Shown piece after piece: positions 1 through 36,222 of a stretch of DNA of 36,222 nucleotides. Source of the DNA: a virus; IMG/VR virus record IMGVR_UViG_3300048833_000310, positions 1-36,222 of that record, one strand, 5' to 3'. A program made the translations under genes and the position numbers. The notes below the pieces were generated by a model that worked only from the letters and a program-made list of their open reading frames with translations, was not told the origin of the DNA and searched no databases. Position 1 is the stretch's first letter, and each line of letters opens with the position of its first letter.

Positions 1-42
1 CGTCGTCCGGCCGGACGACGCGGCCAGGGTGGTCTCCACCCG
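1..42. repeat. Terminal direct repeat, left copy (pairs with 36181-36222)
   Basis: These 42 bases recur at the right end of the window with one difference: G at 17 here, T at 36197 there. The repeat lies inside a plus-strand gene whose reading frame continues correctly when one copy is removed and the ends are joined. This is the usual sign of a circular or circularly permuted phage genome assembled as a linear contig. A true short terminal repeat cannot be excluded from sequence alone. Confidence 0.85.
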
Positions 43-145
43 GCCGCACGCGGACCCCCCGTTCGCGGAGATCGAGCTGCTGACCGGCCAGGCGGCCGGC
101 CGGTCGTGCTTCGTCGAATTCCGGGATCTCTGGGCGGTCGACTGA
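2..145 (+). CDS. Small membrane-anchored protein, C-terminal part of the gene that crosses the genome join
   Basis: This is the 3' part of a 108-residue gene that starts at 35999. Bases 2-42 duplicate its right-end copy. The tail reads ...TRPHADPPFAEIELLTG... and ends FRDLWAVD at a TGA at 143-145. Third positions are overwhelmingly G or C, as in the neighbours, which supports real coding. Its stop abuts, with no gap, the stop of the convergent tail tube gene at 146. The single difference between the two terminal copies makes residue 67 Asp here and Tyr in the right-end copy. I recognise no family. Confidence 0.7.
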   Translation, partial: VVRPDDAARVVSTRPHADPPFAEIELLTGQAAGRSCFVEFRDLWAVD

Positions 146-1081
146 TCAGGTGAACGTGAGGGTCATGTCGGTGCCGGCCGTGGGGTCGATGTGCGAGTGG
201 AGGGTGAGGGTCTGCTCGAAGTCGTCGTCGAGCGGCGACGACTCGGCGGGCACCGAATCGAAATAGGAAGTGCCGTGGAAGTCGAACTTCATCGTGTTCG
301 ACCCGGCGGTCCACACGTATTCGCAGTCCTGCACGGTCAGGGCCTCGTACGCCCCCCGCCGGTCGGGCGAATCCTTGTAGAGGACCTGGGCCACGTGGTC
401 GATGTTGCGGCCGAACAGGCGGCAGGCGGTGACGTAGGGGGACTCGTCCCACCTCGGCTTCACCATGTTCGTCCAGTTGAGGGAGAGCTGCTTGATGTTC
501 GTGGTGGCCGACCCGACCTTGATCGTCGTCAGGTCCTGGAGGCAGTAGGCCGAGGTCGGGTAGGCCGAGAGGGCGGGCTCGGTCTGCGTGTGGGTGGTCG
601 CCGTGCTGCCGACGATGTCGAGCGTGAGGAGCCCCACGTCGCTGTCGTTGTTGAAGACGAGCGAGCCCGACTTCACGATGCAGCCGGTGTACCGCTTCTT
701 CGCGATCGTGCCGTCGGTCGAGTCCTCCAGGAAGTGGTCGAGGGTCATCGACGCGAGCATCCCGGGGCGGATCGTCGTCGTCCACGGGGTGGTCTGCCCG
801 CTGTTGACCAGCTCCAGGGCCCACTTGAGGAGGAGCGGCATGTGGGACACGTAGGCCAGGCATTTGAGCTGGCCCTCGACCGCGTAGCGTTTCGAGATCC
901 GCAGGGCCCGCCGGTTGGCGGCATCGGCCGTCCGGAAGGTCTGGTGGATGTCCCGACGCCGCACCGTGCAGGAGTTGCCCTCGTGCAATCGGAAGGCGAG
1001 GTAGTCGGTGCCCAGGACGGGCGACGTTTTGATGGTGCCGTACGCGGTCTCGGTCGTGACGATCAGCGCTTCGCGTGCCAT
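146..1081 (-). CDS. Major tail tube protein
   Basis: 311 residues, beginning MAREALIVTTETAYGT. The start at 1081 is chosen because GAGGAG lies six bases upstream on the minus strand. The protein is beta-rich, with repeated Thr/Ser strands (for example GCIVKSGSLVFNNDSD and TTNIKQLSLNWTNM), no signal peptide and no membrane segment. Its size and its place after a probable tail-terminator gene and before the tape measure gene (across the genome join) match siphovirus tail tube proteins, which polymerise around the tape measure to form the tail shaft. Assignment rests on order, length and general character, not on a diagnostic motif. Confidence 0.72.
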   Translation of the reverse strand: MAREALIVTTETAYGTIKTSPVLGTDYLAFRLHEGNSCTVRRRDIHQTFRTADAANRRALRISKRYAVEGQLKCLAYVSHMPLLLKWALELVNSGQTTPWTTTIRPGMLASMTLDHFLEDSTDGTIAKKRYTGCIVKSGSLVFNNDSDVGLLTLDIVGSTATTHTQTEPALSAYPTSAYCLQDLTTIKVGSATTNIKQLSLNWTNMVKPRWDESPYVTACRLFGRNIDHVAQVLYKDSPDRRGAYEALTVQDCEYVWTAGSNTMKFDFHGTSYFDSVPAESSPLDDDFEQTLTLHSHIDPTAGTDMTLTFT

Positions 1082-1091
1082 GCTCGGCTCC

Positions 1092-1604
1092 TCAACCCTG
1101 GATCTTGAATTGCCAGCCGAGCTGGCCCTTGCCCACCTGGAGGCCCTTGTCGGAGACGGGCGCGGGGTTAGCCCAACGCATGATGTCGACGGGGGTCCGC
1201 GTCGTGCCCAGGTCGCCCAGCGCGTCGCGGAAGGCCCGCTCCTCGCCCGGGTCGGCCGCGAACACAACGTCGACGACTCGCATGAACAGGTCGACGACGT
1301 CGGTGGCGTCGAAGCCCTTCGCCCAGACCTCGACGCCGAGGATGAGCTTCCCCGACTGGCTGACGTTGTCTCTCATCCCCTCGCCCGCGACGCCGTCGAG
1401 GGTGACCCGCACAAAGGGGCATGCCGTCGCGTCCGGCGTCCACTTCGGGTCGAGGTCGGCCGGGTCGAAGCCGAACTTCCATTTCTTGACGACCCCCTTC
1501 AGCCGCTCGCTCGTCTGGAGCCGTTGGGCGACGAACCGGAAGATCCGGGTGGGGCGGCTCTGGGGCACGCCGGGCAGGTTGGGGTTCGGGACGCAGTCGG
1601 CCAT
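1092..1604 (-). CDS. Putative tail terminator / tail completion protein
   Basis: 170 residues, starting MADCVPNPNLPGV. A GGGGAG ribosome-binding site overlaps the TAG stop of the upstream gene at 1608. The mixed alpha/beta pattern, with an amphipathic stretch near residues 110-140 (FDATDVVDLFMRVVDVVFAA), resembles proteins that cap the tail tube at its head-proximal end. Position immediately upstream of the tail tube gene is the main argument, since tail terminators usually precede tube genes in siphoviruses. No catalytic motif is expected or seen. It could instead be another neck component. Confidence 0.45.
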   Translation of the reverse strand: MADCVPNPNLPGVPQSRPTRIFRFVAQRLQTSERLKGVVKKWKFGFDPADLDPKWTPDATACPFVRVTLDGVAGEGMRDNVSQSGKLILGVEVWAKGFDATDVVDLFMRVVDVVFAADPGEERAFRDALGDLGTTRTPVDIMRWANPAPVSDKGLQVGKGQLGWQFKIQG

Positions 1605-1607
1605 CGG

Positions 1608-2171
1608 CTATCTCCCCTGGCGGCGGTTGAAGACGCCGAACGACTGGTACATGCCCCGCCGGACGCCCCGGACGGCGTTCATCACCTTGCCCTGGATGGT
1701 CGCGTCGCGGTGCTCGCGGAGCAGGGCGACGAGCGATTGCCGCGTCCCGTCGCTGAAGCCCATCACGTCGCGGACGACTCCTGTCGTCCCACCTTTCTTC
1801 CCGTTCCCCGCCTTCCCCTCGGCGTGGTAGGCGAGGATCTCCACCCCCTCGCCGCGCCAGCCGGCGACGGCCCGGAACCCGCCGACGAACGAGCCCACGA
1901 CCTCGGCGAAGAACAGGGCGATGGCCCGGCTCATCTCGCCGAACGGCACGAGCACCTTGCCCATCGCCCCGGCGTACCGGCCGGTGCGGTATCTCCAGGG
2001 CGGGAGGGCGTTGCCCCGGGCGTCGACGCCCCGGAGCCGGTCGGCCCGGTTGCCCTCCCAGAGGAGCTGGGGGATCTCCCGACGCGCGGCGGCCGTGTTG
2101 GCCTTGCTCGCGTTGAGGATCGCGTCGAGCCGTCTCGTGTGCGTGTCGGTCTGGAGGATGCGGACGCTCAT
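1608..2171 (-). CDS. Neck / tail-completion protein
   Basis: 187 residues; its ATG overlaps the stop of the preceding gene by four bases (ATGA, 2168-2171), implying translational coupling. It is basic at both ends, with a glycine-rich central part (GSFVGGFRAVAGWRGEG). The segment GGTTGVVRDVMGF near residue 125 parallels GQTTKIVRDFVGL in the upstream protein, so the two are probably paralogous. Placement between probable connector and tail-terminator genes suggests a head-tail joining or virion morphogenesis role. Family not identified. Confidence 0.5.
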   Translation of the reverse strand: MSVRILQTDTHTRRLDAILNASKANTAAARREIPQLLWEGNRADRLRGVDARGNALPPWRYRTGRYAGAMGKVLVPFGEMSRAIALFFAEVVGSFVGGFRAVAGWRGEGVEILAYHAEGKAGNGKKGGTTGVVRDVMGFSDGTRQSLVALLREHRDATIQGKVMNAVRGVRRGMYQSFGVFNRRQGR

Positions 2172-3049
2172 CGGCCGAAGATCCTCCCGAAGAGGCGTCT
2201 GATCGCCCCGATCGCCCTGGTCGCGACCCCCTGGGCCGGCGCGGCCGGGGGCCTCGGCGGGGCGGCGGTGCGCGGGGTCAGGACGACGGGGGCGTCGTAA
2301 TCGGCGATGCGATACTTGCCCAGGATGTCCGGGTAGCGCTCCAGCAGCTCATCCGCCCTCGACCGGCCCCTCCCCATCGGCGGCGGGGGCACGGGCGCCG
2401 GCGGGTTGGGGATGGCGACCTTCGGCGTCGGCGGCTTCGGGAGGGGCGCCGGCTTCGCCGGGGCGACGGCCGGTTTGGGCGGCTTCGGGGCGGGCTTCGG
2501 CATCCAGGCCCGCCACGCCTCGACGGCCGTCCGGACCGCCCAGGCCAGCCACTTGTCGTTCAGGCCGACGAAGTCGCGGACGATCTTCGTGGTCTGCCCG
2601 GGGAGGCCCCTCCAGCCCTTCAGGCGGCCCCCCTCGAAGTAGGGCCTCCCTTTGCCCGCCAATCCCTTCGCGTGCCAGTACGCGAGCCGTGCGACCTCCA
2701 GGGGCCACGTCCCGACGACCCGGTCGCGACGCGCCTCGGTCGTGCCCGTGGCCACGAACCGGGAGTCGGCCCCCTGCGGCGACATCCCGGGCCCCTGCCA
2801 CTTCAGCCCGCGGTCCCGGTAGCTCTGCCGGGAGATCCCCCGGGCGGCCCGCATCCGGGCGCCGTCGGTGCCCTCCCCGGCCAGGAGCTGGGAGTCCATC
2901 GCGAGCTTCGCCTGGGTGGCCAGGAACGGGTAATAGGCGGCCCGCTGGTCGGGGGTGGCCTTCCGCCACTCGCGGGCGTCGGGGCGAACGTCGGGCCCGT
3001 GGAGAATCCAGCGGGCGACCCCGGGCCGGAGGACTCGCGTCTGCGGCAT
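2168..3049 (-). CDS. Structural neck protein with a proline-rich linker
   Basis: 293 residues from MPQTRVLRPG; the start lies two bases after the stop of the gene at 3052, so no intergenic space exists. Residues about 1-170 look globular and end with GQTTKIVRDFVGL, shared in pattern with the next gene product. Residues about 175-235 are a long Pro/Ala/Lys linker, and the C-terminus is basic (RAIGAIRRLFGRIFGR). A flexible proline linker with a basic tail suggests a virion protein that bridges two components or touches DNA. Function is inferred from its place in the head-to-tail block only. Confidence 0.5.
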   Translation of the reverse strand: MPQTRVLRPGVARWILHGPDVRPDAREWRKATPDQRAAYYPFLATQAKLAMDSQLLAGEGTDGARMRAARGISRQSYRDRGLKWQGPGMSPQGADSRFVATGTTEARRDRVVGTWPLEVARLAYWHAKGLAGKGRPYFEGGRLKGWRGLPGQTTKIVRDFVGLNDKWLAWAVRTAVEAWRAWMPKPAPKPPKPAVAPAKPAPLPKPPTPKVAIPNPPAPVPPPPMGRGRSRADELLERYPDILGKYRIADYDAPVVLTPRTAAPPRPPAAPAQGVATRAIGAIRRLFGRIFGR

Positions 3050-3051
3050 GC

Positions 3052-3843
3052 TCAGCGCCCCGCCACGGTGCAGTCGATCGCGTAATCGCCCAGGCCGTCG
3101 CCGTCGAGGTCCAGCTCGGCCACCAGGGTCTTCGCCAGCTCGTTCGCCCGGTGCTCGAACCGGGCCGACTCCTCGGGCTTGTTCCGGGCGATCAGCGACA
3201 TCGCGTAGCAGGCGTTGATCTCGATCACCTTGGAGGTGAGGATCAACGCCTCGTCGGCCAGCTTCTCCGCGAGCCACCGGTTGCGGCCGAGGCCGTTGCC
3301 GGTCCCCCTCGTCGTCCAGAGGAGCGGCGACCGGCGGGAGCGGTGGCGGTCGGGGTCGTGGGCGTGGAGGATCTCCTCGAACCACTCGCGGGCGTCGGCA
3401 CGCTGCTCCCGGAACCCGGCCTGGTCCTCCTCGGCCTGGATCTCGGCCAGGACGGTCCGGCCGTGCCGCCGGAGCTGGTCGAGGGTGCAGTAGACCGGCC
3501 GGGCCTCGGCCGAGCCGGGCGCGGGGAGGATGGGGAGGACGAATTCGTAGGCCGTGTAGGTCTCGGCCCCGTCCGTGATGCGGACCCTCCCCGGGTAATC
3601 GCCCGGGGCGAGGGCGGCCGTCTGGTCGCCCGTGCCGCTGACGGTGAGGGTGCCGGCCGCCGCGTCGAGCCAGGCCACGGCCGGGCTGAAGGCGACGGCC
3701 AGGTCGTCGCCCGGCCAGACCTGGGCCGCCAGCGGCTCCGACCCGTCGTAGATGTCCAGCAGCAGCGAGCCGCAGGAATCCCGCAGGGTGACCGTCAGGC
3801 TGAAGCCGTCGCCCTGGTACACGGGGGTGATCCGCTCGCCCAT
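3052..3843 (-). CDS. Putative head-tail connector protein with an EF-hand-like loop
   Basis: 263 residues. The first 115 residues are beta-rich (DGFSLTVTLRDSCG, GTLTVSGTGDQTAALAPG), like an Ig-type fold, and the remainder is alpha-helical (LDQLRRHGRTVLAEIQAE and LADEALILTSKVIEINACY), as in small head-tail connectors. Near residue 247 the sequence DLDGDGLGD fits the DxDxDGxxD calcium-loop pattern. Its ATG directly abuts the stop of the upstream small gene (TAA then ATG). The two-part architecture suggests a fusion of a connector-like domain to an Ig-like domain. The connector assignment is tentative. Confidence 0.45.
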   Translation of the reverse strand: MGERITPVYQGDGFSLTVTLRDSCGSLLLDIYDGSEPLAAQVWPGDDLAVAFSPAVAWLDAAAGTLTVSGTGDQTAALAPGDYPGRVRITDGAETYTAYEFVLPILPAPGSAEARPVYCTLDQLRRHGRTVLAEIQAEEDQAGFREQRADAREWFEEILHAHDPDRHRSRRSPLLWTTRGTGNGLGRNRWLAEKLADEALILTSKVIEINACYAMSLIARNKPEESARFEHRANELAKTLVAELDLDGDGLGDYAIDCTVAGR

Positions 3844-3999
3844 TTAGTCCGGCCTCGACTGGGATTGGCTGGGGTCGGGGAGCCGCCGGGCCTCGGTGGC
3901 CGGTCGGGAGTAGGACGCGAAGACGGTGGGGCCCTTCCGGGCCGGGTCGGGGTCCGGGCCGGGGCCCTCCGACAGCTTGCCGAGGAAGAATTGAAGCAT
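3844..3999 (-). CDS. 51-residue hypothetical protein
   Basis: Short frame starting MLQFFLGKLSEGPG and ending QSQSRPD. It starts five bases after the TAA of the gene at 4005, and its stop abuts the ATG of the gene at 3843, so it fills the space exactly. No strong ribosome-binding site is visible; GGACGG lies upstream and reinitiation is likely. The N-terminus is an amphipathic hydrophobic patch and the rest is Pro/Asp/Arg-rich and probably disordered. No family recognised. The tight packing and consistent codon use are the reasons for calling it. Confidence 0.5.
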   Translation of the reverse strand: MLQFFLGKLSEGPGPDPDPARKGPTVFASYSRPATEARRLPDPSQSQSRPD

Positions 4000-4004
4000 G
4001 GGCG

Positions 4005-4889
4005 TTAGTCGATCCGTCCGAGGATGCGGAAAGTCGCCCCCTCGGCCGGCGCCGAGGGCCAGGCCACGGCGAACGTGAAGGCCCGCGTCGACCCGGTGTA
4101 GGAGGTGATCCGCCGGGCCAGGCCGTCGAGGGCCCCGCTCGTGAACATCAGGACCGACCCGGCATAGTGTGTGTCGTTGGAGGAGAGCGCCGACGAGCCG
4201 GCGAAGACGGTGGCCGAGGGGACGGGGCTCGCGGCGACCGCGTCGGCGGCGGTCGCGAACTCATTGGCCACGGCCGACGCGATCGAGGCGGCCGAGGGGA
4301 TGTCCGTCGCGGCGGCCGGGTTGGCCGGGAGGGCGTTGACCTTGGCCAGGATCGCGGCGATCTCCGTGTCGATCAGCCCGGAGATCGTCGAGAGCGTGGT
4401 GATGATCGTGGCGATCTCGGTGTCGATGTACCCGGAGATCGTGGCCTGGCTCGCCGCCGTCGCGTAGCCCGCCGAGGCCAGCGTCCGGGCCTCCATCTCG
4501 GCGTTGGTCGGGGGGTCGTAGGCGGCCAGGGCCGAGGCGGCCTGGGCGAGGACCCCGGCGGCATCGACGGTCGACCGCGAGCCGACCGTGGCGTCGAGGT
4601 TCTCGATCCCCGCCCGGCCGACCGACCAAAGCGCCGGCACGTGCTGCTCATCGACCGTCGTGTCCGTCGTCTTGAAGACCGCCTTGTACTCGCCAACGGT
4701 CGCGGTCGACCCGGACGCGAGAGTGTACTCGTAGAAGCCGCCCCCGACAGCCGTCGCCGACCCGGCGGTGACGACGAGCGTATTGGCCACGTTGTACACG
4801 TCGCAAGTGACGGTCAGGCCGGTCTTCCCCTGCCTGGCGCTGCGGAAGAAGGCGTAGAACGTGATCGAGTTGGAGATTTGCTCGATCAT
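4005..4889 (-). CDS. Virion structural protein with Ig-like N-domain and coiled coil
   Basis: 294 residues from MIEQISNSITFYAFF; AAGGGA stands eight bases upstream of this ATG. Residues about 15-100 form a beta-rich domain (GLTVTCDVYNVANTLVV ... GEYKAVFKTTD). Residues about 130-215 are low-complexity alpha-helix with a repeated phrase (ISGYIDTEIATI, then ISGLIDTEIAAI), as in a trimeric coiled coil. Residues about 240-294 are again beta-rich. Such beta-coil-beta layouts are typical of phage fibres and baseplate or neck appendages. Placed in the head-tail joining region, it may be a neck fibre. Confidence 0.55.
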   Translation of the reverse strand: MIEQISNSITFYAFFRSARQGKTGLTVTCDVYNVANTLVVTAGSATAVGGGFYEYTLASGSTATVGEYKAVFKTTDTTVDEQHVPALWSVGRAGIENLDATVGSRSTVDAAGVLAQAASALAAYDPPTNAEMEARTLASAGYATAASQATISGYIDTEIATIITTLSTISGLIDTEIAAILAKVNALPANPAAATDIPSAASIASAVANEFATAADAVAASPVPSATVFAGSSALSSNDTHYAGSVLMFTSGALDGLARRITSYTGSTRAFTFAVAWPSAPAEGATFRILGRID

Positions 4890-4893
4890 GCGT

Positions 4894-5166
4894 TTATCCC
4901 TTGACCTTGTAGAGGTTGGTGTTGTGCCCCTGGACGACGAGCTGCGCGATCGTCTGCATCGACGCGACGGCCGCCACATATTCGGCGTGCGTGATATCCA
5001 CATCCGATCTCGGCTGGCCCTCGGCGTCGAGCCAGTGCTCGGCGACGGCCTCCGACCCGCCGAGCGCGTTGTATTCGGTCAGGCAGGCGGTCACCCGTTC
5101 GTAGGCGTCGCACATCGCGGCGATGGCGGCGCGGGTCCGGGTGACGTGCGAGGCGGGCTGGGGCAT
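4894..5166 (-). CDS. 90-residue virion-associated protein
   Basis: Starts MPQPASHVTRTRAAIAAM with GAGGAG nine bases upstream. The protein is mainly helical (residues 8-38 and 60-85) and contains DITHAEYVAAVASM, a motif I have seen as a recurring small gene in head-tail blocks of GC-rich phages, though I cannot name a family. It stops five bases before the next ATG. No membrane segment or cysteine motif is present. Probably a small structural or assembly protein. Confidence 0.5.
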   Translation of the reverse strand: MPQPASHVTRTRAAIAAMCDAYERVTACLTEYNALGGSEAVAEHWLDAEGQPRSDVDITHAEYVAAVASMQTIAQLVVQGHNTNLYKVKG

Positions 5167-5179
5167 GGTCGGTCGCTCC

Positions 5180-5953
5180 TCAGAGCGCCAGCGGCGGCCC
5201 GCTGGCGACGTTGCCGGTGTCGGTCAGGTGGTTGCTGCCGTGCGCGTCGGCCCGGGTGACGGCGCCGGTGCCGTCGCTGAATTCGTCGAGGTCCCAGTAG
5301 GAGACCAGGCCCGAGCGCAGGCCGGCGTCGAGGTCGCCGTACCGGAGCCCCCGGCCCGCGTTGTAGAGCTGGGACACCTCGCCCGAGGAGAGGACGCGGC
5401 TCCACATCCCCGCGTTGTCGAGGTCGCCGGTGTAGGAACCGGCGCTGGCCCGGCCGCCGAGGTTGAAGTCCGAGGCGTTGAGGATCGTCCCGGTCAGGGT
5501 CCCGGTGACGGAGAGCGACAGCGCGACGGCGTTGGCGTAGGCGGCGATGCTGGACGACGACGACGACCCGTCGTAGGTGACGACGAGGAAGCGGGGCCCG
5601 CCCTGGGTGAAAGACCCGGCCGGCGACTGGGCCTGGACCAGGTTGTTCGCCCCGAGATCGCTGCGGACGATGACGCTGACGGCCTCGGCCGGGGCAGAGG
5701 CCGACGGGCCGCGCAGGGTGACCGCGAACCCGCGGAAGGTCCCGGACGAGAGCATTTTCGACATGACGAACGGCGTGGTCGAGGCTGAGTAGTTCAACCA
5801 GGCGCTGAACGACCACGCCTGGGTCCGCTCCCAGTCGAACGCGCCGGCCGGCGCCGCGAAGAACTGGCTGGTCGAGGCGAGGACGGCTGAGCGCGCGGGG
5901 ACGCGGCGGGAGGAGCCGAGCGGGCCGAGGGCGCGGGCGAGGGGGGCGAGCAT
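5180..5953 (-). CDS. LamG/concanavalin-A-like lectin-domain virion protein
   Basis: 257 residues. Residues about 40-215 carry the signs of the LamG/pentraxin jelly-roll: SFSAWLNYSAS at the first strand, GFAVTLRG, FLVVTYDGS, then FNLGGRASAG, YTGDLDNAGMWSRVLSSGEVSQLYN. The closing phrase, D-x-A-x-WxRVLSxxEVxxLY, is typical of the family. LamG domains bind carbohydrates or proteins; on a virion this suggests capsid or neck decoration that touches host glycans. It is translationally coupled to an 11-codon upstream frame ending one base before its ATG. The receptor role is inference. Confidence 0.7.
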   Translation of the reverse strand: MLAPLARALGPLGSSRRVPARSAVLASTSQFFAAPAGAFDWERTQAWSFSAWLNYSASTTPFVMSKMLSSGTFRGFAVTLRGPSASAPAEAVSVIVRSDLGANNLVQAQSPAGSFTQGGPRFLVVTYDGSSSSSSIAAYANAVALSLSVTGTLTGTILNASDFNLGGRASAGSYTGDLDNAGMWSRVLSSGEVSQLYNAGRGLRYGDLDAGLRSGLVSYWDLDEFSDGTGAVTRADAHGSNHLTDTGNVASGPPLAL

Positions 5954-5954
5954 G

Positions 5955-5987
5955 TCAGGACTCGCCGATCACGTTCACGGGGGTCAT
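5955..5987 (-). CDS. Possible 10-residue leader peptide coupled to the LamG gene
   Basis: ATG, preceded by GAGAGGA at seven bases, opens a frame encoding MTPVNVIGES followed by TGA; one base later comes the ATG of the LamG gene. The LamG gene has no clear ribosome-binding site of its own, so ribosomes may load here and reinitiate. It could also be a chance frame made by the ribosome-binding site of a decayed gene. Confidence 0.35.
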   Translation of the reverse strand: MTPVNVIGES

Positions 5988-6043
5988 GGGCGGTCCTCTC
6001 GGTCCGGTCGGGTCGGGGTGGGGGCTGGTGCTGTCCGGGCGGC

Positions 6044-6292
6044 TCAGGACTCGGGGTCGGCCAGTTGGACGGCCTTGCGTGCGGCCTTCTTCTCGGCCTC
6101 GACCTGGTCGAGGGCCACGGCCCGGACCCGGCCGGCGACGACGCGGAAGAGGGCCCCCTCGAACTCGGTCGGGCCCTGGGCCGCGATCAGTTCGTAGGCG
6201 GCCTTCTCCGTCGCGTCGGTCTGCCGGTCGAGGTAGGCGCGGAGCGGGTTCGCGGGCGGCCGGGCGGGGCTCTCGGTCGGCTTCTCATCCAT
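6044..6292 (-). CDS. 82-residue hypothetical protein of the head region
   Basis: The start MDEKPTESPARPP is chosen for GAGGA six bases upstream, rather than a longer frame opening at 6361. Residues 20-80 are alpha-helical and charged (AYLDRQTDATEKAAYELIAAQ and VALDQVEAEKKAARKAVQL). It sits between the decoration-protein and LamG genes and is probably a small assembly factor or minor virion protein. No family recognised. Confidence 0.5.
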   Translation of the reverse strand: MDEKPTESPARPPANPLRAYLDRQTDATEKAAYELIAAQGPTEFEGALFRVVAGRVRAVALDQVEAEKKAARKAVQLADPES

Positions 6293-6365
6293 CGCGGTTC
6301 CTCGGTGGGTGCCGGGTCGGAGGGGAGGGAGGGAGGCCCGGGGCGGGAGGGCCCCGGGCATCGGA

Positions 6366-6878
6366 TCAAGTGTTGCGGATGTAGAGGTGGGTGAGGACGG
6401 CCGTCCCCTGGCAGGTGTCCTGGCTCGCCGTCCCGATCCGGCGGATCCGGACGAGGATCGTCGAGCCGACCGCCGCCGAGTCGAGGTTGGCGTTGGCGAT
6501 CGCGAGCGAGCCCAGGACGATCTGCCCCGTGGTCGCGTCGAGGGTCACGTCGACCGTCTGCTCGGTGGCGGCGGCGGCCGTGATGTCCGGCTCGTCGGTG
6601 CCGCTGGCGAGCGTCCTGACCGTGATCCCGAGGCGGATCACCTTGCCGAGGTCGTTCGCGTCCGAGCCGTCGTCCAGGATGCCGGCCTGGAAGGTGAGGC
6701 CGGTCCCCATTGTGTGTTCATTGTTGATCACGACCAGGGCGGTGAAGCCCTGCGCGTCGCTCTTGAGGAGCCGTAGGCCGGCGGTCGAGAACCGCTGGAC
6801 CAGGTCGTTGACCGGGAGCGGCCCGTTCTGGCGGGTGAAGTCGACGGGCCGCAGCACCGCCACCATTTCGTTGGCCAT
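6366..6878 (-). CDS. Putative capsid decoration protein
   Basis: 170 residues from MANEMVAVLRPVDF. The protein is almost all beta (GFTALVVINNEHTM, KVIRLGITVRTLASG, GSTILVRIRRIGTASQ) with no charged helices, as in capsid cementing proteins. It follows the major capsid gene directly; that slot is usually taken by a decoration or head-stabilising protein. AGGA lies about 11 bases upstream, which is a slightly long spacing. A short beta-barrel receptor protein remains possible. Confidence 0.5.
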   Translation of the reverse strand: MANEMVAVLRPVDFTRQNGPLPVNDLVQRFSTAGLRLLKSDAQGFTALVVINNEHTMGTGLTFQAGILDDGSDANDLGKVIRLGITVRTLASGTDEPDITAAAATEQTVDVTLDATTGQIVLGSLAIANANLDSAAVGSTILVRIRRIGTASQDTCQGTAVLTHLYIRNT

Positions 6879-6917
6879 GAGACTGTCGTTCCTGCTTGGA
6901 AGGCTTCGGGGAAGACG

Positions 6918-6940
6918 CCGGGGGGCCACGAGCCCCCCGG
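6918..6940 (-). terminator. GC hairpin between major capsid and decoration genes
   Basis: Perfect 9-bp stem, CCGGGGGGC with GCCCCCCGG around a five-base loop, about 20 bases after the capsid stop. No U-run follows on the minus strand, so it may be a partial terminator or an RNA-stabilising 3' hairpin that helps set capsid protein level above downstream genes. Confidence 0.45.
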
Positions 6941-6960
6941 CCGATCAGCCCATGAACAGA

Positions 6961-7884
6961 TCAGGTGGAGACGAGGTAGCTGCCGAAGTTGGGCCGGACC
7001 ACGGCCAGGGCGTAGACCGCGTGGACGTGGAGGATCCAGCCCTGCTGGTCGCCCGAGTACCAGAACTGGATCCGGTAGGTGAGGCCCGAGCCGGGGACCT
7101 GGTAGGAGGTCTCGCGGACCTGCGACTTGTCGCCCATCGGCAGGGTGACGGGCACCAGGGCGATGGCGTGCTTGTTGAAGAAGAGGCCCGCGTAGGTCGA
7201 CCCGGCCGAGGGCTGGGGGACCATCGGGTCGTAGTCGATCTGGGCGCCGTAGGCTGGCATCAGCCGGGCCGTCTGCTGGGCCAGCTCGGCGGCGTTGATG
7301 CCGACCACCGATTCGGAGATGAAGCTCGAATCGGAGATCATGTTCGCGTAGGGGACGTGCCCCGTCACGAAATGCAGGTCGCCCGGCGTGGTGGGGACGC
7401 CGATCCCGACGAGATTCGACCAGGCCGTGCCGAGGTTGGCCCGGCTGAAGGTGTCCGCGCCCCCGGTGATGGAGCTGTGGACGTTGAAGTTGGTCGAGGT
7501 GATCAGGTTCGCGATCGACCGGTTGATCTTCCGGGTCACCGCCTCGATCGCGGGCTCCAGGTAGAGCGTCCGCAGGTCGGCCGGGGTGAGGGCCTGGTCG
7601 AAATCCGGGATCTTGAACGCCTTCGACTTGTTGTTGTTGACCGTCATGGGGACGGTCGTGTGGTCCTGGTCGGTGATCTGGATCGGGCCGTTGCCGATGT
7701 CGATCACGTCCCCCTCGTTGACGGTGGGGATGTTCGCGTTGATCGTCTTCCCGACCCGGCCGGCGACCGGCTGGGGCTGGACGTAGACCTTGCGGACCAG
7801 GCTGTTGCGGAGCATGAGAGGCGACTGGAGCGCGGCGGCGGCCGGCAAAACCAGCGTCTCGAAGAGGCCCGTGGTGGTATTCAC
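6961..7884 (-). CDS. Major capsid protein, P22-coat-like
   Basis: 307 residues with a GTG start (MNTTTGLFETLVLPAAAALQ). The N-terminal helix, then RNSLVRKVYVQPQPVAGRVGKTINANIP and a loop with VTVNNNKSKAFKIPDFDQALTPADL, match the general plan of P22 coat-type HK97-fold capsid proteins: an arm, then a beta segment containing NNN-K, then a conserved helix starting about residue 103 (LRTLYLEPAIEAVTRKINRSIANLI). It follows the scaffold gene directly, as expected. There is no sign of a proteolytic delta domain, consistent with a separate scaffold. It forms the head shell. Confidence 0.8.
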   Translation of the reverse strand: MNTTTGLFETLVLPAAAALQSPLMLRNSLVRKVYVQPQPVAGRVGKTINANIPTVNEGDVIDIGNGPIQITDQDHTTVPMTVNNNKSKAFKIPDFDQALTPADLRTLYLEPAIEAVTRKINRSIANLITSTNFNVHSSITGGADTFSRANLGTAWSNLVGIGVPTTPGDLHFVTGHVPYANMISDSSFISESVVGINAAELAQQTARLMPAYGAQIDYDPMVPQPSAGSTYAGLFFNKHAIALVPVTLPMGDKSQVRETSYQVPGSGLTYRIQFWYSGDQQGWILHVHAVYALAVVRPNFGSYLVST

Positions 7885-7902
7885 GGCTTGTCAGCCTTCA
7901 AC

Positions 7903-8499
7903 TCAGCCCTCGACGCGGACGGCGTTGCCTTTGGCGAACGCTTCGACCAGATCGGGGCGAGCCTGCTGCCATCCCGGGCGGGTGACCTCGTCATCCCGAT
8001 ACTCGACCCGGCTGACAGGGGGGGTGGATGCGCTCCTCCCCGAGCCCGGCGGCGGTGCCGTGGGCGGCGTCCCCTGCTTGCCCTGGGGGGGCGTCGAGGG
8101 GCTGGACGCGAAGGCCCAGGGGTCGGCCTCCTTCGCCGCGTCCAGGGCGGCGTGGAAGTCCTCGGGCTTCGCCGGGGCGTCCCCTGGGGCGAGGTCGAGG
8201 ATCTTGTACAGCTTGTCCGCGTCCTTCGCGTTCGCCCCCTTGGCGATCGCGGCGGCGCGGAAGGTGTCCCGGTGGGCGACGGCCGCGAGCTTCGCGTTCG
8301 CCTCGGCGAGCTGCCGGGCGAGGTCGGAATCGGGGGCCGCCTTCGCCTTCGTGGGCTCGGGCGGGTCGGGCTCGGGGGCGGCCTTGCGGGCCTTGATCCG
8401 GGCCTGCTTGAGGGCCTGGCTCAGGTTCTCGGCCCGCCGCTCGGCCTTCAGTCGCGCGGCGGTGAGATCGTCCAGGAAGGATTGGGTGACTTCGGGCAT
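7903..8499 (-). CDS. Capsid scaffolding protein
   Basis: 198 residues, highly charged and helical. An N-terminal coiled coil (residues 8-45, LTAARLKAERRAENLSQALK) is followed by DLARQLAEANAKLAAVA near residue 60 and a Pro/Gly/Ser-rich disordered stretch at about 130-165. The C-terminus is short (WQQARPDLVEAFAKG). This is the usual composition of scaffolding proteins of the Gp20/P22 kind, and its position between portal and capsid genes is canonical. GAGG lies eight bases upstream of the ATG. It is expected inside procapsids and to leave before DNA packaging. Confidence 0.72.
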   Translation of the reverse strand: MPEVTQSFLDDLTAARLKAERRAENLSQALKQARIKARKAAPEPDPPEPTKAKAAPDSDLARQLAEANAKLAAVAHRDTFRAAAIAKGANAKDADKLYKILDLAPGDAPAKPEDFHAALDAAKEADPWAFASSPSTPPQGKQGTPPTAPPPGSGRSASTPPVSRVEYRDDEVTRPGWQQARPDLVEAFAKGNAVRVEG

Positions 8500-8561
8500 G
8501 GCGGCGGGCCTCGGGCTCCGGGTTCAACGTGGGTGCGCGTGGGTGGGGCGGGTCGGCCAGC

Positions 8562-8876
8562 TCAGGCGGCGGCGACGGGTTCCTTGTCGATCCCCTCGGC
8601 CTCCTTCTGCCGGTCGAGGCCGAGGAGCCGCACGTCGACCTGCTCGATCTCGCCGAGCTTGCCGAAGCGGAACTGGTGGCCGTCGAGCACCAGCGGGCCG
8701 CAACGCTGGATCAACTGGCCGGCATATTTCTCGTTCTCGCCGGACGGGTTGTCGCGGTACTCGCGGAGCCGCTCCATGTCCATCGGGGGCTCGCCGGCCT
8801 TGGGCCCGGGGAGGGGCCGGGGCGAGCGGATCTGGAGTTCCTTGGGCTTCTCGTCGCTCTTGGCTGCCATCGTCAT
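8562..8876 (-). CDS. 104-residue hypothetical protein of the head block
   Basis: Its ATG overlaps the portal stop by four bases (8873-8876), so it is translationally coupled to the portal gene. An internal Met at residue 3 (MAAKSDEKPKELQ) is an alternative start. The sequence is polar and contains a compact segment, GPLVLDGHQFRFGKLGEIEQVDVRLLGLDR, that looks like a small beta-sheet. No known family. Probably a head protein or portal partner. Confidence 0.55.
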   Translation of the reverse strand: MTMAAKSDEKPKELQIRSPRPLPGPKAGEPPMDMERLREYRDNPSGENEKYAGQLIQRCGPLVLDGHQFRFGKLGEIEQVDVRLLGLDRQKEAEGIDKEPVAAA

Positions 8877-10417
8877 TCCTCGGTTTTGGTCTCGGTCTCG
8901 TCGCCGGTCTCGGGCGTCTCGTCGTCGCCCTTCTCTGGTTCCGTGGCGGGCTGGGCGGCCCCCATGAGGGCGGCCCAGGCGCGTTGCCGCTCGGCGATCT
9001 GGGGGGCCATCGCGATCGCGGCCTGGATCGTGGTCCCCCGCAGGCGGGCGAGGCCCTCGAACCCGTCCGTCATCCCCAGCTCCATCTCGCGGGCGAGGGT
9101 GTCGAGGCCCTCGACGCTGGAGGAGTCGACGACCCGGGGCTCGGGCCAGAGGCAGAGGAGCTTCGGCTCGGCGGCGGCGGCCGTCGCGGCCCCGGCCAGC
9201 TCCCAGCCGGCGGCCCCGTACCAGAGGCCGGCGACGGCCAGGCTCACCGCGGCGAGGTCGGTCTCGGTCTCGGCGAAGTCGAGCTGCCGGCCCCGCGTGC
9301 GCTGGACCAGCGGGGCCGCCTTCTTCTCCAGGGCGATGCCAGAGAACTCGGGGGCCGAGTCGGTCCGGACGACGGTGAGGGGGACCTCCAGCTCCTCCAG
9401 GGCCTGGTCGACCGAGGTCTTCAGGTCATACCAGGCGGCCTCGACCCCGAGCTGGGCCTGGAGGAGCCCCAGCTCGGGGGTGATCCCGTTGTCGCCGGCC
9501 TTCGCGGTGGGGTCGGTGGGGAGGTGCAGGAAGCGGCCGACCTGCTTGCGGAGCCTGGCCGACGCGGGCATGCCCCGGGCCCAGCCCCACGGGTTGAGGA
9601 ACTCCTCGACATGCTGGGCGAGGTTCGAAAGCTCGCGGTCGGCGGCGATGTTGCACTCGCGGAGCGGGTTGCCGAGGCCCCCCTCCCAGAAATCCGTCTC
9701 GGCCGGCTCGTTCCGCACGAACACGAACGGGAGGACGCCCGGGTAGGGGGAATCCCCTTCCTCGACCAGCTTCGCCACGCGCTTGCCGGCCGTGTCGTCG
9801 AGGCCCCAGGGCTTCGTGAGGTAGGTGTGGCGTTCGTAGGCCGACCAGAGCCGGTAGCGGGTGACGAGCTTGCCCGGGGCGTCCTTGCCGGCCGGGATCC
9901 GCTCGATCGTGCAGATCGCCCAGGGGTTGATCGGGTCGCCGTCGCGGGTGAAGACGGCGAACTCGTGCCCCTTCCAGAGCCAGTAGCGCAGGGGGCGGGC
10001 CGGGTTGCCCGTGGCCTCGACCTGGATGGCCGCGACATGGTTGAGCGTGGCGGCCCGGTCGGCCGAGCGGAGCCGGGTGTTGACCGCCCCGCCCTTGTAC
10101 GCGATCTCCAGCCAGGCCGAGAGGGCGTCATCGCCCTGGAGGACGCGCGTCGGGCCCGGGTTGTACAGCGGCTCGGCCAGCTTCCGGACGACGGTCCGGG
10201 TGATCCTCGAGTACCGCTTCGGCCGGTCCTCGAACTCCTCCTCGGTCTCGTCGGGCCGGCGCTCGAGGTGGGTGCAGTTGCGGAACTGGTAGAAGTCCTC
10301 ATTGGCCAGGGCGTCGGCCAGCCGCTTCCGCTCTTCCGGCAGGCCGTCGCGCACGGAATCCCCCACCTCCCGCAGGGAGGGGACCGACTCGCGATCGGGG
10401 AAGAGGTCGGCTGGCAT
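8873..10417 (-). CDS. Portal protein
   Basis: 514 residues. The sequence has the length and helix pattern of siphovirus portals: an early helical region with ANEDFYQFRNCTHL and FEDRPKRYSRITRTVVRKLAEPLY, a wing domain (YRLWSAYERHTYLTK), then a long stem-crown helix near residues 290-340 (ELGLLQAQLGVEAAWYDLKTSVDQALEELEVP). The C-terminus is acidic and disordered (EPEKGDDETPETGDE). It lies between TerL plus one small gene and the scaffold, the canonical order. As a dodecamer it forms the DNA channel at one capsid vertex. Its ATG overlaps the previous stop by one base (TGATG). Confidence 0.8.
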   Translation of the reverse strand: MPADLFPDRESVPSLREVGDSVRDGLPEERKRLADALANEDFYQFRNCTHLERRPDETEEEFEDRPKRYSRITRTVVRKLAEPLYNPGPTRVLQGDDALSAWLEIAYKGGAVNTRLRSADRAATLNHVAAIQVEATGNPARPLRYWLWKGHEFAVFTRDGDPINPWAICTIERIPAGKDAPGKLVTRYRLWSAYERHTYLTKPWGLDDTAGKRVAKLVEEGDSPYPGVLPFVFVRNEPAETDFWEGGLGNPLRECNIAADRELSNLAQHVEEFLNPWGWARGMPASARLRKQVGRFLHLPTDPTAKAGDNGITPELGLLQAQLGVEAAWYDLKTSVDQALEELEVPLTVVRTDSAPEFSGIALEKKAAPLVQRTRGRQLDFAETETDLAAVSLAVAGLWYGAAGWELAGAATAAAAEPKLLCLWPEPRVVDSSSVEGLDTLAREMELGMTDGFEGLARLRGTTIQAAIAMAPQIAERQRAWAALMGAAQPATEPEKGDDETPETGDETETKTEE

Positions 10418-10665
10418 CAGGAGAACGCCATGTAGGTGAGCGGCTTGATGGGGATGCCGTACTTCTCGGCGAAGGCCCGGAAGTCGGCGGCGGCCTTCCC
10501 GATCAGGGGGAAGGAGAACTCGAATTCGTCCGTGTGCCCGCGCATGACCAGGATGCCGCCCGGCCGCTCCTCGCCCGAGTCGATCGGTACGGAGATGGGC
10601 GGGCCCAGGGTGGGCTTCCCACTCATCCCGAATTCGCTGATGGGGTTCATCTCGATCGTCTGCAT
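10417..10665 (-). CDS. 82-residue conserved-position protein between TerL and portal
   Basis: The start MQTIEMNPISEFGM overlaps the TerL stop by one base (TGATG), and its stop overlaps the portal start in the same way. GGGAG stands about eight bases upstream, inside TerL. The sequence folds plausibly as beta strands (GGILVMRGHTDEFEFSFPLIG) and one helix (AAADFRAFAEKYG). I do not recognise it. The double overlap shows it is translated together with the packaging genes, so a head-assembly role is likely. Confidence 0.55.
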   Translation of the reverse strand: MQTIEMNPISEFGMSGKPTLGPPISVPIDSGEERPGGILVMRGHTDEFEFSFPLIGKAAADFRAFAEKYGIPIKPLTYMAFS

Positions 10666-12170
10666 CAATCCGGCTCCCATAACGATGCGTTCATGATCAG
10701 CGTGTCGGCCAGGTCCGGCGACCGGCCGAGGCGTTGGGCCATCGCGGCCTTCGGCTCCAGCTCGATCTTCGCCCCGCCGTGCGTGTAGCGGAGGGCCACC
10801 AGCTCTTGCCGCAGGTCGTCGGCGTGGGCCCCGACGACGGCCGCCGGGAGGCAGAACGCGGGCTGCTTGGCGGCGATCGGGTTCGGGGCGGCCCGCCGGA
10901 CGTTGATGATCTGCGGCGGGCCGTCCTCCGCGATCTGGCGGGCCGGCGGCGGGAGGATCCGCTCGCGGTCGGGGTCGAGGCGTTGCCGCAGGGTCCAGGC
11001 CGACCGGGTCCGCTTGTTCTTGCGGCGGGCCCCGCCCTTGCCCGATCCGTAGTAGGGCACCGCGTCCTCGATCCCCAGGGCCTCCAGGTGGCGGGCCATG
11101 TCGTTGCCGGCCCATCCCCCGGCGTCGTAGGTGATCTGGTCGTGGGCGACCCCCCAGCGGGCCGAGAGGCGGCGGGCGAGGTTGGCCAGGGCGACGAGGT
11201 TGAGGTGGGGGTCGGCGACCAGCTCCAGGAGCCCCAGGTCGTCGGCGACCATCGCGGCGGCCCGGTCCCGTCCGGTGCCTTTCGAGAGGTCGAGGGAGAG
11301 CCGCCGGGGGCCCGCGTAGATCCCCTGGGGCCGGACCGCGTTGAAGGCCCGTTCCACCCATTCGGTCGGGAGGAGCTGGTCGAAGTCCTCGTCGGGGAAG
11401 AGGGCGAGGACGCGGGTCCGCCAGTAAAGGCTCGCCTCGCCGTACAGCCGCCGGATCCGGTCGATCCAGGTCTTCGTCGTCAGGCCCGGCTTCAGGCCGG
11501 CGGCCCGGACCTGCTCGTCGGTGAGGGCCGCCAAGGGGCTGTCGAAGGCGGTGAGCCGGAAGCCCGCGTAGCCGGGGGCCCCGGCCGCCGCCAGCTCGTA
11601 CAGGGCCTTGAAGTGCCCCGAGCCGCGGAGCGGGTTGCCCAGGGCGAGGAGGCTCGTGTAGCCGAGGCCCTCGATCGCGTCCCAGATCGGCTGGTCGACG
11701 CCCGAGGACTCATCCACGACAACCAGGATGTTGTCCCCGTGGAACCCGGCGAAATTCTCCGATTTCTTGGCGCTGAACCCGATCGCGTACCACTCGGGGG
11801 CCAGCTCCAGCCGCTGGGGGGTCGCGTTGCCCTCGCTGATGCGTCCGGGGAGCTTGATCTTGCTCCGGGCGAAGGCGGTCTTGACCGCCCCCCAGAGGAC
11901 GCTGACGAGCTGGGCGTTGCTGGCCGAGGTGGTGATGACCTTGGAGTCGGGCCGGGTGAACAGCCACTGGAGGATGGCGGTGGCGGCGTACCAGCTCTTG
12001 CCGACCGCGTGGCCGGCGGGGACGACGGTGATCCGGTTGCGGAGGACGCTCCGGCCGATCAGCTCCTGCTTGTCGTGCAGCGGCGGCCGGCCGAGGATGG
12101 CCTCGTGGAAGAGGCCCGGGTCGTCGTGGCAGTCGGCCAGCAGCTCGGCGACGGCGTCGGCGTCATGCAT
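10665..12170 (-). CDS. terL: Terminase large subunit (packaging ATPase-nuclease)
   Basis: 501 residues. The ATPase Walker A is PAGHAVGKS at 51-59 and Walker B is ILVVVDE at 148-154, with catalytic Glu154. A coupling-motif region lies near 175-180 (LALGNP). The RNase-H-like nuclease domain follows: LSLDLSKGTGRD with Asp294, ITYDAGGW with Asp349, and RSPDLADTLI with Asp486/Asp489, giving the expected acidic triad. The length is normal. It translocates DNA through the portal and cuts it. It overlaps the small terminase frame by eight bases and has no ribosome-binding site of its own, so coupling is likely. Confidence 0.93.
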   Translation of the reverse strand: MHDADAVAELLADCHDDPGLFHEAILGRPPLHDKQELIGRSVLRNRITVVPAGHAVGKSWYAATAILQWLFTRPDSKVITTSASNAQLVSVLWGAVKTAFARSKIKLPGRISEGNATPQRLELAPEWYAIGFSAKKSENFAGFHGDNILVVVDESSGVDQPIWDAIEGLGYTSLLALGNPLRGSGHFKALYELAAAGAPGYAGFRLTAFDSPLAALTDEQVRAAGLKPGLTTKTWIDRIRRLYGEASLYWRTRVLALFPDEDFDQLLPTEWVERAFNAVRPQGIYAGPRRLSLDLSKGTGRDRAAAMVADDLGLLELVADPHLNLVALANLARRLSARWGVAHDQITYDAGGWAGNDMARHLEALGIEDAVPYYGSGKGGARRKNKRTRSAWTLRQRLDPDRERILPPPARQIAEDGPPQIINVRRAAPNPIAAKQPAFCLPAAVVGAHADDLRQELVALRYTHGGAKIELEPKAAMAQRLGRSPDLADTLIMNASLWEPD

Positions 12171-12528
12171 CGGGGGCGGGGAGCCCGATCCGGGCCGCCC
12201 GCCGCTCGCGGATCTCCTGGGCCCGGGCGATCACGTCGATGGTCACGGCCTCGCCCTGGGTTTGCTTGGACCGGGCCAGCTCCAGGCGCTGGGCGTCGAG
12301 TTCGAGCCGCAGCATGTCGATCTCGTAATCCTGGTCCTGCTTGAGGCAGTCCCTGACGACCTTCATCGCGGCCACGCGGGTCCGGTGCTTGGCGATCTTG
12401 CCCTCGGGATGCTCCTCGTCGAGGAGCTGCGTGATCCGCTTCAGGCACTTGATCTTCGCGTCGTCCGAGAGGGGCCAGTTCTGGCGGATCGCCCGCTGCT
12501 CCAGGCGGTCATTCGTCTGCCCGGCCAT
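12163..12528 (-). CDS. terS: Putative terminase small subunit
   Basis: 121 residues, entirely helical by appearance: an N-terminal basic segment (NDRLEQRAIRQNWPLSDDAKIKCLKRITQLL) that could form an HTH, then a long central helix (DYEIDMLRLELDAQRLELARSKQ) suited to oligomerisation. A strong GGAGG ribosome-binding site precedes it. It lies directly upstream of TerL. Small terminases recognise viral DNA and load it on TerL. The assignment rests on position, size and helical oligomerisation pattern. Confidence 0.6.
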   Translation of the reverse strand: MAGQTNDRLEQRAIRQNWPLSDDAKIKCLKRITQLLDEEHPEGKIAKHRTRVAAMKVVRDCLKQDQDYEIDMLRLELDAQRLELARSKQTQGEAVTIDVIARAQEIRERRAARIGLPAPDA

Positions 12529-12739
12529 CCCGGTCCCCCTTCCTCCGATTGGCCTCCCGCAGCTCCTCCCGCAGGGCCCGGATCTCGGCCCGCATGCCGC
12601 GGTTCTCCAGGATCTTGGAGGCGAAGCCGGCCAGGGCCAGGGTCAGGCCGAGCCACCCGACCGGCTGGGCCGGGTCGGCGGCGAAGGCCAGGAAGCCCCC
12701 GCCGATCGTCGCCACGTCTCCGGTCGATGGGTGGCTCAT
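12509..12739 (-). CDS. Small membrane protein with C-terminal coiled coil, lysis candidate
   Basis: 76 residues: a hydrophobic stretch at about 26-42 (PVGWLGLTLALAGFASK), preceded by a weaker one at 10-22, then a charged helix (MRAEIRALREELREANRRK). AAGGA is nine bases upstream. The membrane-then-coil layout resembles small inner-membrane spanins or holin partners. It overlaps the small terminase gene by 20 bases and follows two other membrane proteins. Function within a lysis cassette is inferred. Confidence 0.5.
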   Translation of the reverse strand: MSHPSTGDVATIGGGFLAFAADPAQPVGWLGLTLALAGFASKILENRGMRAEIRALREELREANRRKGDRDGRADE

Positions 12740-12788
12740 GTCTTTAATCCTTGGCTTGAGGTCGGGTCTCGGGTCGGGGCGGGTTTGC

Positions 12789-12974
12789 TCAGGCGTCCTT
12801 GGCCTTGAACGCGAGCCGCAGGTTGCCGTAGGCCGCGACGGCCAGGCCGGCGAGCTGGCCGAGGAGGGCGATGGTCTGCTCGGTCGGGGCGATCCCGCCG
12901 AACGCCGTGCCGAGGGCGATGAGGGCGTAGCCGGCGACGATCACGTAGCCGGCCTGGGTGGTCTTGTCGTTCAA
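12789..12974 (-). CDS. Holin-like protein with two membrane segments
   Basis: 61 residues from a TTG start (MNDKTTQAGYVIV) with GGAG nine bases upstream. Two hydrophobic segments (residues about 9-30 and 34-53) are separated by a short polar turn (APTEQT), and the tail is basic (NLRLAFKAKDA). This matches class II holins in size, topology and charged C-terminus. It starts three bases after the stop of another small two-helix membrane gene. Holins perforate the inner membrane at lysis time. No experimental-type motif exists for this class, so confidence is moderate. Confidence 0.5.
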   Translation of the reverse strand: MNDKTTQAGYVIVAGYALIALGTAFGGIAPTEQTIALLGQLAGLAVAAYGNLRLAFKAKDA

Positions 12975-12977
12975 GGC

Positions 12978-13133
12978 TCAGGACTCCGACCAGAGGTAGA
13001 AAAGCCCGGCGGCGATGGCGACCGCCGCCAACGTGCGGTAGTACCGGCCCGGCCCCCGCGCCCCCTTCCCGGCCAGGCCGAGGAGGAGGATCGCGGGGGC
13101 GCCCAGGCCGGCGAGGAGGATCTCGGGGGTCAT
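12978..13133 (-). CDS. 51-residue two-helix membrane protein, lysis candidate
   Basis: Starts MTPEILLAGLGAPAILLLG, overlapping the previous stop as ATGA. Hydrophobic segments lie at about 4-20 and 33-48 with a basic loop between (GKGARGPGRYYRT), predicting a hairpin. Together with the holin-like gene after it, this may be a holin/antiholin pair, which is inference. It is shorter than most annotated genes and would be missed by length filters. Confidence 0.5.
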   Translation of the reverse strand: MTPEILLAGLGAPAILLLGLAGKGARGPGRYYRTLAAVAIAAGLFYLWSES

Positions 13134-13669
13134 GCTTCCCGCGTGATGGCGTTCTCGGCCCAGAGGCGGGCCTCGTCGGCCCGCATGAAGGCTTGGAACA
13201 AGAGGGGCGTCTCGGGGCAGACTTCGGCCAGGGCCCGCTTGTAGGCGAGCGTTGCGGCCCGGACCTTCTGGAGGTGGCCGACCTGGTCGTTCCGGAGCTT
13301 CCGGGGGAGCGTCTCCCAGGCCAGCCGCTGGGGGTCGGCGAAGCTCAGCTCGACGGGGTCGATCTCGTCGAGCGAGCCGTAATCCTCCTCGTCGATCGCC
13401 GTGGCCGCATGGGCGGCGGGGGCGGCCTTCCATTTCTCCTGGTCGGCCGGGCTCCAGGCGGGGACGAGCTTGGCCGGGGCATCGCCGGGCTCGGGGCTGT
13501 GGGGCCGCAGGGACGCCGGGGGCGAGGGAGGCAGCGGGGGCAGGTAGGCCGGGTTCGGGGCCTGGAAGGGCTCCAGCTCGTCGCCCGGCTCGGGGCGGTA
13601 GGGCCGGAGCCTGGCCGCGCAGTAGTTCGAGTGCATCCCGGGCGGGCAATCGCAAGTCGCCGAAGCCAT
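13130..13669 (-). CDS. 179-residue hypothetical protein opening the late block
   Basis: Starts MASATCDCPPGMHSNYC with AGGAG eight bases upstream. Three early cysteines (residues 6, 8 and 17) are followed by a proline-rich acidic region (about 20-80). A helical C-terminal half follows (WETLPRKLRNDQVGHLQKVRAATLAYKRALAEV). It is the first gene after the 13.7-kb intergenic space and so is probably the promoter-proximal late gene. I see no lysozyme, amidase or peptidase motif. Function unknown. Confidence 0.5.
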   Translation of the reverse strand: MASATCDCPPGMHSNYCAARLRPYRPEPGDELEPFQAPNPAYLPPLPPSPPASLRPHSPEPGDAPAKLVPAWSPADQEKWKAAPAAHAATAIDEEDYGSLDEIDPVELSFADPQRLAWETLPRKLRNDQVGHLQKVRAATLAYKRALAEVCPETPLLFQAFMRADEARLWAENAITREA

Positions 13670-13850
13670 GCGGCCATCTCCTGGTCAGTTCGGGGGTCGC
13701 TGTCGAGGTCGGCCGCTGGGCTCGGGGTCGGCCAGTCAGTCGGGGGCGAGGTCTGGCGGGGCGTCGGAGCGGAAGGGTTTGCGGGTGTGAGTGACCGAGG
13801 CCCGGAGTCCTACCGGGTGGCATGCATGACCAGGGTTCTGTCCCCTCGGT
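13670..13850 (-). promoter_or_regulatory. Probable late promoter region (no gene)
   Basis: About 180 bases with no convincing frame, between a hairpin after the 13884 gene and the first gene of the late block. I see no good TTGACA/TATAAT pair on the minus strand, which would fit use of the phage-encoded sigma factor. The 10-mer GCCAGTCAGT at 13731-13740 has its exact reverse complement in the early plus promoter at 23968-23977. Promoter identity is inferred from gene layout. Confidence 0.35.
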
Positions 13851-13876
13851 CGCCCGGGGCCGCTACGCCCCGGGCG
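13851..13876 (-). terminator. GC hairpin after the 59-residue gene
   Basis: Perfect 10-bp stem (CGCCCGGGGC with GCCCCGGGCG) around a six-base loop, eight bases past the stop at 13884 on the minus strand. There is no U-run. It probably separates the early-left transcript from the late block, either as a weak terminator or as a protective 3' hairpin. Confidence 0.45.
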
Positions 13877-13883
13877 GGTCTCG

Positions 13884-14063
13884 TCAGCGGGCCTTGGCCC
13901 GGCGTCTCAGGGCCGCCAGCTTGCGGCGCTCGAATCGGTTGAGCGGGGGCCGCCGGCCCACGACCAGGTCGCCCTCGAAATCGCCGACCGGGGCCAGGTG
14001 GCAGGCCCGCAGGACGGCGGCGGTGACATCGGAAGGGCCCCGGTACTCTTTGTCGCAGCTCAT
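13884..14063 (-). CDS. 59-residue basic protein
   Basis: Starts MSCDKEYRGPSDVTAAVLRACHL; GAGGAT lies about seven bases upstream of the ATG. The C-terminal third is very basic (NRFERRKLAALRRRAKAR), suggesting nucleic-acid contact. Flanked on both sides by strong hairpins, it may be an independent transcript. No known domain. Confidence 0.5.
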   Translation of the reverse strand: MSCDKEYRGPSDVTAAVLRACHLAPVGDFEGDLVVGRRPPLNRFERRKLAALRRRAKAR

Positions 14064-14090
14064 GGCTCGATCCTCTGTGCCCTCGCCCCG

Positions 14091-14122
14091 CCGGCCCGCC
14101 CCCGAGCGAAGGGGCGGGCCGG
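14091..14122 (-). repeat. 12-bp GC inverted repeat
   Basis: CCGGCCCGCCCC and GGGGCGGGCCGG flank an eight-base loop, about 28 bases upstream of the 14063 start. No U-run on either strand. It may be a terminator remnant or a leader hairpin of the following gene. Confidence 0.4.
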
Positions 14123-14220
14123 GCGGGGGTCGGACGATCGCGGCGAAGGGTATACGGCCGGGAGGGGGGGCCGCATTGGCCACCCGCCTCCCTCCTGGGG
14201 AGTGGTCTCGGTGTGTCGGT

Positions 14221-14265
14221 GGGGCCGGCCCCCGATCGGTCGAAGGCGATCGGAGGGCCGGCCCC
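14221..14265 (-). terminator. Long hairpin (18 bp) directly after the nuclease gene
   Basis: GGGGCCGGCCC pairs with GGGCCGGCCCC and, inside it, CCGATCG pairs with CGATCGG; a single bulged A (14254) lies in one arm and the loop is eight bases. It begins ten bases after the nuclease stop. No U-run follows, so Rho-independent termination would depend on stem strength alone. Confidence 0.5.
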
Positions 14266-14274
14266 GGGCGGGTG

Positions 14275-14643
14275 CTAGTTGGGGAGCGTGGCGTCGGCCG
14301 ACATGGCCAGGGCGAGCAACGCATCTTCGCGCTCGACGATCAGCCGGGCGACCTCGACCAGGTCGTCGCTATGGATCACCGCGAGCCACCCGGGCCGGCC
14401 GCAGTCGCCCAGGGCCAGGATTGGGGTCTTGCCCTCTTTCTTGGCCAGGGCCTTCGTCTTGTCCCAGAGCGTCCGGGCGGCGTGGCGTTTGTGGTGTTTC
14501 GCTTCGATGAACAGTCTTGGATGGGTCGAATCGCTGGCCGACAGCAGGTCCGGCCGGCCGAGCGTGCCGGAGCCGATGTTCCGCAGGCAGCCCCAAAATG
14601 CGGCGACCCGGCGTTCGAAGGCTTTCCAGGCTTTGTCGGCCAT
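14275..14643 (-). CDS. PD-(D/E)XK nuclease (resolvase- or restriction-like)
   Basis: 122 residues. The catalytic core is visible: GRPDLL with Asp32, then LFIEAKH with Glu47 and Lys49, giving D-x14-E-x-K. The rest (HHKRHAARTLWDKTKALAKKEGKTPILAL and GRPGWLAVIHSDDL) resembles small phage nucleases often annotated as endonucleases or Holliday-junction resolvase-like proteins. Its ATG overlaps the methyltransferase stop by one base (TAATG), so the two are made together. Either a branch-resolving nuclease for packaging or a restriction partner of the methyltransferase is possible; the first is commoner in phages. Confidence 0.72.
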   Translation of the reverse strand: MADKAWKAFERRVAAFWGCLRNIGSGTLGRPDLLSASDSTHPRLFIEAKHHKRHAARTLWDKTKALAKKEGKTPILALGDCGRPGWLAVIHSDDLVEVARLIVEREDALLALAMSADATLPN

Positions 14644-15347
14644 TAGGCGAACCCCGCCAAACGATCCTGGGCCCTCTTGTAGTGGCCCGGGTCGATCTCG
14701 GCCCCGATGAAATTGAACCCGAGCTGAATGGCCGCGATCCCCGTCGATCCGGAGCCCATGTAGGGGTCGATGATCGTCGCCCCGGGCTCGAGGCCCAGGT
14801 GGCCGATGCACCATCGCATCAGGAGGATCGGCTTCTGCATCGGGTGCCGACGTCGGTGCCGGCCGTCGTGGTCTTTGTCCTCTCCGGTTTTGTCCCGGGC
14901 GAGACCCTTCCACAGGTAGGCGAATGTATTGCGTTTGATCCCGGGGACGCTGCACCAGGCGAATTCGCCGTCGGTGAAGGTGTCGTCCGGGCCCCGGCCG
15001 CCGGCACGCTTGTCCCAGGACAGCCATGAGCCGCCATCGGGGAGGCGGCGGCGGAAGTGGTCGGCACCCCAGAGGAGGCAGGGCACCCCCGCCTCGAGGA
15101 GGGGGGCCGGGTCGAAGGGCCGATCGTCGCCCGCTATGCGGGGGCCACGGCCGAGCGGTGCCATGACCCCGCCGCGATGCACGCCCCCGCCGTGGAACTG
15201 GTAACCGATCCCATAGGGCGGGTCGCTCACGATCCCGTGATACCGCCCCCGCATCTCGCGGAGGACGGCCAGGCCGTCGCCCTGGAGGAGGACGCAGGAA
15301 GGGGCGTCGATCCCGGGCAGAGGGGCCGTGGTCTCAACTGCGGGCAA
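14643..15347 (-). CDS. Beta-class DNA methyltransferase (N6-adenine or N4-cytosine)
   Basis: 234 residues from a TTG start chosen because the frame is closed by TGA just upstream and the region before the first motif (VLLQGDGLAVLREM) is needed. The catalytic motif DPPYG is at 42-46, and the S-adenosylmethionine motif DPYMGSGSTG at about 194-203, giving the beta-class order (catalytic before cofactor). HPMQKPILLMRW precedes the cofactor motif, as is typical. Between them lies a target-recognition region. It is transcribed with the downstream nuclease. Likely role: protecting phage DNA from host restriction, or modification linked to the nuclease. Confidence 0.85.
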   Translation of the reverse strand: MPAVETTAPLPGIDAPSCVLLQGDGLAVLREMRGRYHGIVSDPPYGIGYQFHGGGVHRGGVMAPLGRGPRIAGDDRPFDPAPLLEAGVPCLLWGADHFRRRLPDGGSWLSWDKRAGGRGPDDTFTDGEFAWCSVPGIKRNTFAYLWKGLARDKTGEDKDHDGRHRRRHPMQKPILLMRWCIGHLGLEPGATIIDPYMGSGSTGIAAIQLGFNFIGAEIDPGHYKRAQDRLAGFA

Positions 15348-15356
15348 AGGAGGCTT

Positions 15357-15608
15357 TCATGGTCGGGGACTCCGGGGGAGGATGCGTCGCATCGCGTTCG
15401 CGTTGGTGGCGACGGCCGCGTTGCCGGTCCAGTCCGAGAGGTCGGCCATGGCCACGTCGGCCCGGACCGCCGCAAGGTCCCTGAAGAGGGTCCGCCGGGG
15501 GAGTGTGGGGAGGATTATCGCGAGCTGTGCGGGGGTGTACCCGAGCCCCGAGAGATCCTTCGCGGCCTGGCGGATCAGGGCGTTTTCGGCCTTGGCTTTG
15601 TCGCTCAT
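15357..15608 (-). CDS. 83-residue HTH-like protein
   Basis: Starts MSDKAKAENALIRQAAKDL with AAGG eight bases upstream. Residues about 10-45 (LIRQAAKDLSGLGYTPAQLAIILPTLPRRTLFRDL) look like a helix-turn-helix in which LGYTPAQLAIIL supplies the first helices and RRTLFRDL the recognition helix. It stops ten bases before the methyltransferase start and is probably co-transcribed with it. It may regulate the divergent intergenic region upstream. No family named. Confidence 0.45.
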   Translation of the reverse strand: MSDKAKAENALIRQAAKDLSGLGYTPAQLAIILPTLPRRTLFRDLAAVRADVAMADLSDWTGNAAVATNANAMRRILPRSPRP

Positions 15609-15796
15609 GCTTACACCCTTAGCGGCGGAACCCCCGGTTTGTGCCACGCCAGTGCCAAGATTGTCGCCCGGCGTCGGGCTTTGTCGATCGCGGAATCGGC
15701 GTAAGTTGCGGCGAGTGTGGTAGATTTGCTGACTTGTCGGATTCACCGGCTTGTCCGGCCCGACTGCCAAGAGAATGCCACCAAGAGACGGCACCC
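15609..15796. promoter_or_regulatory. Divergent intergenic region
   Basis: 188 bases between divergently oriented genes, so it must hold promoters for both. GTGCCA occurs twice, 11 bases apart (15641-15646 and 15652-15657). Read on the minus strand this is TGGCAC-N5-TGGCA, one base from the sigma-54 pattern TGGCAC-N5-TTGCA and about 20-30 bases ahead of the 15608 start. I see no good sigma-70 pair. Confidence 0.3.
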
Positions 15797-16141
15797 ATGG
15801 GCCACGTCCAGAAGTCCTATGAGGTCGGTTGGACCGCCATCGACGCCTTCATCGACCGCCTCGGCGGGGTGCCCAGGATGATCGACGGGCCGGCCTGGAA
15901 GTGGCTCGGGGCCCCGGCCGAGGCCATGCTCCAGGCGGGCGAGGCCAAATGCCCGTTGTGCGGCGACCACCGGCCCCCGCGCACGCTCTGCCTCTACTGC
16001 CACCGGACCCACGGCCAGACGGCCCTCCCCCGGCTCCACCCCCGGACGCTGCCGGTGAAGGTGTCCGACGCCAAGTTCCGGGCGAGGGTCAAGGCGGCGA
16101 AGGCGAGGCGGGAGGCGAAGCCGGCCGGGGCCGCGGCCTAG
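15797..16141 (+). CDS. Zinc-ribbon-like protein, 114 residues
   Basis: Starts MGHVQKSYEVGWTAIDAF. A four-cysteine pair CPLCGDHRPPRTLCLYC (about residues 55-71) is a treble-clef/zinc-ribbon type site. The C-terminus is Lys/Arg/Ala-rich (KFRARVKAAKARREAK), consistent with nucleic-acid binding. It is the only plus-strand gene in the region between 13.9 and 22 kb. Its 3' end overlaps a convergent minus frame by 53 bases. The ribosome-binding site is weak (AAGAGA). Confidence 0.55.
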   Translation: MGHVQKSYEVGWTAIDAFIDRLGGVPRMIDGPAWKWLGAPAEAMLQAGEAKCPLCGDHRPPRTLCLYCHRTHGQTALPRLHPRTLPVKVSDAKFRARVKAAKARREAKPAGAAA

Positions 16142-16331
16142 TCCCCCTCCCGGCCTCGACCACCTCGCAACGCACCACTCGCCACCGCACGGCCGAGGGC
16201 CAATCATGCAGCAATCCCGGCCGCATGAGGCCCCATTGCCCGGGGCTCATGCGGCCTTCGTTGCCGAGCCGGCGGGCCTTCCTCCACCGCCGGGCGATGC
16301 AGTATTCGTATTCGTACCAGACCTTAGCCAC
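16089..16331 (-). CDS. 80-residue hypothetical protein overlapping a convergent gene
   Basis: A GTG start (MAKVWYEYEYCIARRWRKARRLG) is preceded by GGAGGGGG at five bases, one of the best ribosome-binding sites here, and overlaps the TAA of the upstream gene. The first 60 residues look like a compact aromatic/basic protein; the last 25 (RPRPRPASPPASP) are translated from the strand opposite the 3' end of the plus-strand zinc-ribbon gene. Not recognised. Confidence 0.45.
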   Translation of the reverse strand: MAKVWYEYEYCIARRWRKARRLGNEGRMSPGQWGLMRPGLLHDWPSAVRWRVVRCEVVEAGRGTRPRPRPASPPASPSPP

Positions 16332-16671
16332 GGGCCCCCTCCTTCGCTTCCCGCTGGGCCTGGGCCAGCCGCAGGGCATGCTCCCGCCTGCACTCGGCCA
16401 GGTCCTGGGCCGCCTGGGCCCGGTCCGCACGGGCCATCGCCTCCAGCCGGGCCCGCAGGTGCATGCACTGGACCCGGTCGGCCCACTGGAGGGCCTCGAC
16501 GATCTTGGGGTCGTTCCAGTCGTTGAGCCCGAGGGCGATGCGGGAGTCGACCCAGGCCCGGACCGCGACGGCCGCCGAGGGGTCGCGCTCCAGCAGCACG
16601 AAGATCCACTCGTCATCGCGGGCCTTGCTCAGGCAGGACGTGGGGTCGGCCAGCTCGTCACGCTTGCGCAT
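16324..16671 (-). CDS. 115-residue helical hypothetical protein
   Basis: Starts MRKRDELADPTSCLSKARDDEWIFVLLERD and overlaps the upstream gene by 14 bases. The N-terminal 65 residues (AAVAVRAWVDSRIALGLNDWNDPKIVEALQWADRV) look globular; residues 70-113 form a long charged helix (HLRARLEAMARADRAQAAQDL). It is part of a six-gene overlapping minus-strand string from 17414 to 16089. No family recognised. Confidence 0.5.
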   Translation of the reverse strand: MRKRDELADPTSCLSKARDDEWIFVLLERDPSAAVAVRAWVDSRIALGLNDWNDPKIVEALQWADRVQCMHLRARLEAMARADRAQAAQDLAECRREHALRLAQAQREAKEGARG

Positions 16672-16999
16672 CGCATGCCCCCTCGGATACGGATTCCGCG
16701 ATCGCGATCAGTGCCGATTGCAGGCCCTCGCCCGCGTCGGTGAGGGCCCATTCCAGGTCCCCGACCTTGGTGCATCGCCAGACCAGCCCGAGGGATTCGA
16801 GCCGATAAAGGCGGCAGACGGCGAAGTCGATGTCCAGCCTGAAGGCCCTGGATACCTCCTTCGCCGTCCAGTGCGGCTGGCGTTTGAGCATGAGGATGAT
16901 TCTATGGGTTGTCTCCTCGCCCAGGATGGCACGGTGGGGGCCGACCTGGGTGGCCGTGATGAGGGCCGCGTCGCGGCGGGGGGCGAATGCGGGGTTCAA
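16658..16999 (-). CDS. Winged-helix DNA-binding protein, 113 residues
   Basis: The start is a TTG overlapping the stop of the upstream gene as TTGA (16996-16999), giving MNPAFAPRRDAALITAT. Residues about 35-90 make a winged helix: THRIILMLKRQPHWTAKEVSRAFRLDIDFAVCRLYRLESLGLVW is helix 1, turn, recognition helix 3; TKVGDLEWALTDAGEGL is the wing. Its sequence is reminiscent of small phage and archaeal regulators. Probably a transcription factor for early genes. Confidence 0.55.
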   Translation of the reverse strand: MNPAFAPRRDAALITATQVGPHRAILGEETTHRIILMLKRQPHWTAKEVSRAFRLDIDFAVCRLYRLESLGLVWRCTKVGDLEWALTDAGEGLQSALIAIAESVSEGACDAQA

Positions 17000-17235
17000 G
17001 AGGCCACCCCCTTCGGTGCCAGGGCCACCCGTTGGGCGACCCGAGAAAGCACCATTCTTCGCACCGATTCCCAATGGTCGCCCGAGACGATGTTGTGATG
17101 CTCGATCAGCATGGCTATGCAGGCATCCCGCTCGGCCCTCGCCTGGTCGCGCTCGCCCCTCATGCTGGCCATGCGGTCGTTATGCTCCAGGTGCAGCTCC
17201 CGCAATTGCCGACCGTAGCCCGTTTCGTTGCTCAT
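16996..17235 (-). CDS. 79-residue helical hypothetical protein
   Basis: The ATG overlaps the preceding stop (ATGA, 17232-17235). The sequence begins MSNETGYGRQLRELHLEHNDRMA, and residues 8-50 form a charged helix likely to be a coiled coil (RGERDQARAERDACIAMLIEHHN). No known family. Likely co-translated with the zinc-ribbon gene before it. Confidence 0.45.
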   Translation of the reverse strand: MSNETGYGRQLRELHLEHNDRMASMRGERDQARAERDACIAMLIEHHNIVSGDHWESVRRMVLSRVAQRVALAPKGVAS

Positions 17236-17414
17236 CCCCCTGCCCCCTTACTCGCGTCGACTGGTAGGTATCGCCAAGCGGACATCGATCGCGTCTTCCA
17301 TTCCGATCCGCACTCAGGGCAACGGATCGTGAATGTATAGCTGTCTGGTTTGCGGGTTGCTTCGGGCTTGGCCGCGCAACGCTTGGGACATCTCGGAATC
17401 CCTTTCCTTGGCAT
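17232..17414 (-). CDS. 60-residue zinc-ribbon protein
   Basis: Starts MPRKGIPRCPKRCAAKP. The spaced pairs CPKRC (9-13) and CPEC (32-35) with nearby aromatic residues (EWKTRSMSAWRYL) suggest a single zinc site. Codons here are less GC-saturated than in the rest of the genome (many NNA/NNT), hinting at recent acquisition or a different constraint. It follows the recombinase stop at 17421 by six bases. Function unknown. Confidence 0.5.
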   Translation of the reverse strand: MPRKGIPRCPKRCAAKPEATRKPDSYTFTIRCPECGSEWKTRSMSAWRYLPVDASKGAGG

Positions 17415-17420
17415 CTGGCG

Positions 17421-18092
17421 TTAGCCCCCTGCCCTCGTTAGTAGCTTGGATACCTGCCCCGTGCCCCACGCCTTGCCCGTGCGGGTCGTGTGGCCCTCCG
17501 CGTTCAGCCGGTCCGCGATCGTCTGGAGCGTAGCTCCCTCGGATCGCCATGCTTTGATCGCCGGAACCAGGTCGGCATAGGCCGCATCGGCCCGTTCCTT
17601 GTGGGCCCGGGCGGCGTTCATCGCCCCCTTGGTCCGGCCCGCGTCGGTGAGGTTGTTCGTCCCGAGCTTCCCCCCCCTGGCCTTGTATGCGGCCAGTGCG
17701 GCCTTCGTCCGTTCGCTTATGCGTTCGGCTTCGTCCTCGGCCACGGCCGCGAGGATATGGATCGTGAGTTTGTTGGCGGTCGGGTTGTCGCACGCGACGA
17801 AGTCGACGCCGGAGCGGATGAGGGCCGATAGGAACGCCACGTTCCTCGCGAGGCGATCGAGCTTCGCGACGACCAGGACGGCCCCGGCCCGCTTCGCCTG
17901 GGCGAGGGCCTTGGCCAGCTCCGGCCGGTCGGACCGCTTCCCGCTCTCGACCTCGGTATAAGCGGCGATCACCTGCCCCCCCACCGATTGAACATACGAT
18001 TGAATGGCGGCCTCTTGCCCTTCGAGGCCGAGCCCCGAACGACCCTGGCCTTGGGTGGATACCCGCCGATACGCGACGACCTTGACGCTCAT
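17421..18092 (-). CDS. Small serine recombinase (resolvase/invertase type)
   Basis: 223 residues. The N-terminal catalytic domain has YRRVSTQGQGRSG with nucleophile Ser12 and Arg9/Arg10, ESGKRSDRPEL near 49-59, and KLDRLARN (77-84) with the Arg80/Arg83 pair. Helix E follows (AEDEAERISERTKAALAAYKARG, 118-140). A C-terminal HTH (PAIKAWRSEGATLQTIADRLN ... GQVSKLLTRAG) binds DNA. The size fits resolvases and invertases, about half that of large serine integrases. GGGAGG precedes the ATG. A 14-bp perfect inverted repeat lies 40 bases upstream and is a candidate site. It may resolve multimers, invert a segment, or integrate. Confidence 0.9.
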   Translation of the reverse strand: MSVKVVAYRRVSTQGQGRSGLGLEGQEAAIQSYVQSVGGQVIAAYTEVESGKRSDRPELAKALAQAKRAGAVLVVAKLDRLARNVAFLSALIRSGVDFVACDNPTANKLTIHILAAVAEDEAERISERTKAALAAYKARGGKLGTNNLTDAGRTKGAMNAARAHKERADAAYADLVPAIKAWRSEGATLQTIADRLNAEGHTTRTGKAWGTGQVSKLLTRAGG

Positions 18093-18131
18093 CCGTTCGC
18101 CTCCCGGGGGCCCGATCCGCCCCCGGGGAGA

Positions 18132-18171
18132 TTCTACGGAACCTTAATCGGACGTTCAAGGTTCCGTAGAA
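18132..18171. repeat. Perfect 14-bp inverted repeat beside the serine recombinase
   Basis: TTCTACGGAACCTT and AAGGTTCCGTAGAA flank 12 bases (AATCGGACGTTC). It lies 40 bp upstream of the recombinase start and overlaps the last codons of the wHTH gene. Serine recombinase att or res sites are imperfect inverted repeats of about 28-50 bp next to the gene, so this is a candidate crossover or operator site. It could also act as a transcription terminator, though no U-run follows. Each arm contains ACGGAA/TTCCGT, the hexamer clustered at 19.3-19.5 kb. Confidence 0.55.
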
Positions 18172-18587
18172 AGGGCCATCCGGGGGGCGAAGTGGGGTGC
18201 GGGCGTATACGTCCCCCCGTTCATCTCCCGGCAGAGGGCCACCAATGCATGCATCGACCCCGCCACCTCGGCGTTGATCATGCCGAGGGGGGTGAGGCGC
18301 AGCTCGGCTTGCCAGTAGGGCACCCCCGGGGTCAGCTCGGCCATGCCGAGGGCCCGCAGGTCCCGGGCGGCGCTCCGGGCCTCGTCGGCCTCCATGCCGC
18401 TCAGCTCGACCAGGTCGCGGAAGAGACGCCAGCCCTCCCCGCCATGGAGGAGGAGCCGCATGGGCCCGGGCTTGTCGAGGCGGGCGAGGGTCCGCTCCAT
18501 CTCCTCCCACTGGCGGGGGGTGAGGCGGGACGCCACGGGCTCCCAGGGCTGTTCTCGGGGCGGCATGGGGATGGTCGCGGGGGACAT
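18156..18587 (-). CDS. Winged-helix-like protein, 143 residues
   Basis: Starts MSPATIPMPPREQPWEPVA; a longer frame exists to 18695 but its extra residues look non-coding. Residues about 22-45 (LTPRQWEEMERTLARLDKPGPM) lead into LFRDLVELSGMEADEARSAARDLRALGMAELTPG, an HTH followed by a beta wing (YWQAELRLTPLGM). A phage-borne regulator directly upstream of the recombinase and overlapping its inverted repeat. No strong ribosome-binding site (AGAGAAG at a distance). Confidence 0.5.
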   Translation of the reverse strand: MSPATIPMPPREQPWEPVASRLTPRQWEEMERTLARLDKPGPMRLLLHGGEGWRLFRDLVELSGMEADEARSAARDLRALGMAELTPGVPYWQAELRLTPLGMINAEVAGSMHALVALCREMNGGTYTPAPHFAPRMALSTEP

Positions 18588-18663
18588 GGGCGGGGCTTCT
18601 CTCGGATGGGGGTTATGTACTACGGCGAACGCGAGTGCTGCGCTTCGGGGTCGGCGGCCTGGA

Positions 18664-18954
18664 TCACGGACGCTTCGCATGGAGCGGCCAGTCACGCATC
18701 TCCAGGGCGACCCTATCCAGGTCCTCTGGCGTTGGGTCGATCAGCACGACCCATTGATGTGCTGACTGGGCGACCCTATCGGTGGCCTCCAGGCGGGAGT
18801 TGTCGGGGCACCAGAACAGCAGCTCCGTCCCGTGCTTTGCCTCCCGGGCGAACAGCAGACGGTGGGTCTGGATCTTGGCTGGCCGGTCGTCTTCGTAGGT
18901 GAATAGGAAGTAGGCGGGGCAAGGCAGCGAAACCAATTGCGATCGCTTGGCCAT
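18664..18954 (-). CDS. 96-residue hypothetical protein
   Basis: Starts MAKRSQLVSLPCPAYFLFTYEDDRP, with GGAGGAGG six bases upstream. Alternating hydrophobic strands (YFLFTYED, ELLFWCPD, HQWVVLIDP) suggest a small beta protein. A 12-bp palindrome (GGTGCGCGCACC, 18975-18986) lies just before its ribosome-binding site and may be an operator. No known family. Confidence 0.5.
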   Translation of the reverse strand: MAKRSQLVSLPCPAYFLFTYEDDRPAKIQTHRLLFAREAKHGTELLFWCPDNSRLEATDRVAQSAHQWVVLIDPTPEDLDRVALEMRDWPLHAKRP

Positions 18955-18974
18955 CTCGGGCCTCCTCCGCTGGG

Positions 18975-18986
18975 GGTGCGCGCACC
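18975..18986. promoter_or_regulatory. 12-bp palindrome in a leader
   Basis: GGTGCGCGCACC is self-complementary and sits about 20 bases before the 18954 start. It could be an operator half-turn or a small hairpin. The 108 bases from 18955 to 19062 otherwise hold nothing I can name. Confidence 0.3.
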
Positions 18987-19062
18987 GGCTCCCTTACACC
19001 CTCAGATGGCAGGGCGCTCGGGGCTCGAAATCGGACGGTCTTAGTTCACTCCCCGGCCTGAA

Positions 19063-19197
19063 TCAGGACCGGGATCTGGTGTCCTGGGGGGCCTGTCCCT
19101 GGCCCTTCGATTCGGCGGCCTTTCGGGCCTCATGGGCCGCTCGGAAGAGCCGCCACCAGGCGACCCAGGAGGGCCTTTGGACAGTCTCAACTGGCAT
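19063..19197 (-). CDS. 44-residue basic small protein
   Basis: Starts MPVETVQRPSWVAWWRLFR with GGAG eight bases upstream and ends RSRS. It has a Trp/Arg-rich amphipathic helix (SWVAWWRLFRAAHEARKAAE). Codon bias agrees with the neighbours. It is below usual length cut-offs and lies between the primase-helicase gene and the 18954 gene. Function unknown. Confidence 0.5.
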   Translation of the reverse strand: MPVETVQRPSWVAWWRLFRAAHEARKAAESKGQGQAPQDTRSRS

Positions 19198-19279
19198 CGG
19201 GGACTCTCCGGTGGGGTCTGGTCGGATCGATCCCGGTCGGGTTCCGGATCGCTCGGGTCCTCCTCTCTGGCGAAGGTTT

Positions 19280-19519
19280 ACGGAAGGACGGAAGCAACGG
19301 AAGCAAAGTGCCCGTTCATTCTCACGGGAGAGGAGTATGGGATTTGGATACCCCCTCCTCGGTTCCGTCCTTCCGTTCCGGTCAAAACGCTGGGCCGGAG
19401 TCGGGTTCTCTCTGATGCTCGTCGTTGCGTAACCCTATGCCGGCGAACCAAGTTCCGTTGTTCGTGTAGGAGTGCATTCCGCGCTTCCGTAACTCGGCAT
19501 TGAACTTCCGTGACGGAAG
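19280..19519. repeat. Hexamer (TTCCGT/ACGGAA) cluster, candidate replication origin iterons
   Basis: Nine copies of TTCCGT or its complement lie in 240 bases: ACGGAAG at 19280, 19288 and 19297; TTCCGT at 19363, 19371, 19453, 19485 and 19506; ACGGAAG at 19513. Two blocks form a perfect 14-bp inverted repeat (ACGGAAGGACGGAA at 19280-19293 and TTCCGTCCTTCCGT at 19363-19376). About 0.1 copies would be expected by chance in this length. The cluster spans the 3' end of the primase-helicase gene and the following gap, a usual place for phage origins. Confidence 0.55.
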
Positions 19520-22042
19520 CAACTCCCGTTCGCCACTGCTCTTGAACCAGGCTTGGTAGCGGTCGTAGAGCCGATCGGCCTTCGCTTTGAAAGGGCTGCT
19601 CCTCGGGTCGGCCCAGTCGGCGAGAGCCGAATCGAGCACGCATTCATCCGCAATGAAAGTCGCGAAGGTGTCCGACTCTTTGCGGTACTCGTCCGTTGCC
19701 GCAAGGACTGCCGCCGGTGGGTTCATGCCGTCTCGCTGCCATTCGAGACAGCCACGGACCAGGAGGGCCAAGATGCCGGGAGCCTCTTCGGAGAGGGACA
19801 GCTTCAGCGTGTCATCCTCGGGCATTACCATCGGGGGCGAGGTCGCTTGGCCCTTCTTCACGAACTTGACCAGGAAGGGGATGAGCCGAACCCGCCGCCA
19901 GATAGCGTTGCCCGTGTCGGGGATCTCGGGCTTATAGTTGGTCGCCAAGAGGAGCTTGAATGTCCGCTTAAACGTAAAGAAGTTCTCACGCATCCGGCGG
20001 GCTTTCAGGACCCCATCGCCGGTCAGTCTCTTGACCAGGGCGACCGCCAGCTTTCGCCCGTCGTCGGTCTCACTGGCCGAGATGAATCGCTTCCCATGGA
20101 GGTCGGCCACCCCGGTCGGGTGGGACTCGTTCTTCGACGAGAGGAGCAAGCTGGGCTCGGCTTGGTCGGCATAGTCGCCAAGGATGCGTTGGATCGTATC
20201 CAGGTAGACGTTTTTGCCGTTGGACCCTTCGCCGTAGAGGATGTAGAGCTCCTGGACGAAATCGACCGCCGCGAGCGACATGCCGGCCACCCGCGTCATG
20301 TACGCGATCAGATCCTCATCGCCGGCGAAGATTTCCCGCATGAATTGCTCCCACCTGGGAGCCTTCGCGTCCGGGTCGTATTCGACCGGGCATACCTTGG
20401 TGATCAGATCCTCTTTGCGATGGGGCTTCAGCTCGCCCGTCCGCAGGTCGATCGTGCCGTTCAGGCAGTTCAGCAGCCAGGGGTCCTGATCCCACTCTTC
20501 CGGGGCGACGGCGATACCCTCCTCGCTCTCGGCGAGGCTCACCATCGCCTCGAAATGCTTCCGCGATTCCGTGGAGAGAGCCCATGCGAGGATCGCCTTC
20601 CGCTTGGCGTCGTTCTCCTCGGCCGCCGCCTCGGCCGCGATCGAGCGAACGACCTTCCGGCCGAGCCTTCGGACCTTGCCCGATTCGTCCCGCTTCCACC
20701 TGGCCCCATCCCACACGAACCAGGCTTTCCAGGGCGTGCAGTACCGGGCCGACTTGCGATGCTGGTTGGCGAACCGCCTGGCATTGCCCAGGTCGGTGCG
20801 GTTGATCGGCTCTTCGCCGGCTACCGCGGGCAGCTCGGGCGGCGGGATCTCAGGCGTAGCAGCCGGGGCCTCGATCGGGGGCGGCTCCAGGACGGCCGTG
20901 CCGTTGCGGTGAGTCTTGCCGTTGGATTCGTGCCGGGCCCTGGGGGCGGGCCTGGGATTCGGGGCGACGACCTTCACCAGCTTCCGCCGGTCGGCCGGGT
21001 CGGGGACCTCCTCGATATGAGTCCCGTAACCTTGCTCCATCAGCGACCGGGCGGCCTCGGAATGGTCCCCCCCGTGGTTGAGGAGGGCATAGGCCCCGAA
21101 CTTGGAGTAGGTGGATTCGATGTCGAAGGGGGTCGAGGTCGAGAAGACCTTCAGCGTGTTGTTGCCGGTCTTGTTGGTGCAGGCCGAGTTGCCCGCGTCC
21201 TTCCCAGGCCGACGCCAGTAGCGGACCTCTCCGACTTGCTGCCACATCGTCCAGCCGAGGGGCCCCAGGATGTCCTCCCAGGTGTGGCGCTCCTCGAAAT
21301 CATCGCCCGGCTGTTTGGTCCCGTCGGCCGCCGGCTCGCGCCTCGGCTTGTGCTCTTCCTTGTGCTCGGGGGCCGGCCGCTCGTCGAACGACCGGGCCAG
21401 CGACAGCAACGCGTCCCGCTCGTCGGGGGTGATGACGCGGATCGTCCTGGGCCCGCCCGCCAGCAGCTCGTAAGGCTTGCCCGACTTGTGGACGACGCCC
21501 TCGGTGGGGGGCTCGACGGTGTAACCGCCCTCCCCCTTCATCTCGATCAACGTCACCTGCTTGCGGGGGTCTTCCTTGGTCGGCGCCGGGCGCATCGCGA
21601 GCTTGTAGCAGCCCGCGATCACCTCGCACCGCCACGCCAGATGCACCCCGCCCGAGGGGGTCCGGCTCGAATACCCCGACTTCACGCGGTCGACCAGGTC
21701 GCCGATGCCGAACTCGTCGGCCCTCCTCTGGAATTGCTCCCAGGCGATGCGGTCGTCGAAGTCCATCACCTCCAGGTTGCCCGAGACGGCGCCGCACACG
21801 AACCCCAGCCCGGCCCGGGGCGTGGCGCTCCGGTACCAGAACTTGAACCGGGCATCGCTGGGGATGACCTTCTGGTATTGCTTCCAGTCGGACGGCTTGT
21901 CGATGGCGTCCGGGCTGGGGGCCTTCTCCCAGTTGGTGCCGGGGGCCTCGGTGGGGGGGACGACGGAGATGCCGCAGTCCATCGCCAGCCGGGCGGCCCG
22001 GCCGACCGGGGACAGCCTTGGCGGGGGCGTGGCGGTGCTCAT
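19382..22042 (-). CDS. Prim-pol / SF3 helicase replication protein
   Basis: 886 residues from MSTATPPPRLSP. The N-terminal 280 residues form a prim-pol domain: LEVMDFDDR (about 89-97) supplies the metal-binding acids, and TPSGGVHLAW (about 130) the SGGxHL motif. A middle region (about 460-590) has the D5_N-type pattern (WKAFVWDGARWKRD, WLLNCLNGTIDLRTGE). The SF3 helicase has Walker A GEGSNGKN (604-611), Walker B FISASETD (653-660), sensor LLATNYKP (698-705) and Arg finger RRVRLIPF. It primes and unwinds phage DNA. Such proteins drive P4-like replication. The 3' end contains several of the clustered hexamers. Confidence 0.92.
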   Translation of the reverse strand: MSTATPPPRLSPVGRAARLAMDCGISVVPPTEAPGTNWEKAPSPDAIDKPSDWKQYQKVIPSDARFKFWYRSATPRAGLGFVCGAVSGNLEVMDFDDRIAWEQFQRRADEFGIGDLVDRVKSGYSSRTPSGGVHLAWRCEVIAGCYKLAMRPAPTKEDPRKQVTLIEMKGEGGYTVEPPTEGVVHKSGKPYELLAGGPRTIRVITPDERDALLSLARSFDERPAPEHKEEHKPRREPAADGTKQPGDDFEERHTWEDILGPLGWTMWQQVGEVRYWRRPGKDAGNSACTNKTGNNTLKVFSTSTPFDIESTYSKFGAYALLNHGGDHSEAARSLMEQGYGTHIEEVPDPADRRKLVKVVAPNPRPAPRARHESNGKTHRNGTAVLEPPPIEAPAATPEIPPPELPAVAGEEPINRTDLGNARRFANQHRKSARYCTPWKAWFVWDGARWKRDESGKVRRLGRKVVRSIAAEAAAEENDAKRKAILAWALSTESRKHFEAMVSLAESEEGIAVAPEEWDQDPWLLNCLNGTIDLRTGELKPHRKEDLITKVCPVEYDPDAKAPRWEQFMREIFAGDEDLIAYMTRVAGMSLAAVDFVQELYILYGEGSNGKNVYLDTIQRILGDYADQAEPSLLLSSKNESHPTGVADLHGKRFISASETDDGRKLAVALVKRLTGDGVLKARRMRENFFTFKRTFKLLLATNYKPEIPDTGNAIWRRVRLIPFLVKFVKKGQATSPPMVMPEDDTLKLSLSEEAPGILALLVRGCLEWQRDGMNPPAAVLAATDEYRKESDTFATFIADECVLDSALADWADPRSSPFKAKADRLYDRYQAWFKSSGERELLPSRKFNAELRKRGMHSYTNNGTWFAGIGLRNDEHQREPDSGPAF

Positions 22043-22088
22043 GCCGCACCGCCTTCCGCGAAGAATACGCGGAATCGCCCGCACCTCT

Positions 22089-22116
22089 TTGCGAGGTGGG
22101 GCCTGCGTGCTAAGAT
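22089..22116 (+). promoter_or_regulatory. Candidate promoter of a small RNA
   Basis: TTGCGA, 16 bases, then TAAGAT on the plus strand. This is a fair sigma-70 match in a region where all protein genes read the other way. Transcription would start near 22123 and run into the terminator at 22165-22203. Confidence 0.4.
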
Positions 22117-22122
22117 TGCCAC

Positions 22123-22203
22123 TGATCGGTCCCTGTCCTGGAAAGTCGGGGGATCGTACTTCCGGGGCCTTCCCAGGGTCGAAGCTGGGAAGGCCCTATT
22201 TTT
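22123..22203 (+). ncRNA. Candidate small RNA, about 80 nt
   Basis: Bounded by a plus-strand promoter-like pair (22089-22116) and a perfect intrinsic terminator (22165-22203), with no plausible frame inside. The 5' half can form a bulged helix from GATC and CCC with GGGGATC. Exposed GGA trinucleotides occur at 22140 and 22151, which could bind CsrA. It lies opposite the leader of the primase-helicase transcript, so an antisense effect on that mRNA is an alternative. No known RNA family recognised. Confidence 0.45.
22165..22203 (+). terminator. Intrinsic terminator, plus strand
   Basis: Perfect 12-bp stem (GGGCCTTCCCAG with CTGGGAAGGCCC), eight-base loop, then TATTTTT. On the minus strand no U-run follows, so it terminates plus-strand transcripts although the flanking protein genes read minus. 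Confidence 0.8.
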
Positions 22204-22293
22204 CTGCGCTGCCGACAGTAACGCGCCCCGGCCGGGGCCGCCAGCAGGCACCTCGGCCTTATGTATGGACGCGATCACGACTGCTGCCTTTTG

Positions 22294-22485
22294 TCAGTGG
22301 TTGTCGAAGCGGCATCCCTGTCGCCGCATCTCGCGCTCGAGCCTCGCAACGTCGTCCCGGGTGAGGACCCGAGCATTACCGACCCGCTGGCCGAGGCTCA
22401 TCTCTTTGACCACCCTGCGGACGGCCGAGTAGGACGAAGCCTGGATCTGGGTGGCGGCCTTGGCCTGCGTGAGAAGCGGTTCCAT
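22294..22485 (-). CDS. Excisionase/MerR-like HTH protein (first of a tandem pair)
   Basis: 63 residues from MEPLLTQAKAATQIQASSY, with GGGAGG five bases upstream. The fold LLTQAKAATQIQASSYSAVRRVVKEMSLGQRVGNARVLTRDDVARLE matches the compact winged HTH of MerR/excisionase-type proteins. Its second half, LGQRVGNARVLTRDDV, aligns with LGRRIGPTFVFTQEDI in the neighbour, so the two are tandem paralogues. Possible directionality factor for the serine recombinase or a regulator. It starts 12 bases after the neighbour's stop. Confidence 0.6.
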   Translation of the reverse strand: MEPLLTQAKAATQIQASSYSAVRRVVKEMSLGQRVGNARVLTRDDVARLEREMRRQGCRFDNH

Positions 22486-22497
22486 CTCGGCCTCCCG

Positions 22498-22725
22498 TCA
22501 GGCGTGGGCGGCGAGCGGGCGGATGTTGCGGGCGGCCAGGCCGAGCGCGAACGGTTGAATATCCTCTTGCGTGAACACGAACGTCGGGCCGATCCTGCGG
22601 CCCAGCTTCATTCGGTGAACAGTGACGCGGGCCTGGTGGTAGCTGACGCCTTGCGAGGCGGCGAGGTCCCGGAGCGAATAGGCGGGGGCGGCGACCTGGG
22701 CGGCGGCGGGGGCGGAGCGCGACAT
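22498..22725 (-). CDS. Excisionase/MerR-like HTH protein (second of a tandem pair)
   Basis: 75 residues from MSRSAPAAAQVAAPAYSL; AAGGGAG lies seven bases upstream. The HTH is YSLRDLAASQGVSYHQARVTVHRMKLGRRIGPTFVFTQEDIQPF, the recognition helix being SYHQARVTVHRM. A disordered Ala-rich N-terminus precedes it. Its promoter lies in the 187-base gap up to 22912 that holds the 22888-22908 inverted repeat. Confidence 0.6.
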   Translation of the reverse strand: MSRSAPAAAQVAAPAYSLRDLAASQGVSYHQARVTVHRMKLGRRIGPTFVFTQEDIQPFALGLAARNIRPLAAHA

Positions 22726-22887
22726 GGGGACTACTCCCTTTCGTTGGAGTGTGGACCGATCGGGCCGGCGCCCTCGCCGGCTCCCTTCACCTGGTTAGGG
22801 GGCGTCCTGCCCGACTCAATCCAAACAGTCGAGCTTACCCCGCATACTCACCGGAATCAAAAAGGCCACCCGCGATGTTAAGAGTCG

Positions 22888-22908
22888 TGCGACGTATTTA
22901 ACGTCGCA
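22888..22908. promoter_or_regulatory. Inverted-repeat operator candidate
   Basis: TGCGACGT, five bases (ATTTA), ACGTCGCA. Read on the minus strand the right part is TGCGACGTTAAA, a 12-mer found again at 29638-29649 beside the sigma-factor promoter. It overlaps a weak minus-strand promoter (GTTAAA, 16 bases, TAACAT) feeding the HTH pair. A binding site for one phage regulator is proposed. Confidence 0.45.
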
Positions 22909-22912
22909 TCCG

Positions 22913-23545
22913 TCAGAACCCGGGGGCGTCCCTGACCTCCTTCCCGGCCCACCGGGCCTTGTAGATGGCCTGTCTGCTGATCTCCGGGGATAGCGGCGAA
23001 TAGCGGTCGCCCAGGGCGTACACGATCGAGAGGTGGGTGGCCCAGGGGTCCAGATTCCAGAGCCCGACGATGGCCAGGTCCCGCTCCTCCCGCTTCCCGC
23101 CCCCGGCCTTGCCGTTGGCCCCGGCCGCCGCGACGGCCGACTGGATCCGGGCCTCGACCTCGGCCAGCTCCCCCCGCAGGGCCCGATAGCGATCGACCAG
23201 GTCGTCGACCTCGCCGAACCGGGGGGCCGCCTCCAAGAACCGATCCGCCGCGTCGAGGTCCCCCGGGTGGATCCGCTTCAGCAGCTCCAGCAGCTCGCCG
23301 GGGCCGAGGCCCCCGGCATCGGCCAGCGGGGCCAGCTCGGCCGGCGGGTTGCGGAGGACTTCCAGCGAGGCGACCAGGCGATTGACCAGCCGGCGGTTGA
23401 CCGGGTCGGCCAGCCACCGATCCCAGGGGGCCGACGATTTCCCGAACCCGTCGCGGACCTCGGCCAGGTCCCGAACGGCTTGATCGCGGGTCGAGGCAAT
23501 CCTGGCGAGGGCCTCGGCGATCCGCTCGGGAGTCGTGGGGGGCAT
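22913..23545 (-). CDS. 210-residue hypothetical protein with a possible C-terminal HTH
   Basis: Starts MPPTTPERIAEALARIASTRDQA; no clear ribosome-binding site. It is mainly helical (RLVNRLVASLEVLRNPP, LLELLKRIHPGDLDAADRFLEAAP, LVDRYRALRGELAEVEARIQSAV). The C-terminus, DRYSPLSPEISRQAIYKARWAG, resembles an HTH in which a resistance to further transcription could be set. It precedes the HTH pair on the minus transcript. No known family. Confidence 0.5.
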   Translation of the reverse strand: MPPTTPERIAEALARIASTRDQAVRDLAEVRDGFGKSSAPWDRWLADPVNRRLVNRLVASLEVLRNPPAELAPLADAGGLGPGELLELLKRIHPGDLDAADRFLEAAPRFGEVDDLVDRYRALRGELAEVEARIQSAVAAAGANGKAGGGKREERDLAIVGLWNLDPWATHLSIVYALGDRYSPLSPEISRQAIYKARWAGKEVRDAPGF

Positions 23546-23617
23546 GCGGGGGTCCGTGGTAGCGGGGATGGAGGGGCGTGGCCGGTATATTCCCCCCGTT
23601 GTAGGCCGGCGGCAAGT

Positions 23618-23809
23618 TTATCTCGCCGGTGGCTCTTCAATGCCGATCTTCTTCGCCTCCTCGGTGAGAAGCTGATCGATCAGTGTGGCCAGTGATGCCC
23701 GCTTTCTTTTGGCAAGCGCCGTGGCCCAGTCCCGCCATTCTCGACGGCATTTGACGCTGAGAATGACCACTTCGTCCGGATCGGCCTTGGCCGGTTTCTT
23801 GGCTGCCAT
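23618..23809 (-). CDS. 63-residue ribbon-helix-helix-like protein, putative early repressor
   Basis: Starts MAAKKPAKADPDEVVILSV with GGAGG seven bases upstream. VVILSVKCRREWRDWATALAKRKRASLATLIDQLLTEEAKK fits a ribbon-helix-helix: a beta strand (EVVILSVK), then two helices. The N-terminus is basic. It is the first gene of the minus-strand transcript leaving the divergent promoter region, the usual position of a repressor that controls both promoters. DNA targets could be the GTCAGTAC/GCCAGT elements at 23888-23977. Confidence 0.55.
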   Translation of the reverse strand: MAAKKPAKADPDEVVILSVKCRREWRDWATALAKRKRASLATLIDQLLTEEAKKIGIEEPPAR

Positions 23810-23887
23810 CGTCACGCCTCCCATTCCAGCCTCCAGGTCGGATAGCGGCGCCACGTTACCCTCATGGGTATACACCGGCAACCTCGT

Positions 23888-23895
23888 GTCAGTAC
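23888..23895. promoter_or_regulatory. Operator half-site GTCAGTAC near the minus promoter
   Basis: GTCAGTAC lies at the expected start point of the minus promoter; its exact reverse complement GTACTGAC is at 23966-23973 in the spacer of the plus promoter. Such placement would let one DNA-binding protein act on both promoters. Confidence 0.4.
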
Positions 23896-23897
23896 GA

Positions 23898-23925
23898 ACT
23901 ATAGCAGGACGCCCGAGGAAAGCAA
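23898..23925 (-). promoter_or_regulatory. Sigma-70-like promoter, minus strand
   Basis: On the minus strand: TTGCTT (23925-23920), 16 bases, TATAGT (23903-23898). It points at the ribbon-helix-helix gene, leaving an untranslated leader of about 80 bases. Confidence 0.55.
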
Positions 23926-23952
23926 TCCGATTGGTAGCAGAAATATCTAGTT

Positions 23953-23977
23953 GCCAGTTGACTAGGTACTGACTGGC
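23953..23977. promoter_or_regulatory. Operator candidate GCCAGT-N13-ACTGGC
   Basis: Inverted repeat GCCAGT (23953-23958) and ACTGGC (23972-23977) that overlaps the -35 box and spacer of the early plus promoter. A repressor bound here would block RNA polymerase. Confidence 0.45.
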
Positions 23978-23985
23978 GGTATTAT
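23958..23985 (+). promoter_or_regulatory. Sigma-70-like early promoter, plus strand
   Basis: TTGACT, 16 bases, TATTAT; the best consensus promoter seen in the window. It faces the plus-strand operon starting at 24090 and would give a leader of about 95 bases. Confidence 0.65.
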
Positions 23986-24089
23986 GTGTATGTCGGCCGG
24001 GCGAACGTCGCTCGACTAACGAAGTGGGGCCGGCGAGTGACGCAATCACTCCCGGCCCCTGGGAACCCACCCTCTTGAGGCTCGTTCCA

Positions 24090-24341
24090 ATGTCGATTCT
24101 TACCGCCCCCCCCGCCCCGGTCAACACGACCCCCGTCTTCGCCGTCGGCCCCTACCCGCAGGAAGACAACACCGTCGAGATCCACCCGGCCGACGCGGTC
24201 TCGATCGAGGAGGTCGAGGAGGCTTGGGAGCTGATCGCCGAGTCGATCGGCATGACCGGGGCCGAGATGCGGGAGTGGGATGCCGCCCACTCGACCGGCA
24301 TCACCGACCTCGACATCTATCCGGCGGGCGCCTGGTCCTGA
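24090..24341 (+). CDS. 83-residue acidic early protein
   Basis: Starts MSILTAPPAPVNTTPVFAVG with TTGAGG about ten bases upstream. The protein is very acidic (QEDNTVEIHPADAVSIEEVEEAWELIAESI; MTGAEMREWDAAH) and lacks basic patches. First gene of the early plus operon. Small acidic early phage proteins often inhibit host enzymes or mimic DNA; here that is only a possibility. Family not recognised. Confidence 0.55.
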   Translation: MSILTAPPAPVNTTPVFAVGPYPQEDNTVEIHPADAVSIEEVEEAWELIAESIGMTGAEMREWDAAHSTGITDLDIYPAGAWS

Positions 24342-24354
24342 TCCCTCCCCACCC

Positions 24355-24378
24355 GAGGGGGCCCGCTCGGGCCCCCTC
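24355..24378 (+). terminator. GC hairpin within the early operon
   Basis: Perfect 10-bp stem (GAGGGGGCCC with GGGCCCCCTC) and a GCTC tetraloop between the first and second early genes; no U-run follows. It probably acts as an mRNA 3' stabiliser or attenuator that raises expression of the first gene relative to the rest. Confidence 0.45.
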
Positions 24379-24396
24379 CCCTCTGGAGGGCCGACC

Positions 24397-24609
24397 ATGC
24401 CGCCCCTATGTGATGACCCGCTGATCGCCCGCGTCGACCTCGGCCACGCCGAGGACGCCATCCACCACGCCCGGACCTCCCTGGCCGGGGTCGCGGCCGA
24501 GCTGGAGCGCCTCGGCCTCTTCCAACTGGCCGACCGGGTCGCCCTGGCCGAGTGCCGCCTTCGCCACGCCGACCCCTTCGTCGCGGAGGAAGCCCATGCC
24601 TGGGGATGA
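24397..24609 (+). CDS. 70-residue helical early protein
   Basis: Starts MPPLCDDPLIARVDLGHAEDA with GGAGGG six bases upstream. Two or three helices (AEDAIHHARTSLAGVAAELERL; FQLADRVALAECRLRHAD). It overlaps the next gene by 14 bases. Sequence resembles the following protein in style (short helical, HDLDHARLQIE-like), perhaps from duplication. Unknown function. Confidence 0.5.
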   Translation: MPPLCDDPLIARVDLGHAEDAIHHARTSLAGVAAELERLGLFQLADRVALAECRLRHADPFVAEEAHAWG

Positions 24610-24823
24610 CGCCACCCGCGAGATCGCGGACCTGGCCCGGGTCCTGGAGGCCCAGACCAAGGCCCTGAACTACCTCCTGGCCCGGGCGGCCCTGGCCCGG
24701 CACGACCTCGACCACGCGCGGCTCCAGATCGAGCTGCACGGCCCCGGGGCCCCCGTCTCGCGCCTGCTCGATCAGGCCCGGTGCCACCTGGAAGCCATTG
24801 CGAAGCGATTGATCCAAGAGTAA
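24596..24823 (+). CDS. 75-residue helical early protein
   Basis: Starts MPGDDATREIADLARVLEAQTK with GGAGGA upstream; the frame overlaps the previous gene by 14 bases. It is all helix (LNYLLARAALARHDLDHARLQIELHG; VSRLLDQARCHLEAIAKRLIQE) and could form a helical bundle or coiled-coil dimer. Not recognised. Confidence 0.5.
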   Translation: MPGDDATREIADLARVLEAQTKALNYLLARAALARHDLDHARLQIELHGPGAPVSRLLDQARCHLEAIAKRLIQE

Positions 24824-24865
24824 GAACCCACTTCCCATCATCCTCCCAATCATCGGGGGTTAGCC

Positions 24866-25186
24866 ATGCATAGCGACTTCCTGCCCATCGCGGCCATTGA
24901 AGGCCACTTCCGCCGTTATGTGGCGGCGGTGGACCGCAGCCGGGCGGCCGGCGAGGCGCTCGCGGCGGCCCAGGCCGAGGCCCACCAGATCGAGGACGAG
25001 CTGACCGCCCTGGGCGACCAGCTCACCCACCTTCTCTGCGCCTGCCCGGCGACGGCCCCCTCCCGGCACGAGGACTTCGGCAAGGTCATCATCCTCGACG
25101 GCCGGGCCCTGTTCGTGGCCCGGGTCGGCCCGGGAGGCGCCCCCGCCCTGACCCTCCTGGACGTGATCGACCTCGGGGCCAAGTAA
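24866..25186 (+). CDS. 106-residue hypothetical protein, coiled coil plus beta tail
   Basis: Starts MHSDFLPIAAIEGHFRRYVAAVD; CGGGGG lies ahead of it. Residues 10-58 are a long helix with a likely coiled coil (RAAGEALAAAQAEAHQIEDELTALGDQLTHLL). Residues 75-104 form beta strands (KVIILDGRALFVARVG; ALTLLDVIDL). Family unknown. Confidence 0.5.
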   Translation: MHSDFLPIAAIEGHFRRYVAAVDRSRAAGEALAAAQAEAHQIEDELTALGDQLTHLLCACPATAPSRHEDFGKVIILDGRALFVARVGPGGAPALTLLDVIDLGAK

Positions 25187-25322
25187 GGCCCCCGCCCCAG
25201 CGGCCACGACGGCCGCATCCGACCGGCGACGGCGCCGCAGGAAATCCCCCGGGATGGGTCCGGAATCGCCCGGCCCCATCCCCCGCAGGCTGTATACTTT
25301 GACACATACGAGGGTTCAATTC

Positions 25323-25562
25323 GTGAGCAAGTTTATCGAGCGAATTCGGGCGGTCCGCAGGGTCTGGCAGTTCCTCGCCTGGGAGCCGCCGGTGCCCCTC
25401 GGGCGGCGATGGTTCACGTTCGACCGGGCGGCGGGCCGCTACCGGATCACGGCGTGGCTCGGGACCGGGGTCGTCTTCGCGGAATTGCCGGACGGGTCGC
25501 ACGTCGCGATCGACCCGGCCGACCTGGAGCCCATCGAAGGGGAGAGCCATGCCGACCGGTGA
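25323..25562 (+). CDS. 79-residue hypothetical protein
   Basis: The GTG at 25323 is chosen because GAGGG lies eight bases upstream; the longer frame from 25254 begins in GC hairpin sequence. The protein (MSKFIERIRAVRRVWQFLAW) has a basic amphipathic N-terminal helix and then beta strands (RWFTFDRAAGRYRITAWLG; VVFAELPDGSHVAIDPADLEPI). It overlaps the next gene by 14 bases. Function unknown. Confidence 0.5.
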   Translation: MSKFIERIRAVRRVWQFLAWEPPVPLGRRWFTFDRAAGRYRITAWLGTGVVFAELPDGSHVAIDPADLEPIEGESHADR

Positions 25563-26424
25563 CGACCTGCGGGGCCGCCTGCGGGCGATCGAGATCGAGA
25601 AGCGGGAGGCCCGGGAGGAGCTGGCCCGGGTCGAGCGCCGCCAGCGGGAGTTGAAGGCGGCGATCAAGGCGTGCGACCGATCCCGCGACGAGCTGCTGGC
25701 CGACCTGGTCGTGGACCGGCCGCTGATCGACCTGGCCGAGGAGCGGGAGGCGGCGAGGGAGGAGCCGACGGCACCCGATCCCCTCGACGGCCAGATCGTC
25801 GGGCCATCGGGCGAGGTCGAGGATATCGGCCTGGCCACCCCGGGCCCGGCCTACACCTGGCACTCCTACCCGATCGAGCGGTGCCTCCCCGAGGCCCGCT
25901 GGCGGGGGCTCCGGGAGGATCTGATCGACGGCGAACTGGGCACGCTGGGGGCGATCGCCAGTTGGCTGTCGGACGGCAATACGCTCGAAGAGCTGGAGCT
26001 GGGCCCGGACAACGAGGCGGCGAGGCGGATCACGGTCGGCGAGGTCAAGGCCCTCCGCGCCGCTCTCCTCCGCACCGTGTATCACCTGAAGATCGAGGCC
26101 GAGTTCCCCCCGGCCTGGATCGACCCGGAGATCGGCCGGACCGTGCAGCCGATCGAGGCCACCCCCAAGCCCAAGCGGGCCCGGAAGGCCAAGGCGAAGG
26201 CTGACCCCGAGCCCGAGCCCGAGGCGGCCGGCCAGCTCGCGGTCTTCGCGGTCCGGCCCAAGGCCCAGAAGACCCCCGTCCACTTCGTCCGGGCCCGGTC
26301 GCTCAAAGAGGCCGACGACTTCACCGTGGCTACCAGGTCGAAGGGTTCGAGCAACCACGCCTACCCCTGGGACGGCCCCCCGCCCAAGGGGGCCTGGGTC
26401 CAGACGGCGGGGGCGAGGCCGTGA
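25549..26424 (+). CDS. 291-residue early protein with N-terminal coiled coil
   Basis: Starts MPTGDDLRGRLRAIEIEKRE. Residues 8-70 are a coiled coil (EKREAREELARVERRQRELKAAIK). A globular central part (about 85-190, for example YTWHSYPIERCLPEARWRGLREDLIDGELGTLGAIASWLSDG) follows. Residues about 210-235 are a Lys/Pro/Glu linker (PKPKRARKAKAKADPEPEPE), and the C-terminus is basic with RSKGSSNHAYPWDG. It lies directly before the recombination genes and could be a partner of them. I do not recognise the family. Confidence 0.5.
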   Translation: MPTGDDLRGRLRAIEIEKREAREELARVERRQRELKAAIKACDRSRDELLADLVVDRPLIDLAEEREAAREEPTAPDPLDGQIVGPSGEVEDIGLATPGPAYTWHSYPIERCLPEARWRGLREDLIDGELGTLGAIASWLSDGNTLEELELGPDNEAARRITVGEVKALRAALLRTVYHLKIEAEFPPAWIDPEIGRTVQPIEATPKPKRARKAKAKADPEPEPEAAGQLAVFAVRPKAQKTPVHFVRARSLKEADDFTVATRSKGSSNHAYPWDGPPPKGAWVQTAGARP

Positions 26425-26831
26425 AAGTCTTCCTGTTCATGCCTCAGTTCCGGGGCCCCATCTACGCCGGGACTAAGTGCCAGACGATCCGGCAGACACG
26501 CAAGCGCCCGGTCTATCCCGGCGATGCCCTCAGCCTTCGCCAGTGGAGCGGGCGGCCCTACGGCTCGCCGCAAATCACCCTCGGCACGGCCGTCTGCGAG
26601 GCCACCATGCCGGTCGCGATCGACTGGCGGGAGGGCCTGTGGGTGCGGCTCAACGGCGAAACCCTGGGCCCCGAAGCCATGGAGCTGTTCGCCGTCGACG
26701 ACGGGTTCGACGGCTCGCGAGAGATGGCCCTCTTCTGGCAGGCCCACAAGGGCTTCCCGTTCGAGGGCACCGCGTATCAGTGGACCGATTTCGAGCCCGC
26801 TCCTAACCCTCCTTATGGAGACCGACCGTGA
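26421..26831 (+). CDS. ASCH/PUA-like small protein
   Basis: 136 residues from a GTG that overlaps the previous stop (GTGA). FRGPIYAGTKCQTIRQTRKRPVYPGDALSLRQWSG has the ASCH-type signs: a buried Gly-Thr-Lys-x-Gln-Thr-Ile-Arg motif followed by pxxGD and a basic strand (SLRQWSGRPYGSPQITLG). ASCH proteins bind RNA or modified nucleotides. Here the domain may process or sense nucleic acids during phage replication. Assignment from pattern, not from a search. Confidence 0.5.
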   Translation: MKVFLFMPQFRGPIYAGTKCQTIRQTRKRPVYPGDALSLRQWSGRPYGSPQITLGTAVCEATMPVAIDWREGLWVRLNGETLGPEAMELFAVDDGFDGSREMALFWQAHKGFPFEGTAYQWTDFEPAPNPPYGDRP

Positions 26832-27613
26832 GTGCCGTAGCCCTCGCCTCGACCCCCGACCTCGAAGACTCGCCGGCCCCGATCGCCCCCGAGCCGCCCC
26901 CCGCCTCGACCGCCCCGGGCCCCACGTTCTGGAGGGCCCTGATCGCGGCGAAGGCCGAGTTCCCCGCGATCGTCCGCGACTCCGAAAACCCGCACATGCG
27001 ATCCATGTATGCGAGCCTGGCCGCGCACCTGGAAGTCGAGCCGATCCTGTTTAAACACGGCTTCGTGATCGTCCAGGTGCCGATCGAGGCCCCGGGCGGG
27101 TGGCAGCTCCAGACCCGCCTGATCCACGAGAGCGGCCAGGAGCTGGCGGCGAGCATGCCTTTGATCGTGGGGACCGACCGCAACGCGATGCAGGCGCTGG
27201 GGTCGACCCTGACCTACGCCCGCCGCTACTCCCTCCAGTGCCTCCTCTGCCTCCACGCCGAGGACGATGACGGTAACGGCTCGGGGGCCTCGGCCCCGCC
27301 CCGCCAGACGCCCCAGGAGCCCCGCCAGCGGGCCCAGCAATCGGCCCCGGCCAAATCCCAGGCCCCCCGCCAGCAGCCGCAGGGGGAGGCCCCGAAGTAC
27401 CCGCCCGGGGGCCCCGGCCTCCTCGCCTGGCTGACCGACCTGACCGACCAGCAGCGCTACGACTGGGTCGGCCACGCCCGCCGGCTCGGGGAGCCCCACA
27501 ACTACCCCGCCGACATCGCGGAGTGGGACGAGGAGGAGGCCAACTGGGCGGCCGGGGAGATCCGGGCCGAGATGGAGCGGCGTGCGAAGGCGAACCAATC
27601 GAAGCGGCGTTGA
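26828..27613 (+). CDS. erf: ERF-family single-strand annealing protein
   Basis: 261 residues from a GTG with GGAG seven bases upstream. Residues 33-150 match ERF: FWRALIAAKAEFPAIVRDS, then YASLAAHLEVEPILFKHGFVIVQ, and the hallmark MQALGSTLTYARRYSLQCLLCLHAEDDDGNG. After it comes a Gln/Pro/Ala linker (about 155-195) and an acidic helical tail (YPADIAEWDEEEANWAAGEIRAEM). ERF proteins anneal complementary single strands in phage recombination and concatemer formation. It pairs naturally with the Gp157-family neighbour. Confidence 0.88.
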   Translation: MSAVALASTPDLEDSPAPIAPEPPPASTAPGPTFWRALIAAKAEFPAIVRDSENPHMRSMYASLAAHLEVEPILFKHGFVIVQVPIEAPGGWQLQTRLIHESGQELAASMPLIVGTDRNAMQALGSTLTYARRYSLQCLLCLHAEDDDGNGSGASAPPRQTPQEPRQRAQQSAPAKSQAPRQQPQGEAPKYPPGGPGLLAWLTDLTDQQRYDWVGHARRLGEPHNYPADIAEWDEEEANWAAGEIRAEMERRAKANQSKRR

Positions 27614-27626
27614 GGAGGATCGACCG

Positions 27627-28160
27627 ATGGCGACGACGACCGAGATCAAGGCCCGCCCCGTGGCGGCCCTCAAGCTCTGGGAGATCAGCGACGGCCTCCG
27701 CTCGATCGACGATCGGCTGGAGGAGACCGGGGGCGAGCTGACCCCCGAGCTGGCGGCCGACCTCGACGCGCTCGAGCTGGCCCTGGAGTCCAAGGCCGAG
27801 GGGATCGCGGCGATCGTGTCGGAGCGGCGGGCCCTGGCCGAGTCGGTCCGGGCCCAGGCCCGGCGCCTCTCGGACCGGGCGGCGGCGATCGAGCGGGGGG
27901 CCGACCGGCTCCACGCCTACCTCCTCCAGGCGATGCAGGCGGCGGCCCGGCGCGAGATCAAGACGCCCGCCTTCACGCTCCGGCTCGCGAAGAACCCGGC
28001 CTCCTACCAGTGGCTGGGGGAGACCGAGGACATCCCCGAGGAGTTCCGGCGCGTCGTGGTCAGCTTCGACGCGAGCAAGGCCAAGGCGGCCCACAAGGCC
28101 GGCGAGCCGCTCCCGGAGCTGGTGGCGATCAACCAGGGCGAGCACCTGCGGATCAGTTGA
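27627..28160 (+). CDS. Gp157-family phage protein
   Basis: 177 residues; GAGGAGGA stands just upstream. The sequence follows the Siphovirus Gp157 pattern: LWEISDGLRSIDDRLEETGGELTPELAADLDALELALESKAEGI, then a long helix ending with RRLSDRAAAIERGADRLHAYLLQAMQAAARREIKTPAFTLRLAKNPAS, then EDIPEEFRRVVVSFDASKAKAAHKAG. The family usually accompanies ssDNA-annealing proteins in siphophages and is thought to aid recombination or interfere with plasmid functions. It ends the early plus operon. Confidence 0.85.
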   Translation: MATTTEIKARPVAALKLWEISDGLRSIDDRLEETGGELTPELAADLDALELALESKAEGIAAIVSERRALAESVRAQARRLSDRAAAIERGADRLHAYLLQAMQAAARREIKTPAFTLRLAKNPASYQWLGETEDIPEEFRRVVVSFDASKAKAAHKAGEPLPELVAINQGEHLRIS

Positions 28161-28200
28161 CCCCCCCCTGCCCTGCCCCGGAACCCCCTATCAACGAAGC

Positions 28201-28249
28201 GGCCCCGGCGGTTCGGTTGCATAACCGGACCCCGGGGCCTGTCTATTTT
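28201..28249 (+). terminator. Intrinsic terminator of the early operon
   Basis: GGCCCCGG pairs with CCGGGGCC; inside, GGTTCGGTT pairs with AACCGGACC (one wobble) around GCAT; then TGTCTATTTT. It lies 40 bases past the Gp157 gene. Confidence 0.8.
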
Positions 28250-28264
28250 GCCTGTCCGTGCAGG

Positions 28265-28570
28265 TCACTCGCCTTCGCTGCCGATATTCTCAACGTCGGC
28301 GGCAAGGTCAGCCTTCTCGCCACGGCCGGCCTCGGCCTTGTCGCGGTCGGTCACGACGAACCGCTGGGGCACCCGGCGAATCGCCTTCTCGACAACGGCC
28401 GACTGGGTCGACTTCGTCATGGCGGCTTCGATCCGGACGATCTCAGCCGTCTTCGGGGTGAGGTAGACAGTCACCTTCTCCAGCTTGGCGGCCTCGGTCT
28501 TTGCCGGCTTGGAGGCGCGACGGCGAGGGGCTTTGGTCTCGGAGACGGCGGGGGCGGCGGCTGGCATCAT
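28265..28570 (-). CDS. Ribbon-helix-helix-like protein
   Basis: 101 residues; MMPAAAPAVSETK is chosen as the start because GGAG is eight bases upstream, whereas the ATG at 28648 lacks one. After a basic disordered part (APRRRASKPAKTEAAK) comes LEKVTVYLTPKTAEIVRIEAAMTKSTQSAVVEKAIRRV, a strand-helix-helix pattern like ribbon-helix-helix DNA-binding proteins. The tail is acidic. It is convergent with the early operon and enclosed by two plus-strand terminators. Confidence 0.55.
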   Translation of the reverse strand: MMPAAAPAVSETKAPRRRASKPAKTEAAKLEKVTVYLTPKTAEIVRIEAAMTKSTQSAVVEKAIRRVPQRFVVTDRDKAEAGRGEKADLAADVENIGSEGE

Positions 28571-28602
28571 GGACTGTTCTCCGGTTGCATCCGGGGGCGA
28601 TA

Positions 28603-28642
28603 GGGCCGGGGGTGGTGAGAACACCCCCGGCCCTTTCTTTTT
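28603..28642 (+). terminator. Second plus-strand intrinsic terminator
   Basis: Perfect 12-bp stem (GGGCCGGGGGTG with CACCCCCGGCCC), seven-base loop, then TTTCTTTTT. It lies just upstream of the minus-strand ribbon-helix-helix gene and probably catches readthrough from the early operon before it enters the csrA and sigma genes. Confidence 0.8.
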
Positions 28643-28723
28643 CGGCATGACGGCCCCGGCCCGTGATGGCTTGCCGTCAAATCCACAGCCCGGCAGCACG
28701 CTTCCCCGACACCACCGCTAGAC

Positions 28724-28963
28724 TCACCCGGCGACGGGATGGCCGAGCGTCCCGGCCTCCAGGGGAGGGGGCGTCGGGTCGGCCACCGGGGCGTGGCGTT
28801 CCGGGCGCCGGATCTCGAAGTTGCGGTCGGGGTCGTCGAAGGCGATGTTGACCCGGCCGGGTTCTCCGGCGGTGATGCCGTAGATCCGGAGCCGGAAGAC
28901 ATCCCCCGAGGCCGGGTGGGTGATGTCGACCCACTGGCCCTCTCTGCGTTTCAGGACAAGCAT
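28724..28963 (-). CDS. csrA: CsrA-like RNA-binding translational regulator
   Basis: 79 residues. The N-terminus MLVLKRREGQ matches CsrA (Leu4, Arg6, Arg7, Gly9); then DVFRLRIYGI, RVNIAFDDP, NFEIRRPER with Arg53 in the place of the conserved RNA-binding Arg44. The body spans about 56 residues and the remaining 23 are a Pro-rich tail. CsrA dimers bind GGA in mRNA leaders and block or stabilise messages. GAGGA precedes its ATG. It follows the sigma gene by 39 bases. Key binding residues are kept, so it is probably active. Confidence 0.8.
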   Translation of the reverse strand: MLVLKRREGQWVDITHPASGDVFRLRIYGITAGEPGRVNIAFDDPDRNFEIRRPERHAPVADPTPPPLEAGTLGHPVAG

Positions 28964-29002
28964 CGGCGGTTCCTCTCGCGTTGCGTTGCGTGGTCGGGAT
29001 CG

Positions 29003-29602
29003 TCAGTTCGATAGGGCGGGGGAGCCGGGCCGCTGGCCGGCCCAGGTGCCTTGGAGCATCGCGATGGCTTCCTGGTGGATGTAGGTGACACGGCTGGGGG
29101 AGAGCCCGACCGATTTCGCGGCCTGGGCGTGGGTCTCGCCCCATATGTAGATCCGCCGGAGCGCGGCGGCGTGGCCGGGGGGGAGCTTGCGGAGCCACCC
29201 CTCGACCGCGTCCTCCTCCTCCAGGCCCCACCCGGGCTCGGGCTCGGGCTCGATCCCCAGGACCCGGCCGTCCAGCTCGTCGTCGTGCCGCAGGTCGCCC
29301 AGGTGGGCCGGCTCGGCCCCGTCGCGGGCCAGCCGCTTCCTCGCCCACCGCTGCCGGCTCACGTCCTTCAGGGCGCCCCAGATCCGCTTCTTCGCGAAGA
29401 AGCTGAACGAGGTCCCGACCTGGGGCCGCCACGCCTCGGCGGCCTCGACCAGGGCCATGTTCGCCGCGCTCTCGTACTCCTCCCAATGGGCGGGGGCGAT
29501 CCGCTTCAGGGGTTTTGCCATCTTCCTGGCCATGGGCCTGTATCGGGCGGCGAGCCGCTGCTGGTCCGGGGTGAGCGGCTCGCGGGTTCGGCGGGTGGCC
29601 AT
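29003..29602 (-). CDS. Sigma-70-family RNA polymerase sigma factor
   Basis: 199 residues with regions 2 and 4 only. Region 2 (about 41-90): EYESAANMALVEAAEAWRPQVGTSFSFFAKKRIWGALKDVSRQ, the core-binding and -10 recognition helices. An acidic linker follows (EPEPEPGWGLEEEDAV), then region 4 (about 135-184): LPPGHAAALRRIYIWGETHAQAAKSVGLSPSRVTYIHQEAIAML, the -35-binding HTH. The group 3/FliA-like size and its place beside the tail genes suggest it directs late transcription. It heads a unit with csrA. Confidence 0.88.
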   Translation of the reverse strand: MATRRTREPLTPDQQRLAARYRPMARKMAKPLKRIAPAHWEEYESAANMALVEAAEAWRPQVGTSFSFFAKKRIWGALKDVSRQRWARKRLARDGAEPAHLGDLRHDDELDGRVLGIEPEPEPGWGLEEEDAVEGWLRKLPPGHAAALRRIYIWGETHAQAAKSVGLSPSRVTYIHQEAIAMLQGTWAGQRPGSPALSN

Positions 29603-29637
29603 CGGCGGGGGATTCCGATTGGGCGGCGGCGGGGGGT

Positions 29638-29676
29638 TGCGACGTTAAAACTATTCTGCCATCATAACGCGACGTT
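29638..29676. promoter_or_regulatory. Sigma-factor promoter with repeated operator-like motif
   Basis: On the minus strand TATGAT (29666-29661) is a -10 candidate ahead of the sigma gene. GCGACGTT occurs at 29639-29646 (within TGCGACGTTAAA) and at 29669-29676, 30 bases apart, on either side of it. The 12-mer also occurs, reversed, at 22897-22908. On the plus strand TATAAC at 29687-29692 may serve the small lipoprotein-like gene. Confidence 0.45.
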
Positions 29677-29713
29677 GGCGGGTGTTTATAACTACGAAGA
29701 GGGGGGGCCGGGG

Positions 29714-29980
29714 ATGAGCTGGGCCAGGCGTAGCGGTTGGTGGGCCGGGGCGATCCTGCTCGGCGTGGCGGCGTGCTCGGGGGCGGCCCTGTACGACCCC
29801 GGGGCGAGGATCTCGCGGGTGCCGTTCAACCGCCTGATCGACGGCGAGGCGGTCCCCGACGAGATCATCTATCTCCACTCGCGGCGGGGGTGCCGGCTGT
29901 CGGAGGACGGGGTGGAGCGCTACCCGGCCGACGCGGTGCCGGCCGGGGCGATCCCGTGCCCGAGCTGCCTGCGGCCTTAG
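29714..29980 (+). CDS. Small lipoprotein-like protein (moron candidate)
   Basis: 88 residues from MSWARRSGWWAGAILLGVAACSG. A basic N-terminus, a hydrophobic stretch and VAAC form a plausible lipobox, with Cys21 as the lipid-bearing residue. The mature part (NRLIDGEAVPDEIIYLHSRRGCRLSEDGVERYPAD; IPCPSCLRP) has a C-terminal CPSC. Plus strand, convergent with the tail genes (four-base overlap of stop codons). Possible envelope factor such as superinfection exclusion or an outer-membrane spanin; unproven. Confidence 0.55.
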   Translation: MSWARRSGWWAGAILLGVAACSGAALYDPGARISRVPFNRLIDGEAVPDEIIYLHSRRGCRLSEDGVERYPADAVPAGAIPCPSCLRP

Positions 29981-30660
29981 AGGTTCGTCCCCCCCCGGAT
30001 GGCCAGGGTGCCGACCGACCCGCTGTCGTTGTCGACGACGAAGGCGGTCCAGTCGGCCGAGAGGGGGTTGGCCACCGGCCCCATCCCGTCGTGCCACAAG
30101 AGCCCCACGCCGGCCTCCAGGTCGAACTCCTGGGCGGCGGCGACCCCGGCCGTGACGGTCGAGATGGTCAGCGAGCCGCCGCCGGTCAGCGACGACGTAT
30201 AAGTCACCTGGGCCACGTTGGTGCAGCCCAGGGCCTTCCGGAACTCGATATCGACGGGGGCAGCAGGAAGCGGGCCCCCGGACACCAGCACGTCCCCCTC
30301 CCCGATGTTCGACAGCGCCACCAGCGCGGCCATGATGGCCTCGGCCGTGGCGGTGTAGGGGAGGGAGGACGTGGTTTGGCCCGAATAGGTGATTGTGAAT
30401 GTGCCGCCGCTGATCGTGCCGGTCGGGGTGAGCCTCTGGAGTTCGTTGGTGCCGTTGACGCGGATCTTCATGGCCTGGGTGTTGTACATGAAGATATCGG
30501 TCAACTGGCTGACGTCCAGCGCCTGCGTGACGCGGACACTGGACCCGCTCGGGACGGTCAGCTCGCCCACGTCGAAGGCCAGGTCGGAGTCGACCGCGTA
30601 GGAGGCCGAGATGACCTCGGTGCCCCGCTCGAAGCTCTGCCGGTATTCGCGAGTCGCCAT
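29977..30660 (-). CDS. Tail-tip/fibre protein with planctomycete-type beta-domain
   Basis: 227 residues from MATREYRQSFERGTEVISAS. Residues about 75-140 form a beta-domain: GTFTITYSGQTTSSLPYTATAEAIMAALVALSNIGEGDVLVSGGPLPAAPVDIEF, the pattern GxxxLxxxGQTT-x-Y-ATA-x-ALxAL-x-IGxGxVxVxGGPL seen in repeats of planctomycete surface proteins. Flanking parts are beta-rich. Last gene of the tail block. Its partner at 30665 carries a divergent copy. Likely an exposed adhesion part of the virion. Confidence 0.6.
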   Translation of the reverse strand: MATREYRQSFERGTEVISASYAVDSDLAFDVGELTVPSGSSVRVTQALDVSQLTDIFMYNTQAMKIRVNGTNELQRLTPTGTISGGTFTITYSGQTTSSLPYTATAEAIMAALVALSNIGEGDVLVSGGPLPAAPVDIEFRKALGCTNVAQVTYTSSLTGGGSLTISTVTAGVAAAQEFDLEAGVGLLWHDGMGPVANPLSADWTAFVVDNDSGSVGTLAIRGGTNL

Positions 30661-30664
30661 GTCG

Positions 30665-31378
30665 TCAGGCCCCCAGGATCGCCCGGAACCTGATGCGGGT
30701 CCGGCGGGTGGATGAGAGGTTCGTGAAGGTGAGTTGCTCGGCGGCGGCCGTGAAGGGGCAGGGCCAGGGTGCGGCCGGCCACCAGCAGAGCGGCCAGGTG
30801 GGCTCGATGGTGGCCTCGTCGTCGAGGCCGGCCCCCCCGCCGCCGCCGTCCGAGATCGTGCTCAGGACGGCCAGGGCCGGGGCGGGGAGGAGCTGGACGA
30901 CCGACCCGGCCGGGATATCGCCCAGGCCCCCCGCGAAGGTGATCGTGACGGGGGCGACCCCCAGCGGGCCCCCCGTGCAGGCGACGTTGCCCGGGCCCAC
31001 GCCGGGGGCCGCCTCGATCGCGGCCCGGACGGCCGCCGCCGAGGCGTCGTTGTAGATCGTGCCGGCCGCCCCGATCGAGCCCCCGAAGTCGATGTCGATC
31101 GTGCCGAAGCCCGGCTCGTAATCGTTGATCACGAGCTGTTTGACCTCGCCCGAGGCCGGCTCCCCCCTCGCCAGCCCGGCCCGGTCGTTGGCGTCGATCC
31201 ACAGCAGCTCCAGCCGCACGGGGTCGAGGGGGAGGGCGATCGTGCGGACCTCGGCCGGGCCGAGGAGGAGGTCGAACGAGAGGCACGAATCCCCCTCGGC
31301 CGAGACGAGCGACCGGCGGGCGGTCCGGGCGACGGTGCCCTTGCGCTGGGTGGCGACGATCGCGGCGGTGACGCTCAT
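30665..31378 (-). CDS. Tail-tip/fibre protein with planctomycete-type beta-domain, diverged copy
   Basis: 237 residues from MSVTAAIVATQRKGTVA; the ATG overlaps the previous stop (ATGA). The beta-domain lies at about 105-165: GTIDIDFGGSIGAAGTIYNDASAAAVRAAIEAAPGVGPGNVACTGGPLGVAPVTITF. Residues about 170-237 are Gly/Trp-rich (DGGGGGAGL; PLCWWPAAPWPC). The domain shares its plan with the neighbour at 29977 but not close identity. Probably a tail-tip component. Confidence 0.6.
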   Translation of the reverse strand: MSVTAAIVATQRKGTVARTARRSLVSAEGDSCLSFDLLLGPAEVRTIALPLDPVRLELLWIDANDRAGLARGEPASGEVKQLVINDYEPGFGTIDIDFGGSIGAAGTIYNDASAAAVRAAIEAAPGVGPGNVACTGGPLGVAPVTITFAGGLGDIPAGSVVQLLPAPALAVLSTISDGGGGGAGLDDEATIEPTWPLCWWPAAPWPCPFTAAAEQLTFTNLSSTRRTRIRFRAILGA

Positions 31379-31644
31379 GGGGTCGGGGCTCCGGCCTGGC
31401 AGAGGAGGCAGTCGAGCCGGGACACGACCAGGTCGTCGCGCCCGCAGAGGCGGTCCCCGCACCCGCACGCGGGCCAGGGGCGGTCGAGGTGGGGGCAGTC
31501 GGCCGGGGCCGGTGCCGGGGCGGGGGGCGGTGCGGGGGCCCCGGCGAAGTAGGCCCGGTAGGCCGGGTCGCCGCACTTGTGGGGGATCTCCTCCCCGCGA
31601 CAGGCCGAGCCGAGGGGGGCCTGGCAGGCCGCGCACCGGCTCAT
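31375..31644 (-). CDS. 89-residue cysteine-rich protein
   Basis: Starts MSRCAACQAPLGSACRGEEIPHKCG (ATGA overlap). Cysteines occur in groups: CAACQ (4,7), C15, C24, C50, then CGCGDRLCG (60-67) and DCLLCQ (79-82), with an Ala/Pro linker at 36-48. The pattern suggests two zinc sites. Cys-rich proteins are unusual in tail modules; structural zinc binding or a tail-fibre chaperone role is possible. No family named. Confidence 0.5.
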   Translation of the reverse strand: MSRCAACQAPLGSACRGEEIPHKCGDPAYRAYFAGAPAPPPAPAPAPADCPHLDRPWPACGCGDRLCGRDDLVVSRLDCLLCQAGAPTP

Positions 31645-32264
31645 TGGGTCACCGTCAGGAGGCCGTAGTAGGGGTTGTAGCCGGGGCTGGAGGGGCTGCC
31701 CGGGGACCGGCCGACGAGGGGCAGGTCGAGGGGGCTGCACGAGCGGACGGAGTGGCCGGCGGTCAGGCGCCGCCAGCCGCCGGTCGCCACGTCGGGGGCG
31801 CAGGGGTCGCCCGGGGTCGCCGCGGCGTATTTGAGCCGGAGGTCGGCCCAGGCGTAGGCGATCCCGCCGGAGCCGGCGAGGGGGATCGACGCGGCGTCGG
31901 CCTGGAAGCGGAGCGAGAGCCGCTGGGGGGTGCCGAAGCCGAGGCTGTACAGCCCCGCGCACTCCGCGTGCCAGGTCAGGCCCCCGAGATAGGTCGCCGT
32001 GGCCGTGCCCGTCCAGATGGTCTGGTAGCCGGGGTAGGCGGTCTGGGCCTGCCGGACGCTCCCGGCGATCACCAAGTCGGTCTCCGGCAGGGTGCAGAAG
32101 GCGCCCCCGCCGGTCCCCGCGCCCGGGTCGAGGCGGGGGAGGCGCACGCGGACGGCCAGGTCGGCGCGCTCGACGGCCAGGTCGAGGCGTTCCTTCTCGG
32201 CGCGGAGGAGCCTGATCCCCCGTTCGAGGTAGGCCACCCGCCGCTCCAGCTCGCGGCGCCTCAC
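31641..32264 (-). CDS. 207-residue tail-tip/fibre-like protein
   Basis: A GTG start overlapping the preceding stop as GTGA gives MRRRELERRVAYLERGIRLLRAEKERLDLAVE, a coiled coil of about 40 residues. The rest is beta-rich with Gly/Ser/Tyr motifs (GYQTIWTGTATATYLGGLTW; YSLGFGTPQRLSLRFQ; ending in GYNPYYGLLTVTQ). This resembles trimeric fibre or tail-tip proteins. The coil parallels that of the small gene just before it, so they may co-assemble. Confidence 0.5.
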   Translation of the reverse strand: MRRRELERRVAYLERGIRLLRAEKERLDLAVERADLAVRVRLPRLDPGAGTGGGAFCTLPETDLVIAGSVRQAQTAYPGYQTIWTGTATATYLGGLTWHAECAGLYSLGFGTPQRLSLRFQADAASIPLAGSGGIAYAWADLRLKYAAATPGDPCAPDVATGGWRRLTAGHSVRSCSPLDLPLVGRSPGSPSSPGYNPYYGLLTVTQ

Positions 32265-32386
32265 GAGCTGGCCTTCGCCCCGGTCTCGGCGCGGGCGGCC
32301 CCCAGGGCGGCCCGGCGGATCTCCTCCTTCAATCGCCGCATCTCCTCCTCCAGCCGGGCGACCCGGCGCTCCAGATCCTGGCTCAT
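32261..32386 (-). CDS. 41-residue coiled-coil peptide
   Basis: MSQDLERRVARLEEEMRRLK is followed by EEIRRAALGAARAETGAKASS. The ATG overlaps the hub stop as ATGA and its own stop overlaps the next GTG. Heptad spacing (LERRVARLEEEMRRLKEEI) marks a coiled coil that resembles the N-terminus of the next protein (RRELERRVAYLERGIRLLRAEK). It could be a trimerisation helper. Too short for many annotation tools. Confidence 0.5.
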   Translation of the reverse strand: MSQDLERRVARLEEEMRRLKEEIRRAALGAARAETGAKASS

Positions 32387-34428
32387 CGGCCGCCCCCCAG
32401 CGGGCCGCCCTGGACGAAGCTGGCCGGCGTGAACTGCCGGTCGCCGGCCCACGGCCGCCGCTCGTTGCTGACGTTCGCCCGGGTCATCCAGGCCGTCGCC
32501 CCGTCCTCGGTCCAGGTCACCTCGACCGACCGCACCAGGAGCTTGTCGGCCTCCCAGGGGGTCGTTCCGAGGGTGCTGGTGACCTTCGCGGCGGCGTTGG
32601 GGGTCTCGACCCCCTCCCGCCAGAGGCCCGAGTAGGTGAGGGTGCCGGCCTGCACGAGATCCTTGTTCACCGCGAGCTGCTGCTGGGCGAGGCCCCGCAT
32701 GCGTTCGCTGTCCCCCTTGAACCGCCAGTCGCTCATGACGATGTATTTCGTCCGGCGGAAGTAGGGGTTGGAGGCGGCGGCCCCGGCCCAGCCGGCGGCC
32801 GGCTCGCGGAGCTTGAGCACCCCCCGCGAGACGGGCACGAAGACCAGGACGCGGTCGGGGGCCTTGACCGCCGACCCGCCGGCCTCCAGGTCGGCCGGGG
32901 CGGTCCATGAGGTGACGACCGGCTCGCGGGCGAGCACCTTGCGGACCCCGTCGGAATCGGTGAACAGGTCGAAATACAGGTCGGTCTCGCGGGGTTCCTG
33001 GCCCGGGGCGTCGGCCCGGTACATCTTGCCGACCGGGACCTGCACCAGCGCCGACCCGCCCCTCAGCTCCCAGTTCACCGGGTAGGGGAACTGGTCGACG
33101 ATCCGGGCGGCGATCGCGGGGTCCTTGAACTTGTACCGCCGATAGACCCACCGGCGGGGGTTGGTGCTCTGCCCGTAGAGCCTGTAGTGGGTGTACCCGG
33201 AATCGGCCAGGGCGTACTCGAGGCTGATCGTCGCCGTCCCCCCGGACACGCAGGCGGTGTTGCCGACGACGCGCCGGGTCTCGACCAGCTCGGACGGGTT
33301 GTTGGGGCCCACGGGCAAGACCAGCTCGATCGTCGCCCGGTCGAGGGCCCATTTGTTGGCGGCCCAGGCGAGGGCCCCCTCGGTGGGCTTGACCGTGATC
33401 GTCGTGGCCCCGACCCCGCCGGCCGGGATGGTCCCCTTGCTGTCGTTGTCGGTCTTGGCCGTGTGGTCCGTGATCTTCCAGGCGGCCTGCTCGGCGGCCG
33501 TCCAGTCCGGGAGGAGCGTGGTCGACGTCTCGAACGACCGGCCGACCACCTCGTCGTCGCCGACGATCTCGACCGCGCCGTACGTCTGGGAGCCGTCGCA
33601 GGAGATCGACGGCGGTTCGAGGGGGATCGCCCCGAGCTTCATCTCGACCCAGGTCGGCTCGCGGGTGTCGAGGAAGCGGATCGTCCCGTCCGGGAGGAGC
33701 TTCGGGGCGTAGCAGGGGAGCTGGTCCTCGAGGACGTTCCGGACGGCCTGCCAGAGCCGCACCCCGGCGAATCGGACCTCGGTGTAGGGGATCAGCGTCA
33801 TCGTGGCCAGGTCGGCCAGCGTGGCGGCCTTCAGGACGGCGGGGGTGCCGGCCGGGGTGTTGTACGCGCGGCCCAGCTCGGGCTTCAGCGGATCAATCAA
33901 AGGTGGCTGACTCGTGTACGCGAGGATCCCCAGGTTCCAGAGGGCGGTCGCGTGGGCGTCGTAGGTGAGGACGCGCCGCAGGATCTCGCCGATGGGGAGC
34001 CGGGCCAGCTCCTCCTCGTACAGGGGGTCGATCGGCGAGAGGTTGAACCCGACCTCGGCCTTGCCCGATTGCGGGTGGGTGACGCGGACCTCGTCGGCGA
34101 TCCACTCGGGCCCGGCCGCCTGGTAGTCGACCCGCAGGCCCCCGGAGCTGGCCCGGGGGGTGCGGAGGATCACGCCCAGGAAGCGGAGCTTGTAGTCGGC
34201 CTCGACGATCTCGCCGTCCTCGTCGGAGTCGAAGGCGATGTCCATCTCGACCCGGGAGCCGATCGCGTGGGTCGGGACGATGGTCCCGACCTCGCTGAAT
34301 TCGAGCGTGTCGGGGCCGTCGAGGTTCATGAGCCTGGCCTGGGTTGGATAGATCTCCCCCCTGCCACGCGGGGCCTCGATCGAGACCCCGTTGACCCTGA
34401 ATCGCGTGCGTGGTTCGGCGGCGGGCAT
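32383..34428 (-). CDS. Tail hub / baseplate-like protein
   Basis: 681 residues from MPAAEPRTRFRVNGVSIEAPRGRGEI. The N-terminal 300 residues look like a tail-hub protein: beta segments (RLMNLDGPDTLEFSEVGTIVP; RVEMDIAFDSDEDGEIV; YKLRFLGVILRTP), then helical GEILRRVLTYDAHATALWNLG and RLWQAVRNVLED. A later beta region (about 440-680) includes repeated small domains and Trp-rich segments. It directly follows the tape measure gene, the slot of distal-tail/hub proteins. Likely closes the tail tube and anchors the tip fibres. Confidence 0.6.
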   Translation of the reverse strand: MPAAEPRTRFRVNGVSIEAPRGRGEIYPTQARLMNLDGPDTLEFSEVGTIVPTHAIGSRVEMDIAFDSDEDGEIVEADYKLRFLGVILRTPRASSGGLRVDYQAAGPEWIADEVRVTHPQSGKAEVGFNLSPIDPLYEEELARLPIGEILRRVLTYDAHATALWNLGILAYTSQPPLIDPLKPELGRAYNTPAGTPAVLKAATLADLATMTLIPYTEVRFAGVRLWQAVRNVLEDQLPCYAPKLLPDGTIRFLDTREPTWVEMKLGAIPLEPPSISCDGSQTYGAVEIVGDDEVVGRSFETSTTLLPDWTAAEQAAWKITDHTAKTDNDSKGTIPAGGVGATTITVKPTEGALAWAANKWALDRATIELVLPVGPNNPSELVETRRVVGNTACVSGGTATISLEYALADSGYTHYRLYGQSTNPRRWVYRRYKFKDPAIAARIVDQFPYPVNWELRGGSALVQVPVGKMYRADAPGQEPRETDLYFDLFTDSDGVRKVLAREPVVTSWTAPADLEAGGSAVKAPDRVLVFVPVSRGVLKLREPAAGWAGAAASNPYFRRTKYIVMSDWRFKGDSERMRGLAQQQLAVNKDLVQAGTLTYSGLWREGVETPNAAAKVTSTLGTTPWEADKLLVRSVEVTWTEDGATAWMTRANVSNERRPWAGDRQFTPASFVQGGPLGGGR

Positions 34429-34431
34429 GGG

Positions 34432-36000
34432 TCAGAGTCCGTTGGAGCGGTTGTTGTACCAGGGGTCGTCGTTGCCCTTCATCTGCTGCATCTGCTGCTG
34501 CATCTGGCCCATCCAGGCCCGGCGGTTGCCGGCCCCCATGCCGACGACCCCCTCCAGGAGCTGCTGCAATTCGCGGTCGGCCTCCTCCTGGGACTGCCGG
34601 AGCTGCTCGGCCAGGCCGACGATGCCCTGGGCCCGCTGCTCGTCGAGCTGCTGCTGGGCCTGCTTGATCGCCTCCATCGCGAGCATGAACGCGTCCGGCC
34701 CCGACTGGCCGGCCTGCATCAACTGGCCCGAGAGCGCGGCCCCGACCTCGTCGGGCGACTGGCCGGACGCGAGCCGGTTGCGGGCCGCCTCCTCGACGCC
34801 GCCCTTGCCGGAGCCGAACCCGCCGTACAGGTCGCCCAGGCGGTCCTGCTCGGCCTGGGCCGCTTCCGCGTCCGCCTTGTCGTCGTCCTTCTTCTTCTTC
34901 TCGTCCCGCTTCTTCTTCTCCTCCTCCTCCCGCTTGAGCTGCGCGCGGATCTCCTCGCCGCGCTTCTCGTCGGCCTCCTTCGCGATCTGGGCGTCGGTCT
35001 TCTCCCCGGCCCCGAACCCGGCGGCCATCGGGGCGGGCATGGAGACGTTCCACTTGGCGAGGAGTGCCGGGTTCCTGCTCATCATGTCGAGGAGGGCCCG
35101 CGACTGGGCCGCGTCCCCCCCGACGATCCCGGCCTGCATCGCGTTCGTCTGCCGGGCGATCTCCCCCTGGCCGAACGGCGATTTGGGGTCGAGGGTCGCG
35201 GGGAGGTTCTTGGCGAGGAGCTCCTTGATGAACCCCTCGAAACGCGGCCCGCCCATCGTGTCGAGGATGCCCTTGGCCTGGGTCGCGTCGTTCGACTGGG
35301 CCTGGCTCGGGGCCGCCATCGCCTTGGCCAGGTTCTCCCGCCGCTCCTTCTCGGCGTCGTCCAGCTCGCGGCTTGCCTCCCCGGCCGCCTTCAATTTCTC
35401 CTCCAGGCCGGCCACCGAATCCTTCAGTTTGTCGGTCGATTCCTTCGACTTGTCGAGGCCCTTGGCGACGTTCTCGTCGAGGATGCCCGCCCACGCAAGC
35501 CCCGCGTCGATCTGCTTGTGGAAGGCGGCGGTCAGGAACCCCAGTGCGGTCATGAAGAGGCGGATTCGCGGCTCGGGGATGGCCATGCCGAGGGCGAACA
35601 GGTTGTTCGCCACATTTTTACTGCCGTATTGGATGTCATCATATAAGACGCCGACTTGCATCATGGCCTGGGCGAACCCGGCCATGCTGACCCCCGACTT
35701 GGCGGCGGCCCCGGCGACCCCCTGGTCCCCCAGTTCCACCTTCAGCCGGGTGGCGGCGGCGGCCTCCTCTCGCATGGCCCGGGTGACCGCGTCGATCTGC
35801 TGTTCGAGCCGTCGCTTCTCGTCGTGCAGCCGCCCGGACGCGACCCGGAACTGGGTCTCGGTGACGAGCGCGTCCTCCAGCTCCTGGTTGAGGCTGTCGA
35901 CCGCGACCGCGTTGGCCTTGTATTGTGCGTTGAGCTGGTCGAGGACGGCCTGGTTGGTCGCCTTGAAGACCAGCTCCATGATCTCGGTGACCGTCGCCAT
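34432..36000 (-). CDS. Tape measure protein (short)
   Basis: 522 residues from MATVTEIMELVFKATNQAVLDQ. A long coiled-coil region at about 15-105 (LNQELEDALVTETQFRVASGRLHDEKRRLEQQ) precedes a hydrophobic helical zone at about 115-170 (GSKNVANNLFALGMAI; FMTALGFLTAAFHKQIDAGLAW). Charged coils follow, then a Lys/Glu/Asp-rich linker near 350-375 (KREEEEKKKRDEKKKK), and a Gln/Met-rich C-terminus. By the usual 0.15 nm per residue the tail would be about 78 nm. Its ATG overlaps, on the other strand, the start of the small plus gene (CATG). Confidence 0.75.
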   Translation of the reverse strand: MATVTEIMELVFKATNQAVLDQLNAQYKANAVAVDSLNQELEDALVTETQFRVASGRLHDEKRRLEQQIDAVTRAMREEAAAATRLKVELGDQGVAGAAAKSGVSMAGFAQAMMQVGVLYDDIQYGSKNVANNLFALGMAIPEPRIRLFMTALGFLTAAFHKQIDAGLAWAGILDENVAKGLDKSKESTDKLKDSVAGLEEKLKAAGEASRELDDAEKERRENLAKAMAAPSQAQSNDATQAKGILDTMGGPRFEGFIKELLAKNLPATLDPKSPFGQGEIARQTNAMQAGIVGGDAAQSRALLDMMSRNPALLAKWNVSMPAPMAAGFGAGEKTDAQIAKEADEKRGEEIRAQLKREEEEKKKRDEKKKKDDDKADAEAAQAEQDRLGDLYGGFGSGKGGVEEAARNRLASGQSPDEVGAALSGQLMQAGQSGPDAFMLAMEAIKQAQQQLDEQRAQGIVGLAEQLRQSQEEADRELQQLLEGVVGMGAGNRRAWMGQMQQQMQQMKGNDDPWYNNRSNGL

Positions 36001-36222
36001 GAACCGCTTCCTCCCGGCCGCCGCGGCCTACCTGCTCGGGGTCGCCACCTGCCTGCCCGCGTCCTGGTACATCGCCCACGCGGCGATCCGGCACGCCGAG
36101 GAGTCCCAGCCGTTCCACCGGGAGGACACCGTGCATGTCCGACATGAGCTGAAGGGGCGGTGGGTCGACCGGCCGGACCTCGTCGTCCGGCCGGACTACG
36201 CGGCCAGGGTGGTCTCCACCCG
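35999..36222 (+). CDS. Small membrane-anchored protein crossing the genome join, N-terminal part
   Basis: 5' part of a 108-residue gene whose end is at 145 (bases 2-42 duplicate 36182-36222). The start MNRFLPAAAAYLLGVATCLPASWY is followed by a hydrophobic segment at about 5-28, then a charged soluble part (HREDTVHVRHELKGRWVDRPDL). Its ATG shares the CATG palindrome with the tape measure start on the other strand, and no good ribosome-binding site is seen; an in-frame ATG at 35978 is an alternative. It occupies the slot where other siphoviruses keep tail assembly chaperones. Moron-like; function unknown. Confidence 0.65.
   Translation, partial: MNRFLPAAAAYLLGVATCLPASWYIAHAAIRHAEESQPFHREDTVHVRHELKGRWVDRPDLVVRPDYAARVVST
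36181..36222. repeat. Terminal direct repeat, right copy (pairs with 1-42)
   Basis: Identical to the first 42 bases except for T at 36197. It carries the Tyr67 codon (TAC) of the gene across the join where the left copy has Asp (GAC). Confidence 0.85.

Follow-up and report, generated by a model that had tools for sequence, protein, structure and literature searches.

A phage-borne pair of sigma factor and putative CsrA-family genes with a chromosomal counterpart in Isosphaeraceae

The gene pair and its signals

The window, that is, the whole stretch of DNA analysed here, is a 36.2-kb virus record with 70% GC. On its minus strand a gene for a sigma-70 family factor of 199 amino acids, with regions 2 and 4 only (29003-29602; Pfam, TIGR02937), is followed by a gene for a putative divergent CsrA-family protein of 79 amino acids (28724-28963), assigned from profiles and homologues. 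The two are separated on the same strand by a 39-base spacer (28964-29002) that carries the ribosome-binding site GAGAGGAACCGCCG before the csrA-like ATG, with one GGA inside. Both frames, their order, the strand and the 39 bases between them are present as described in an earlier account made from the letters alone (the sequence-only reading), and its claim that a phage carries a CsrA-family gene beside a sigma gene is borne out by both open reading frames and by homology.

Upstream of the pair, on the same strand, lies a candidate sigma-70-type promoter, TAAACA-16-TATGAT (29661-29688), recognised by its match to the consensus; the window has few AT-rich spots, and the site is located in one of them; one such site was found against 0.0 expected in shuffled sequences. 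Promoter patterns of the FliA and SigB types, which may not be those that this sigma reads, are absent from the window. Behind the csrA-like gene there is a strong GC-rich hairpin (28602-28634, strand not assigned), in which the T-run needed for a terminator sits on the plus strand while the pair is on the minus strand. Further downstream, a minus-strand frame from the ATG at 28570 (28265-28570) encodes a weak ribbon-helix-helix protein of CopG type (RHH_1, 16 bits, below cut-off), and no homologue of it adjoins the other sigma-csrA-like pairs. Because the gap is short, no terminator lies between the genes and a single promoter-like site precedes them, it is plausible that both are read in one transcript. 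With its own promoter-like site, the 39-base spacer and the hairpin behind, the pair could form a moron-like unit, complete in itself and open to reading by host RNA polymerase. Purifying selection appears to act on the product, since between phage and host genes (window against L164) dN is well below dS (0.17 vs 0.79, the dS value being rough at this GC content).

The phage and its host

The window encodes a terminase large subunit, a major head protein, a tail tube protein and a D5-type primase, together with a serine recombinase, a DNA methyltransferase, ERF and Gp157, and on these grounds it is a real tailed phage; it is probably temperate and the record is possibly incomplete. No tRNA was found in the window, and no Rfam family matched it, CsrB/RsmZ-like RNAs included. 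The top plasmid relatives of the primase are from Singulisphaera acidiphila and Planctomyces sp. SH-PL62, which indicates Isosphaeraceae; the virus infects planctomycete bacteria of this family. An AT-rich stretch at 23901-24000 contains promoter-like sites on both strands, TTGACT-16-TATTAT (plus) and TTGCTT-16-TATAGT (minus), and is probably a divergent early control region.

A divergent member of the CsrA family

Taken alone, the 79-residue protein reaches only 14.4 bits (E 0.038) with PF02599, whose curated cut-off is 27, so that from the single sequence the assignment to CsrA is unproven. It had no match in NCBIfam or PHROG, and a sequence search of the PDB gave chance matches only. An AlphaFold monomer computed from just two sequences has three strands and a pLDDT of 59, too poor for a fold search. 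The family as a whole is more informative. PF02599 was matched by 16 of its 18 members (E up to 1, best 5.1e-5), and the window protein is connected to CsrA, through intermediate sequences, by 17 homologues from hosts and prophages (40-59% identity). When the family profile was run against 26,402 open reading frames, the next-ranked sequences formed a CsrA-like chain (L239, L240, L241, L242, L245), after which canonical host CsrA was recovered at the edge of noise. Profile-profile comparison by hhalign with canonical Isosphaeraceae CsrA covered residues 1-56, the whole core, with P 7e-5 and a probability of 62.6%, against 0.1% for an unrelated control in the same comparison. In the alignment with E. 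coli CsrA, positions M1, L2, L4, R6, R53 and E55 are invariant; the first four keep their numbers, and R53 and E55 correspond to E. coli R44 and E46. From the PF02599 matches of the members, the profile-profile result, the intermediate chain and the invariant positions we conclude that the protein is a divergent member of the CsrA family.

R44 of E. coli CsrA has been reported as essential for RNA binding (PMC7366521). The proposal that RNA-binding residues are retained therefore stands for L4, R6 and R53 (the R44 position), all invariant, while the motif given for it, LxxRR, is really LxRR (L4-K5-R6-R7). With CsrA/RsmA the window protein shares its small size, the MLVL-x-R start, the core length, the invariant arginine at the R44 position and the existence of phage-borne alleles. 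It differs in scoring below the cut-off as a single sequence, in having LAFDD in place of the central GINAP-like stretch, in a GQW, H16 and RPER signature proper to its family, in the pairing of its gene with a sigma factor and in the restriction of strong host-genome matches to Isosphaeraceae. Canonical CsrA above the Pfam cut-off is also present in all 45 host genomes.

The sequence-only reading had further argued that most ribosome-binding sites hold the GGA that CsrA recognises. This is roughly correct, GGA occurring in the ribosome-binding region of 23 of 37 chosen starts in the window against a background of 26%; as an argument for CsrA action it lacks specificity, GGA being part of Shine-Dalgarno sites, which had in part guided the choice of starts. 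Likewise, all 19 leaders of the subfamily have a GGA within 15 bases of the start codon, which fits autoregulation of the csrA-like gene and would be given as well by any Shine-Dalgarno site.

The sigma factor

The description of the neighbouring protein as a two-region sigma factor was confirmed. Region 2 scored 25.4 bits with Pfam Sigma70_r2 (cut-off 24), region 4 scored 22.5 bits with Sigma70_r4, just under its cut-off, and TIGR02937 of NCBIfam was passed with 44.4 bits (cut-off 42.9). The nearest relatives of region 2 are the FliA/WhiG and SigB/F types, and the likeness to FliA/WhiG and SigB/F/G (TIGR02479, TIGR02980) in this region includes the FxTFARxRIxGALRD stretch of the family consensus. 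The window sigma nevertheless falls far below the subfamily cut-offs and has no region 3; with the FliA/WhiG model TIGR02479 it reached 39.8 of the 189.6 bits required, through region 2 only. Its identity with host chromosomal sigmas is 38-55%. The sigma factor on the Singulisphaera plasmid pSINAC02 is unrelated to it.

The chromosomal counterpart

In Isosphaeraceae, the family to which Paludisphaera soli (G001) belongs, 45 genomes were covered, and the window csrA has 17 clear homologues there, with 50-68% local identity. The window sigma has matches in 40 of the 45 genomes, some of which reflect general sigma-factor similarity only. When 398 genomes of the class were compared, only those Isosphaeraceae genomes matched the csrA-like family strongly. 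Flanking genes and gene clustering define a syntenic host locus in which clpX and mutY lie on one strand and a small coiled-coil gene (c4), the sigma gene and, at 15 loci, the csrA-like gene lie on the other; the names of genes at this locus were read off the translations without a family scan. This second group faces a gene for an aminotransferase of DegT type and frequently one that is CbiX-like. Of the 15 csrA-like genes, 13 come directly after the sigma gene. In the other two (L168 of G035 and L169 of G034) the sigma gene is gone and the csrA-like gene follows c4, and no clear relative of the sigma was found elsewhere in these two genomes. The window pair is homologous to this locus, and its two genes keep the host order on a common strand. 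Nothing in the window matches c4.

Several further observations concern the chromosomal unit. c4 matches no Pfam family; c4-like genes lie beside sigma in prophage L161 (12432-12716) and element L222 (9350-9685), and another is present in virus L225 (11448-11744), apart from its csrA-like gene. The regions upstream of the host c4/sigma units (L157, L160, L162, L165, L167, L205-L207) appear to contain -35 boxes of TTGAC type, and in several host genomes an ATCCCG...CGGGAT palindrome, absent from the phage copy, occupies the promoter spacer before the -10 box, which suggests a repressor site. In L163 (host G049) the sigma frame carries a premature TAA (9181-9249 onward), through either decay or sequencing error, with the downstream csrA-like gene intact.

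A tree of 34 sigmas, three of them from phages or elements (window, L161, L222), falls into two sides separated with support of 95/96. One contains 12 hosts with a csrA-like gene, the window, L161, L222 and one host without a csrA-like gene; the other contains 18 hosts with sigma only. From this supported split, the presence of a CsrA-like partner is seen to follow sigma lineage. The window sigma groups with that of L161 and with the host sigmas of G048, G047 and G050 (93/90, just under the strict threshold). The phage sigma branches are long (0.88-1.32), and hence their promoter choice may have drifted from that of the host. In the tree of the csrA-like genes (64 columns), support is too poor to place the phage genes.

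Copies in other phages and prophages

A search for the sigma-CsrA pair in other genomes, proposed with the sequence-only reading, found it again in two prophages in addition to the 13 host chromosomal loci. Prophage L161 (G048), with portal, TerL and capsid identified by Pfam, has the csrA-like and sigma genes 1.7 kb apart; in prophage L173 (G051), which has tail-type genes, about 20 bases at the end of sigma are shared with the csrA-like gene. The chromosomal pair is present as well in each of these two genomes. Element L222 (G005) has the c4-like gene and sigma only. In virus records L225 and L249 and prophage contig L174, a csrA-like gene is present and no related sigma occurs in the sequence searched, so that in these phages the csrA-like gene alone is as common as the pair. 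A sigma-like match in the L225 record proved to be an HTH/HNH protein. Relatives both degenerate and unlinked from sigma had been named as evidence against the proposal: unlinked relatives do exist (L168, L169, L225, L249, L174), and none of them is degenerate.

The copy in L174, a prophage contig of G041, is a divergent csrA-like gene with a GTG start (about 4356-4553; L239 1477-1674) that overlaps the end of a terS-like frame just before terL. Virus record L250 has a FliA-like small sigma adjoining terminase-like frames (7857-8522), and no csrA-like gene within the 16 kb fetched. The window csrA, sigma, TerL and primase, each used on its own as a pattern against IMG/VR, gave no match, nor did a csrA pattern scan of genome contigs. 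In tblastn searches of INPHARED phages and PLSDB plasmids, csrA gave chance-level matches only and sigma was unmatched in phages.

Discussion

The sequence-only reading proposed that the two proteins could seize host transcription and translation together. Since the pair is homologous to a host locus, tuning of a host regulon is indicated at least as much as takeover. The account that we prefer, with a confidence slightly above even, is that the phage carries its own version of the Isosphaeraceae chromosomal two-gene unit and adjusts an existing host programme with it. The same two genes adjoin at a fixed place on host chromosomes, so that the virus probably taps a control circuit belonging to its host. 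Host RNA polymerase would start at the sigma-70-like promoter of the phage unit and transcribe it like a moron. The FliA/SigB-F-like sigma of the unit would then redirect the polymerase to the promoters that the host sigma controls as its regulon, and perhaps also to phage genes. The CsrA-like protein, as a dimer, would bind GGA sites in leaders, that of its own ribosome-binding site included, and would so set how far that regulon is translated, under negative feedback. The net effect would be that phage or prophage tunes an existing host programme with no shut-down of the host. A joint role is not obligatory, as csrA-like genes occur without sigma in the five unlinked cases given above.

Small sigmas near packaging-type genes in L161, L222 and L250, csrA-like genes near packaging genes in L161, L249 and L174, and the fast evolution of phage sigmas would also suit a switch internal to the phage, in which sigma activates late genes, the CsrA-like protein has phage mRNAs as its targets, as in an early-to-late control of translation, and the likeness to the host reflects ancestry and not present function. 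This is rather unlikely, as the window pair lies far from terL with its own promoter-like site, and the lack of FliA- and SigB-type patterns in the window speaks against it with the reservation made above. The two genes might instead be independent cargo, the CsrA-like protein being a stand-alone moron regulator, frequent in these phages, whose closeness to sigma was inherited from the host locus with no joint function. In favour of it are the two hosts, the two viruses and the prophage contig whose csrA-like gene stands without sigma, and also the csrA genes of other phages, for which no sigma partner has been reported (PMC7366521, PMC9144972). It is made improbable by a partner that follows the sigma tree and by two genes that have stayed adjacent in the window, in L173 and in 13 of 15 host loci. 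That the pair is a functionless passenger, acquired by chance, or decaying host DNA would explain why host-like genes stand in a phage and why some phages lost the linkage, and is very improbable indeed: both frames are intact at about 50% divergence with dN below dS, no flanking gene of the host locus accompanies the pair, and csrA-like genes occur in several different phages and prophages.

Phage-borne csrA is known, having been found in 30 of 2517 phages, about 1% (PMC7366521), and as gp47 of Burkholderia phage JC1 (PMC9144972). Sporulation-like sigmas borne by phages of Bacillota activate the host sporulation network (PMC9429907). These are likewise phage homologues of a host sigma of SigF/FliA type, proposed to act on a host programme; the present case differs in its planctomycete host, the absence of region 3 and the CsrA-family partner. 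Among the open-access papers searched, none described a sigma-CsrA pair common to host and phage, and such a shared module appears to be new. Phage csrA and host-like phage sigmas, known separately, are here paired, and the pair is also on the host chromosome.

We suggest only tentatively that a two-layer module, an alternative sigma with a CsrA-type protein, moves between planctomycete chromosomes and phages, and that in lysogens holding both copies the host switch meets competition from the phage version or is overridden by it. The two genomes with both copies make cross-talk between host and prophage directly testable. Little work has been done on the phages and alternative-sigma circuits of the planctomycete phylum, and the host locus opens the way to mapping a sigma-CsrA regulon that has yet to be studied.
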